A stretch of DNA of 43,442 nt from positions 1 through 43,442 of the forward strand of contig CALUOB010000005.1 in NCBI GenBank assembly GCA_944322175.1, read 5' to 3'. Each line of letters begins with the position of its first letter. Positions within the stretch are counted from its first letter, which is position 1. Under the pieces are notes generated by a model that made no database searches, was not told the DNA's origin, and saw only the letters and a list, made by a program, of their open reading frames with translations. Shown here piece after piece: positions 1 to 43,442 of the stretch. A program made the translations under genes and the position numbers. The stretch is from an uncultured Coriobacteriaceae bacterium (GTDB lineage Bacteria > Actinomycetota > Coriobacteriia > Coriobacteriales > Coriobacteriaceae).

Positions 1-1
1 G

Positions 2-1492
2 AGTTCGGCTGGTGAAAATGCCATTGTTATTGATGACAACACGGTGATTCGTCTTGTCGCGGACACCACGACGGACAAGTACAACAACGCCGCCACGTTC
101 TACGACTATGACATCACCGATGACGGCAAAACTACGTGGGATGGCACGAGTGGTGCGCACGGCATCAACAGCAAAAGCAACTATACGGGTTCCGGTGCCA
201 AACTCGCCTTCGGCAACGCCAATACCGGTACTGGTCTTGAAAATGAAAAGTGGAACGGTAACACTCTCAACCAGTACAACCATACCGGCAATGGCAAGAA
301 TGGTGCCACGTTCGGTCTGGTGACCGGACTCGACGGGAACGGACATATCCAGTACGCCGAGGAGGTCAACGCACCCAAGCTGTTCGATGACGGCAACGCG
401 ACGGGCAAGACCGTCTATAACGACTTGTCCTTGGACTTCAACCGCTCTGGCGACACCTATACGCTTACTGCGGTGAATGGTACCAACCTGACTGGGCTGG
501 AGTACTTCAACAATCCTCAGACTCCCGGTAAGGATCCTTATACCCACATTTGGACCAACAACTTCTGGCCTATGGATGGCCGCCCCAGCACGGATGGTCT
601 TACCGGTTATTATAACGATCGTGGTGGCTATGTCGGTTTCGACGGGAATAAGCTCTACCCGACCAGCGACGATGGCCTAGCCCACAACAACATGTTCGGC
701 ATGCAGTATACGGTCGAGTTCGAGCTGACCGAGGACTACGTCGGTCCGCTGGAGTACTACTTCTTCGGCGACGACGACATGTGGGTCTTCCTCGATGACA
801 GGCTCGTCTGCGATATCGGCGGCGTGCACAGCTCCATCGGCGAGTATGTGAACCTGTGGGACTACATCAAGAAGGGCGACGCTGGCAAGCACACGCTCAA
901 GTTCTACTATACCGAGCGCGGTCTGTCCGGCTCCACCTGCTACATGCAGTTCACGCTGCCGTCGGTCTCCTCGGTGCCGGTCAAACACGACACTGGTCAG
1001 CTGAAAATCCAGAAGCAGGTCGTCGGCAGCGAAGATGAGAACCAGGAGTTCTCGTTCGACGTTACGCTGGCCGACGCCAGTGGCAATGCGCTTGTCGATA
1101 AGTATTCGATCATGCACTACGCCGCGGATGGAAGCCCGTTGGATGCCGAGCTGATTCAAGGTGGCGAGGGCTCCTTCAAGCTCAAAGCCAATGAATTTGT
1201 GATCATCGACTACCTGCCGTATGGCACCAAGTACACCATCACCGAAACCGGCGAATCCAACGGTTACACGGTCAGTAACCAGGTGGACGGTGCGGAGGTC
1301 GTTTATGGTGTGACTGCCAAAGGCGAGATTCTGGAAGGCCAGAACGGCAATGTCGTGTTCACCAACACGTTCCGACCAAAGCTGCCCGACACGGGCGGGT
1401 CGGGTACGGCGGTAATCACACTTGCCGGAACAGCCTGCGTAACGGTTGCGATGGCGCACGGGTTCTACCAGCGCAAGAAGTACATGCGCTGA
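2..1492 (+). CDS. Pilus tip adhesin with fibro-slime domain and LPDTG anchor (5' truncated)
   Basis: A surface adhesin, probably the tip subunit of a sortase-assembled pilus. The frame is open to the left window edge, so the true start lies outside; a GTG at 44 is only the first in-window start-like codon. The middle part carries a fibro-slime (PA14-like) signature, with an acidic GDDDMWVFLDD followed by IGGVHSS, typical of carbohydrate-binding or adhesive tip proteins. Next comes an immunoglobulin-like domain beginning near GQLKIQKQVVG, of the kind often closed by isopeptide bonds. The C terminus has LPDTG, a hydrophobic segment and a basic tail (QRKKYMR), a complete cell-wall sorting signal. 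The backbone pilin starts 57 bp downstream. By eye it uses more A/T-ending codons than the housekeeping genes here, which may reflect horizontal spread of the locus. Carbohydrate binding is inferred only. Confidence 0.85.
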   Translation, partial: SSAGENAIVIDDNTVIRLVADTTTDKYNNAATFYDYDITDDGKTTWDGTSGAHGINSKSNYTGSGAKLAFGNANTGTGLENEKWNGNTLNQYNHTGNGKNGATFGLVTGLDGNGHIQYAEEVNAPKLFDDGNATGKTVYNDLSLDFNRSGDTYTLTAVNGTNLTGLEYFNNPQTPGKDPYTHIWTNNFWPMDGRPSTDGLTGYYNDRGGYVGFDGNKLYPTSDDGLAHNNMFGMQYTVEFELTEDYVGPLEYYFFGDDDMWVFLDDRLVCDIGGVHSSIGEYVNLWDYIKKGDAGKHTLKFYYTERGLSGSTCYMQFTLPSVSSVPVKHDTGQLKIQKQVVGSEDENQEFSFDVTLADASGNALVDKYSIMHYAADGSPLDAELIQGGEGSFKLKANEFVIIDYLPYGTKYTITETGESNGYTVSNQVDGAEVVYGVTAKGEILEGQNGNVVFTNTFRPKLPDTGGSGTAVITLAGTACVTVAMAHGFYQRKKYMR

Positions 1493-1549
1493 GGATCATC
1501 TCACCTTGTTTTGTAAGTACCTAATGGGAACGACGAAAGGAAGTAACCC

Positions 1550-2956
1550 ATGAGGCATGTAAAGCATCTGCTCAGCTTCATGCTGGCAGCCGTCATGGCT
1601 CTGGCCATGGCCGCCACCCCCGCGTTCGCAACGCAGGGCACCAACAGCGACACCGGCAAGATCACCATCACCAACGCTGAGGTCGGTCACACCTATAAGG
1701 CTTACCAGGTCCTCGTGCTCGAGAGCTACAACACCGAAAAGGGCGCCTACTCCTACAAGGCGAACGATGACTGGGCTGAATGGCTCAAGACTCAGACCAA
1801 GTATGTTTCCATTGACGATCAGGGCTATGTGACCTGGGTCAAGGATGCCGACGCCGCTGCCTTTGCCAAGGCCGCGCTCGCGCACGCTGAGGATGCGAAG
1901 ATTACTCCTGATGCCACTAAGACCGCTGAAGGCACTACGGTCGAGTTCACCGATCTGAACCTCGGCTACTACCTCGTGGACACCACGGTCGGCTCCCTTT
2001 GCTCGCTCGACACTACGACTCCGAACGTCGAGATGAAGGAGAAGAACAAGGTTCCGCCCGTTGAGAAGCAGGTCCAGGAGGATTCCAATAAGTCTTGGGG
2101 CGACAGCAGCACCGCTGAGATCGGTGATACGGTTCCGTTCAAGACGACCATCACTGCTGACGAAGGCGCGCAGAACTATGTCCTACACGACGATCTGTCC
2201 GCCGGCCTTACGCTCAACAAGGATTCCATCAAGGTGACCGGCCTGACCGCGGGCGAGCACTATACCGTCACCACTGATGGTCTCGGCGACGGCTGTGACT
2301 TCCACGTCACGTTCTCCCAGGATTACCTCGATTCCATCACGGATGAGACCAAGATCGAGGTCACCTATACCGCCGTGCTGAACGAGAACGCCTTGATCGC
2401 TGACGAGGACAACCCCAACAAGACCCGACTCGAGTACGGTGACGGGATTTACACCGAGTGGGACGAGACCAAGACCTACACCTATAAGGTCGACGTCGTG
2501 AAGACCGACGGTAGCAACGTGGTCCTCGACGGTGCCCAGTTCAAGCTCTTCAACGCCAAGACCGGTGGCAACGAGATCGCCCTCATCAAGGTGTCCGACG
2601 GCGTGTATCGCCTCGCCAAGGACGGCGAGAAGGGTGTCGAGTACATCACCACCGTCAACGGCCAGCTCAGGATTTATGGCTTTGATTCCGACACCTACTG
2701 GCTCGAGGAGACCAAGGCTCCCGACGGATACAACAAGCTTGCCGAGCGCGTTGAGATCACTATTAAGGATGCCAACAACGAGGCAACTGTCGATGGCGGT
2801 ATTTGGGATCACGGCGGCGTCCACGTCGTCAACAAGGCCGGTTCCCTCCTGCCCACCACTGGTGGCATGGGCACCACGATCTTCTACGTGGCCGGCGGCG
2901 CCATCGTCATCGCTGCTGCGGCTACGCTCGTGTACCGCAAGCGCATGGGCAAGTAA
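1550..2956 (+). CDS. Major (backbone) pilin, isopeptide D2-type, LPTTG
   Basis: Shaft subunit of a covalently polymerised pilus, 468 aa. Residues 1-26 are a signal peptide (basic start, hydrophobic core, ATPAFA cleavage site). The segment around EKNKVPPVEKQVQED, followed by GDTVPFKTTI, matches the start of a fimbrial isopeptide D2 domain; a lysine here is a candidate for the pilin-polymerising lysine. Near the C terminus the E-box WLEETKAPDGY is clear, as in Cna-B/SpaA domains that form internal isopeptide bonds. The end is LPTTGG, a hydrophobic stretch and RKRMGK, the sorting signal. GAAAGGAAG lies just before the ATG. The sortase that would polymerise it is encoded next. The family assignment is firm; which lysine is used cannot be decided from sequence alone. 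Confidence 0.9.
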   Translation: MRHVKHLLSFMLAAVMALAMAATPAFATQGTNSDTGKITITNAEVGHTYKAYQVLVLESYNTEKGAYSYKANDDWAEWLKTQTKYVSIDDQGYVTWVKDADAAAFAKAALAHAEDAKITPDATKTAEGTTVEFTDLNLGYYLVDTTVGSLCSLDTTTPNVEMKEKNKVPPVEKQVQEDSNKSWGDSSTAEIGDTVPFKTTITADEGAQNYVLHDDLSAGLTLNKDSIKVTGLTAGEHYTVTTDGLGDGCDFHVTFSQDYLDSITDETKIEVTYTAVLNENALIADEDNPNKTRLEYGDGIYTEWDETKTYTYKVDVVKTDGSNVVLDGAQFKLFNAKTGGNEIALIKVSDGVYRLAKDGEKGVEYITTVNGQLRIYGFDSDTYWLEETKAPDGYNKLAERVEITIKDANNEATVDGGIWDHGGVHVVNKAGSLLPTTGGMGTTIFYVAGGAIVIAAAATLVYRKRMGK

Positions 2957-3003
2957 GTACCTACGATTTGCTGCTCGCGTCATCGCGTGAGCTCAACCGC
3001 ACG

Positions 3004-3032
3004 GCCGGGGAGGACGATTCTCCCTCCCCGGC
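3004..3032 (+). terminator. Attenuator-like hairpin between pilin and sortase
   Basis: A perfect 10-bp stem (GCCGGGGAGG with CCTCCCCGGC) encloses a 9-nt loop. No U-tract follows, so it is not a classical intrinsic terminator. In this position it could lower transcript levels or stabilise the upstream pilin mRNA relative to the sortase mRNA. Confidence 0.5.
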
Positions 3033-3085
3033 ACAGCGGCTACCGCCTGGGCCCAAGAGGCTACAGGGGCAAGGAGAACCCAACG

Positions 3086-3910
3086 TTGAAACATGCCAAG
3101 CCAAAGCCCAAAAGATCGGCGTCCACCGTCGCTCTTATCGCGCTTCTCGTTGTTGGGCTGTCCTTGCTGCTGTACCCCACGGTCAGCAACATCTGGAACT
3201 CGTTCCACCAGTCGCAGGCCATTACCGACTACACGGAGGAGGTGGCGGATATGGACACAGCTGAGTACGACAAGATGTGGGAGCAGGCAGAGGAGTACAA
3301 CAGCACGCTCGCGCAGAACGCGGACCGATTCCAAATGACCAACTCGGAGCGCGCGGAGTACGAGAACCTGCTGAACGTATCCGACACCGGCATGATGGGA
3401 TACATCCAGATTCCGAGCCTCGGGGTCTCGATGCCCATCTACCACGGCACCGACGAGGCGGTTTTGCAGGTGGGCGCTGGGCACTTGGAGGGAAGCTCGC
3501 TCCCTACGGGAGGCAAGGGAGCGCACTGCGTGCTTTCGGGCCATCGCGGGCTGCCGAGCTCCAAGCTGTTCACTGACATCGACAAGCTAAAAGAGGGCGA
3601 CCTCTTTATCTTGTCGGTGCTCGACCGGACCCTGACCTACGAGGTCGACCAGATCCTCACAGTTGACCCGTACGACATGGACGCGCTTGCCATCGACCCC
3701 GACGAGGATTACTGCACGCTGGTGACCTGCACGCCGTACGGCATCAACACCCACCGTCTGCTGGTACGCGGGCACCGGGTTGCCAACCGCGTGGTGGCCG
3801 AGAACGAGGACTTTGAGATCAACCCCGTGCTCGTTGCGGGCATCGTAGCCGGCGTTGCCGCGCTGGCGATTGGAATTGCGCTGCGAGCGAGGGCTCGCGG
3901 GAAGAAATAG
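3086..3910 (+). CDS. Class C (pilus) sortase
   Basis: Membrane transpeptidase that joins pilin subunits. The best start is TTG at 3086, because AAGGAG sits 9 nt upstream at 3071-3076; an in-frame GTG at 2987 lacks such a site and would span the hairpin. The product is 274 aa. Domains in order: a short basic cytosolic end, a membrane segment at about residues 13-33, the sortase barrel, and a C-terminal membrane segment (LVAGIVAGVAALAIGIAL) typical of class C. Catalytic residues are visible: His in LSGHRG (about residue 153), Cys in TLVTCTPYG (about residue 215), and Arg in HRLLVRGHR. It lies between two LPXTG proteins with short gaps, fitting one operon. The lid motif of class C sortases was not identified with certainty. 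Confidence 0.9.
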   Translation: MKHAKPKPKRSASTVALIALLVVGLSLLLYPTVSNIWNSFHQSQAITDYTEEVADMDTAEYDKMWEQAEEYNSTLAQNADRFQMTNSERAEYENLLNVSDTGMMGYIQIPSLGVSMPIYHGTDEAVLQVGAGHLEGSSLPTGGKGAHCVLSGHRGLPSSKLFTDIDKLKEGDLFILSVLDRTLTYEVDQILTVDPYDMDALAIDPDEDYCTLVTCTPYGINTHRLLVRGHRVANRVVAENEDFEINPVLVAGIVAGVAALAIGIALRARARGKK

Positions 3911-3921
3911 GAGGGCATCGC

Positions 3922-4593
3922 ATGAAACGCTTCAAACAAGTGCCGATGTTGATTCTGACGGTTCTCACCCTGTGCCTGGCGAGTGTGCCGGCGTTTGCGC
4001 ACGACGTGCCCGACCCGTCGCGCACGGGCACCATTGCGGCCACGATGACCTACGACGACGAGCGCGTTGCCGGCGGCTCGGTCACGCTGTACCGTGTGGG
4101 CGACGTGGTCTCCGACGACGGCAACTACGGTTTTGAGCTCTCGGGCATCTTCGCGCAGAGCGGTGTCTCGATCGACGACCTTGAGTCGGCCGACGCTGCG
4201 GCAGACCTTGCCGCCTACGCCGAGGAGCATGGCGCTTCGGGCGTGACCCAGGACGTGGCGAGCGACGGCACGGTGGTGTTCTCCAACGTCGAGATCGGTC
4301 TCTACCTCATGGTTCAGTCGGAGCCGGCCGAGGGCTACCACGCCTTTGACCCCTTCCTCGTGGGCATGCCGCTCACCGAGGACGGCGCTTACGTGTACGA
4401 GATCGACGCGAGTCCCAAGCTTGAGCTCGAGAAGGCCCCTGTGCCGCCGGAGGAGCCCGAGAAGCCGCAGAAGCCCTCTGACCTGCCTGAGACGGGCGAG
4501 AACTTCGGCCCTATGATCGCGGTCTTTGGCGCTGGCCTCGTGGCATGCGCCATAGGCCTTGGACTGCGCGCTCGCAAGCGCGACGCTGAGTAA
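3922..4593 (+). CDS. Minor (probably basal) pilin, LPETG
   Basis: A 223-aa wall-anchored subunit. It has a signal peptide ending near SVPAFA, one Cna-B/SpaA-like beta domain (GTIAATMTYDDERVAGGSV onward), and a proline- and glutamate-rich stalk (VPPEEPEKPQKP). The C terminus has LPETGENFG, a hydrophobic segment and RARKRDAE. A proline-rich linker before LPXTG is common in base pilins that tether the shaft to peptidoglycan, so a basal role is inferred. The start ATG follows AGGAGGGCATCGC and the gene begins 11 bp after the sortase stop. No other anchor-type pilin is in view, although genes left of the window could supply one. It is the last gene of the operon, followed by two hairpins. Confidence 0.85.
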   Translation: MKRFKQVPMLILTVLTLCLASVPAFAHDVPDPSRTGTIAATMTYDDERVAGGSVTLYRVGDVVSDDGNYGFELSGIFAQSGVSIDDLESADAAADLAAYAEEHGASGVTQDVASDGTVVFSNVEIGLYLMVQSEPAEGYHAFDPFLVGMPLTEDGAYVYEIDASPKLELEKAPVPPEEPEKPQKPSDLPETGENFGPMIAVFGAGLVACAIGLGLRARKRDAE

Positions 4594-4599
4594 CAAAGA

Positions 4600-4646
4600 G
4601 GCGGGCCCGCTATCGAGCCCGCCCTGCGATTCCTCTTCTTTCTTTT
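4600..4646 (+). terminator. Hairpin after the pilus operon
   Basis: A 7-bp GC stem (GGCGGGC at 4600-4606 with GCCCGCC at 4617-4623) is followed, after a short gap, by a pyrimidine-rich stretch. It is a plausible but weak intrinsic terminator for the pilus operon. Confidence 0.5.
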
Positions 4647-4755
4647 GGGCCACCCTCGAGCGTTGCTCGGGTGAGCTGCCCCGCCTCACCGACCTTGAAC
4701 TCAGGAGGCTTGGGGCATATGCCCGCTCCGACCCCGACCACGGAGCAGGCCTCTT

Positions 4756-4798
4756 GCCCGGATCCAGCACCCCGACCAGCTGGATCCGGGCCTTTTTT
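4756..4798 (+). terminator. Strong intrinsic terminator, plus strand
   Basis: A perfect 13-bp stem (GCCCGGATCCAGC, 4756-4768, with 4779-4791) and a 10-nt loop are followed by CTTTTTT. The T-run overlaps the stop codon of the minus-strand gene. It lies 160 bp past the last pilus gene, so it backs up the weaker hairpin at 4600 or ends a separate short transcript from 4624-4755. Confidence 0.85.
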
Positions 4799-7211
4799 AT
4801 GCGATGGGGATGCGGTCCTCGAGCGTGAACGTGCCGTTGCGATACGTCAGCACGAAGGTCTCGCAGTTGCCGGCTGCGCTGACCTCAACGTTGTGCGGGT
4901 TCTCAACGGTGACGAGGAACTTGCGCATAGCGATGCTGTGGCCCACGACGAGCGTCTGGGACGCATCGGTCTTTTCCATGATGCGGGCAAGAGCCTTGCC
5001 GCAGCGCACGCCCGCCTCGGCGATGTTCTCGCCGCCGTGCAGGGCGTAGTAGTCGTCTCCGCCGCCCTGAGTGGAGCGGCTGTACGCGCGGCTCTTGCCC
5101 TCGAGGTTGCCGCAGCTCGCCTCGAGCAGGCCCTCGTCGCACTGGTAGTGCACGGCGTCGCCGAAGATGCCGAGCTCGAGCATTACGGTCTCGAGCGTGG
5201 TCTTGGCGCGACCGGACGGCGAGCACCAGAAGTCGCCAAAGTGGGCCCCGCGCTTGCGGAGGGCTCGTCCGGCAGCATGTGCCTGGTCAAGGCCGTACTT
5301 GGTGACCGGAGAATCGCAGCGGCCCTGGATGATGTTCTGCGCGTTGAACTCGGTCTCGGCGTGGCGCATGAGGTAGAGCGTCTTAACGTCGCCCTTGTCC
5401 GCGGTGTCCTCGGAGGCCTCCTCGGGCTCAGCGGTTGCCACGGGCACAGGCTCGGACTCCGGCTCGGGCGCGGGCGTTGCGGCAGCGATTCCAGCCTTTG
5501 CCTCGGCAGCGGGCTCGGCGGCGCCTTCGGGCGCGTCCTCAGCTGTGGCATCAGCCGGCTTCTCTTCTGCTGCCATATGCTCTTCAGTGCCCGGGCGCAC
5601 CCACCCTGCCGGCACCTCGCGCAGGTACATCACGCTCATGGGTGGCACCTCGAGGCTGCCGGTGAGCTCGCGGGCACGTGCTCCCGCCGGGCCCTCGGCG
5701 AGCATGTCCTCAAACCAGCAGTTGAGCGTGCCGTCGTAGAAGGTATGCGGCTCCTCGCTGGCGTTGATCGCCACGAGCACGCGCTCGCGCGGCTGGTCGC
5801 CGTAGGCGTCGGCCACGCGCTCAAAGAGCAGCTGCTTGTTCTGGATGTTCACGTTGTGGTAGTCGCCGTACCCGAGCGCGCGGGAGTTCGCGCGCACGCG
5901 CGCCAGGCGGGTGATGAAGGCGGTGAGCGCGTTGGGGCCCTCGCCCATCAGGCGGCCGAGGTCCATGTGGGCAACGGCGGTCGAAAGAGCGCCGAGCGGG
6001 GCCGTGGGATCGGACTCAACGTCGAGGCGCGCAATCTGCTGCTCTTCTGCCTTGAGCACATCGGCACTCGGGGCGGCAAGCGCCGGACGGAGCTTCATGT
6101 CGGCCTCGTAGCCGCTGCCCTTCTCGCCGGCAATGCCCCACTCGCTGCCGTAGTAGAGGCAGGGGATGCCGGGCATGCCAAAGAGCAAGCCGTACGCCGG
6201 CACCAGGTGGCGCTTGTTGGTGAGGATGCTCGCCAGGCGGCTCACGTCGTGGTTGTCGGCAAAGGCGAGCAGGTGCTTGCCGCGGTAGATGCACCACTGC
6301 TCGGGGCCAAACTGGCGGTTGAGCGAGTGAGCGATCTCAAACAGGTTCATGGAGTTGAAGCTCGAGTACAGGCCCTTGTAGCACTCGTAGTTGGTGCAGG
6401 AGTCGAGCATCTGGTCGTTGACGATGAGGCTGTAGTCGCCGTGCAGGGTCTCGCCGAGCAGGAAGAAGGCGCGGTCCGAGAGGAGCTTCTCGGCTGCCGC
6501 GGCGTTGCCCTGGCCGGCGCGCGCCTGCTCAACGGCGTCCTGCACCACGGCGGGCGCGGGTTCGGCGGCAAGCTCGTCGGCTACGGCGCGCAGGCGGCGG
6601 ATAAAGTCGTGGTCGAGGCTGTAGGCAACATCGAGGCGCAGGCCGTCGATGCCGAGCTCGTGGCGCCAGAAGCGGATGCAGTCGATAAGGTAGTCGGTTA
6701 CGGCGGGGTTCTTGAGGTTGAGCTTCACGAGGTCCTGGTTGCCCTCCCAGCCCTCGTACCAGAAGCCGTCGTTGAAGTGGGTGTTGCCGTCGAAGCTGAT
6801 GTTGAACCAGTCCTTGTAGGGCGAGTCCCACTTGCGCTCGCGCACGTCGCGGAACGCCCAGAAGTCGCGGCCCACGTGGTTGAACACGCCGTCGAGCAGA
6901 ATGCGCACCCCGTGGGCGTGCAGCTGCTTGATCACGGCAACGAGGTCGTCGTTGGTGCCGAGGCGGCAGTCGAGCTCGCGGAAGTCGCGCGTGTCGTAGC
7001 CGTGCCAGGTGGCGGCAAAGACGGGGTTCAGGATGATGGAGCCCACGCCGAGCTCGTCGAGGTACGGAGCCCAGTCGGCGAGCTTGAGGATGCGGTGCTG
7101 CGCGCGCTCGGCGTCTTCAGCGGCGGTGTCGCCCACAGCGGGGGCGTACGTGGGGGCACCGAGGAGCCCGAGCGGATAGAACTGGTAGAACGTGCTTTCA
7201 TATGCCCACAT
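4797..7211 (-). CDS. GH13 alpha-amylase-family enzyme fused to a histidine phosphatase
   Basis: An 804-aa two-enzyme fusion. Residues 1 to about 530 form an amylase-like barrel plus C-terminal beta domain. Visible motifs are LLDGVFNHVGRD, GLRLDVAYS (nucleophile Asp, about 194), LLGETLHGD (acid/base Glu, about 254) and FADNHDVSR (third catalytic Asp, about 322). These fit hydrolysis of alpha-1,4 glucans or maltodextrins. Residues 535-608 are an Ala/Glu/Pro-rich linker. From about 610 there is a phosphoglycerate-mutase-like histidine phosphatase with LMRHAETEFN, a later CSPSGRAKTT and VVGHS. The start at 7211 is preceded by AGAAAGG; a longer frame upstream has no such site and is basic, low-complexity sequence. 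No signal peptide is visible, so it is probably cytoplasmic and would act on internalised oligosaccharides or glycogen. The phosphatase substrate is unknown. No sugar transporter lies beside it. Confidence 0.88.
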   Translation of the reverse strand: MWAYESTFYQFYPLGLLGAPTYAPAVGDTAAEDAERAQHRILKLADWAPYLDELGVGSIILNPVFAATWHGYDTRDFRELDCRLGTNDDLVAVIKQLHAHGVRILLDGVFNHVGRDFWAFRDVRERKWDSPYKDWFNISFDGNTHFNDGFWYEGWEGNQDLVKLNLKNPAVTDYLIDCIRFWRHELGIDGLRLDVAYSLDHDFIRRLRAVADELAAEPAPAVVQDAVEQARAGQGNAAAAEKLLSDRAFFLLGETLHGDYSLIVNDQMLDSCTNYECYKGLYSSFNSMNLFEIAHSLNRQFGPEQWCIYRGKHLLAFADNHDVSRLASILTNKRHLVPAYGLLFGMPGIPCLYYGSEWGIAGEKGSGYEADMKLRPALAAPSADVLKAEEQQIARLDVESDPTAPLGALSTAVAHMDLGRLMGEGPNALTAFITRLARVRANSRALGYGDYHNVNIQNKQLLFERVADAYGDQPRERVLVAINASEEPHTFYDGTLNCWFEDMLAEGPAGARARELTGSLEVPPMSVMYLREVPAGWVRPGTEEHMAAEEKPADATAEDAPEGAAEPAAEAKAGIAAATPAPEPESEPVPVATAEPEEASEDTADKGDVKTLYLMRHAETEFNAQNIIQGRCDSPVTKYGLDQAHAAGRALRKRGAHFGDFWCSPSGRAKTTLETVMLELGIFGDAVHYQCDEGLLEASCGNLEGKSRAYSRSTQGGGDDYYALHGGENIAEAGVRCGKALARIMEKTDASQTLVVGHSIAMRKFLVTVENPHNVEVSAAGNCETFVLTYRNGTFTLEDRIPIA

Positions 7212-7534
7212 GCGCAAACCTTTCTCGCGGTGGATCGTCGTGCGCCGTAGCGCTCGGTGCGCGCGCCGCAGCGCTTGGCGTGCCGGCAGGCGTCTGCGCC
7301 GCGGCTTGCTCGCAGTGCTGCGGCGCAGGTCGTGGCCAAAACGCCAAAACGCACCAGCTTCTATGATACCCGTCCCACCCAAGCGACTTTCGGTGGTTGT
7401 TCTCGGCATCAACGTTCGTGGGCTTGCTTGCCGTGTGTACCGCTGTAAAACGGAGGCGCCGCGTGCTGGATGGGCACGCGGCGCCTCTTAGCTTTTCTCT
7501 AAGCGGTGTATTGCGGCTCGCTCGGACCTGGCTC
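7212..7534. other. Intergenic region between exonuclease III and the amylase fusion gene
   Basis: This 323-bp stretch separates two minus-strand genes. It holds the exonuclease terminator (7446-7487). It also holds a 9-bp hairpin at 7294-7302/7320-7328 (CTGCGCCGC with GCGGCGCAG) in the likely leader of the amylase gene, and a possible minus-strand -10 (TATCAT) near 7364. No convincing gene is seen. Confidence 0.5.
7446..7487 (-). terminator. Terminator of the exonuclease III gene
   Basis: A perfect 14-bp stem (7453-7466 with 7474-7487) has a 7-nt loop. On the minus strand it is followed by CGTTTTAC; on the plus strand by TTAGCTTTTCTCT, so it may work both ways. It begins 48 bp past the exonuclease stop codon. 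Confidence 0.75.
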
Positions 7535-8392
7535 TTACAGCTCGATCGTGAGCTCGACGGGGCAGTGGTCGGAGCCGAAGATGTCGTCGCGGATCTTGGC
7601 GTCGACAATGCGGTCGCGCAGCATCTCGCTCACCAGGAAATAGTCGATGCGCCAGCCAGCGTTGTTCTTGCGGGCGTTGAAACGGTAGCTCCACCAGCTG
7701 TAGGCACCGGTTTCGTCGGGATGCAAGAAGCGGAACGTGTCGACAAAGCCTGCGTCGAGCAGCTCGCCGAAGGTCTGGCGCTCCTCGTCGGAGAAGCCGG
7801 CGTTGCCGCGGTTGGTCTTGGGGTTCTTGAGGTCGATCTCGTTGTGCGCCACGTTAAAGTCGCCGCAGGTCACCACGGGCTTGCCGGTCTCGGATTCGAG
7901 CTGCTTCAAAAACGCGCGGTACGCGCGGTCCCACACCATGCGCACGTCGATGCGCGCGAGCTCGTTCTGCGCGTTGGGCGTGTACACGTCGACGAACCAG
8001 AATCGCGGAAACTCCAGCGCGCACACGCGGCCCTCGGTAATAGCGGGCGCGAGCAGCTCCTCCTCGGCTGACCCGCGCGCAATGCCCGCCGCATCGAGCA
8101 CCGTAGGTGCGAGCAGCTCGTCGGCATGGCGCACCGCAACGGGCTCCTCGCGCGTAAACACCGCCGTGCCCGAATAGCCCTTGCGCTCGGCGTAGCTCCA
8201 CACCTGGCGGTAACCGGGCAGCTCGAGGTCGATCTGCCCCTCTTGCAGTTTGGTCTCTTGAATGCCGAGAATGTCTGCGTCGAGCTCCTCGGCGATCTCG
8301 GTGAAGCTCGGGGTCTTTTTCATAACGGCGCGCAGACCGTTGACGTTCCACGAGGCAAACTTATACGCGCGGGGTTCTGCGAGGTCAGACAT
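7535..8392 (-). CDS. xth: Exodeoxyribonuclease III (AP endonuclease)
   Basis: Mg-dependent base-excision-repair nuclease that cuts 5' of abasic sites and removes 3' blocking groups. The 285-aa product has the endonuclease/exonuclease/phosphatase fold with motifs SWNVNGLRA, GIQETKLQ (metal-binding Glu), DVYTPNAQ, CGDFNVAHNEID, WRIDYFLVS and GSDHCPVEL (catalytic Asp-His). Compared with ExoA-type proteins there is an extra loop of roughly 25 residues between FTREEPVAV and EGRVCALEF, rich in Ala and Leu. The start ATG at 8390-8392 has AAGGAG immediately upstream, which excludes the 26-residue longer frame. It is transcribed alone and divergently from the Sir2 gene. Confidence 0.95.
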   Translation of the reverse strand: MSDLAEPRAYKFASWNVNGLRAVMKKTPSFTEIAEELDADILGIQETKLQEGQIDLELPGYRQVWSYAERKGYSGTAVFTREEPVAVRHADELLAPTVLDAAGIARGSAEEELLAPAITEGRVCALEFPRFWFVDVYTPNAQNELARIDVRMVWDRAYRAFLKQLESETGKPVVTCGDFNVAHNEIDLKNPKTNRGNAGFSDEERQTFGELLDAGFVDTFRFLHPDETGAYSWWSYRFNARKNNAGWRIDYFLVSEMLRDRIVDAKIRDDIFGSDHCPVELTIEL

Positions 8393-8559
8393 GGGGCTCC
8401 TTATGTGCAGGTGTGGCGGCGGCTCGGCGGCTCGTGCCGCGGCCGCGTGCCGCTGATTCTTCCCGTACATCCTATACGCGCCCGGCGCCCCGCGGCGCTA
8501 AGATGAAGCCGTTCAGATAAGTTCTGCAAGTGCGGCAGGTCCCGTCCCGGGAGGTACCT

Positions 8560-9333
8560 ATGGCTCAGGCAATCACCGACGTCCGAGAAGCGCAAGACAT
8601 CCTCCGTGACCTCTTTGATCGCTACGGTGCCGGCGGCTCAGGCAGGGGTCGCGCGGTGTTCTTCGGCGGCGCGGGCGTTTCGACGGCGAGCGGCATTCCG
8701 GACTTTCGCAGCGTAGACGGCCTGTATCACCAGCGCTTTGCCTACCCGCCCGAGGTCATGCTCGGCCACGACTTCTATATGACGCACACGCCGGAGTTCT
8801 ATGAATTCTACCGTGCCAAGATGATCGCTCCCGACGCGCGTCCCAACCGCTGCCACACCAAGCTCGCCGAGCTCGAGGCGGCGGGCAAGCTCGAGGCGGT
8901 GGTTACGCAGAATATCGACGGTCTGCACCAGGCCGCGGGCAGCAAGTGCGTGTACGAGCTGCACGGGTCGACCCACCGCAACATCTGCCAACGCTGCGGG
9001 GCGGTGTACAGCGCCGAGTGGGTGCTCGCCGACGGAGCCGATGACCCGCGGCACGTGCCGGTCTGCGAAAAGTGCGGCGGCCCCGTTAAGCCCGACGTGG
9101 TGCTGTACGGCGAGAACCTGAGCCAGCGCACGCTCGAAGCGAGCGTACGAGCCATTGCCGCGGCCGACCTCCTGGTCATCGGCGGCACGTCGCTCGTGGT
9201 GTACCCGGCGGCAGGCCTTACCCAGTACTTCCGGGGCAGCCGCCTGGTGATCGTAAACCGCGATCCCACGCCCCAAGACGCCATGGCCGACGTGCTCATC
9301 AGCTGCGACATCGCGCAGGCCTTTGATTTTTAG
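8560..9333 (+). CDS. cobB: Sir2-family NAD-dependent protein deacylase (sirtuin)
   Basis: A 257-aa cytoplasmic sirtuin that removes acyl groups from lysines, using NAD+ and releasing nicotinamide. Sequence signs are [16 protein letters not shown] (NAD-binding), [12 protein letters not shown], the catalytic His in ELHGS, two zinc-binding pairs (CQRCG and CEKCGG), KPDVVLYGE and [10 protein letters not shown] near the end. Length is normal for bacterial class U/III forms. The ATG at 8560 follows GGGAGG at 8549-8554; an upstream frame from 8530 lacks a ribosome site. Neighbours (exonuclease III, folate fusion) give no direct clue to targets. The symbol cobB is used by family convention; which acyl group it prefers cannot be read from the sequence. 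Confidence 0.92.
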
Positions 9334-9440
9334 GCAGAGCGCAGAGTTGTAAGCGCGACGACATGCACCACGGGTCTGCCCCGGGGGTGTGCACCGCACG
9401 TTACGCTCTGAGAGTCCTGCATGGCGGCCCCAGCTTAGCG

Positions 9441-9577
9441 TTTTGACGGGAAATGGAGGTTCCTTCGAGAATCTCCGAGTAGCCTGAAAACGGCCGACCG
9501 ATCTACCTGCGGATATGCTGCGTGAAAACTGCCCTCTACTCGGGCTTGCGGGGATGAACCGCCATTTCCCGTCAAAA
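9441..9577. repeat. Core-and-arms structured element, copy 1
   Basis: A perfect 16-bp inverted repeat forms the outer arms (9441-9456, TTTTGACGGGAAATGG, with 9562-9577). Inside are GGTTC/GAACC (9458-9462/9556-9560), a 12-nt internal loop on the left strand, and CCGAGTAG/CTACTCGG (9475-9482/9536-9543). The terminal loop holds the core ATCTACCTGCGG (9501-9512) and GTGAA (9522-9526). The core, AGTAG 18 nt before it and TCTACTCGGG 22 nt after it recur at 30326-30392 with identical spacing; the core recurs at 42379. No T-run follows. Function is unknown; a structured RNA or a recombination/mobile remnant are both possible. Confidence 0.75.
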
Positions 9578-9709
9578 CTTGGTCGCAGGTGTCGTGCGGG
9601 AGTGGATTTAGCCCCCGATCGGGGTCGCCAACGTTTTCTTGGACCGGCGCGTTACGCCAGCCCAAGGAGCGAACAGGTTTTTGTGCCCTCGGTTAATGAC
9701 GGCATCGGG

Positions 9710-9739
9710 GTGACGCGCGCGGCGCGCACTCGGTACAAT
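9710..9739 (+). promoter_or_regulatory. Candidate promoter of the DHPS-HPPK gene
   Basis: GTGACG at 9710-9715 (four of six matches to the -35 consensus), an 18-bp spacer and TACAAT at 9734-9739 form a plausible sigma-70 type promoter. The resulting leader of about 115 nt contains CGCCGC-GCAA-GCGGCG (9789-9804) nested in CGGGGCG/CGCCCCG (9779-9785/9814-9820). Confidence 0.45.
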
Positions 9740-9860
9740 AAAGGGAGCCTCGATCGAGGAGCGCCGCGTGCGCTCGCTCGGGGCGGACCGCCGCGCAAGC
9801 GGCGTCATTGTTTCGCCCCGCCGTGCGAAAGCGCGCTTCTTGCCCAGAAAGGAAGCCCTC

Positions 9861-11576
9861 ATGGCTTACGACACCAAGTCCTGGCGCTGCGGCGCCTTTG
9901 AGATCTCGTTCGACCGCCCCCGCATTATGGGCGTTCTGAACGTCACGCCCGACTCGTTCTCCGACGGCGGCGAGCACCTCGACACCAAGGCCGCCATCGC
10001 GCACGGTCTCGCCATGCTCGACGCCGGCGCCGACATCATCGACGTGGGCGGCGAGTCCACGCGCCCCGGCTTCACGCCCGTCGACCCCGACGTTGAGGCC
10101 GAGCGCGTGATCCCCGTGGGCCGCGAGCTCGTGAAGCACGGCGCCGTGGTCTCGATCGACACCCGCAACGTCGAGGTCGCCAAGGCCTGCGTGCGCCTGG
10201 GCGCCGCCATCGTAAACGACGTCACGGGCTTCACCGATCCCAAGATGCTCGAGTTCGTTGCGGGCGAGAACAGCAACAACTGCGGCCTCGTGGTGGTGCA
10301 TGCCAACGAGCTCGCCGAGCCGCGCCGCACGCACACCGAAGTCCAGCTCGACACCAACGCCGCGGCCTACGCCGCCGAGCGCGCCCGCAACGCCGAGCAG
10401 CACGCCGCCGAGAAGAACCCGCTGCGCCGCCTGTTCCAGGGCCAGCTGCCGCTGGGCGACGTGCCCAACGGGTCGGTTGCCGCCAAGCGCGAGGCCGAGC
10501 GCCGCGCCGCACAAGACGCCGCCAAGGCCGAGGAGGCCGCCAAGACGGTCGAGCGCACTGCCGGCTCCGACGGCAAGCTGCCCGACGCCGACATCGCGGT
10601 CCTCGCCTCCGACGACGCGCTCGCCGCCGTGATGGAGCGCTCCGCCCGCCTCGGCGAGACCCCGCTGCGCGTTGCCCAGCAGCGCCGCTTTACCCTGCCC
10701 GAGTCGGGTCCCATCATGCGCCGCGTCATGGGCTTCCTCTCTGATCAGGCCCGCACGCTCGTGCGCGCCGGCGTGTCTGCCGACCGCATCTGCCTCGATC
10801 CGGGCGCGGGCTTTGGCAAAACCGCCGAGGAAGACATTGTCATCCAGCGCTCCACCGCAAAGATCGCCTCGCTCGGCTACCCGCTGCTCTGCGCCGTCTC
10901 GCGCAAGCGCTTCGTGGGCGCCGTGACCGGCGTGGCCGAGGCAGCCGAGCGCGACCCCGGCACCTTCGGCGCGTGCCTGGGTGCTCTCGAGCAGGGCGCC
11001 AACATCGTGCGCGTGCACAACGTCGCCGGCTTCTCACAGTTCATCAACGGCTACTGGGCCGTCGCACGTCAGCAGCCGCGCCGCGCGTTCGTGGCCCTCG
11101 GCTCCAACCAGGGCGACCGCCTGAGCAACATCCGCGCCGCCCGCAACCTCATCGCGCAGATTCCGCTCACCTGCGTCTCCAGCTGCTCGCACATCTACGA
11201 GTCCGAGCCCGCTTACGAGCTCGACCAGCACACCTTTGCCAACGCCGTGCTCGAGCTCAAGACCGAGCTCGCTCCCTGCGTGCTTCTGGACGAGCTCATG
11301 AAGGTCGAGAAGCGCATCGGCCGCAAGCGCGAGGAGGGCGCCAAGCCCAACGGACCGCGCGTCATCGACTGCGACCTGCTGTGGATGGAAGGCGAGATCC
11401 ACGGCGGTGACAAGCTCCGTCTGCCGCATCCCAAGATGGGCGAGCGCGACTTTGTGCTCGTGCCGCTCGAGGACCTCGTGCACAACCCGGCGCGTTTCCT
11501 GCGCTTCGAGGGCGTGGAGGTGCTCCCGTCGGAGGAGCGCGTGGGGCACGTAACCGGAGAGCTCGGCACCATGTAG
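9861..11576 (+). CDS. folP-folK: Dihydropteroate synthase-HPPK fusion (folate synthesis) with long DHPS insertion
   Basis: A 571-aa bifunctional enzyme for two consecutive folate steps: pyrophosphorylation of 6-hydroxymethyl-dihydropterin (HPPK, C-terminal) and condensation with p-aminobenzoate (DHPS, N-terminal). DHPS motifs are GVLNVTPDSFSDGG, DVGGESTRPG, IVNDVTGF, CLDPGAGFGKT and AVSRKRF. HPPK starts near residue 408 (FVALGSNQGDR) and has HIYESEPAYE, RVIDCDLLW and LPHPKMGERDFVL. Residues about 150-282 are an Ala/Glu/Arg-rich insertion where ordinary DHPS has a short loop, and the usual MH-x-G-P-x-M-Q type motif is not recognisable after VVVHANEL. The rest of the barrel is intact, so it may still be active. 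The start ATG has GAAAGGA upstream. No other folate gene adjoins it. Confidence 0.9.
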   Translation: MAYDTKSWRCGAFEISFDRPRIMGVLNVTPDSFSDGGEHLDTKAAIAHGLAMLDAGADIIDVGGESTRPGFTPVDPDVEAERVIPVGRELVKHGAVVSIDTRNVEVAKACVRLGAAIVNDVTGFTDPKMLEFVAGENSNNCGLVVVHANELAEPRRTHTEVQLDTNAAAYAAERARNAEQHAAEKNPLRRLFQGQLPLGDVPNGSVAAKREAERRAAQDAAKAEEAAKTVERTAGSDGKLPDADIAVLASDDALAAVMERSARLGETPLRVAQQRRFTLPESGPIMRRVMGFLSDQARTLVRAGVSADRICLDPGAGFGKTAEEDIVIQRSTAKIASLGYPLLCAVSRKRFVGAVTGVAEAAERDPGTFGACLGALEQGANIVRVHNVAGFSQFINGYWAVARQQPRRAFVALGSNQGDRLSNIRAARNLIAQIPLTCVSSCSHIYESEPAYELDQHTFANAVLELKTELAPCVLLDELMKVEKRIGRKREEGAKPNGPRVIDCDLLWMEGEIHGGDKLRLPHPKMGERDFVLVPLEDLVHNPARFLRFEGVEVLPSEERVGHVTGELGTM

Positions 11577-11660
11577 CGCGCTTCCCGCACGCTCGGCGAA
11601 TCCTGGCGCGCGTTTACCGGCCCGCCCCTGATGCGCGGGCCATGGCCGCTCATCAGCGGG

Positions 11661-11666
11661 TATAGT
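11661..11666 (+). promoter_or_regulatory. Candidate -10 box of the biotin ligase gene
   Basis: TATAGT lies 66 bp before the proposed start and just after a 7-bp hairpin (GGCCCGC 11619-11625 with GCGGGCC 11635-11641). No good -35 box is seen, so support is limited. Confidence 0.3.
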
Positions 11667-11731
11667 GAGATCACGTGACCGCCGCCGGATGTCCTCCGGC
11701 GGCACTTCTTGATGCGATGAGGTGGAACGGC

Positions 11732-12661
11732 ATGTGTGATCTCGATGCTCTCGATACGCTCGATCTGACCGGCAACGCCATGCTCGAGTTCGAGATGGTG
11801 CCCTCGACCAACGACCTCGCCATTGACGCCGCCCGCAAGGGCGCCGAGCATGGCTGGTCCGTGCGCGCCGACGTTCAAACGGCGGGCCGCGGCCGCAGGG
11901 GCCATGTGTGGTCCTCTCCTGCGGGGAGCCTCTACCTCTCCATCGTGCTGCGCCCCGACGTTCCCATGCACATGATCATGGGCCTGCCCGCGGTCACCGG
12001 CCTGGGCGTGCTCGACGCGCTCGAGCAGCTCGGTCTCTCGGGTCGTGTGGGCCTCAAGTGGCCTAACGACATCGTTTCGATGCCGCGCACCATCGCCACG
12101 CCCCACAGCTCCAACTTCAACCGCAAGCTCGCTGGCATCCTCGTCGAGGGTCGCTCCTCCAACCTGGGCGCCTTTGCGGTGGCGGGCATCGGCCTCAACC
12201 TTCTGCCTGCCGACCAGGCTCCCGCTGTCTCGCCCGAGGTCAAGGCGGCGCTCGAGGCGGCCGCTTCGGTCCGCAAGCAGCTCGGCCGCTCCGACGAGGG
12301 CGGCGTGCCCGCGCTCGACCCCATCTCGCTCGCCGAGTGCCTGCCCGACGGCACCGTCCTGCCCGACCGCTCCGTTATCGCCGAGAAGGTCCGCGCCGCG
12401 GTGCTCGACCGCGTCGCGCGCTGGGAGCGCGCCATCCGCGCCGGCCTCGGCGCCGCCGGCCCGCTCGGCCCGGTGCTTTCGTCCTACACCGACAACCTTC
12501 CCATGCTCGGCAAGCCGGTCAGCGTGCTCACTGGCAACGGCTCAACGCTCGCTATCGGTTACTTCGTGGGCATCGACGCCTGGGGCCGTGCCATCGTCAA
12601 GCTCGGCAACGGCGACGAGAAGACCTTCTCGGCCGAGACCGTGAGCCTGCGCGAGGTATAA
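11732..12661 (+). CDS. birA: Biotin--[acetyl-CoA-carboxylase] ligase, no DNA-binding domain
   Basis: Activates biotin with ATP and attaches it to the carrier lysine of biotin-dependent carboxylases. The 309-aa protein shows VPSTNDLAIDAA, QTAGRGRRGHVWSSP (biotinyl-AMP loop), SLYLSIVLRP, LKWPNDIV and KLAGILVE, followed by the C-terminal SH3-like domain (GKPVSVLTGNG to the end). There is no N-terminal helix-turn-helix, so it is the monofunctional type and cannot repress biotin genes the way E. coli BirA does. An extra segment of about 50 residues, rich in Ala and Ser, sits between the catalytic and C-terminal parts. ATG 11732 has GAGGTGGA upstream; an in-frame ATG at 11717 is possible but less well placed. 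It is followed by a terminator before the nucleoside hydrolase. Confidence 0.9.
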   Translation: MCDLDALDTLDLTGNAMLEFEMVPSTNDLAIDAARKGAEHGWSVRADVQTAGRGRRGHVWSSPAGSLYLSIVLRPDVPMHMIMGLPAVTGLGVLDALEQLGLSGRVGLKWPNDIVSMPRTIATPHSSNFNRKLAGILVEGRSSNLGAFAVAGIGLNLLPADQAPAVSPEVKAALEAAASVRKQLGRSDEGGVPALDPISLAECLPDGTVLPDRSVIAEKVRAAVLDRVARWERAIRAGLGAAGPLGPVLSSYTDNLPMLGKPVSVLTGNGSTLAIGYFVGIDAWGRAIVKLGNGDEKTFSAETVSLREV

Positions 12662-12662
12662 T
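12657..12662 (+). promoter_or_regulatory. Perfect -10 box overlapping the birA stop codon
   Basis: TATAAT overlaps the TAA stop of the biotin ligase gene, 81 bp before the nucleoside hydrolase start. No clear -35 box is visible. If active, its transcript would begin just before the hairpin at 12694-12719. Confidence 0.35.
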
Positions 12663-12693
12663 CGGCGCTCGCAAACGCATTGCCAAAGCCTTG

Positions 12694-12725
12694 GGTCCGT
12701 TGCGCTTGCGCGACGGACCGTTTTG
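12694..12725 (+). terminator. Intrinsic terminator or attenuator between birA and the nucleoside hydrolase
   Basis: A 12-bp inverted repeat (12694-12705 with 12708-12719, one G-U pair) is followed by GTTTTGT. Effective pairing is about 10-11 bp because the loop is tight. It ends transcription after the biotin ligase gene or attenuates entry into the next gene, whose ribosome site follows within about 10 bp. Confidence 0.7.
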
Positions 12726-12742
12726 TAAAGGGGGAGAAGCAC

Positions 12743-13699
12743 GTGAAGCTCATTCTCGATCTCGATACCGGCGTCGACGACGCCCTGGCGCTCTCGCTTG
12801 CCCTGGCGAGCCCCGAGGCCGAGCTCATCGGCGTCACGGCCGTGTTCGGCAACGTGGCACGCGACCTTTCGGCCCGCAACAGCCTTGCGCTCTGCGCGCT
12901 TCTCGGCCGCCCCGACGTGCCCGTGTATCGCGGCTGCGACCGCCCGCGCGGCGCCCAGGAAGCCTACGTTGCCACGCAGGAGGTTATCGACATCCACGGC
13001 GCAAACGGCCTGGGCGAGGTGGCCACTCCGGACGCCGAACGCGTGCCCGAGGAGCAGGACGCCGTCAGCTTCATCATCGACGCCGTAAACACCTACGGCA
13101 AGGATCTCGTGCTCGTGCCTACCGGTCCGCTCACCACCATCGCGGCGGTTCTCGAGCGCGATCCGAGCGTGGCCGAGAAGATCGGCAAGATCGTTCTCAT
13201 GGGCGGCGCGCTCACGGTCTGCGGCAACGTGAGTCCGTGCGCCGAGGCCAACATCGCCAACGATCCCGAGGCGGCTAACATCGTGTTTTCTTCGGGCGCG
13301 CCCATTACGATGATCGGTCTCGATGTGACCCACCGCACCTTCCTCTCGCTCGAGGAGGCGGCGTCGTGGAAGAGCTCGTCCAAGCCGGCCGGTGCGCTGC
13401 TCGCCGACATCGCCACGTACTACATGCTTCACGAGGCGGCGGCGCGCGAGCGCGGCGGCTGCGTGCAGCACGATCCGCTCGCAGTGGCCACGGCGCTTGA
13501 CCCCTCGCTCGTGCGCACCATCGAGCTGCCGCTTCAGGTTGACACCGAGGGCGCGTTCCGCGGTCGTACGATCGGTTGCAACGAGCGCCTGCTCACGGGC
13601 CCGTACGTCAACGTTGCCGTCGAGGTGGACGCCCCGCGGTTCGAGCGCCTCTTCCGCGAGCGCATCTCCGCGCTTCTCGACCTGCCGAACAACGGCTAG
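12743..13699 (+). CDS. Nucleoside hydrolase (inosine-uridine preferring family)
   Basis: Cleaves the N-glycosidic bond of ribonucleosides to free base and ribose, a salvage reaction. The 318-aa protein starts with the calcium-binding signature DLDTGVDDALA (D-x-D-x-G-x-D-D), followed by IGVTAVFGNV, DIHGANGLGE and VLVPTGPLTTIA. Also visible are VLMGGALTVCGNVSPCAEANIANDPEAA and, near the end, HDPLAVATALDPS. The start is GTG at 12743, with a strong GGGGGAG about 7 nt upstream. Substrate preference cannot be assigned confidently. A LacI-family regulator gene starts 190 bp downstream on the same strand and is a natural candidate for controlling it. Confidence 0.9.
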   Translation: MKLILDLDTGVDDALALSLALASPEAELIGVTAVFGNVARDLSARNSLALCALLGRPDVPVYRGCDRPRGAQEAYVATQEVIDIHGANGLGEVATPDAERVPEEQDAVSFIIDAVNTYGKDLVLVPTGPLTTIAAVLERDPSVAEKIGKIVLMGGALTVCGNVSPCAEANIANDPEAANIVFSSGAPITMIGLDVTHRTFLSLEEAASWKSSSKPAGALLADIATYYMLHEAAARERGGCVQHDPLAVATALDPSLVRTIELPLQVDTEGAFRGRTIGCNERLLTGPYVNVAVEVDAPRFERLFRERISALLDLPNNG

Positions 13700-13889
13700 G
13701 GCTTTGGCGCGCGGCGCGTTACTGTGCCGCTCACCGGGCATATGAGGCCTCAGGGTCCCGCTGCGTTGACCCACTGCCCCTCTTGCGCGAAGATACCGTT
13801 GAGTGTGAGAAGCGCCAGTTGTTCTGGCGCGCGGGCGTTGAGCGGGGCCCACGGCCTGCGGCTGCTCGACAAGACGAGAGGACGCGGGA

Positions 13890-14897
13890 ATGGGCAAGGT
13901 CACCCTTAAAGAAATAGCTCGCGAGGCGGGGCTGTCGGTTGCGACGGTCTCGCTGGTGCTTAACAACCGCCCCTGCCGCGTGTCCGACGAGAACCGGCGC
14001 CTCATCAAGCGCATCGCCGCCGAGAAGCATTACGTGCCCAACCAGATTGCCCGCAGCCTCGTGACGCAGCGCTCGGGCACGCTCGGCCTCATCGTTCCCA
14101 ACATCGAGAGCCGCTTTTTTGCCCGCTTGGCGCGCAATCTGGAGCTGCGCAGCCGCAAGCGCGGGTACGCCCTTTTCATCACCACGTCGGACGGCAGCAC
14201 CGAAAACGACAGCGACCTGCTGCGCCTCTTGGTGAACCGCGGCGTGGAGGGTCTCTTCATGGTTGCCTCGAGCGACCTTTCGGCGGGGTCCCTGCCCGAG
14301 GAGGTCGGCAGCCTGCCCGTGCCCTGCGTGATGGTGGACCGCGTGTTTGACGAGGTGGCGTGCGACAAGGCGCTCTTCGACCACCGCTTGGGCGGCTACC
14401 TGGCAACCAAGCACCTGCTCGAGCAGGGGCACCGCCGCATTGCCTGCCTGGTCAACGCCAAGCACGCCATGACGGGGCGGCTGCGCCTGCAGGGCTACGG
14501 CGAGGCACTCGCCGAGTACGGTCTGAGCGTGGACCCGGCCTACGTCTTTGAGACCGACTATTACATTCCCGATGCCTACGAGGCGGCGCGCGGCATCTTG
14601 GACACCGACGCCACCGCCATCTTCGCGAGCTCCGACAACATTGCCCTCGGCCTGCTCAAGCGCCTGTACGAGGCCGAGAAGCGCGTCCCGCGCGACTACT
14701 CCGTGGTGAGCTACGACAACTCGGCGGCCGACTCGCTCTTTGAGCCCGCGCTCACCGCTGTGGACCAGGACGTCTCGGCGCTTGCCGATGCGGCGTTTGC
14801 GCTTCTCGCCCGCCGGTTGGACGGCTACGAGGGCGATGCGGAGATGCGCGTGCTCAAACCGCAGCTCGTGGTGAAGGATTCGGTGCGCGCGCTGTAG
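13890..14897 (+). CDS. LacI-family transcriptional regulator
   Basis: A 335-aa DNA-binding repressor. Residues 1-60 form the LacI helix-turn-helix and hinge helix (VTLKEIAREAGLSVATVSLVLNN and YVPNQIARSLVTQRSGTLG). The rest is a periplasmic-binding-protein-like effector domain with IVPNIESRFFARL, GLFMVASSD, VMVDRVFDE, HLLEQGHRRIACLVN, AIFASSDNIALGLL and SVVSYDN. The effector is probably a sugar or nucleoside, but the binding residues do not decide this. The neighbouring nucleoside hydrolase is the only metabolic gene close enough to suggest a target. The 190-bp gap upstream holds a 7-bp hairpin (GCGCCAG 13812-13818, CTGGCGC 13824-13830), and a palindromic operator was not convincingly identified. 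Confidence 0.9.
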   Translation: MGKVTLKEIAREAGLSVATVSLVLNNRPCRVSDENRRLIKRIAAEKHYVPNQIARSLVTQRSGTLGLIVPNIESRFFARLARNLELRSRKRGYALFITTSDGSTENDSDLLRLLVNRGVEGLFMVASSDLSAGSLPEEVGSLPVPCVMVDRVFDEVACDKALFDHRLGGYLATKHLLEQGHRRIACLVNAKHAMTGRLRLQGYGEALAEYGLSVDPAYVFETDYYIPDAYEAARGILDTDATAIFASSDNIALGLLKRLYEAEKRVPRDYSVVSYDNSAADSLFEPALTAVDQDVSALADAAFALLARRLDGYEGDAEMRVLKPQLVVKDSVRAL

Positions 14898-15001
14898 CGC
14901 TTTGCCCGGCGTCGCTCGGGCTCAACCCGGCGCGTTCTACCCGGGGCTTCTCGACAATCTCGATAAAATGAGGCGCGGCGAGAGCCGGCGAGAACCGCAC
15001 A

Positions 15002-16102
15002 TTAGGCGGTGATGGCCCAGAGGCCCTCGCACTGGCTGAGAACCTGGCTCGCCTTCCATTTGCGCGAGCTGCGGTACGGGCTGTTGGGGTCGGCGATGCT
15101 CAAGAGACCGCGGTCGTCGATGTCGGTGATCAGCAGGAAGTGCCCCACGAGGGTGAAGTCGCCCGGGCGCATGTTGGCCACGATGATGCCGCCCTCGCCG
15201 ATGACGCTCTTGATGTGCGCGGTCGTGGCCCCGATCTGCTCGGACTGGAGTCCGAGCTTGCGGGCGCCATCGTCCATGAGGGCCCAGGCGGTCATGCCGT
15301 CAACCGAGTAGCCGTTGTCGTCGGACCACTGCGCCATGGCGGGCGGATTGTAGGTGGTGTCGCCCGTGAGGTACACGTACGCCATGGTGAGGCAGGTGGG
15401 TCCGCAGGCGTTGACGCCTACGGTGCCACCGGCGTAGGGCTGGTCGGACCACACGGGATCTTTCTGGTAGAGATGCGGGAGCGTGCCCTTCTCCCAGTCG
15501 GCGCGCTGCGTGGAGCGCGGGGCGTACTCGGGCGAGACCGCGCTCATGTCGAGCAGCGGTATCTCGGCTTCGGGCTTAAGGCCTGCCTCGCCGTGCGGGA
15601 AGAGCAGAGCGCGGGCGCCGACCACGATCACGGTGAGAAGCGCCGCGGCAACCACGAACGGCCACATGCGCCTCTTTTGCCTGCGGGCAGTGCGTCCGCT
15701 GCGCAGGTAGATGGCGCCTGCGCGCGTACCGTAGCGGCGCGACGAGGCCCGCCGGCGTGTGCTGCCCCCGCGATAAGCGCTTGCTCGGCGCGGCACGGGC
15801 CTGCCGAGCATGGAGCTCGCGGCACGGCGGCGACGCGTGGAGCCCTGGCGGCGTCTGGGCGCGGGGCGCCCGACGCGCGGGCGGGAGGAGCGGGGCACCT
15901 GGCTCGATGCGAAGGGGCGTGCCTCGCCGGTGTCGGAACGGCGCGCGTTGACGCCGATGGGCGGCTCGCGGCGCGCGCGGCCGGAGTCCGAGGAACCGGC
16001 GAGCGAGACCGTGCGCGGTCGCGCGTCATAGCGAGACGACCCTCGTGCCGCGTCAGGGGAGGGGCGTCTTGTGCTCGGTTGTTCGCCGTACCGTCCTGCC
16101 AT
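15002..16102 (-). CDS. Membrane-anchored C39-like cysteine peptidase with Arg-rich N terminus
   Basis: A 366-aa protein of three parts. Residues 1 to about 145 are extremely rich in Arg, Ser, Pro and Ala (repeated RRR clusters) and probably disordered in the cytoplasm. One membrane segment follows (MWPFVVAAALLTVIVVGARAL). The extracellular C-terminal half resembles the Peptidase_C39_2 family: NACGPTCLTMAYVYLTG supplies the catalytic Cys, VGHFLLITDID the His, and SIADPNSP an Asp/Asn. Such domains occur in surface or sporulation-like peptidases and bacteriocin processing, but no bacteriocin gene or ABC exporter sits next to it, so the substrate is unknown. The start ATG has TAGGAA upstream. The gene stands alone between convergent lacI and a co-oriented methyltransferase gene. 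Confidence 0.8.
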   Translation of the reverse strand: MAGRYGEQPSTRRPSPDAARGSSRYDARPRTVSLAGSSDSGRARREPPIGVNARRSDTGEARPFASSQVPRSSRPRVGRPAPRRRQGSTRRRRAASSMLGRPVPRRASAYRGGSTRRRASSRRYGTRAGAIYLRSGRTARRQKRRMWPFVVAAALLTVIVVGARALLFPHGEAGLKPEAEIPLLDMSAVSPEYAPRSTQRADWEKGTLPHLYQKDPVWSDQPYAGGTVGVNACGPTCLTMAYVYLTGDTTYNPPAMAQWSDDNGYSVDGMTAWALMDDGARKLGLQSEQIGATTAHIKSVIGEGGIIVANMRPGDFTLVGHFLLITDIDDRGLLSIADPNSPYRSSRKWKASQVLSQCEGLWAITA

Positions 16103-16244
16103 GGTTCCTACAGTTTCTGCTCGGGCGCTGCCAGGCGGCAGCGGTTATCGCAATAGGTAAATAATACCTGTTGCGTCGGCTTGCGGGGCGCCAGATTGCC
16201 GCTTTGCCGCGCGCCTGCGCGAGCGGGGCCGCGCCGTGGGGCCG

Positions 16245-17666
16245 TTACGCGCGCTCGAGCGCCGCGACTGTCTCCACATGGTCGGTGTGCGGGAACATGT
16301 CGACCGGGTTCACGCACACGGTGCGGTAGCCCATGCGGCCGAGCAGCTCGAGGTCGCGCACCTGGGTAGCAGGGTTGCAGCTCACGTACACGATGCGGCG
16401 CGGGCCGAGCGCCGCTGCGTTGCGTAAAAATGCCTGCGTGGAGCCGGCGCGCGGCGGGTCCATGAGAAGCACGTCAACGTGCTGGCCGTCGGAGGCGGCA
16501 TGCGTGAGGTAGGTCGTGGCGTCCTCGGCGATAAACGCGGCGTCGTCGAGCTGGTTCAACTGGGCGTTGCGGCACGCGTCGCGCACGGCCTCCGCGCCGC
16601 GCTCCACGCCGATGAGGCGCAAGCGCCCGCCCGCCTCGCGTGCGGCTGCCGCGGCGCATATGCCAATGGTGCCGCTCCCGCAGTACGCGTCGAGAACCAC
16701 GTCGCCGTCGCAGAAGCCCGCGGCGTCGATGGCGAGGCTGTAGAGCACCTCGGTCTGCTCGGGGTTGGTCTGGTAGAACGCGGTGGGGGAGATCTCGAAG
16801 GCGCAGCCGAGCAGCTGGTCGCGCATGACGGGCTTGCCGGCGAGCACGGTGGTCTCGCGGCCGAGGATCGCGTTGCCGGGGCGCTGGTTGACGTTCTGCG
16901 CGAGGCAGGTGATGCGCGGGTCGAGCGCAACGAGGCGCTCTACGAGCTCGCTGCGCCTGGGCAGGTCGCGGCCGTTGGTGACGAGCGTGAGGATGCCCTC
17001 GTCGGTGCGCCAACCGAGCCTCAGCACGGCGTAGCGCGCCAAGCCGCGGTGCGTGTCCTCGTTGTGGGCCGAGATACCCAGCTCCTCGAGGGTGCGTGCT
17101 ACGCCGTTCAGGATCTCGCGCGCGCCCTCGGCCTCGACCGGGCAGCTGGCGCAGGGCACGATGCGGTGCGTACCGGCGGCGAAGAAGCCACTGCGCACGG
17201 CGCCCTGCGGGCCGGGCGCAAAGGGGGTTGCCGCTTTGTGGCGGTAGCCAAGCGGGCGCTCCATGCCGGCGATGGGGCCGATGACGCACCCGGAGTGCGT
17301 GACGATGGGTGCGAAGAGCCTCTCCATGGCCCGCTGCTTGCGCGCGAGCTGGTCGGCGTAGGGCATGCCGGCGAGCGAGCAGCCGCCGCACTTCTCGGCC
17401 AAGGGGCAGAAGCCCCGGGCTGCTGAGGATCGTGCGTGCTTGCGGCCTGCGCTGCGGGCGCCCTTCGGCTTTTGCGCCCGCTCGGGACGCTGCTCGCGCC
17501 CACGGCCCGCGCCCGCGGGCGCGCTGTGCTTCTCGCCCGATCGGCCGTTGCTGCCAGTGCGCTTATCGCCCGAGGCACCTGGGGCGTGCGTTGAGCGGAC
17601 AGCCTCTGCGGCGCGTTCCGCGCGCTTGCGGCGGCGCGCCTCCTTTTTGGCGAGATGCTTGCTCAT
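16245..17666 (-). CDS. rlmD: 23S rRNA (uracil-5-)-methyltransferase, RlmD/RumA type
   Basis: Adds a methyl group from S-adenosylmethionine to C5 of a uridine in 23S rRNA or tRNA. The 473-aa protein has a basic low-complexity N-terminal tail (residues 1 to about 85) in place of a clear TRAM domain. An Fe-S cluster motif CPLAEKCGGCSL follows, with a further Cys in GCVIGP. The methyltransferase core has ISPTAFYQTNPEQTE, VLDAYCGSGTIGI, LIGVERGAEAV, LLMDPPRAG and VYVSCNPATQVRDL (catalytic Cys). The end (VDMFPHTDHVETVAAL) is characteristic of the family. ATG at 17664-17666 has GAAAGGAG upstream, which rules out the longer frame from 17732. The symbol reflects the family; the exact uridine modified is not known. 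Confidence 0.88.
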   Translation of the reverse strand: MSKHLAKKEARRRKRAERAAEAVRSTHAPGASGDKRTGSNGRSGEKHSAPAGAGRGREQRPERAQKPKGARSAGRKHARSSAARGFCPLAEKCGGCSLAGMPYADQLARKQRAMERLFAPIVTHSGCVIGPIAGMERPLGYRHKAATPFAPGPQGAVRSGFFAAGTHRIVPCASCPVEAEGAREILNGVARTLEELGISAHNEDTHRGLARYAVLRLGWRTDEGILTLVTNGRDLPRRSELVERLVALDPRITCLAQNVNQRPGNAILGRETTVLAGKPVMRDQLLGCAFEISPTAFYQTNPEQTEVLYSLAIDAAGFCDGDVVLDAYCGSGTIGICAAAAAREAGGRLRLIGVERGAEAVRDACRNAQLNQLDDAAFIAEDATTYLTHAASDGQHVDVLLMDPPRAGSTQAFLRNAAALGPRRIVYVSCNPATQVRDLELLGRMGYRTVCVNPVDMFPHTDHVETVAALERA

Positions 17667-17791
17667 GCCCGCTCCTTTCAGGTTTGTTCGGTACCTGTTT
17701 TGTTGCCGAGCTCCTAACGGGGTACAAAGCATAGCAGCTTATCAGCGTTACCATAGCACGACGTATCTGTACGCATCCGAAAGGCCCCTCA

Positions 17792-20461
17792 ATGCTCGAG
17801 CTCAAGCAGATCACCAAAGACTACCCTGCCGGCGACACCGTGGTGCACGCTCTCAAGGGCATCAGCGTTACGTTTCGCGACCGCGAGTTCGTGAGCATTC
17901 TCGGCCAGTCGGGCTGCGGCAAGACCACGCTGCTCAACATCATCGGCGGCCTCGACCAGTACACGCGCGGCGACCTTGTGATCAACGGCCGCTCCACCAA
18001 GAGCTACCACGACCGCGACTGGGACACCTACCGCAACCACTCGGTGGGCTTTGTGTTTCAGAGCTACAACCTCATTCCGCATCAGACCGTCATCGCCAAT
18101 GTCGAGATGGCGCTTCTGCTCTCGGGCGTGTCTAAGGCCGAGCGCCGCGAGCGCGCCACCGAAGCCCTGCGCAAAGTCGGCTTGGGCGACCACCTGCACA
18201 AAAAGCCCAACCAGCTCTCGGGCGGCCAGATGCAGCGCGTGGCCATAGCCCGCGCCATCGTCAACGATCCCGAGATTATCCTCGCCGACGAGCCTACGGG
18301 CGCGCTCGACACCGCTACCTCGGTCGAGGTCATGGAGATCTTGAAGCAGCTCTCGCGCGACCGCCTGGTGATCATGGTCACGCACAACCCCGAGCTTGCC
18401 GAGCAGTACTCGGACCGCGTGATCCGCATCTCCGACGGCGTGGTGACCGACGACTCCGACCCCTGCGTCAACGAGCGCCTGACCGAGGAGCAGGTGCAGC
18501 AGCATGCCATTGCCGACGCCTCCAAGGGCAAGCGTTCCATGAGCTACGCCTCGGCCGTGTCGCTGTCGTTCACCAACCTCATGACCAAGAAGGGCCGCAC
18601 CTTCCTCACGGCGTTTGCGGGCTCCATCGGCATCATCGGCATCGCGCTTATCCTCTCGCTCTCCGACGGCGCGCAGAACTACATCGCCGAAACCGAGGAG
18701 TCCACCATGGGCAGCTACCCGCTGACCATTCAAGAGACGAGCGTCGACATGGCGAGCATGATGACCTCGATGATGGGCACGGCCGAGAGCTCGGCGGCCG
18801 AGAACACCTCGGGCGAGGTAGAGTCCAAGGATCTCGTGACTGACATGGTCTCGGGTGTGACCGAGGGCGCAACCGAGAACGACATGGGCGCCATCAAGGA
18901 GTGGCTCGACTCCAACCCGGGCGACATCGACGAGCTCGTCACCGACATCCAGTACGCCTATGACACGCCGCTCAACATCTACAAGGCCGACACCTCCAAG
19001 GGCCCGGTGCAGGTGAACCCCGCCACGGTTATGGATTCGCTCGGCTTCTCGATGAGCGGGTCCACCCAGACCGAGATGCTCTCGAGCATGTCGGGCGGCA
19101 CGGGGTCGGCCTACGACGTGTGGACGCCGCTTCTCTCCAACAAAGAGACGTGGGAGCGCGACTACGACGTGGTGGCGGGTCGCATGCCCGAGGCGTGGAA
19201 CGAGGTCGTGCTCTACGCCGACAAAAACGACCGCATCTCCGACTACACGCTCTACGCGCTCGGGCTTCTTGATCAGGCCGACCTGCGCGGCATGATGTCC
19301 GATGCCCTCACGGGCGAGAAGGTCAGTGCCGCCGACAAGACGAGCTACTCCTACGACGAGCTTATGGACCTTGAGTTCAAGGTTCTGCCCGAGACCGCCA
19401 AGTACGCCGAGGACGACGACGGCGTGTGGGAGGACAAGAGCGAGGACGACGACTATCTGACGCAGGCGATCGACGACGCCGAGTCGGTGCGCGTGGTGGG
19501 CATCGTGCGCCCCACCGAGGAGAACTCCTCAGGCAGCAACTGGGGTGCGGTTCTTTACACGCCCGAGCTCATGGAGCACCTGGTGAACGAGGTCGACGAG
19601 AGCGACGTTGTGGCCGCTCAGGAGGAGAACCCCGACACCGACATCTTTACCGGCGTGCCGTTTGCCACAAGCGACGCCGAGGCGCTGACCATGGAGAGCA
19701 TCGAGGCAATGATCGAGCAGATGCCCGGCGAGCAGGGCGAGCAGATCGGCGCCTACGTTGACCAGATGCGCGCCCAGGGCATGAGCGACGAGGAGATCGC
19801 AGAGGCGTTCTCCGAGCAGATGAGCGAGGAGACCGACAACGCCACCTACGAGGGCAACCTCGAGAAGCTCGGCGTGGCAGACCTCGACGAGCCCGCCTCC
19901 ATCAGCATCTACCCGGTGGACTTTGAGGCCAAGGAGCGCGTTGACGAGCTTATCGACGAGTACAACGACCAGATTGCCGCCGACGGCGAGGGCCAGGAGA
20001 TCCAGTACACCGACATCGTGGGCACCATGATGTCGAGCGTGACCGACATCGTGAACGCCATCACCTACATTCTCATCGCGTTCGTGGCGATCTCGCTCGT
20101 GGTGAGCTCCATCATGATCGGCATCATCACCTACATCAGCGTGCTCGAGCGCACCAAGGAGATCGGCATCCTGCGCTCCATCGGCGCGAGCAAGCGCGAC
20201 GTGAGCCGCATCTTCACGGCCGAGACCTTCATCATCGGCCTCGTGTCGGGCGTGCTCGGCATCGCGGTAACCGTGCTGCTCGACATTCCCGTCAACATGA
20301 TCATCGAGCAGGTGTCGGGCGTGCGCGACCTGGCCGCCGTGCCCGCGGGCGCCGGAGCGGTCCTCGTGGCGATCTCGGTCGTGCTCTCGCTTATCGCCGG
20401 CTTTGCGCCGAGCCGCGTTGCCGCCAAGAAGGACCCGGTTACCGCTCTGCGCACCGAGTAA
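17792..20461 (+). CDS. ABC transporter ATPase-permease fusion, MacB/FtsX type
   Basis: An 889-aa inner-membrane protein joining an ABC ATPase to an FtsX-like permease. Residues 1-245 are the ATPase: Walker [11 protein letters not shown]-loop VFQSYNLIP, signature [14 protein letters not shown], Walker [12 protein letters not shown] and the switch His in VTHNPEL. A membrane segment at about 270-290 ([16 protein letters not shown]) is followed by a large extracytoplasmic domain of about 450 residues. Three further membrane segments lie at the C terminus ([20 protein letters not shown] and two more). The FtsX motif is [21 protein letters not shown]. This family moves lipoproteins, peptides or drugs out, or works as a mechanotransmitter; the substrate here is unknown. 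The ATG follows GAAAGG. No partner gene adjoins it, so it probably acts as a homodimer. Confidence 0.9.
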
Positions 20462-20478
20462 CGCCTCTGTGGATGGTT

Positions 20479-20514
20479 GAGCTTCTCGTCCGTGCGGACG
20501 AGAAGCTCTTCTTT
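20479..20514 (+). terminator. Intrinsic terminator after the ABC fusion gene
   Basis: A perfect 13-bp stem (GAGCTTCTCGTCC 20479-20491 with 20496-20508) has a 4-nt loop and is followed by TTCTTTTG. It lies 18 bp after the stop codon. Confidence 0.9.
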
Positions 20515-20623
20515 TGCGCGCGGCCTGGGGTGCGCGGCGGGGTCAGGCTCATCTGCCAGCTCAGGCTTTCTGAAACCAAACAGAAACGTAGCGCCTGCGG
20601 ACGTTCCGCTTCCCGTGAGTCGC

Positions 20624-20629
20624 TATACT
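20624..20629 (+). promoter_or_regulatory. Candidate -10 box of the amino-acid ABC operon
   Basis: TATACT stands 79 bp before the lipoprotein gene. A convincing -35 hexamer is not visible. It lies just upstream of the palindrome at 20645-20662. Confidence 0.45.
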
Positions 20630-20644
20630 GAAGTCCTGCGTTTC

Positions 20645-20662
20645 ACTTTAGCATGGTAAAGT
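20645..20662. promoter_or_regulatory. Palindromic operator candidate before the ABC operon
   Basis: ACTTTA-6 bp-TAAAGT forms a perfect 6-bp half-site palindrome starting about 9 bp past the predicted transcription start. That is a typical place for a repressor. No cognate regulator is encoded nearby. Confidence 0.35.
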
Positions 20663-20707
20663 ACGCGCTCCGCAGGCGGGGCGCTCGACTTCAACAGGGA
20701 GGCCATC

Positions 20708-21577
20708 ATGCTCAATCCCGTAGTTTCTCGCGCCGGCGCTCTTGCCGCTGCGGCGCTCACTTGCATCTCGCTCGCTGCGTGCGGCGGCGCGCCCGCTGAC
20801 ACCGCCGATACCGGCAGCGCGGCAGGCTCCGCGCCTGCGGCAACCGAGGACGCGGGTGTTCCCGCCGAGGGCGACACCTTTACCGTGGGCTTCGACCAGT
20901 CGTATCCGCCGTACGGCTTTGTGGGCGACGACGGCGAGTTTACCGGCTTTGACCTCGACCTGGCTGCCGAGGTGTGCGAGCGCAACGGCTGGGAGCTCGC
21001 GCTCGAGCCCATCGACTGGGACGCCAAGGACACGCTGCTCAACTCCGGCGCCATCAGCTGCATCTGGAACGGCTTTACCATCGAGGGTCGTGAGGACGAC
21101 TACACCTTCTCCGAGCCGTACATGCTGAACGGCCAGGTTGTGGTCGTGCGCGCCGACTCCGGCATCGAGAGCCTCGAGGATCTTGCCGGCAAGGCCGTGA
21201 TCACCCAGGTTGACTCCGCTGCGCTCGACGTGCTCGAGGGCGACCAGGCCGACCTCGCCGCCACCTTCGCGAGCCTCGACACGATCGGCGAGTACAACAC
21301 GGCCTTTATGCAGCTCGAGTCCGGCGCCGTTGATGCCGTGGCCTGCGACCTTTCCATCGCCGAGTACCAGATGGCCGCCAACCCCGACACGTACGTCCAG
21401 CTGCCCGAGATGCTCTCTGAAGAGCACTACGGCGTGGGCTTCAAGAAGGGCAACGAGGAGCTCGCCGCAACGGTCAACGACACGCTGCGCGCCATGAACG
21501 AGGACGGCACCATCGAGGAGCTCTGCGAGAAGTACGCTGAGTACGGCATCTCCTACGAGAACTGGGTTCTCGAGTAA
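20708..21577 (+). CDS. Polar amino-acid ABC transporter substrate-binding lipoprotein
   Basis: Surface-tethered binding protein of an amino-acid importer, 289 aa. The N terminus is a lipoprotein signal (hydrophobic segment ending LAACGG), so Cys at about residue 22 would be lipidated. A Thr/Ala/Gly linker follows. The mature part is a type II periplasmic-binding protein (SBP_bac_3): FTVGFDQSYPPYGF, FTGFDLDLAAEVCERNGWE, WNGFTIEGRED, YMLNGQVVVVRADSGI, AVDAVACDLSIAEYQM and the C-terminal YGISYENWVLE. This group usually binds glutamine, glutamate, cystine or similar. The ATG follows GGGAGGCCATC. Permease and ATPase genes follow on the same strand, giving a complete importer. Confidence 0.92.
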   Translation: MLNPVVSRAGALAAAALTCISLAACGGAPADTADTGSAAGSAPAATEDAGVPAEGDTFTVGFDQSYPPYGFVGDDGEFTGFDLDLAAEVCERNGWELALEPIDWDAKDTLLNSGAISCIWNGFTIEGREDDYTFSEPYMLNGQVVVVRADSGIESLEDLAGKAVITQVDSAALDVLEGDQADLAATFASLDTIGEYNTAFMQLESGAVDAVACDLSIAEYQMAANPDTYVQLPEMLSEEHYGVGFKKGNEELAATVNDTLRAMNEDGTIEELCEKYAEYGISYENWVLE

Positions 21578-21651
21578 GATTGCCCGAGGGGCTATCGTAC
21601 GGTGCGCGCCTGCGCGCTTCCTGAGGAGCCTCGGCTACAATGAGCGAACGA

Positions 21652-21681
21652 CCGCGGACGCGGGCTTTGCCCCGTCCGCGG
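21652..21681 (+). terminator. Attenuator-like hairpin before the permease gene
   Basis: CCGCGGACG (21652-21660) pairs with CGTCCGCGG (21673-21681) around a G/C-rich inner part. CTCTTCTG follows, a weak tail. A possible -10 (TACAAT, 21636-21641) lies upstream. It probably lowers permease expression relative to the abundant binding protein. Confidence 0.45.
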
Positions 21682-21704
21682 CTCTTCTGTGAGAGGGGCA
21701 GGGT

Positions 21705-22385
21705 TTGGATACCTCAACGATGATGGGCATGCTGCTGGAAGGCTTCGCCGTAAGCTTGCAGCTGTTTGCGCTCACGCTTGTGGGCGCTATTCCGCTCGGC
21801 GTTCCGGTAGCGCTCATGCGCCAGAGCACCTGGGGCTTCTCCGTTGGGAGGGTGCGCGTGAGGCCGCTGGCGCTCATCGCGCGCTTCTATATCTCGGTCA
21901 TGCGCGGCACGCCGCTCATGCTCCAGATGTTTGCCATCTACTTTGCGCCCTACTACGTCTTCGGCATCAAGCTCACGCCCGAGTCCAAATGGCAGGCCTG
22001 CGTCGTGGCGTTTATCATCAACTACGCAGCCTACTTTGCCGAGATCTACCGCTCGGGCATGCAGTCCATCCCGCGCGGACAGTACGAGGCGGCCGAGGTC
22101 TTGGGTTACTCCCGAGCGCAGACCTTCTTCAAGATCGTCCTGCCGCAGGTGGTAAAGCGCATTCTGCCCGCCATGGGCAACGAGGTCATCACGTTGGTCA
22201 AAGATACCTCGCTTGCGTTCTCCATCGGCGTTGCCGAGATGTTCTCTACGGCAAAGGCGCTCGTGGCGTCGCAGGTGAGCATGGTGCCGTTTGCCATTGC
22301 AGCGGCGCTGTACTGGGTGTTCAACTTTGTCGTCGAGATCGTTCTTGGCCGCGTCGAGAAGCGCTTGGACTACTACCACGACTAA
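21705..22385 (+). CDS. Amino-acid ABC transporter permease
   Basis: Membrane channel of the importer, 226 aa, of the His/Glu/Gln/Arg/opine (HEQRo) permease family. Several membrane segments are visible (LLEGFAVSLQLFALTLVGAIPLG, then ACVVAFIINYAAYFAEI, and VPFAIAAALYWVFNFVVEI near the end). The family loop that contacts the ATPase is present as RSGMQSIPRGQYEAAEVLGYSRAQTF. MRGTPLMLQMF is also characteristic. The proposed start is TTG at 21705 because GAGAGGGG lies just upstream; ATG at 21720 is an alternative giving five fewer residues. The permease would form a homodimer, since only one is encoded. It sits 127 bp after the lipoprotein gene. Confidence 0.92.
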   Translation: MDTSTMMGMLLEGFAVSLQLFALTLVGAIPLGVPVALMRQSTWGFSVGRVRVRPLALIARFYISVMRGTPLMLQMFAIYFAPYYVFGIKLTPESKWQACVVAFIINYAAYFAEIYRSGMQSIPRGQYEAAEVLGYSRAQTFFKIVLPQVVKRILPAMGNEVITLVKDTSLAFSIGVAEMFSTAKALVASQVSMVPFAIAAALYWVFNFVVEIVLGRVEKRLDYYHD

Positions 22386-22518
22386 GCGCCTATCTTGAGT
22401 CGAGAGAGTCAGCCGGGTGGCTCGCGATCGTGAAACTTCGCACGGTTTTACCGAGAAACCCGAGAAACACGTGGAAAGCACGCGTGAAAACCGTGAAAGC
22501 CCAAGCGCTTATCTTGAG
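22386..22518. repeat. Direct repeat flanking a hairpin between permease and ATPase genes
   Basis: GCGCCTATCTTGAG (22386-22399) and GCGCTTATCTTGAG (22505-22518) are 14-bp repeats with one mismatch, 119 bp apart. Between them CACGGTTTT (22441-22449) pairs with AAAACCGTG (22487-22495), and CCGAGAAAC occurs twice in tandem (22451-22468). No T-run follows the stem. The arrangement could be a small inserted element or an mRNA processing or stability structure. Confidence 0.55.
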
Positions 22519-22550
22519 CGGCAGCGGTTGCGAAACCTAAAGGAGCAGGC

Positions 22551-23351
22551 ATGGCCAGCAAGCAGGTACAGACCGAGAAGCCGGGCACGCAGGAGCCCGT
22601 GGTTCTCATCGAGGGCGCACGCAAGAGCTTTGGCTCCGTTGAGGTTCTGAAGGGCGTGTCGCTCGCAGTGCGTCCGGGTGAGACCGTGGCGGTGATCGGC
22701 CCCTCCGGCGGCGGCAAGTCTACACTTCTGCGCTGCGCAACCATGCTCGAGACCCTCGACGGAGGCACGCTCGCCTACGGCGACACCGTGGTTGCCCGCG
22801 ACGAGGGCGGCCGCTCGGTGTACTCATCCAAGGACGTGCAGGCACGCGCGCGCCAGCGCTTTGGCCTCGTGTTCCAGAACTACAACCTCTTTCCGCACTA
22901 CACGGTCATGAAGAACATCACCGACGCGCCCATCTGCGTGCAAAAACGCCCGCGCGCCGACGTTGAGCGCGAGGCGCGCGACCTTATCGCCAAAATGGGG
23001 CTCGCGGGGTGCGAGGAGAAGGTTCCCTGCCAGCTGTCGGGCGGTCAGCAGCAGCGCGTGTCGATAGCCCGCGCCCTCGCCATGCACCCTGATGTCATGT
23101 ACTTCGATGAGCCCACGAGCGCGCTTGACCCCGAGCTCACCGCCGAGGTGCTCAAGGTCATCAAGCTCCTCGCGGCGGAGGACATGACCATGGTCATCGT
23201 GACCCACGAGATGGGTTTTGCCCGCGAGGTGGCCGACCGCGTGGTGTTTCTCGACGGCGGAAGCGTGGTTGAGGAGGGTCCGGCCGAGCAGGTTATCGAT
23301 CATCCGCGCGAGGAGCGTACGCGGGCCTTCTTGAGGCGCATTGCGGAGTAG
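22551..23351 (+). CDS. Amino-acid ABC transporter ATP-binding protein
   Basis: Cytoplasmic ATPase that powers the importer, 266 aa, close to GlnQ/HisP proteins. Motifs are Walker [15 protein letters not shown]-loop [17 protein letters not shown], signature [17 protein letters not shown], Walker [16 protein letters not shown] and the switch His in [40 protein letters not shown] at the end is typical of this subfamily. The N terminus is about 15 residues longer than usual ([12 protein letters not shown]). The start ATG has AAAGGAG upstream. The gene completes the three-gene importer and is followed by a strong terminator. Confidence 0.95.
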
Positions 23352-23409
23352 GGTAGCGGCTCGTGCGCCGCTGAACAGGCAAAATAACCGTCAAAGGTGA
23401 CTGGTGGTG

Positions 23410-23446
23410 ACGGGGTACCCTCAAACAGGGTACCCCGTTTATATAT
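23410..23446 (+). terminator. Intrinsic terminator of the amino-acid ABC operon
   Basis: A perfect 12-bp stem (ACGGGGTACCCT 23410-23421 with 23427-23438), loop CAAAC, then TTATATAT. The AT-rich tail may also belong to the promoter region of the next operon. Confidence 0.85.
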
Positions 23447-23619
23447 AAAGACGCGATCTAACCCTCAAATTACCCGGAACAAGGTGAAGCCTGAAGACTT
23501 CCTGAGGCGAGAATACTTGTGACGGATTTGTGGTGCGGATCGCCCCGCGTCACTGTCTGATAGTTGGGCGGCGCTTCTTCGCGGGAGGGGGCGCCGCAAA
23601 GTTGCGTTAGGGAGGGAAC

Positions 23620-24345
23620 ATGAAAGAGAACACCGCTTTGGAGCATGTGGGCTCCGGCGCGGATCGCCTCGACGCCTTCTTCACCCGCCGCGGGTTCGTG
23701 AAGGTATCGGGAGCGTTCGTGACGGCGCTCGCGGCTCTCGGTCTGCTGCCCGAGTCTGCCGCGGCACAGCCCACCAGCTCGCAGGGCCAGATCGACTACT
23801 ACGCCACGCCAAGCCACGTGCTCAAGATCAACCGTGCCCGCTGCACCGGTTGCCAGCGCTGCGAGATGATGTGCACGCTCAAGAACGACGGCGTTTCGCA
23901 GCCCGCGGCCTCGCGCATCCACGTGCGCGACGGCTTCCTGTTCGGTAAGGAGCTCGGCTCCGGCGACGGCATCTACTACTCCTGCGAGTGGAACATCCGT
24001 CAGTGCCACATGTGCACCACCGCCATGTGCCAGACGGCCTGCCCGCACGGCGCCATCGTGACCGACGAGTCCACGGGCGTGCGCTCCGTTGACCCCGAGA
24101 AGTGCGTTGGCTGCGGCACCTGCGCCGCCGCGTGTCCGTACCACATGCCCACGGTCAACACGGTCACGCACAAGGCCTCCAAGTGCATCGCGTGCGGCCG
24201 CTGCGCCGAGCAGTGCCCCAACGGCGCCCTCGAGCTCGTTGAGTGGGAGAACGTCAACCATGCGTCCGGCCCGACCAAGCAGGAGAACCCCGATCCGCTG
24301 ATCTCCGAGAAGCAGGATTACGTGGGTGGCGGCAAGATCAAGTAG
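23620..24345 (+). CDS. Four-cluster Fe-S electron-transfer protein with Tat-like signal (YdhY/HybA-like)
   Basis: A 241-aa ferredoxin-like subunit. Residues 22-48 contain RRGFVKVSG followed by a hydrophobic stretch, close to a twin-arginine signal, then ESAAAQ as a possible cleavage site. Four [4Fe-4S] groups are visible: Cys 75/78/81/85, Cys 129/132/137/141, Cys 162/165/168/172 and Cys 189/192/195/199, the arrangement of DmsB/HybA-type subunits. In E. coli the uncharacterised ydh operon similarly pairs such a protein (YdhY) with an aldehyde-oxidoreductase homologue (YdhV). Here the oxidoreductase gene starts 36 bp downstream, so electrons probably pass from that enzyme through this protein to the cytochrome. 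If the Tat signal works, it acts outside the membrane, whereas its partner shows no signal. Confidence 0.85.
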   Translation: MKENTALEHVGSGADRLDAFFTRRGFVKVSGAFVTALAALGLLPESAAAQPTSSQGQIDYYATPSHVLKINRARCTGCQRCEMMCTLKNDGVSQPAASRIHVRDGFLFGKELGSGDGIYYSCEWNIRQCHMCTTAMCQTACPHGAIVTDESTGVRSVDPEKCVGCGTCAAACPYHMPTVNTVTHKASKCIACGRCAEQCPNGALELVEWENVNHASGPTKQENPDPLISEKQDYVGGGKIK

Positions 24346-24381
24346 CCGCACTGACCGCACTTCGAGTAAAGGAGCTTATCC

Positions 24382-26625
24382 ATGGCTGATAACGCCGTTT
24401 ACGGATCGTACGGTTGGGCGGGCTACATCGCGCGCGTTGACCTTACGTCCGGCAACATTACTACCGAGTCCGACGAGGAGCTGCAGGACCTCTACATCGG
24501 CGGCATGGGCTTTGCCAACAAGATCATGGCCGACGAGGTTCCCGCGGGCACCAAGTGGGACGACCCCGAGAACAAGGCCGTTCTCGCCGTCGGCCCGCTC
24601 ACCGGTTCGGGCGTGCCGCTGGCCGGCCGCTCCACCTGGGCCACGCTCTCCACGTTTACCAAGGACTACCTGATCGTCGACGCCCACTGCGGCGGCACGC
24701 TCGGCGCCCAGCTCAAGTACTCCGGCCACGACGGCCTCATCATCGAGGGCGAGTCCGAGTCGCCGGTCTACATCCTCATCGACGACGACAAGATCTCGAT
24801 CGAGGACGCCTCCGCCGTCTGGGGCAAGGGCACCCGCGAGACCACCGAGGCCCTGTGCAAGAAGCACGGTGTCGACTGCTGCGTCGCCGCCATCGGCCCG
24901 GCGGGCGAGAACCTGCTGCCCTACGCGTGCGTCATGAACGCCCGTAGCCACTCCGCTGGCGCTGGCCTCGGCGCGGTTCTCGGCAAGAAGAAGGTCAAGG
25001 CCGTCGTCGTGCGCGGCACCAAGGCCGTCAACGTTGCCGACCCGCAGATGGTCGCCGACCTCTCCGACTACATGCTCAACGAGGTTCTCGGCTCCAACAA
25101 CAACCACGTCGTCCCGAGCACCCAGCAGTCCTGGGCCGAGTACTACGACAAGGGCTCCCGTTGGACCGCTGCCAAGGGTCTGTACTGGGCTGCCGCCGAG
25201 GGCGGTCCCATCGAGACCGGCGAGCCCAAGCCCGGCGAGCTCAACACCGTTGGCTACCGCTGCATGAAGTCCACCAAGGACCTGGGCCCCGAGGCCGAGA
25301 AGTACACCGTCAAGATGGCCGGTTGCCACGGCTGCCCGGTGCGCTGCTACACCAACGTTGCCATTCCGCGCGTCAAGGAGATCACCGGCTACTCGTCCAC
25401 GGGCAACACCTGCGTGCCGAACTTCCCGGTTTCGTCCTACATGCCCGGCATCGCCCCGGTTGCCGGCCTGACCGACGACGAGGGCACCCTCACCGACCTC
25501 TCGGTCATCTACAACCAGGTTGTCTCGGGCGTCGTTGACGACCTCGGCCTGTGGTGCAACTACGCGCAGCTCTACCGCGACATCGCGCACTGCTACGCCG
25601 AGGGCATCTTCGAGCGCGAGCTCGGCGACGACTACGCCGACTACAAGTTCGAGGACTTCTTCAACAACCAGGATCCGACCCCCATCGTCAAGATCCTCAC
25701 CGACATCGCGATGAACAAGAAGGAGATCGCCTATGTCGGTCACGGTCCGCTCGTGTGGACCGAGCGCTGGAACGACGCCAAGTGGTATGACGACGCCAAG
25801 AGCTGCCTCATCAACTACCGCGGCTGGCCCGTTCACCACGCCATCGAGTGCTTCGGCCAGGTCGGCGGTCTGTACAACATGATGTTCAACCGCGACGACA
25901 TGATCCACTCCGCCGTTAACTTCCAGGGCTGCGGCCTGCCCATCGACCTCAAGCGCCAGATGGCCAAGGAGATGTGGGGCGCCGAGGACGCGTGCGATCC
26001 CGACAAGGCGTACACGCCCATCAACGACGCCAAGATCGAGTTCGCGTGGTGGAGCATCGTCACCGACGTCCTGCATGACTCGCTGACGCTGTGCAACTGG
26101 GTGTGGCCGATGGCCATGGCCCCCGAGAAGGCCCGCGACTACCGCGGCGACCTGGACCTCGAGGCCCAGTTCTTCACCGCCGTCACCGGCAAGGAGGTCA
26201 CCATCGACGACCTCTACAAGGCCGGCGAGCGCATCATGACGCTCCAGCGCGGTTACTCGGCGCTCGGCATGACCGACGCTGAGGGCAACGTGGGCTGCAA
26301 CGACTTCCGCAACGTCCACGACGTCATCACCGAGTGGGTTTTCGAGAAGGATCCCGACATCAAGCCCTTCGAGGAGGGCACCGACAAGATGGATCGCGAC
26401 GACTGGTCGAAGGCGCTGGGCATGCTCTACAAGCGCTTCGGCTGGGACGAGGAACTCGGCTGCCCCACCAAGCAGTGCCTCGAGGACCTCGAGCTCGACG
26501 ATCTCGCGACCAAGCTCGACGAGGCCGGCCTGCTCGTCGACGGCGGCGACGCCTACGACGACCGTACGCGCACCTACGACGGCATCCTCGCCGACTACAG
26601 CGCCAACAACCCGGCTCTTGCCTAA
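24382..26625 (+). CDS. Tungsten-type aldehyde:ferredoxin oxidoreductase family protein
   Basis: A 747-aa member of the AOR family, which uses a tungsten or molybdenum bis-pyranopterin centre to oxidise aldehydes to acids or, in some members, other substrates. The N-terminal domain shows YIARVDLTSGNI, GGMGFANKIM, VGPLTGSGVPLAGR and CGGTLGAQLKYSGHDGLII. The Fe-S cluster is bound by Cys in GCHGCPVRCY (about 315, 318, 322) and a distant Cys in DSLTLCNWVW (about 571). It is about 120-140 residues longer than the archaeal AOR type (near 600 aa), consistent with the YdhV/benzoyl-CoA-reductase-like branch; the substrate is therefore open. AAGGAG precedes the ATG. Flanking Fe-S and multihaem genes argue for membrane-linked respiration rather than simple ferredoxin reduction. 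No cofactor synthesis genes are nearby. Confidence 0.9.
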   Translation: MADNAVYGSYGWAGYIARVDLTSGNITTESDEELQDLYIGGMGFANKIMADEVPAGTKWDDPENKAVLAVGPLTGSGVPLAGRSTWATLSTFTKDYLIVDAHCGGTLGAQLKYSGHDGLIIEGESESPVYILIDDDKISIEDASAVWGKGTRETTEALCKKHGVDCCVAAIGPAGENLLPYACVMNARSHSAGAGLGAVLGKKKVKAVVVRGTKAVNVADPQMVADLSDYMLNEVLGSNNNHVVPSTQQSWAEYYDKGSRWTAAKGLYWAAAEGGPIETGEPKPGELNTVGYRCMKSTKDLGPEAEKYTVKMAGCHGCPVRCYTNVAIPRVKEITGYSSTGNTCVPNFPVSSYMPGIAPVAGLTDDEGTLTDLSVIYNQVVSGVVDDLGLWCNYAQLYRDIAHCYAEGIFERELGDDYADYKFEDFFNNQDPTPIVKILTDIAMNKKEIAYVGHGPLVWTERWNDAKWYDDAKSCLINYRGWPVHHAIECFGQVGGLYNMMFNRDDMIHSAVNFQGCGLPIDLKRQMAKEMWGAEDACDPDKAYTPINDAKIEFAWWSIVTDVLHDSLTLCNWVWPMAMAPEKARDYRGDLDLEAQFFTAVTGKEVTIDDLYKAGERIMTLQRGYSALGMTDAEGNVGCNDFRNVHDVITEWVFEKDPDIKPFEEGTDKMDRDDWSKALGMLYKRFGWDEELGCPTKQCLEDLELDDLATKLDEAGLLVDGGDAYDDRTRTYDGILADYSANNPALA

Positions 26626-26647
26626 ACGACCACGAAAGGAGTGAACC

Positions 26648-27319
26648 ATGGCTGACGAAATCAAGGACACTACCGGGACCGAAGCCCCGGCCAAGAAGCG
26701 CAAGGTCAAGCGCCTTCCGATCGCCATCGCGGTCGTTGTGATCGTTGCCGTGCTCGGCGTTGCCGGCTGGGCTTGGCACGCCACCCCCGAGTACTGCGAC
26801 GCCGTGTGCCACAGCACGATGGGCAAGTACTACGACTCGTTTGAGAACGACACCACGAGCCTCGCTTACGCTCACAAGTCCATCGTTAACAACCAGTGCC
26901 TCGGCTGCCACGAGGCCACGCTCTCCCAGACGGTGAGCCAGGCCCAGTCGCAGCTTTCGGGCAGCTTCTCCACGCCGCTCGACAAGGTGACCTACTCCAA
27001 TGAGTTCTGCCTGCAGAGCGGCTGCCACCTGGGCGGCGGCGTGATGCCGGGCGCAACCGAGTCCTCCACCAAGGACTACGGCTTTGACCCACACAGCACC
27101 TACCACGGTGGCGTTGTGCAGCAGTGCAACTCCTGCCACCGCATGCACGACCAGAGCGTCCTCACCTGCACCGGCTGCCACCAGATCGGCGCGTACGAGG
27201 GCGAGGGCGACATCCCCGAGGGTTGGACCGACACCGCCGAGGTCGACGGCACCATGACCTACCTGCCCAAGGGCTGGACGGTTCCCCAGAACTTCGAGGC
27301 AACCACCACGCAGGAGTAA
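26648..27319 (+). CDS. Membrane-anchored pentahaem c-type cytochrome (NapC/NrfH-like)
   Basis: A 223-aa quinol-linked or terminal electron carrier. Residues 23-44 are one membrane anchor after a Lys-rich cytosolic start, placing the haem domain outside. Five haem attachment sites are seen: Cys50-Cys54-His55 (CX3CH), Cys84-Cys87-His88 (CLGCH), Cys121-Cys126-His127 (CX4CH), Cys160-Cys163-His164 (CNSCH) and Cys174-Cys177-His178 (CTGCH). The first is followed by STM, recalling the Met ligand region of NrfH. Two of five motifs are non-canonical. It is the third gene of the operon (AAAGGAG, 22-bp gap) and probably connects the Fe-S/oxidoreductase pair to the quinone pool or an external acceptor. 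The direction of electron flow is not determinable. Confidence 0.88.
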   Translation: MADEIKDTTGTEAPAKKRKVKRLPIAIAVVVIVAVLGVAGWAWHATPEYCDAVCHSTMGKYYDSFENDTTSLAYAHKSIVNNQCLGCHEATLSQTVSQAQSQLSGSFSTPLDKVTYSNEFCLQSGCHLGGGVMPGATESSTKDYGFDPHSTYHGGVVQQCNSCHRMHDQSVLTCTGCHQIGAYEGEGDIPEGWTDTAEVDGTMTYLPKGWTVPQNFEATTTQE

Positions 27320-27369
27320 GCCCTTTGAGCTTCTCGGCTGCACGCAGTGCCCGGGCATAGCGCCTGATA

Positions 27370-27402
27370 GGGCGGCTTCCTCAAGGAGGCCGCCCTTCTC
27401 TT
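27370..27402 (+). terminator. Intrinsic terminator of the oxidoreductase operon
   Basis: GGGCGGCTTCCT (27370-27381) pairs with AGGAGGCCGCCC (27384-27395) with one mismatch, followed by TTCTCTTA. It ends the operon about 50 bp after the cytochrome stop codon. Confidence 0.75.
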
Positions 27403-27566
27403 ATATAGGTGGGGCGTGGCAGTGCTTGGCGGCCGGCGCCCGCTCTTGCTGCAAGCGCAGGCGCGCCAAGGCGTGTTTGCAGTTCTCGCAGTTTTGCCGG
27501 GGCCGCTGCCACGTACCGGGCATCTGGGGGATAATAGCGGCGTTTAACTGACGCGAAAGGGGATCC

Positions 27567-27833
27567 ATGACCGCCATTGACTACACGCCGCAGGGCGTTT
27601 GCTCGCGCAACATCCACGTGGAGCTTGCCGACGACGGCAACACCATCGACGCCGTGAGCTTTGTGGGCGGCTGCAACGGCAACCTCAAGGCCATCTCCAA
27701 GCTCGTTGCCGGCAAGCCTGTTGACGAGATCGTCTCGATCCTCGAGGGCAACACCTGCGGCAATCGTCCCACCTCGTGCGCCGACCAGCTGACGCGTGCC
27801 CTGCGCGCCGCTCAGTCCCAGGCCCGCGCCTAA
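27567..27833 (+). CDS. TSCPD-domain small protein (TIGR03905-like)
   Basis: An 88-aa protein that is essentially one TSCPD domain: TPQGVCSRNIHVEL, FVGGCNGNLKAISKLVAGKPVDEIVSIL and CGNRPTSCADQLTRAL. This domain also occurs at the C terminus of vitamin-B12-dependent ribonucleotide reductases, and stand-alone versions are common in anaerobes. Conserved cysteines (CSRN, GGCNGN, NTCG, TSCADQ) suggest metal or redox chemistry, but no function is established. The ATG is preceded by AAAGGGG, and a possible -10 (GATAAT) lies about 35 bp upstream. A Tat lipoprotein gene starts 17 bp after its stop, so the two may be cotranscribed. Confidence 0.85.
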   Translation: MTAIDYTPQGVCSRNIHVELADDGNTIDAVSFVGGCNGNLKAISKLVAGKPVDEIVSILEGNTCGNRPTSCADQLTRALRAAQSQARA

Positions 27834-27850
27834 GTTTTCCGGAGAAGCCC

Positions 27851-29116
27851 GTGTTCAAGCCAAAGCGCAAACTGTCCGCATCGTCTGTCTCCGCCGCGCG
27901 CCCCGAGAGCCAGGGCGCCGCGCGCAAGGGCATTACGCGCCGTCGCTTTGCCGCCGGCACCGCCGCCGTGGGCGGCGCGATTGCAGTAGCTACCGCGCTG
28001 TCGGGTTGCGGCGGTTCGGACGGCTCGGGTACGGGCGACCCCACGATCATCGACGACGATTCGCAGAGTATCAACGTGCTCGAGGAGTTTGCCGAGGCCG
28101 AGGCGCCCGAGGCTTCCGCCACTTGGGAGCTTCCGCTTGGCACGGTGCTTCTCCCGAGCAGCGGCGCGTACGTTGCCCTTATCCAGCAGGGAACTACGGC
28201 CGCCGTCATGAACACGCTCGGCGCGCTGAGCCTCTCTTCGGGCTCAACGGTTACGCTGCTCGAGGAGCCAACTTCGGGTGCTTCTCGCTCATTCTTTGAC
28301 GCGAGCTGCTCCAACGACCTCTTTGTGTGGATCGAGATCGACTACGATAACCGCAGCTGGACCTTGTTTGCCCAGTCCTTTGCCGAAGGGGCGCTTACGG
28401 GTTCTGCGCAAGAGCTCGAGAAGGGCACCTCGGATTACGACCCGCCGCGCTTTACCGTGTACAACGACTCGGTTATCTGGCTTGTGATGCCCAATGCTTC
28501 GGGCCCCAAGTCGTCCGAGAGCTCGTTTTGCCGCATGTGGTCCACGGGTGACGGCAGCGCGCAAGACCTGTGGGAGTCGCACGGCCGCTTTGCGACCACG
28601 CCCACGGTTTCGGAGGGCGTGCTTACCATCGCGCCGCGCGTGCGCGAGGACGAGGGCCAGTACTACGGCATCACGGCGATCGACCTGTCGGACAGCGATC
28701 ACGCCCAGCTCGATCAGCTCGTGCTGCCCATGAGCATTCGCCCCTTTGAGGCGGTGTACATGGGGGGCAAGTTTGCCTTCTCGGTTGAGGCGAGCTACGA
28801 GTCGGGTGGCCTGTTTGGCAACATGGGCACCTACGTGGGCAGCGGCAGCGGCCCGTACTACACGCTTTCGCGCGAGCCGTTTGCCTGCGTGTGCGGCAAA
28901 GAGGGTCGCTACGCCGTTAAGTCGCAGTCGTCGCACTTTCTCATCGACACCGACCAAGAGACGTACGCGGTTATCTACGCGCCCGACCACAGCCTCGACT
29001 TTGGCGACTACCCCGCCACCGTTGGCACGGCCGACACGCTCGTGACCTTTGCTACCGTGCGCAACCAAGAGACCGGCATGCCCGAGAAGGTCGTTGCCCG
29101 CACGTTTGCGCTGTAG
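27851..29116 (+). CDS. Tat-signal lipoprotein of unknown function, probably beta-rich
   Basis: A 421-aa exported protein. The N terminus has a lysine-rich lead, then TRRRF and a hydrophobic segment ending LSGCGG. This combines a twin-arginine motif with a lipobox, so it should fold in the cytoplasm before export and be lipidated at the Cys of LSGC. The mature part begins with an acidic linker and continues with repeated short beta-like segments (WELPLGTVLLPSSGAYVALI, LFVWIEIDYDNRSWTLF, SVIWLVMP, FATTPTVSEGVLTIAP). That pattern is suggestive of a beta-propeller, but no family signature was recognised. The start GTG at 27851 has GGAG 9-11 nt upstream; a longer frame from 27776 overlaps the TSCPD gene and was rejected. 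Substrate or partner is unknown. Confidence 0.75.
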   Translation: MFKPKRKLSASSVSAARPESQGAARKGITRRRFAAGTAAVGGAIAVATALSGCGGSDGSGTGDPTIIDDDSQSINVLEEFAEAEAPEASATWELPLGTVLLPSSGAYVALIQQGTTAAVMNTLGALSLSSGSTVTLLEEPTSGASRSFFDASCSNDLFVWIEIDYDNRSWTLFAQSFAEGALTGSAQELEKGTSDYDPPRFTVYNDSVIWLVMPNASGPKSSESSFCRMWSTGDGSAQDLWESHGRFATTPTVSEGVLTIAPRVREDEGQYYGITAIDLSDSDHAQLDQLVLPMSIRPFEAVYMGGKFAFSVEASYESGGLFGNMGTYVGSGSGPYYTLSREPFACVCGKEGRYAVKSQSSHFLIDTDQETYAVIYAPDHSLDFGDYPATVGTADTLVTFATVRNQETGMPEKVVARTFAL

Positions 29117-29227
29117 CTGTCCCTGCGCGCGGGAGTGCCTGCATTGTAGGCGCACGTCTTGCGCGGCCGCGGCCGCGCGGCGGGCGCGTTGGCGCCGAGG
29201 GGAGCGTCGCTAACCGTAGCCGCTAAC

Positions 29228-29331
29228 GTTTTACGCAGTTACGAACGCTTGACGCAATTGCGAACGCTTACCGGCCCAAAACGAGCTCTAAGCGTTCGCG
29301 TTTGCGTCAAGCGTTCGTCGTTGCGTAGAAC
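29228..29331. repeat. Long imperfect inverted repeat between convergent genes
   Basis: Arms of 43 bp (29228-29270 and 29289-29331) pair with only a few mismatches around an 18-nt loop. Within each arm a CGAACGCTT-type segment recurs, so the arm is itself an internal duplication. It lies between the ends of two convergent genes and lacks a T-run. The shared core of the 9441 and 30295 elements is absent. It could act as a two-way transcription stop, or be a remnant of a palindromic mobile sequence. Confidence 0.75.
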
Positions 29332-29402
29332 TTGGCGTCGCAGTTCGGAGCGGCCTGGTCTTTGGGCGAGCGCGCCGCGCTTGTGGCGAGGCGGGGCAGG
29401 GG

Positions 29403-29801
29403 TTAGTAGCCCATGCGGCGCAGATCGTCGTCGCTCAGGCCAAAGTAGTGGCCGATCTCGTGGACCACAGTTTTGCGAATCTGCTCGATGATCTCCTCGC
29501 GGCTTGAGAAGAGCCGCTCGTGCGCGCGTTTGAAGATCGTGACCATGTCGGGGGCCATGTTGCCGTAGCTAAAACCGCGCTCGGTGAGAGGAACGCCCTC
29601 GTACAGGCCGAGAAGCGCGCCGCGCACCCGTGTGCCGTCCGAGGGCTCTTCGCCTCGGACGAGGGCGGCGCGCTGCGCGGCGCTCGGCTCATCCGCCATG
29701 GTAATGCCGACGTTTTCGAGCGCATCCAAAAAGCGCGGCGGTATGCTCGCCAAGGCCTCTTCTATGGCCTGTTCGAACTCTTCGTCGGTCATTTCGTACA
29801 T
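29403..29801 (-). CDS. Small zinc metallopeptidase-like protein (zincin, DUF-type)
   Basis: A 132-aa protein of the 'metallopeptidase family protein' group (zincin_1, PF06262-like) common in Actinobacteria. It has an N-terminal acidic helix (MTDEEFEQAIEEALASIP), FLDALENVGITMADEP, LLGLYEGVPLTER and the zinc motif VVHEIGHYFGLSDDDLRRMGY (H-E-x-x-H with a downstream Asp). No signal peptide is visible, so it is cytoplasmic. Peptidase activity is inferred from the motif only. The start ATG at 29799-29801 has AAGGAG upstream, which excludes a 12-residue extension. It is divergent from the DUF3006 gene. Confidence 0.85.
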   Translation of the reverse strand: MYEMTDEEFEQAIEEALASIPPRFLDALENVGITMADEPSAAQRAALVRGEEPSDGTRVRGALLGLYEGVPLTERGFSYGNMAPDMVTIFKRAHERLFSSREEIIEQIRKTVVHEIGHYFGLSDDDLRRMGY

Positions 29802-29943
29802 GGGCGCTCCTTCTTGCGCTCGGCGGGCGCGCGGCACCGCTTTGCTCTACTATACGCTACGATGAGAAGCCAGAACATGATGGCGCCGCGTGCTGCCTGC
29901 GCATTGCGCACGGGCTTGGGGCGCGGCCAAGAGGAGGTTCGCT

Positions 29944-30201
29944 ATGGAGCGCGTGACCATTGACCGCATTATCGACGGCGTTGCCATTTGCCTGGCAGGC
30001 CCGGGCATGCTGAGACGCATTCCGGCCGACGAGCTGCCCGAAGGCGCGGGCGAGGGCACCGTGCTCGACCGCGTGGACGGTGCATACGTGATTAACGCCG
30101 AGCTCACCGCCGGCCAGACCACCTATATGGAAAGCGAGCTTTACTACGAGCACGAAGACGGATCGCCCGCCATGCGCGACGACTTTGAGGGCCGCTTGTA
30201 G
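29944..30201 (+). CDS. DUF3006-like small protein
   Basis: An 85-aa protein resembling the DUF3006 family: ERVTIDRIIDGVAICLAG at the N terminus, then RRIPADELPEGAGEGTVLDRVDG, and an acidic C-terminal half (YMESELYYEHEDGS). Members of this family often sit beside metallo-beta-lactamase or nuclease genes, but none is adjacent here. Function is unknown. AGAGGAGG precedes the chosen ATG; an upstream in-frame start at 29890 has no ribosome site. The upstream intergenic region is shared with the divergent zincin gene and contains AT-rich TACTATACGCTACGAT, a possible two-way promoter. The stretch after it is the copy-2 structured element. Confidence 0.65.
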   Translation: MERVTIDRIIDGVAICLAGPGMLRRIPADELPEGAGEGTVLDRVDGAYVINAELTAGQTTYMESELYYEHEDGSPAMRDDFEGRL

Positions 30202-30543
30202 GTCCTGCTTCGCTTGGGGCCCGGTGCCCGAGGAGCTCCGAAGCTCGTTTCCTGGGCTTTTGTCGTTTTGAAAAGGGGCCTCGGAGAGGTTTTTCGGATA
30301 TTCGAATACTTTTGGCGAACCTTCAAGTAGAGGCAAAATCGCCACGTCATCTACCTGCGGTTTTAATACCGTGAAGGACGAGTCTACTCGGGTTCTTGGC
30401 AAAAGTTCTCGAATATCCGTCGTTCTTTGTTTTGCAAGGCGGTTCGCGGGTTGTTTTGGCTGCCCTCGTTCAGCTGAATTCGGGTTTTGTTTGCCATACT
30501 GAAGGCACCGTTTGCGTAGGTGCAGGTGTTCGGAAGGTGGTTG
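30202..30543. other. Intergenic region dominated by structured element copy 2
   Basis: This 342-bp stretch holds the element at 30295-30419 and, after it, AT-richer sequence that may contain the promoter of the serine hydrolase (CATACT near 30495). No gene with a ribosome site was found. Its base composition is visibly lower in G+C than the neighbouring genes. Confidence 0.6.
30295..30419. repeat. Core-and-arms structured element, copy 2
   Basis: Outer arms CGGATATTCGA (30295-30305) and TCGAATATCCG (30409-30419) are perfectly complementary. Inside are ACTTTTG/CAAAAGT (30308-30314/30400-30406), GAACC/GGTTC (30317-30321/30391-30395) and AGTAGA/TCTACT (30326-30331/30383-30388). The loop holds the core ATCTACCTGCGG (30349-30360) and GTGAA (30371-30375). 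Spacing from AGTAG to core (18) and core to TCTACTCGGG (22) equals copy 1, while arm sequences are unrelated. Confidence 0.75.
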
Positions 30544-31776
30544 GTGTTGGGTAAGATGCCGTTCGGCCAACACGGCAAGGGCGATGCCCCGCGGCCGCGT
30601 GTTCGCGTTGCCGCCACGGTGGCGATACTGCTTGCGGCATGCGCGGTGTGCGCCGGTGTGGTTGCCGCCCAGATGGGCGTGGGATTAGGCCAAAAGGCCG
30701 CATCCGGCAGCCGGGGGTCCGCTCGGGTTCAGGCGACTGCGGCTATCGGCTCGGCCGCGGCGGTCGATGCCGCCGGCGACGCCGAAAAGGTCGATACCGA
30801 CGATGACGATGCAGAGGATGGCGCCAGCAAGACCTCCGCATCGCGCACGTCGGACACTGCCAAGAGCAAGGCTGCGAAAAAAGACGAGGAGCCAGAGGAA
30901 CTCGCGCTGGCCGACATCGATCCTCTGAGCTTTGACGCCGTGCCCGCCTCCGACGGACTTTCAACGTTTACGCTGGCAGACGGTACCGCAGAGCCTGAGC
31001 TTCCAAGTAGCGCCCAGAAGCAGATCGAGAGCGCTGCCAGCGCCGTTGCCCAAGCAGGCGGCGCGCTCAGCGTGGTCTTCGTCGACATGAACACGGGCGC
31101 GGGCATTGCCTATGCACCCGACACCGAGGTGTACGGCGCGAGCTCGTTTAAGGCCCCGTACGCGCTCTACGTGTGCGAGCAGCTGGTCGAGAAGGGCAAG
31201 GCGTCGCTCGACGACGTGTGCACCGTGGGCGCCACCTACGGGCTCGACGAGCCGCACGATCCCAACGAGGCCTACGTCACGCGCGATCTTATTTCCAACG
31301 CGATCACGGTGTCGGACAACGACAGCTTCAAGGTTCTCCGCAACGCCTACGACGCCCAGGGCTACGAGTCGTGGGCGCAGAGCCTGGGCGTGACGGACGC
31401 CCTCATCGATCCCGTGTCCTACTACCCCTCGTACTGCGCGCGCAGCTCGGCCCGCCTGTGGTGCGAGATGCTCGCCTATCTCGGCACGGGCACCAAGACC
31501 GCCCAGTGGCTGGAGGGCCTGCTCGAGCAGACGTCTGCCTCGTTTATCCGCACGGCCCTCGAGGACGAGGACGAGGACGTGCGCGTGCTCAACAAGGCGG
31601 GCTGGCTCGGCGGCGACCCGGTGTACAACTCGGTAACAGACGCCGGCATCATCGAGTGCGACGGCCATACCTACCTCATGTGCCTCATGAGCAGCATGTC
31701 CGACGGCATCGAGACCGAGCTGCTGCTCGAGCAGCTGGCGTCGGCGCTCTTCGCCGCCCGCGACGCGCTTGCCTAA
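30544..31776 (+). CDS. Class A beta-lactamase-like serine hydrolase, membrane-anchored
   Basis: A protein of about 410 aa with a basic start, one membrane segment (VAATVAILLAACAVCAGVVAA), an acidic/Ala/Ser-rich linker of about 100 residues, and a beta-lactamase/transpeptidase-like domain. Signature residues are GASSFKAPYAL (S-x-x-K, catalytic Ser near residue 200), VSDNDSFKV (SDN-like) and NKAGWLGG (in place of the K-T-G motif). Such hydrolases may be penicillin-interactive enzymes, peptidoglycan hydrolases or true lactamases; the altered third motif and the surface anchor favour a cell-wall role, but this is inference. The start is uncertain: GTG 30544 and TTG 30547 both follow GGAAGG (30532-30537) at good distance. 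The lar genes follow 105 bp later. Confidence 0.8.
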   Translation: MLGKMPFGQHGKGDAPRPRVRVAATVAILLAACAVCAGVVAAQMGVGLGQKAASGSRGSARVQATAAIGSAAAVDAAGDAEKVDTDDDDAEDGASKTSASRTSDTAKSKAAKKDEEPEELALADIDPLSFDAVPASDGLSTFTLADGTAEPELPSSAQKQIESAASAVAQAGGALSVVFVDMNTGAGIAYAPDTEVYGASSFKAPYALYVCEQLVEKGKASLDDVCTVGATYGLDEPHDPNEAYVTRDLISNAITVSDNDSFKVLRNAYDAQGYESWAQSLGVTDALIDPVSYYPSYCARSSARLWCEMLAYLGTGTKTAQWLEGLLEQTSASFIRTALEDEDEDVRVLNKAGWLGGDPVYNSVTDAGIIECDGHTYLMCLMSSMSDGIETELLLEQLASALFAARDALA

Positions 31777-31881
31777 GGCACCCGGCGCCCACGGCGTAAA
31801 CACCGCGCAAAAGGGGATAATGACCTCCGTGCAGACAAGACCCCGCGGTGGGTCCGGCTCGGCCTGTAGGGAGGGAGCGCC

Positions 31882-32490
31882 ATGACACTTGACGAGGCAA
31901 CCCGGGCATTCGCAGACCTTCTCGACGCGCGCACGGCGTACGGCCTTGCGTTCTCGGGCGGATGCGACTCGATGCTCGTGCTGGCGCTCGCGCGCTGTGC
32001 CGGCATCGACGTGGCGCCCTACACGCTTGTGACGGCGTTTCAGGCTGCCTTTGAGCTCGACGACGCCCGCGACGGCGCACGCGACCTCGGGGCGAGCCTC
32101 ACGGTGATCGAGAAGGACATCCTCGGGCAGGGGCGCGTGTGCGCCAACGACCCTGACCGCTGCTACTGGTGCAAGCGCTTCATCTTCGGCACGATCCTCG
32201 GCGCCATGGCGCGCGACGGTCGCACGGTGCTTCTCGACGGGAGCAACGCGAGCGACGACCCGGCCCGTCGTCCGGGCATGCGCGTGCTCGGCGAGCTCGG
32301 CGTGGTGAGCCCCCTGCGCGAGCTCGGCCTTACCAAGGACGACGTGCGCGCGCTTTCGCGCGAACTCGGGTTGTTTACCGCCCAAAAGCCCAACTTCTCG
32401 TGCTACGCCACCAAGGTTCCTACAGGCGAGAAGATCACGGCTGAGCGCCTGGCCGAGGTTGCCGCGCGCGAAGCAAAGGGCTGGCGCTAG
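31882..32490 (+). CDS. larE: LarE-like ATP-dependent sulfur transferase, short form
   Basis: LarE adds sulfur to the nicotinic-acid-derived precursor of the nickel-pincer nucleotide cofactor, in Lactiplantibacillus by giving up its own cysteine sulfur. The 202-aa protein has the PP-loop SGGCDSMLVLAL (usual form SGGVDS), DPDRCYWCKRF, LLDGSNASDD and KPNFSCYATKVPTGE. In the last, Cys174 aligns with the sacrificial Cys176 of L. plantarum LarE. It ends soon after, so about 70 residues of the usual C-terminal domain are missing, with no frameshifted remainder obvious before larB. GGGAGGGAG precedes the ATG. larB and larC follow, which makes the identification firm; whether the short form is active is uncertain. 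Confidence 0.85.
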   Translation: MTLDEATRAFADLLDARTAYGLAFSGGCDSMLVLALARCAGIDVAPYTLVTAFQAAFELDDARDGARDLGASLTVIEKDILGQGRVCANDPDRCYWCKRFIFGTILGAMARDGRTVLLDGSNASDDPARRPGMRVLGELGVVSPLRELGLTKDDVRALSRELGLFTAQKPNFSCYATKVPTGEKITAERLAEVAAREAKGWR

Positions 32491-32604
32491 GGGTCTGCTC
32501 GCATAGATCGGGCGCTGATGGTAATGTCGAATGGCACGCGGGCGCCGGCTCGCGCGTAGGCAGAAACAGACCGTGCCGCTTGCAAACGAAGGGAGCGCGG
32601 GTTT

Positions 32605-33387
32605 ATGGACGCATCGGAACTCAAGGCGCTTACCGAGCAGGTTGCCGCGGGCAGCATTGCTCCCGACGACCTGGTGGCGCGCGTGCGCGAGGACGCCGCG
32701 CGGCTTTCGGCGGATCTGGGATATGCCAACATCGATCTGCAGCGCGGCCTGAGAACGGGCACGTCCGAGGTCGTGTACGGAGCGGGAAAGACCGCCCAGC
32801 AGATCGCGGGTATCCTCACGGCCATGCGCGAGGCGGGACAGGCACGCACGCTCGTTACGCGCCTCGACCGCGAGAAGCACTTGGCCGTGCACCAGGCGCT
32901 CGCGCCTGAGCTTGCCGCGGACCTTGTGTACTACGACGAGCCCGGGCTTGCGGTGCTCGGCGGGCTGCCCGAGGCAAACGGCAACGGCTTTGTGCTCGTG
33001 GCCGCCGCGGGCACGAGCGATCTGCCCGTGGCCGAAGAGGCGGCGGTTACGCTCGAGTTTCTCGGCAACCGGGTGGAGCGCGTCTACGACGTGGGCGTTG
33101 CGGGCATTCACCGGCTGCTCGCGCACGCCGACCAGATTGCGCGTGCCCAGGCTATCGTGGCGGTGGCGGGCATGGAGGGCGCGCTCGCGAGCGTTATCGG
33201 CGGCATGGCGGCCTGCCCGGTCATCGCCGTTCCCACGAGCGTGGGCTACGGCGCGAGCTTCGGCGGCATGGCGGCGCTTCTCGCCATGCTCAACAGCTGC
33301 GCGAGCGGCGTTTCGGTCGTCAATATCGACAACGGCTTTGGCGCCGGGTTCCAGGCGTCGCTTATCAACCACGCGCGCCTGGCGTAG
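32605..33387 (+). CDS. larB: LarB, nickel-pincer cofactor carboxylase/hydrolase
   Basis: LarB carboxylates nicotinic acid adenine dinucleotide and hydrolyses it, the first step of nickel-pincer nucleotide synthesis. The 260-aa protein has an N-terminal helical region (ALTEQVAAGSIAPDDLVARV), NIDLQRGLRTGTSEVVYGAGKTAQQI, and a C-terminal PurE-like domain: VLVAAAGTSDLPVAEEAAVTLEFLG, RVYDVGVAGIHRLL, VAVAGMEGALASVIGGM, VIAVPTSVGYGASFGGMAALL and VVNIDNGFGAGF. Length and motifs are typical. GAAGGGAG lies upstream of ATG 32605. The 114-bp gap to larE contains GGTCTG/CAGACC inverted repeats (32492-32497 and about 32566-32571), which may form a long-range stem. Confidence 0.93.
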   Translation: MDASELKALTEQVAAGSIAPDDLVARVREDAARLSADLGYANIDLQRGLRTGTSEVVYGAGKTAQQIAGILTAMREAGQARTLVTRLDREKHLAVHQALAPELAADLVYYDEPGLAVLGGLPEANGNGFVLVAAAGTSDLPVAEEAAVTLEFLGNRVERVYDVGVAGIHRLLAHADQIARAQAIVAVAGMEGALASVIGGMAACPVIAVPTSVGYGASFGGMAALLAMLNSCASGVSVVNIDNGFGAGFQASLINHARLA

Positions 33388-33415
33388 GCGCCGCGCGCTT
33401 TTGCAGGGAGGGACC

Positions 33416-34804
33416 ATGGGGCGCACGCTCTATTTGGATTGCACGAACGGCATCAGCGGCGACATGACGGTCGCCGCCCTGCTCGACTTGGGCGCGAGCG
33501 AGGAGAAGCTCCGCGCCGCGCTGGCGAGCCTGCCGGTTGAGGGCTACCGCGTGGAGGTCTCGCGCGTGGCCAAGGCGGGCCTTGATGCCTGCGATTTTGA
33601 CGTAGTGCTCGATGCCGCGCACGACGGCCACGACCACGATATGGCCTACCTGCACGGCCATGACGGCGAGCACGACCGCACGCACGCTCATCACCACGAG
33701 CATGACCACGGGCACGACGAAGGCCATGGACGCCACCATCATCACGACCACGGCCACGTTCACACCCACAGTCATGACCATCACGGTCACCGCCACGAGC
33801 ACCGCTCGCCGGCCGACATCGACGCGATCATCGAGGCGGGCGCGCTCACGTCGGGCGCCAAGCGCCTCGCGCACCGCATGGTGTCGGTGCTCGCGACAGC
33901 CGAGGCCAAGGCCCACGGCGTAGAGCTCGCCGAGGTGCACTTCCACGAGGTCGGCGCGGTCGACTCCATCGTTGACATCGTGTCGGTGGCGGTGCTTCTC
34001 GACGACCTCGGCATCGACCGCGTGATCGTGCCCGAGCTCGTAGACGGCCACGGAACCATCCGCTGCCAGCACGGCGTCATCCCCGTGCCGGTTCCCGCCA
34101 CGCTCAACATCGTTGCGGCTCACGGATTGCCGCTCTCTATCTGCGAGGTCGAGGGCGAGCTCGTAACGCCCACCGGCGCTGCAATCGTGGCGGCGTGCAA
34201 GGCCGAGCACGAGCTGCCGCAGCGCTTTGTGGTTGAGCGCGTGGGCCTGGGCGCCGGCAAGCGCGCCTACAGCCGTCCGAGCCTTCTGCGCGCCATGATC
34301 ATCGCCGACGCCAGCCCCGTGCCGCACGACCGGGTGGTCAAGCTCGAGTGCGACATCGACGACGCCACGGGCGAGCAGCTCGCCTACGCGGCGGAGCGCC
34401 TCATGGAGGAGGGCGCGCGCGAGGCCCACTGGGTTCCGGTCTTCGGCAAGAAGGGCCGCCCAGCTTACCAGCTGCAGGTCATCGCCTTGCCCGAGGACGT
34501 GGCGCATCTCGAGAAGCTCATCTTTGCCGAGACGCCCACCATCGGCATTCGGCGCACGCCCATGGCGCGCACCGTGCTCGAGCGCCGCGAGGACACGGTG
34601 AGCACCGCGTACGGAGACGTGCGCGTCAAGCGCTCGGTGCTACCATGCGGCTCGGAGCGCGCAAAGCCCGAGCTCGATGACTGCGCGCGCCTTGCCCGCG
34701 CGGCCGGCGTGCCGCTCGCGACCGTTGCCACTGCCGCGCGCCATGCCGCCCGGCACGCGGCCTCCCCGCTCACCGGGGATAAAAACCGCAGCGAGCGGGA
34801 ATAG
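33416..34804 (+). CDS. larC: LarC nickel insertase, single reading frame with His-rich segment
   Basis: LarC inserts nickel into the pincer nucleotide cofactor. The 462-aa protein starts LYLDCTNGISGDMTVAALLDLG and continues with ELAEVHFHEVGAVDSIVDIVSVAVLLDDLG, VPATLNIVAAHGLP, EGELVTPTGAAIV and KLECDIDDATGEQLAYAAERL. It ends with the domain around TPTIGIRRTPMARTVLERR. In L. plantarum LarC needs a programmed frameshift joining LarC1 and LarC2; here both parts are one continuous frame. Residues 69-129 contain 28 histidines, likely to store or deliver nickel. GGGAGGGACC precedes ATG 33416. LarA, the lactate racemase, is not in view, so the cofactor may serve another LarA-type enzyme elsewhere. 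Confidence 0.94.
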   Translation: MGRTLYLDCTNGISGDMTVAALLDLGASEEKLRAALASLPVEGYRVEVSRVAKAGLDACDFDVVLDAAHDGHDHDMAYLHGHDGEHDRTHAHHHEHDHGHDEGHGRHHHHDHGHVHTHSHDHHGHRHEHRSPADIDAIIEAGALTSGAKRLAHRMVSVLATAEAKAHGVELAEVHFHEVGAVDSIVDIVSVAVLLDDLGIDRVIVPELVDGHGTIRCQHGVIPVPVPATLNIVAAHGLPLSICEVEGELVTPTGAAIVAACKAEHELPQRFVVERVGLGAGKRAYSRPSLLRAMIIADASPVPHDRVVKLECDIDDATGEQLAYAAERLMEEGAREAHWVPVFGKKGRPAYQLQVIALPEDVAHLEKLIFAETPTIGIRRTPMARTVLERREDTVSTAYGDVRVKRSVLPCGSERAKPELDDCARLARAAGVPLATVATAARHAARHAASPLTGDKNRSERE

Positions 34805-34816
34805 TTTAGGCAGTGC

Positions 34817-34843
34817 CGCGCCGAGCAAGTTTGCTGCGGCGCG
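34817..34843 (+). terminator. Weak hairpin after larC
   Basis: GCGCCG and AGCA pair with TGCT and CGGCGC around AGTT, with one bulged G; GCTGTTTG follows. A weak terminator candidate only. Confidence 0.35.
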
Positions 34844-34966
34844 CTGTTTGCGATGCGCCGCGCATGCTCTGGCCTGCGCAAAGGGCTTTGTTCCGCCTGT
34901 GCCCGTGCAGCGCAAATAAGCAGGTTGAATGTCGCGATCAGGCGGATTCTCCGCGCTCTATGCGTT

Positions 34967-34972
34967 TATAAT
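34967..34972 (+). promoter_or_regulatory. Consensus -10 box before the two-component operon
   Basis: TATAAT lies 53 bp before the response regulator start. The -35 position (34944-34949, GGATTC) is poor, which fits a promoter needing an activator, possibly the regulator itself. Confidence 0.55.
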
Positions 34973-35024
34973 GGAGCAGATATGGAGAAGTAATGTGCAA
35001 ACGTGCGCGTTGAGGGGGGCCGCC

Positions 35025-35747
35025 ATGGCTTCAGATGCAAGAAAGATCTTATTGGTAGAGGACGAGAAGGCCATCCGCGACGCGGTGGCGGCGTATCTTG
35101 AGCGCGAGGGCTACTACGTTGTGGGCGTGGGCGACGGCCAGTCCGCCGTCGAGGAGTTCGAGAAGCACCAGTTCGACCTCATCATCCTCGACCTCATGCT
35201 TCCCAAGCTCTCGGGCGAGCGCGTCTGCCGCGCCATCCGCGACACCTCTGACGTGCCGATCATCATGCTGACGGCCAAGGGCGAGGTCGAGGACCGCATC
35301 ATCGGCCTCGAGCTCGGCGCCGACGACTACCTCATCAAGCCGTTCTCGCCTCGCGAGCTCGTGGCGCGCGTCCGTGCCCTGCTGCGCCGCACGCACATGA
35401 CCGACGAGCCGCAGCCCGAGGTTCTCGACTTTACCGACCTCGTGATCGACATCTCGGGTCACAAGATCCTCGTCGAGGGCAAGGAGGTCGACCTCACCGC
35501 CTCCGAGTTCAAGCTCCTGACCACGCTCGCGCGTCATCCGGGTCGCGTGTACACTCGCATGGAGCTCGTCGAGAAGGTCCTCGGCTACGACTTCGAGGGC
35601 TACGAGCGCACCATCGACTCCCATGTCAAGAACCTGCGCGCCAAGCTCGGCGACGACCCGCGCAATCCCAAGTGGCTCTACACCGTGCACGGCGTGGGCT
35701 ACCGCTTCGAGGCTCCCGAGAAGAAGCCCGACGCGGACGCCAAGTAA
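35025..35747 (+). CDS. OmpR/PhoB-family response regulator
   Basis: A 240-aa transcription regulator. The N-terminal receiver domain has the acidic pair VEDE, phosphoacceptor Asp in LIILDLMLPKL, Thr in IIMLTAKGE and Lys in LIKPFSPREL. The C-terminal winged helix shows VDLTASEFKLLTTLARHPGRVYTRMELVEKVLG, RTIDSHVKNLRAKLGDD and YTVHGVGYRF. GAGGGGGG precedes ATG 35025; a longer frame from 34929 would run through the promoter and was rejected. The histidine kinase gene follows 57 bp later. Targets are unknown: the adjacent purine and membrane genes are not obvious regulon members. Confidence 0.95.
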   Translation: MASDARKILLVEDEKAIRDAVAAYLEREGYYVVGVGDGQSAVEEFEKHQFDLIILDLMLPKLSGERVCRAIRDTSDVPIIMLTAKGEVEDRIIGLELGADDYLIKPFSPRELVARVRALLRRTHMTDEPQPEVLDFTDLVIDISGHKILVEGKEVDLTASEFKLLTTLARHPGRVYTRMELVEKVLGYDFEGYERTIDSHVKNLRAKLGDDPRNPKWLYTVHGVGYRFEAPEKKPDADAK

Positions 35748-35760
35748 CAACGATCGTTCG

Positions 35761-35784
35761 AGATGCCCCGGCCCCGGGGCATCT
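35761..35784 (+). terminator. Hairpin between response regulator and kinase genes
   Basis: AGATGCCCCGG and CCGGGGCATCT form an 11-bp inverted repeat with almost no loop, followed by CTGTCTC. Probably a partial terminator or mRNA stabiliser that lowers kinase expression relative to the regulator. Confidence 0.5.
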
Positions 35785-35804
35785 CTGTCTCAACAGGTGA
35801 TGCT

Positions 35805-37421
35805 ATGGTGCCGGCAAGGCTCGTGCTCGATCCCAAACGAAAACCGTCCACAGACGAGGGCAGCTCCCGCGCGAGCTGGAACACGCCGCGCTCCCACGTG
35901 GGCACGGCGGTAAGCTACACCTCGCGCATGACGGTCTCGTTTGCCCTCACCGCCCTCATGACGGTGCTCGTTCTTATCGTAGTGATCTCGTTTGTGTGGA
36001 GCGGGGTCTTCTCCGACTACACGCGCGCCAACGTCGAGGAGGTCGCCACGCTCACGGCCGACCGCCTGGCCGAGGGCTACGAGGAGGACGGCAACCGCTG
36101 GATGCAGGACACGCTCGTTGCCATCGCGCGGTCGAGCATGATCTCCGACGACATCGGCGTGCAGGTGCTCGACGCCACGGGAACCATCATCTACGACGAC
36201 ACGTCCATCAGCGCCGCCCTGACGTCGAGCTCGCAGGGGTCCGACGACGAGAAGGGCGAGGCGTCCAAGTCCGGCAAGTCCGGCGAGGACGCCGAGGCTG
36301 AGTCGCTCGGCACGGCTCCCGATGCCCACGGCGTGGTTTCGACGGCGCCGAGCAGCCGCGAAAGCACCGTCGCCGTGCCCATCACCGACGACGAGGGCGA
36401 GCGCATCGGCACGGTGCGCATGTGGGTGCTCGGCAGCGACGTGCTGCTCACCAAGGCCGACACGGTGTTCCGCGAGAAGACCTTCGAGGCCATGGGCCTC
36501 GCGGCGGTTATCGCCATCGTCATCGCCGTGGTCATGGGGCTGTTCTTCTCGCGCGCCCTCACCAATCAGATCCGCCGCATCATGTCGGTGGCCAAGCAGA
36601 TCCGCGACGGTGACCTGTCGGCCCGCACCGGCCTCAAGGGCGACGACGAGCTCGACCAGCTCGGCGAGACCTTTGACGAGATGGCCTCGTCGCTCGAGAA
36701 GGACCTCAAACGCGAGCGCCGCCTGACCTCCGACGTGGCGCACGAGCTGCGCACCCCGCTCATGGCCATGCTCGCCACGGTCGAGGCCATGCAGGACGGC
36801 ATCTACCCGGCCGACTACGAGCACCTCGAGACCGTTGCCTCCGAAACGCGCCGTCTCTCGCGCCTCGTGCAGCAGATGCTCGACCTGTCGCGCATGGAGA
36901 ACCACACGGCGCCGCTCAACATCGAGGACGTCGAGATGGTCTCGTTCGTGCGCAACATCGTGCGCACCCAGGAGCCGCTCTTTGCCGAGCGCGACCTGCG
37001 CCTGCGCTTCTCGGACGAGACGGAAGGGCGTCCGGTCGAGATCGAGGCCGACCCCGACATGATCACGCAGGCGGTCATCAACCTGTTGTCCAACGCCATG
37101 CGCTACACGCCCGAAGGGGGGTGGGTCGTGGTGCGCGTGGGCACCGACAAGCGCAACGTTACGGTGTCGGTGTCCGATACCGGCATCGGCATTGCCAAGG
37201 AGGACCTCTCGCGCGTGTTCGGGCGGTTCTGGCGCGCCGACGCCAGCCGCGCCCGCGAGGCGGGCGGCCTGGGCGTGGGCCTTGCCGTGACCAAGCAGAT
37301 CGTCGAGCGCCACCACGGGTTCATCGCGGTGGAGTCCGAGCTCGGCAAGGGCACCACTTTCACGATTCACCTGCCGCGGGAGCACCACGCCTCGGCATCT
37401 TCGTCTACAATTGAGCGTTAG
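35805..37421 (+). CDS. Sensor histidine kinase, partner of the OmpR-type regulator
   Basis: A 538-aa membrane sensor. Two membrane segments (about 47-68, LTALMTVLVLIVVISFVW, and about 227-248, AAVIAIVIAVVMGLFF) flank an extracellular domain of about 160 residues. That domain includes a Ser/Glu/Lys-rich linker (SSSQGSDDEKGEASKSGK), so the sensed signal is probably outside the cell. HAMP follows (RIMSVAKQIRDGDLSARTG), then the phosphoacceptor His in SDVAHELRTPLMAML. The ATPase boxes are N (NLLSNAMRYTPEGG), G1 (SDTGIGI), F (FGRFWRAD) and G2 (GGLGVGLAV). The start at 35805 follows CAGGTGATGCT; an upstream in-frame ATG at 35763 lies inside the hairpin. The ligand cannot be inferred. Confidence 0.93.
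   Translation: MVPARLVLDPKRKPSTDEGSSRASWNTPRSHVGTAVSYTSRMTVSFALTALMTVLVLIVVISFVWSGVFSDYTRANVEEVATLTADRLAEGYEEDGNRWMQDTLVAIARSSMISDDIGVQVLDATGTIIYDDTSISAALTSSSQGSDDEKGEASKSGKSGEDAEAESLGTAPDAHGVVSTAPSSRESTVAVPITDDEGERIGTVRMWVLGSDVLLTKADTVFREKTFEAMGLAAVIAIVIAVVMGLFFSRALTNQIRRIMSVAKQIRDGDLSARTGLKGDDELDQLGETFDEMASSLEKDLKRERRLTSDVAHELRTPLMAMLATVEAMQDGIYPADYEHLETVASETRRLSRLVQQMLDLSRMENHTAPLNIEDVEMVSFVRNIVRTQEPLFAERDLRLRFSDETEGRPVEIEADPDMITQAVINLLSNAMRYTPEGGWVVVRVGTDKRNVTVSVSDTGIGIAKEDLSRVFGRFWRADASRAREAGGLGVGLAVTKQIVERHHGFIAVESELGKGTTFTIHLPREHHASASSSTIER
37406..37411 (+). promoter_or_regulatory. Possible -10 box for purC inside the kinase gene end
   Basis: TACAAT overlaps the last codons of the kinase gene, 54 bp before the purC start. 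No recognisable -35 box or purine regulator site was seen, so this is tentative. Confidence 0.3.
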
Positions 37422-37464
37422 TTACAACGCCTGTCAGTACATGATTTCAAAGGAGCTGACCAGC

Positions 37465-38352
37465 ATGTCTCTTCAGGAAATTCGCCCGGATTTGCACGGC
37501 AAGGTCCGCGACATCTACGACGCCGGCGATGCGCTGCTGATGGTGGTCACCGACCGCATTTCTGCGTTCGACTTCATTCTCCCCGACGAGATCCCCTACA
37601 AGGGCGAGGTTCTCAACCGCATCTCGGCCTTCTGGTTTGACCGCTTCCGCGACCTCGTGCCCAACCACCTGATCTCGATCGACCCGGCCGACTTCCCCGA
37701 GGAGTTCGCGCCGTACCGCAGCTATCTCGCCGGCCGCTCGATGCTCGTCAAGAAGGCCGAGACCATTCCGGTGGAGTGCATCGTGCGCGGCTACCTCACG
37801 GGTTCCGGCAAGAAGACCTACGACGAGGACGGTACCGTGTGCGGCATCAAGCTGCCCGCCGGCCTGACCGAGGCCTCCAAGCTGCCCGAGCCGCTCTTCA
37901 CCCCGTCCACCAAGGCCGCCATCGGCGACCACGACGAGAACATCTCCTACGAGCGCTGCGTCGACATCGTGGGCGAGGACATCGCCAGTCAGCTGCGCGA
38001 CCTCTCGCTCGAGATCTACACTGCCGCTGCCGAGTACGCGGCCACGCGCGGCATCATCATTGCCGACACCAAGTTCGAGTTCGGCATCATCGACGGCAAG
38101 GTCACCCTCATCGACGAGTGCCTTACCCCCGACTCGAGCCGCTTCTGGCCGGCTGACTCCTACGAGGAGGGCAAGGTCCAGCCGAGCTACGACAAGCAGT
38201 ACGTGCGCGACTGGCTCAAGGCCAACTGGGATATGACCGGCGAGCCGCCGCACCTGCCCGCCGAGGTCATCGAGGGCACGGCCGCCCGTTACCGCGAGGC
38301 CTACGAGATCATCACCGCCAAGACGTTCGAGCCCATGAAGGAGCAGCTGTAA
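37465..38352 (+). CDS. purC: Phosphoribosylaminoimidazole-succinocarboxamide synthase
   Basis: Purine biosynthesis enzyme (SAICAR synthetase): condenses CAIR with aspartate using ATP. The 295-aa protein shows KVRDIYDAGDALLMVVTDRISAFDFILPDEIPYKGEVLN, VECIVRGYLTGSGKKTY, GIKLPAGLTEASKLPEPLFTPSTKA, GIIIADTKFEFGI and IDECLTPDSSRFWPAD, all characteristic. It is slightly longer than the E. coli type and matches the bacterial/yeast long form. AAAGGAG at 37449-37455 precedes ATG 37465. The next gene begins immediately after its stop codon, so the two are translationally coupled. Confidence 0.97.
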   Translation: MSLQEIRPDLHGKVRDIYDAGDALLMVVTDRISAFDFILPDEIPYKGEVLNRISAFWFDRFRDLVPNHLISIDPADFPEEFAPYRSYLAGRSMLVKKAETIPVECIVRGYLTGSGKKTYDEDGTVCGIKLPAGLTEASKLPEPLFTPSTKAAIGDHDENISYERCVDIVGEDIASQLRDLSLEIYTAAAEYAATRGIIIADTKFEFGIIDGKVTLIDECLTPDSSRFWPADSYEEGKVQPSYDKQYVRDWLKANWDMTGEPPHLPAEVIEGTAARYREAYEIITAKTFEPMKEQL

Positions 38353-38967
38353 GTGAGCCAGCGTAGTCCCATGAACAAGCGCAACCAGCCCGAGCGCGAG
38401 CGTACGTCGGGCATGGCGCGCAGATCGGCTTCCAGCGCCAAGCCCGCCCGCGCCGCTGCGAGCTCGGTGCGCGTGATTCCCGCCAAGTCCAAGGCCCGTC
38501 GCGCCCAGCGCGAGCGCGGCGAGTCGCTTGCGGGCCTGTCCAAGGAGGAGAAGCGCGCCCGTCGCGCCGAGGAGCGCCGGTTCGAGGACCGAGTGTACAG
38601 CGCCACCGAGTTTCTCCTCAAGGAGCAGCCGGTGTACAAGCAGCGCCGCCGCACGTGGTGGACGATGCTCGGCATCGCCGGCGTGCTTGCGCTCGTATCG
38701 CTCGTTCTGTTCTTCGTGCTTAACATCTCCGAGACGCACCCCGAGCTCGTGACCGGCGGCTTTGTGGTGCTCGTCTGCGCGTACGCCCTGCTGTTCGTGG
38801 CGGTGGGGTACGACTTCATTCGCATTCGCCCGGTGCGCAACGAGGTACGCGCCACGGTGGAGGGCATGTCTGAGAACAAGCTCGACGCGGTTCTCGAGCG
38901 CGCCGCCCGCGAGCGCGCCGAGCGCGACGAGAAGGCTCGGACGAAGAAAAAGAAGAAGAGCGCCTAA
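38353..38967 (+). CDS. Small two-helix membrane protein of unknown function
   Basis: A 204-aa protein with a very basic, Ala/Arg/Ser-rich N-terminal 75 residues (KARRAQRERG, KEEKRARRAEERR). Two membrane segments follow (TMLGIAGVLALVSLVLFFVL and LVTGGFVVLVCAYALLFVAVGY), and the tail is charged and ends KTKKKKKSA-like. No enzymatic motif was recognised. The GTG start directly abuts the purC stop codon (TAAGTG), with GGAG 10 nt upstream, indicating coupled translation. Such proteins are often conserved in actinobacterial lineages as membrane components near division or wall genes, but nothing here assigns a function. Confidence 0.75.
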   Translation: MSQRSPMNKRNQPERERTSGMARRSASSAKPARAAASSVRVIPAKSKARRAQRERGESLAGLSKEEKRARRAEERRFEDRVYSATEFLLKEQPVYKQRRRTWWTMLGIAGVLALVSLVLFFVLNISETHPELVTGGFVVLVCAYALLFVAVGYDFIRIRPVRNEVRATVEGMSENKLDAVLERAARERAERDEKARTKKKKKSA

Positions 38968-39079
38968 GACCCCTTTGCGGGCTTGGCGCTGGGGTCCCAC
39001 AGGGACTCGCTAATATGAGCGGGCAGCAGGAGAGGACCGCCGCCCGCTCACGTGGCACGCGCGAGAAGGGACGTTGAGC

Positions 39080-40318
39080 ATGGCCACCAGGAAGACTACG
39101 TCGACATCTGCCAAGAAGACGTCGACCGCCGCCAAGAGCACCGCCTCGGCCGAGAAGAAGACCGCTGCGGCGACCAAGGCTGCCGCCAAGGTTGAGGAGA
39201 AGCCCGCAGAGGAGCCTGCCGCGGCTGCGGAGGAGGCGGCCAAGCCCGCCGCCAAGAAGCCTGCCGCCAAGAAGGCCGCAACGACCAAGACCGCTGCCAA
39301 GAAGACCGCTGCCAAGAGCACGGCCACTAAGACCGCGGCTGCCAAGACCACTAAGAAGGCCGCTGCTCCCGCCGCCGAGGCTCAGCCTGCCGAGGTAGCG
39401 GAAGAGCCCGCAAAGGCCGAGGCAAAGCCTGCTGCCAAGAAGGCTCCGGCCAAGAAGGCCGCTGCCGCCAAGAAGGCTGCCGCCAAGGCTCCGGCCAAGA
39501 AGGCTGCCGCTGCTAAGGCCGAGGAGAAGCCCGCCGAGACTGAGAAGGCCGCAGAGGCCGAGAAGCCCGCCGCGACTGCGGAGGAGGCGCCCAAGCCCGC
39601 TGCCAAGAAGCCTGCTGCCAAGAAGGCGCCGGCTAAGAAGACCGCCGCCAAGAAGACCGCCAAGGCTGCTGCCAAGGCAGAGGCTCCCGCCGAGGAGCCG
39701 GCCAAGGCCGAGACCGCCGAGGCCCCCGCTGCCAAGAAGCCCGCGGCCAAGAAGGCTCCCGCCAAGAAGACCGCTGCCAAGAAGGCTCCTGCTAAGAAGC
39801 CTGCGCCCAAGCCCGCGATCGCCGAGATCGACGGCTATCACGACGCCCCGATGGGCTATGTCGACGCTGACGACCTGATCGTGCTTATCGGCCAGCCGCT
39901 GCTGACCGCTGAGGTCACCTACGAGGGCAACGTCGCCATCGACGCCGCCGCCCGCGCTGCGCTCGACGCCGGCACGGCTCGCTCGGCCCATGCGTGCCCC
40001 GGCTCGCTCGCCCTTGCGCTTCTCGAGTGCAGCGGTGCAAGCGGCAAGGGCGCGTTCCTCGCCGCCGACTGCGACTACGCCGCGGTGCCCTCCGTGGTGG
40101 GCGACTCCGAGAAGAGCCCGCTGCGCATCATCGTGACTGCCGCCATCGACCGCGAGGGCGAGCTTATCGACCAGCTGCGCGCGTCGGGCGTGCCGTTCCT
40201 GGCGCTCGGCCGCGTGACGAACGACGGCCTTGTTCGCTTTGACGTCACCTCCAAGGTCGTTGACCTTGGCTGGATCGCGAGCGACTTCAAGGGCGCCGTG
40301 GCTCACGTCACCGCGTAA
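39080..40318 (+). CDS. Histone H1-like Lys/Ala tail fused to a PurL/AIRS_C-like domain
   Basis: A 412-aa protein of two parts. Residues 1 to about 250 are low-complexity K-K-A/A-A-K/P-A-K-K repeats interrupted by acidic patches (EEKPAEEP, EKAAEAEKPA), like histone H1 tails and bacterial H1-like proteins that bind DNA. Residues about 255-412 resemble the C-terminal AIR-synthase-related domain found in PurL/PurM: YVDADDLIVLIGQP, TARSAHACPGSLALALLECSGASGKGA and VPFLALGRVTNDGLVRFD. The order matches the GDxIxLLG, SAHDVSDGGL and GxVT elements, but with the key Asp and Gly residues altered, so catalysis is unlikely. A GAAGGG site precedes ATG 39080. It may be a nucleoid protein with a purine-nucleotide-sensing domain; that is inference. 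Confidence 0.75.
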   Translation: MATRKTTSTSAKKTSTAAKSTASAEKKTAAATKAAAKVEEKPAEEPAAAAEEAAKPAAKKPAAKKAATTKTAAKKTAAKSTATKTAAAKTTKKAAAPAAEAQPAEVAEEPAKAEAKPAAKKAPAKKAAAAKKAAAKAPAKKAAAAKAEEKPAETEKAAEAEKPAATAEEAPKPAAKKPAAKKAPAKKTAAKKTAKAAAKAEAPAEEPAKAETAEAPAAKKPAAKKAPAKKTAAKKAPAKKPAPKPAIAEIDGYHDAPMGYVDADDLIVLIGQPLLTAEVTYEGNVAIDAAARAALDAGTARSAHACPGSLALALLECSGASGKGAFLAADCDYAAVPSVVGDSEKSPLRIIVTAAIDREGELIDQLRASGVPFLALGRVTNDGLVRFDVTSKVVDLGWIASDFKGAVAHVTA

Positions 40319-40369
40319 GTTTGCTGTTCGGGCGCTCAGCCCGATGCCTGGCAGTGCTTGCGTCTGCCA

Positions 40370-40406
40370 ACGGCCCGATCGCCTGCTGCGGTCGGGCCGT
40401 TTTTAT
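40370..40406 (+). terminator. Intrinsic terminator after the H1-like gene
   Basis: A 13-bp stem with one G-U pair (ACGGCCCGATCGC 40370-40382 with 40388-40400) has a 5-nt loop and is followed by TTTTA. Confidence 0.88.
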
Positions 40407-40437
40407 CGTGTGAGGTATTCGATATCCTGGAGGACCC

Positions 40438-41724
40438 GTGTTTCGATCCGATCTGACCCACGAGGAAGTGGTTGCCGGCATGCGCGCGCTGCAACCGAGC
40501 ATCGAGCGCTATGCCGAGCTTATCGTTCGCAAAGGCGTGGCGGTGAGGCCCGGTCAGGAGGTCGTGGTGAGCGCGCCGGTTGAGACGGCGCCTTTTGCGC
40601 GCCTGCTGGTGCGTACGGCTTACGCTGCCGGCGCGGGTCACGTGACGATGATCTGGGGCGACGACGAGGTTACGCGCGCCACCTACGAGAACGTGCCCGT
40701 CGAATGGTTCCGCGAGACACCGAGCTGGCAGCGGCTCATGTACGACTCGCTGGCCGAGCAGGGCGCGTGCTTCATCTTTGTGGAGGGCGCGGACCCCGAG
40801 GCGCTCAAGGGGATCGATCCGGCCAAGCCCATGACCGCGGCCACGGCGCGCAACAGCCAGTGCCGCGTGTTTCGCCACGGGCTCGACTTCAACATCAACC
40901 CGTGGTGCATTGCCGGCGCGCCGGTTGCCGCATGGGCGCGCACGGTGTTTCCAGGGCTTTCCGACGAGGCGGCGTGCTACCGGCTCTGGCAGGCGATTCT
41001 CGACGCCTCGCGCGCGCTGGGCGACGACCCGTGCGCCGACTGGGAGCTGCACAACGCCACCTTTGAGAAGAACCTGCGCATGCTCAACGAGGCGCATTTT
41101 GACCGGCTGCGCTATACAGCGGCAAACGGCACCGATCTTGTGGTGGGGCTCACCAAGAAGCACGTGTGGGACGGCGGAAAGACCGAGACCCCCGAGGGAC
41201 GCGCGTTCTTTCCGAACATTCCGACCGAGGAGGTCTTTACCTCGCCGGACTTTCACCGCGTCGACGGCGTGGTGCACGCCGCGCTGCCGCTGGTGCACCA
41301 CGGCACTAAGATCGCGGGGTTCTGGATCCGCTTTGAGCACGGCGTGGCGGTTGAGTGGGACGCTGCCCAAGGTAAAGACGCGCTCGATCAGATTCTCGCC
41401 ATCGACGACGGCGCGCGCAGGCTCGGCGAGGTGGCGCTGATCTCCAAGAACACGCCGATCCGCGAAAGCGGGCTCTTGTTCTACGACACGCTGTACGACG
41501 AGAACGCGAGCTGCCATCTGGCGCTGGGCATGGGGTTCCCGGAGTGCTACGAGGGCGGCTACGGCATGGAGACCGACGAGCTGCTCGCCGTTGGCGTCAA
41601 CCAGTCGCACACGCACGTGGACTTTATGATCGGCACTGACGACCTGTGCGTTACGGGCATCAAGGCAGACGGCACTGAGATGCCGGTCTTTGTTGCCGGC
41701 CAATGGGCCTGGGAGCAGCAATAG
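40438..41724 (+). CDS. M29-family metallo-aminopeptidase
   Basis: Removes N-terminal amino acids from peptides using two metal ions. The 428-aa protein matches the thermophilic aminopeptidase/AmpS-PepS family: YAELIVRKGVAVRPGQEVVVSAPVE near the start, WELHNATFEKN, TAANGTDLVVGLTKKHVWDGG, FFPNIPTEEVFTSPDFHRVDGVV (metal-binding Glu), GEVALISKNTPIRESGLLFYDTLYDENASCHLALG and NQSHTHVDFMIG (metal-binding His and Asp). These include the family's usual catalytic set. The start is GTG at 40438 with GGAGG about 6 nt upstream. No signal peptide is present, so it is cytoplasmic. It is followed by a terminator and a long repeat region. Confidence 0.93.
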   Translation: MFRSDLTHEEVVAGMRALQPSIERYAELIVRKGVAVRPGQEVVVSAPVETAPFARLLVRTAYAAGAGHVTMIWGDDEVTRATYENVPVEWFRETPSWQRLMYDSLAEQGACFIFVEGADPEALKGIDPAKPMTAATARNSQCRVFRHGLDFNINPWCIAGAPVAAWARTVFPGLSDEAACYRLWQAILDASRALGDDPCADWELHNATFEKNLRMLNEAHFDRLRYTAANGTDLVVGLTKKHVWDGGKTETPEGRAFFPNIPTEEVFTSPDFHRVDGVVHAALPLVHHGTKIAGFWIRFEHGVAVEWDAAQGKDALDQILAIDDGARRLGEVALISKNTPIRESGLLFYDTLYDENASCHLALGMGFPECYEGGYGMETDELLAVGVNQSHTHVDFMIGTDDLCVTGIKADGTEMPVFVAGQWAWEQQ

Positions 41725-41779
41725 CGCTTTGTTGGCGGCAATGCCCCTCGTAAGGGGCAGATCCTAGGCATTTGTTACT

Positions 41780-41811
41780 GGAGCGTCTCTCTTGGGGGGC
41801 GCTCCTTTTTA
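41780..41811 (+). terminator. Intrinsic terminator after the aminopeptidase gene
   Basis: GGAGCG at the left pairs with CGCTCC at the right, extended by G-U and C-G pairs, and is followed by TTTTTA. A smaller stem (TGCCCCT/AGGGGCA, near 41742-41759) precedes it. Confidence 0.8.
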
Positions 41812-42067
41812 TGGCAGCTTTGCATCGTCCGTTGTCGCAGCCCTTTGTCTCGCCCGTCGTCTCGTCGCTGCTTTGCGGCATTCTCGCTCCTGTTGCCGCT
41901 CCCGTCTTGGCTGATTCGTGCTTGCCTTGCCTTTTCTTTATGGCAGCCGCAGGTCTGCTGTCGCTGTTTGTTTATGACAGCCCCGCGCCTGCCGCCGCCG
42001 CTTGTTTATGACGGCCCTGCGCGCCGCCGCTTCCCTTCGGTAGCCCCCGCGCCGCCGCTTCCTTTCA

Positions 42068-42359
42068 GCTTGGGAGAGAACGCGGCGGCTGCCCGTCTAC
42101 GCGGTGGGGATTTGCTGACGCATCGTCCCTGCTTTGGAGAGAGCACGGCAGCTGCTCGGCCGCACGGCGAGAATCTGCAGCACATCGTCCCTGCTTGGGA
42201 GAGACTGCGGCAGCTGCTCGGCATTACGGCATGAATCTGCGGCGCATCGTCCTTGCTTTGGAGAATGACGCTGCCTCCGGAAGCAAAAAGCGGGCGTCCG
42301 CTGCACGTCGTCCCGGCTTGGGAGAGAAGGGTGCGCGCAAGATCCTTGCTTGGGAGAAG
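42068..42359. repeat. Array of about 62-bp degenerate direct repeats
   Basis: The box GCTT[G/T]GGAGA starts at 42068, 42131, 42193, 42255, 42316 and 42348, so spacing is 63, 62, 62, 61 and then 32 bp. It is usually preceded by CATCGTCC[C/T]T. The second and third units are alike over nearly their whole length, including CGGCAGCTGCTCGGC; others have diverged. TCCC/GGGA within the box can form a small stem. Confidence 0.75.
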
Positions 42360-42437
42360 TGACGAGAAAGACCGAACGATCTACCTGCGGAAACGCTGAG
42401 AGGTGCTCTTGCCGTGAACTGACAATTCCTCCCAAGC
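42348..42437. repeat. Core-and-arms structured element, copy 3
   Basis: The core ATCTACCTGCGG (42379-42390) lies between GCTTGGGAG (42348-42356) and CTCCCAAGC (42429-42437), which are complementary. Fifteen bases around the core (CGATCTACCTGCGGA) are identical to copy 1, and the 18 nt before it are partly conserved. The TCTACTCGGG element of copies 1 and 2 is absent, so this copy is diverged or rearranged. Its arms equal the box of the neighbouring array. Confidence 0.65.
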
Positions 42438-42510
42438 CGGGACGTTGCGCACGGAGGCCGGAGATCCGGCGCTCAAAACGCCGTTACTCTCCCAAGCCGG
42501 GACGTTGCGC
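42429..42510. repeat. Inverted copies of the array box
   Basis: A 22-bp sequence beginning CTCCCAAGCCGGGACG occurs identically at 42429-42450 and 42489-42510, 60 bp apart. It is the reverse complement of the array box (compare 42309-42325). Direct boxes lie left and inverted boxes right of the copy-3 core. The sequence between the two inverted boxes contains GCCGGA/TCCGGC and GGCG/CGCC hairpins. Confidence 0.75.
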
Positions 42511-42558
42511 GCTGCGCTGGCAAACGGCTCCGCCGTTCGCCCAGCTCCGCGCCCTACC

Positions 42559-42645
42559 GGGTTCGAACCCATGGGAGGGAGCCAAAAAAGAAAAACCTCG
42601 CTAGCTGCGAGGTTAAAGACAAATGGGTGGGCCGTTAGGGGTTCG
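42559..42645. repeat. Duplicated tRNA-Lys 3' flank, truncated copy
   Basis: The sequence from GGGTTCGAACCC (42559) through a terminator-like stem (ACCTCGC 42595-42601, GCGAGGT 42607-42613) to the last 18 nt of tRNA-Lys (42628-42645) repeats the segment 42744-42831 with an offset of 185-186 bp. The tRNA match stops abruptly at GGTTCG. This is a partial tandem duplication or a remnant of recombination at the tRNA gene. Confidence 0.75.
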
Positions 42646-42774
42646 GCGTGCGCCTGGCGGCGCCCGCGGCCGCTGAGGCGCTCCGCGCCCTCGCGCGCTC
42701 GCTGCGGATGCTCCGCATCCGCTTTACGCTCGCGCCCCCAGCAGGGTTCGAACCCATGGGAGGGCGACGGAAAT

Positions 42775-42799
42775 GAAAAAACCTCGCCAGCAGCGAGGT
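42775..42799 (-). terminator. Terminator of tRNA-Lys
   Basis: On the minus strand the stem ACCTCGC-TGCTG-GCGAGGT is followed by TTTTTT (42775-42780 complement), 15 bp past the tRNA 3' end. Confidence 0.88.
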
Positions 42800-42813
42800 C
42801 AGGAATTCAAGGG

Positions 42814-42886
42814 TGGGCCGTTAGGGGTTCGAACCCTAGACCTTGGGATTAAAAGTCCCCTGCTCTGCCAGCTGAGCTAACGGCCC
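42814..42886 (-). tRNA. tRNA-Lys (anticodon TTT)
   Basis: A complete cloverleaf reads on the minus strand from 42886: GGGCCGT acceptor, D-arm around AGCTCAGCTGGCAGAGC, and anticodon loop ACTTTTAAT giving TTT for lysine. The T-arm AGGGTTCGAACCCCT, acceptor ACGGCCC and discriminator A at 42814 complete it. CCA is not encoded (ACCC follows). The T-stem and acceptor 3' strand are also present as a fragment at 42628-42645. Confidence 0.95.
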
Positions 42887-42898
42887 TTGCATTCATGT

Positions 42899-42904
42899 AT
42901 TGTA
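42899..42904 (-). promoter_or_regulatory. Candidate -10 box of tRNA-Lys
   Basis: TACAAT on the minus strand ends 12 bp before the tRNA 5' end, suitable for a short leader. The -35 region is poorly matched. Confidence 0.5.
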
Positions 42905-43102
42905 ACGGTTCTTCTAGTGCGTGGCGAGATGCATTTTGGTGGAGAGGTCTGCCGCAAGGGCCTCGGCTGCACCATCGGTTGCAAGCTGCATCTTGAGAAG
43001 AGGGGAGGGGGTACCTTTTACCGGCTGACCCGGGCGCTCGGGCGAGAAGCGCTTGACGGCGGGCGCTGGCGGGCGCAAGGTGAAAGAACCCCTTCTGTGC
43101 GC

Positions 43103-43121
43103 TCCGTCCGAAAAGGACGGA
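43103..43121 (+). promoter_or_regulatory. Hairpin sequestering the ribosome site of the last gene
   Basis: TCCGTCC (43103-43109) pairs with GGACGGA (43115-43121) around GAAAA. The likely Shine-Dalgarno AAGGA lies partly in the right arm, 8 nt before the ATG at 43126. It may reduce or regulate translation. Confidence 0.4.
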
Positions 43122-43125
43122 CCTC

Positions 43126-43442
43126 ATGGACCTGTTTATCGAAACATCCCAAGAAGTCGCAAAGCGCCTGGCGCGCGAGCAGCAACGACAGATCAATCAG
43201 CTCAAGGCGGAGCGTGCCGCAGAGGCCGCCCATGCGGCGAGCTTGGCGTCGCGCGTTTTGGGCCAGCGTGTTCCGGCTGTTGAGCGGTCGGGGCGCCTGC
43301 CGGCGGAGCGCCTCGGCGCGCAGGGGGCTTTGGGTGGCGGCGAGTCGCGCGGGTCCGCCTCAGCGGGCGGGACATCGGCAGCTTCGCCTGCGCAGGAGAT
43401 ACGTGCGGGCGCAGGCCAGTCTCCTCGCCCTCGTCTTGAGCC
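43126..43442 (+). CDS. Unrecognised protein, N-terminal part only (runs off window)
   Basis: The frame from ATG 43126 stays open for 105 codons to the window edge. Residues 1-45 (MDLFIETSQEVAKRLAREQQ onward) form a charged, probably coiled-coil helix with heptad-like Lys/Glu/Leu spacing. After about residue 55 the sequence turns to Gly/Ala/Ser/Arg-rich, probably disordered sequence. No family was recognised and no signal peptide is seen. AAAAGGACGG upstream provides a ribosome site, within a hairpin. It is divergent from tRNA-Lys with a 239-bp gap that should contain its promoter. The low-complexity tail could reflect a linker to a domain beyond the edge. Confidence 0.6.
   Translation, partial: MDLFIETSQEVAKRLAREQQRQINQLKAERAAEAAHAASLASRVLGQRVPAVERSGRLPAERLGAQGALGGGESRGSASAGGTSAASPAQEIRAGAGQSPRPRLE

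What the first reader, a model, noticed from the sequence alone, without database searches (positions are those of the whole stretch)
9441..9577. Conserved core inside locus-specific complementary arms: a dispersed structured element family
Seen: ATCTACCTGCGG at 9501, 30349 and 42379, always intergenic and always between inverted repeats. Copies 1 and 2 also share AGTAG exactly 18 nt before and TCTACTCGGG exactly 22 nt after the core, plus AAAA and GTGAA. Their arms are unrelated in sequence (TTTTGACGGGAAATGG versus CGGATATTCGA) but complementary within each copy, as are the inner GGTTC/GAACC pairs, which are swapped between copies. Inference: selection acts on structure plus core, as in a noncoding RNA or single-stranded DNA substrate. 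A motif called Collinsella-1 RNA has been published, but I cannot compare it from memory.
Basis: partly seen in the sequence, partly recalled or inferred. Interest (0 to 1): 0.85.

Follow-up and report, generated by a model that had tools for sequence, protein, structure and literature searches.

The report
Dispersed palindromic repeats with shared centre
The three spots are copies of scattered palindromic DNA repeats, typical of the Collinsella lineage of gut bacteria, whose short central sequence is shared by many repeat families and also serves as the exact landing site of a jumping gene of the IS110 family; they are repeats of a known general kind with an unusual build, not a locus-by-locus RNA structure.

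Summary
ATCTACCTGCGG sits at 9501, 30349 and 42379 inside inverted repeats, and occurs 12 times in the genome (reversed control 0). The arms are not locus-specific: the three window copies belong to three repeat families (X, Y, B), each with many copies in this genome (about 7, 10 and 14 sites). Within a family the two arms of a copy are no more alike than arms of different copies. Arm mismatches are as often A·C as G·T (139 vs 128), tandem-gene copies show no clear strand preference, and nothing in Rfam matches; Collinsella-1 is a different RNA. RNA-level selection on the arms is therefore unsupported. Best reading: a superfamily of REP/MITE-like extragenic palindromes in Coriobacteriia. Its centre (Collinsella consensus TCTACCTGCGGTTTT) is shared across unrelated arm families. 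At fixed sites the whole palindrome is exchanged for one of another family (twice between the window's genome and its sister) or another subfamily in opposite orientation (Collinsella). An IS110-family element uses the centre as target: 21 of 23 insertion sites in six genomes. No target duplication, autonomous copy or linked transposase was found, so how the repeats spread is unknown.

The parts
9440..9578 (+). Element 1 (arm family X): palindromic repeat between a SIR2-family gene and the folP-like gene
   Evidence: Inverted arms; at least 6 further sites with the same arms in the genome
9440..9463 (+). Element 1 left arm GTTTTGACGGGAAATGGAGGTTCC
   Evidence: sequence; family X alignment
9478..9482 (+). 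Element 1 inner AGTAG, 18 nt before core
   Evidence: sequence; shared with family Y
9501..9512 (+). Element 1 core ATCTACCTGCGG
9535..9544 (+). Element 1 inner TCTACTCGGG, 22 nt after core
   Evidence: sequence
9556..9578 (+). Element 1 right arm GAACCGCCATTTCCCGTCAAAAC
   Evidence: sequence
30295..30419 (+). Element 2 (arm family Y): palindromic repeat between a DUF3006 gene and a beta-lactamase-like gene
   Evidence: about 10 sites of family Y in the genome
30295..30314 (+). Element 2 left arm CGGATATTCGAATACTTTTG
   Evidence: sequence; family Y alignment
30326..30330 (+). Element 2 inner AGTAG, 18 nt before core
   Evidence: sequence
30349..30360 (+). Element 2 core ATCTACCTGCGG, followed by TTTT
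30383..30392 (+). Element 2 inner TCTACTCGGG, 22 nt after core
   Evidence: sequence
30400..30419 (+). Element 2 right arm CAAAAGTTCTCGAATATCCG
   Evidence: sequence
42304..42450 (+). Element 3 (arm family B, CTTGGGAG arms): palindromic unit downstream of the M29 peptidase gene, facing a tRNA gene
42379..42390 (+). Element 3 core ATCTACCTGCGG
42070..42303 (+). Further CTTTGGAGAGA / CTTGGGAGAGA units upstream of element 3 (cluster of family B arms)
   Evidence: sequence

Best explanation
The three sites are members of a superfamily of extragenic palindromic repeats (about 125-155 bp, REP/MITE-like) of the class Coriobacteriia. Shown: many arm families share one centre (ACCTGCGG, often TCTACCTGCGGTTTT) and in several lineages an inner GAGTAG...CTACTCG pair; each family is multi-copy, extragenic and over-represented between convergent genes; the whole palindrome can be exchanged at a fixed site for one of another family or subfamily; the centre is the exact insertion target of an IS110-family element. 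Inferred: the repeats are non-autonomous DNA elements that spread by copying or ectopic recombination, the palindrome matters as foldable or symmetric DNA rather than as RNA, and the centre is conserved because the (unidentified) recombination or transposition machinery recognises it. The IS110 element exploits this common, harmless site as IS621, ISPpu9 and others exploit REPs.
For: Multi-copy arm families in the window's genome and its sister: 70 and 80 BLAST matches to three families, alignments. Centre conserved when elements are collected by arms only: 22 of 24 Collinsella-A elements carry exact TCTACCTGCGG (null median 4 mismatches), Collinsella-B 5 of 6 exact; weaker in Y and X. Exchange at fixed flanks: SIR2-folP locus X in G000, Y in G003; C156:3181 X vs C74:9532 Y with nearly identical left flank, the Y copy being 82.7% like another Y copy of its own genome; in Collinsella, same flanks with other inner arms and opposite core orientation. 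Arrays: an occupied site differs from an empty one by a unit of about 250 bp bounded by direct repeats. Convergent/tandem/divergent 30/47/9 against 34/128/41 for all gaps of 150 bp or more. Flanking genes diverse, no family enriched. No strand asymmetry in arm mismatches. IS110-family insertions exactly in the core at 21 of 23 sites (transposase N-terminus identified). Other arm families with the same centre in other Coriobacteriia families.
Against: No transposase or recombinase was linked to the elements, no element with the same arms around a gene was seen, and no target-site duplication was found, so mobility is inferred from copy number and exchange. Exchange could be ectopic gene conversion rather than transposition. 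About half of the sampled 15-mer sites in distant genera lack arms, so the core may have a role apart from the palindrome. In family X the centre is poorly kept. Many copies are retained at the same locus across species, which would also fit a host function.
Confidence: 0.62

Rival explanations
1. A structured noncoding RNA family: transcribed hairpins present the core in a loop for a protein or an RNA partner, and selection keeps helix and core.
For: Strong predicted folds of copies 1 and 2 (z about -6); core at the apex or next to a hairpin AAAACCGCAGG-loop-CCTGCGGTTTT in many copies.
Against: G.T equals A.C among arm mismatches (128 vs 139); both strands fold about equally well; no clear orientation preference relative to genes; no locus-by-locus compensation in X, Y and Collinsella-B; no Rfam match; copies occur in both orientations at one locus.
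Confidence: 0.12
2. A host DNA-binding site: the core is recognised by a nucleoid, replication or regulatory protein, and the palindromic repeats are its carrier or have been domesticated.
For: Core far better kept than the rest of the interior; class-wide spread; some cores without arms; vertical retention at orthologous loci.
Against: Variable copy number (1-17 exact 15-mers per positive family genome, none in others); no functional enrichment of neighbours; whole-element exchange.
Confidence: 0.14
3. REPIN-like elements moved by REP- or TIR-associated tyrosine transposases (RAYT/TIRYT).
For: Y1_Tnp genes in 33 of 41 family genomes; the core contains the complement of GTAG; the direct repeat between elements in Collinsella arrays (TTGGGGACGGAGGAAAACGGATCA) resembles the inverted repeats around these transposase genes.
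Against: The inverted repeats around several sampled transposase genes are GGGGAC-type, not the arms seen here; no core-bearing palindrome beside those genes; G000 and G003 have dozens of elements and no Y1_Tnp gene.
Confidence: 0.07

Closest known systems
REP / BIME / REPIN elements (RAYT-associated)
   Same: Extragenic, palindromic, multi-copy, clustered, targets of IS elements including IS110 members (PMC1525189, PMC3116915)
   Different: REP ends carry the conserved sequence and sit beside a RAYT gene; here the centre is shared and the arms are exchangeable, the elements are longer and no RAYT is linked
TIR repeats of TIRYT genes (PMC3733652)
   Same: Moderately abundant inverted repeats in genomes with Y1 transposases
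   Different: In these genomes those repeats are GGGGAC-type sequences, seen around the transposases and, in a related form, between the elements, not as their arms
MITEs
   Same: Short non-coding units bounded by inverted repeats of about 16-30 bp, several families per genome
   Different: No target-site duplication, no related autonomous element found, and one interior sequence shared by families with unrelated ends
Natural target sites of IS110-family elements (IS621, ISPpu9/10)
   Same: Exact insertion into a short sequence of a palindromic repeat (PMC11208160, PMC1525189)
   Different: The target is the centre shared by many repeat families; the guide pairing was not established here
Collinsella-1 RNA (RF01700)
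   Same: Same bacteria, intergenic, structured, several copies in some genomes
   Different: Different sequence and structure; no core in the hits inspected and no model match to the elements

Membership tests
Collinsella-1 RNA (RF01700) | Covariance-model match at gathering score | tested here: not met
   No match in the window or in 12 further element loci; RF01700 finds other loci, none in G000, and those inspected lack the core
REP / REPIN (RAYT-associated) | Extragenic palindromic repeats in many copies | tested here: met
   about 30 sites for three families in G000; gene context
REP / REPIN (RAYT-associated) | Adjacent RAYT gene flanked by the same repeats | tested here: not met
   No core-bearing palindrome or matching arm pair around sampled Y1_Tnp genes; none in G000
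REP / REPIN (RAYT-associated) | GTAG tag at the foot of a short conserved hairpin | tested here: inconclusive
   GTAG occurs in GAGTAG and in the complement of the core, but not at the foot of a 20-40 nt hairpin
MITE | Terminal inverted repeats | tested here: met
   Arms of about 16-30 bp in families X, Y, A and B
MITE | Target-site duplication | tested here: not met
   No convincing excess of flanking direct repeats; decay cannot be excluded
MITE | Related autonomous IS with the same ends | tested here: inconclusive
   Arm hits inspected occur as close pairs or IS-interrupted pairs; not every genome was inspected
Target site of an IS110-family element | Recurrent insertion at one exact position | tested here: met
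   21 of 23 left junctions in an element centre, nearly all at ...ACCTGC|ACTGATAATTG; right junctions ...GGAGCGT|CGGTTT
Target site of an IS110-family element | Bridge-RNA target loop complementary to the site | tested here: inconclusive
   Only 5-7-nt word matches in the 5' non-coding region of the IS; no bridge-RNA model was built

The most novel reading that the evidence does not exclude
A previously undescribed class of modular palindromic mobile DNA in Coriobacteriia: the centre, not the ends, is the conserved recognition module, and palindromes with unrelated arms replace each other as cassettes at fixed sites. This would imply a recombinase, perhaps acting on folded single strands, that reads the centre and any foldable arms.
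Probability: 0.3. Interest if true: 0.72.

Novelty: new variant of a known kind. Interest (0 to 1): 0.5.

Why it matters
Known bacterial palindromic repeats keep their ends and let the interior drift. Here unrelated ends share one interior motif across a bacterial class, and the whole palindrome is swapped at orthologous sites. That makes the question of how REP-like elements arise and spread testable in cultured gut bacteria. The IS110 insertions also give about twenty natural insertion sites of one RNA-guided transposase family at one 12-15-nt site, useful for studying guide specificity. It further warns that complementary arms of unrelated sequence are not by themselves evidence of RNA covariation.

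Tried and rejected
Collinsella-1 RNA: rejected. RAYT mobilisation: no link. Viral origin: the scan of viral contigs gave 83 matches, about what I estimate by chance for that pattern. Target-site duplication scan: nothing convincing. Clean empty site: only an array-unit difference bounded by direct repeats was found. Bridge-RNA guide search in the IS110 non-coding region: only short word matches. tRNA control for the G.T/A.C test: uninformative, because ARAGORN brackets appear to mark only standard pairs. Literature: no paper on Coriobacteriia palindromic repeats found in the held library.

Full report
What was checked. The 12-mer ATCTACCTGCGG is at the three stated places, with AGTAG 18 nt before and TCTACTCGGG 22 nt after in copies 1 and 2. 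The window is a contig of a 2.1-Mb genome of the same family as Collinsella (taxonomy): two loci of congeneric genomes match public records named uncultured Collinsella sp. and Coriobacteriaceae bacterium (L018/L112 and L019/L095, sequences). The core occurs 12 times in this genome against 0 for the reversed pattern, and in 59 of 67 family genomes. A few hits are coding, because the 12-mer reads IYLR in optimal codons (for example L012), but most of those examined lie between inverted repeats. Random positions have a comparable stem in 2% of cases.

It is not Collinsella-1. RF01700 is Rfam's Collinsella-1; it finds other loci, none in the window's genome, and the loci inspected lack the core. 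No Rfam family reaches its threshold in the window (only a tRNA) or, at the element, in 12 further element loci.

The arms are repeat families. A BLAST search with window element 1 and its flanks found its arms at several further places in the same genome, two of them as full-length elements (C156:3181 and C13:16160). A combined query with the three window elements (and a second X copy) gave 70 matches in the own genome and 80 in its sister G003, nearly none in two other congeners. By my count of the listed places that is about 7 sites of X (CGGGAAATGGAGGTTC), 10 of Y (CGG[AT]TATTCGA.TACTTTT) and 14 of B (CTTGGGAG), several of B as clusters. Copies 1, 2 and 3 have unrelated arms because they belong to these three families. 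The alignments show arms and centre conserved within each family, with centre variants such as CTGACCTGCGG and CTGAGCTGGGG.

No sign of RNA-level selection on the arms. Across 94 distinct arm pairs, G.T and A.C mismatches are equally frequent (128 vs 139, p = 0.54); an RNA helix read from one strand would tolerate the first and not the second. Orthologous copies are partly redundant in that count. Within families X, Y and Collinsella-B the two arms of one element are no more alike than arms of different elements; Collinsella-A shows a small excess that follows its two subfamilies. Copies between tandem genes lie 27 with and 20 against the direction of transcription, and elements are over-represented between convergent genes and rare between divergent ones. 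Flanking genes are diverse, no Pfam family matching more than 2 of 62.

The centre is conserved independently of how elements were collected. Of 24 non-redundant Collinsella-A elements found by their arms alone, 22 have exact TCTACCTGCGG and 2 have two mismatches, where shuffled interiors give a median of four; Collinsella-B has 5 of 6 exact; Y and X are more degenerate. The 15-mer TCTACCTGCGGTTTT occurs in 88 of 298 genomes of the class, spread over many families, against three control hits. In two other families the sampled copies again include palindromes with new arm families (ACTGAATCCCACCATACAG; AAAACTGCGGCTTAATTGCAGT; GCTAAGTGAGCAGGCAAA), the last with the same inner GAGTAG...CTACTCG pair; about half of the sampled distant sites show no arms. 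A scan of 85,000 species gave 50 stretches, about 39 of them Coriobacteriia by my reading of the titles.

Whole-element exchange at fixed sites. At the SIR2-folP locus the window's genome has an X element and sister genome G003 a Y element at the same place, with a conserved right flank and centre. A second locus repeats the pattern with an almost identical left flank; there the Y copy is 82.7% identical to the other Y copy of its own genome, so the whole palindrome, not just the arms, was exchanged or independently inserted. In the Collinsella aerofaciens group, one locus carries elements with ...TTTACTACGATGAAT arms in some genomes and ...TTTACGGGGC arms with the core in the opposite orientation in others, between the same flanks. 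Exchange partners share their outermost 10-19 bp, so ectopic recombination is as possible as repeated insertion. No target duplication was found. One empty/occupied comparison shows gain or loss of a unit of about 250 bp bounded by direct repeats.

An IS110-family element lands in the centre. Half-elements led to insertions: an IS256-family element with an apparent 8-bp duplication (L228; Transposase_mut) and an IS110-family element (N-terminal piece matches DEDD_Tnp_IS110 / transpos_IS110; its middle is masked in the held data). Searching the IS110 end found 23 sites in six genomes. At 21 the IS sits in an element centre, nearly always exactly after ...ACCTGC, in many different arm families, and the readable far ends continue with CGGTTT. 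This matches the known use of palindromic repeats as targets by IS110-family elements (PMC1525189, PMC11208160).

What moves them is unknown. Y1 transposase genes are present in 33 of 41 family genomes but absent from the window's genome and G003. The sampled ones have no core-bearing palindrome nearby, and several are flanked by GGGGAC-type inverted repeats, as described for TIR-associated transposases (PMC3733652). A related GGGGACGG sequence is the direct repeat between elements in Collinsella arrays, so two repeat systems are interleaved there.

Verdict. Shown: a class-wide set of palindromic extragenic repeats with one shared centre, modular arms, exchange at fixed sites, and use of the centre by an IS110-family element. 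Inferred: non-autonomous DNA mobility and recognition of the centre by an unidentified machinery. Not supported: locus-specific arms and RNA-level selection.

Noticed in passing
L229, L230, L280-L302: A multi-copy IS110-family element in six Collinsella-group genomes inserts almost only at the repeat centre; parts of its transposase are masked in the held data.
   Followed up: partly
L228:9440-10960: An IS256-family (Transposase_mut) element inserted in a palindromic repeat, apparently with 8-bp duplication GCCGTCTA.
   Followed up: partly
L226, L227, L065, L076: Palindromic elements of different arm families stand about 250 bp apart, joined by a TTGGGGACGGAGGAAAACGGATCA-type repeat resembling the inverted repeats around Y1 transposases.
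   Followed up: partly
L080, L110, L096, L342, L049, L057: A second layout: a terminator-like hairpin followed 15-45 nt later by a single core, without flanking arms.
   Followed up: no
L006, L009, L011, L021, L026, L031: In these copies the core is itself one half of a hairpin, pairing with a downstream copy of its complement (CGCAGGTAGAT).
   Followed up: no
window 9501-9512 and inner hairpin of L100, L217: CCTGCGGTT and the hairpin AACCGCAGG...CCTGCGGTT resemble helix 45 at the 3' end of 16S rRNA (from memory, not tested); possibly coincidence.
   Followed up: no
L059-L064: Collinsella-1 (RF01700) has weak, partly sub-threshold matches at several loci per genome, suggesting a broader family than the Rfam model.
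   Followed up: no
window 42814-42886: tRNA gene on the minus strand next to the family-B repeat cluster.
   Followed up: no
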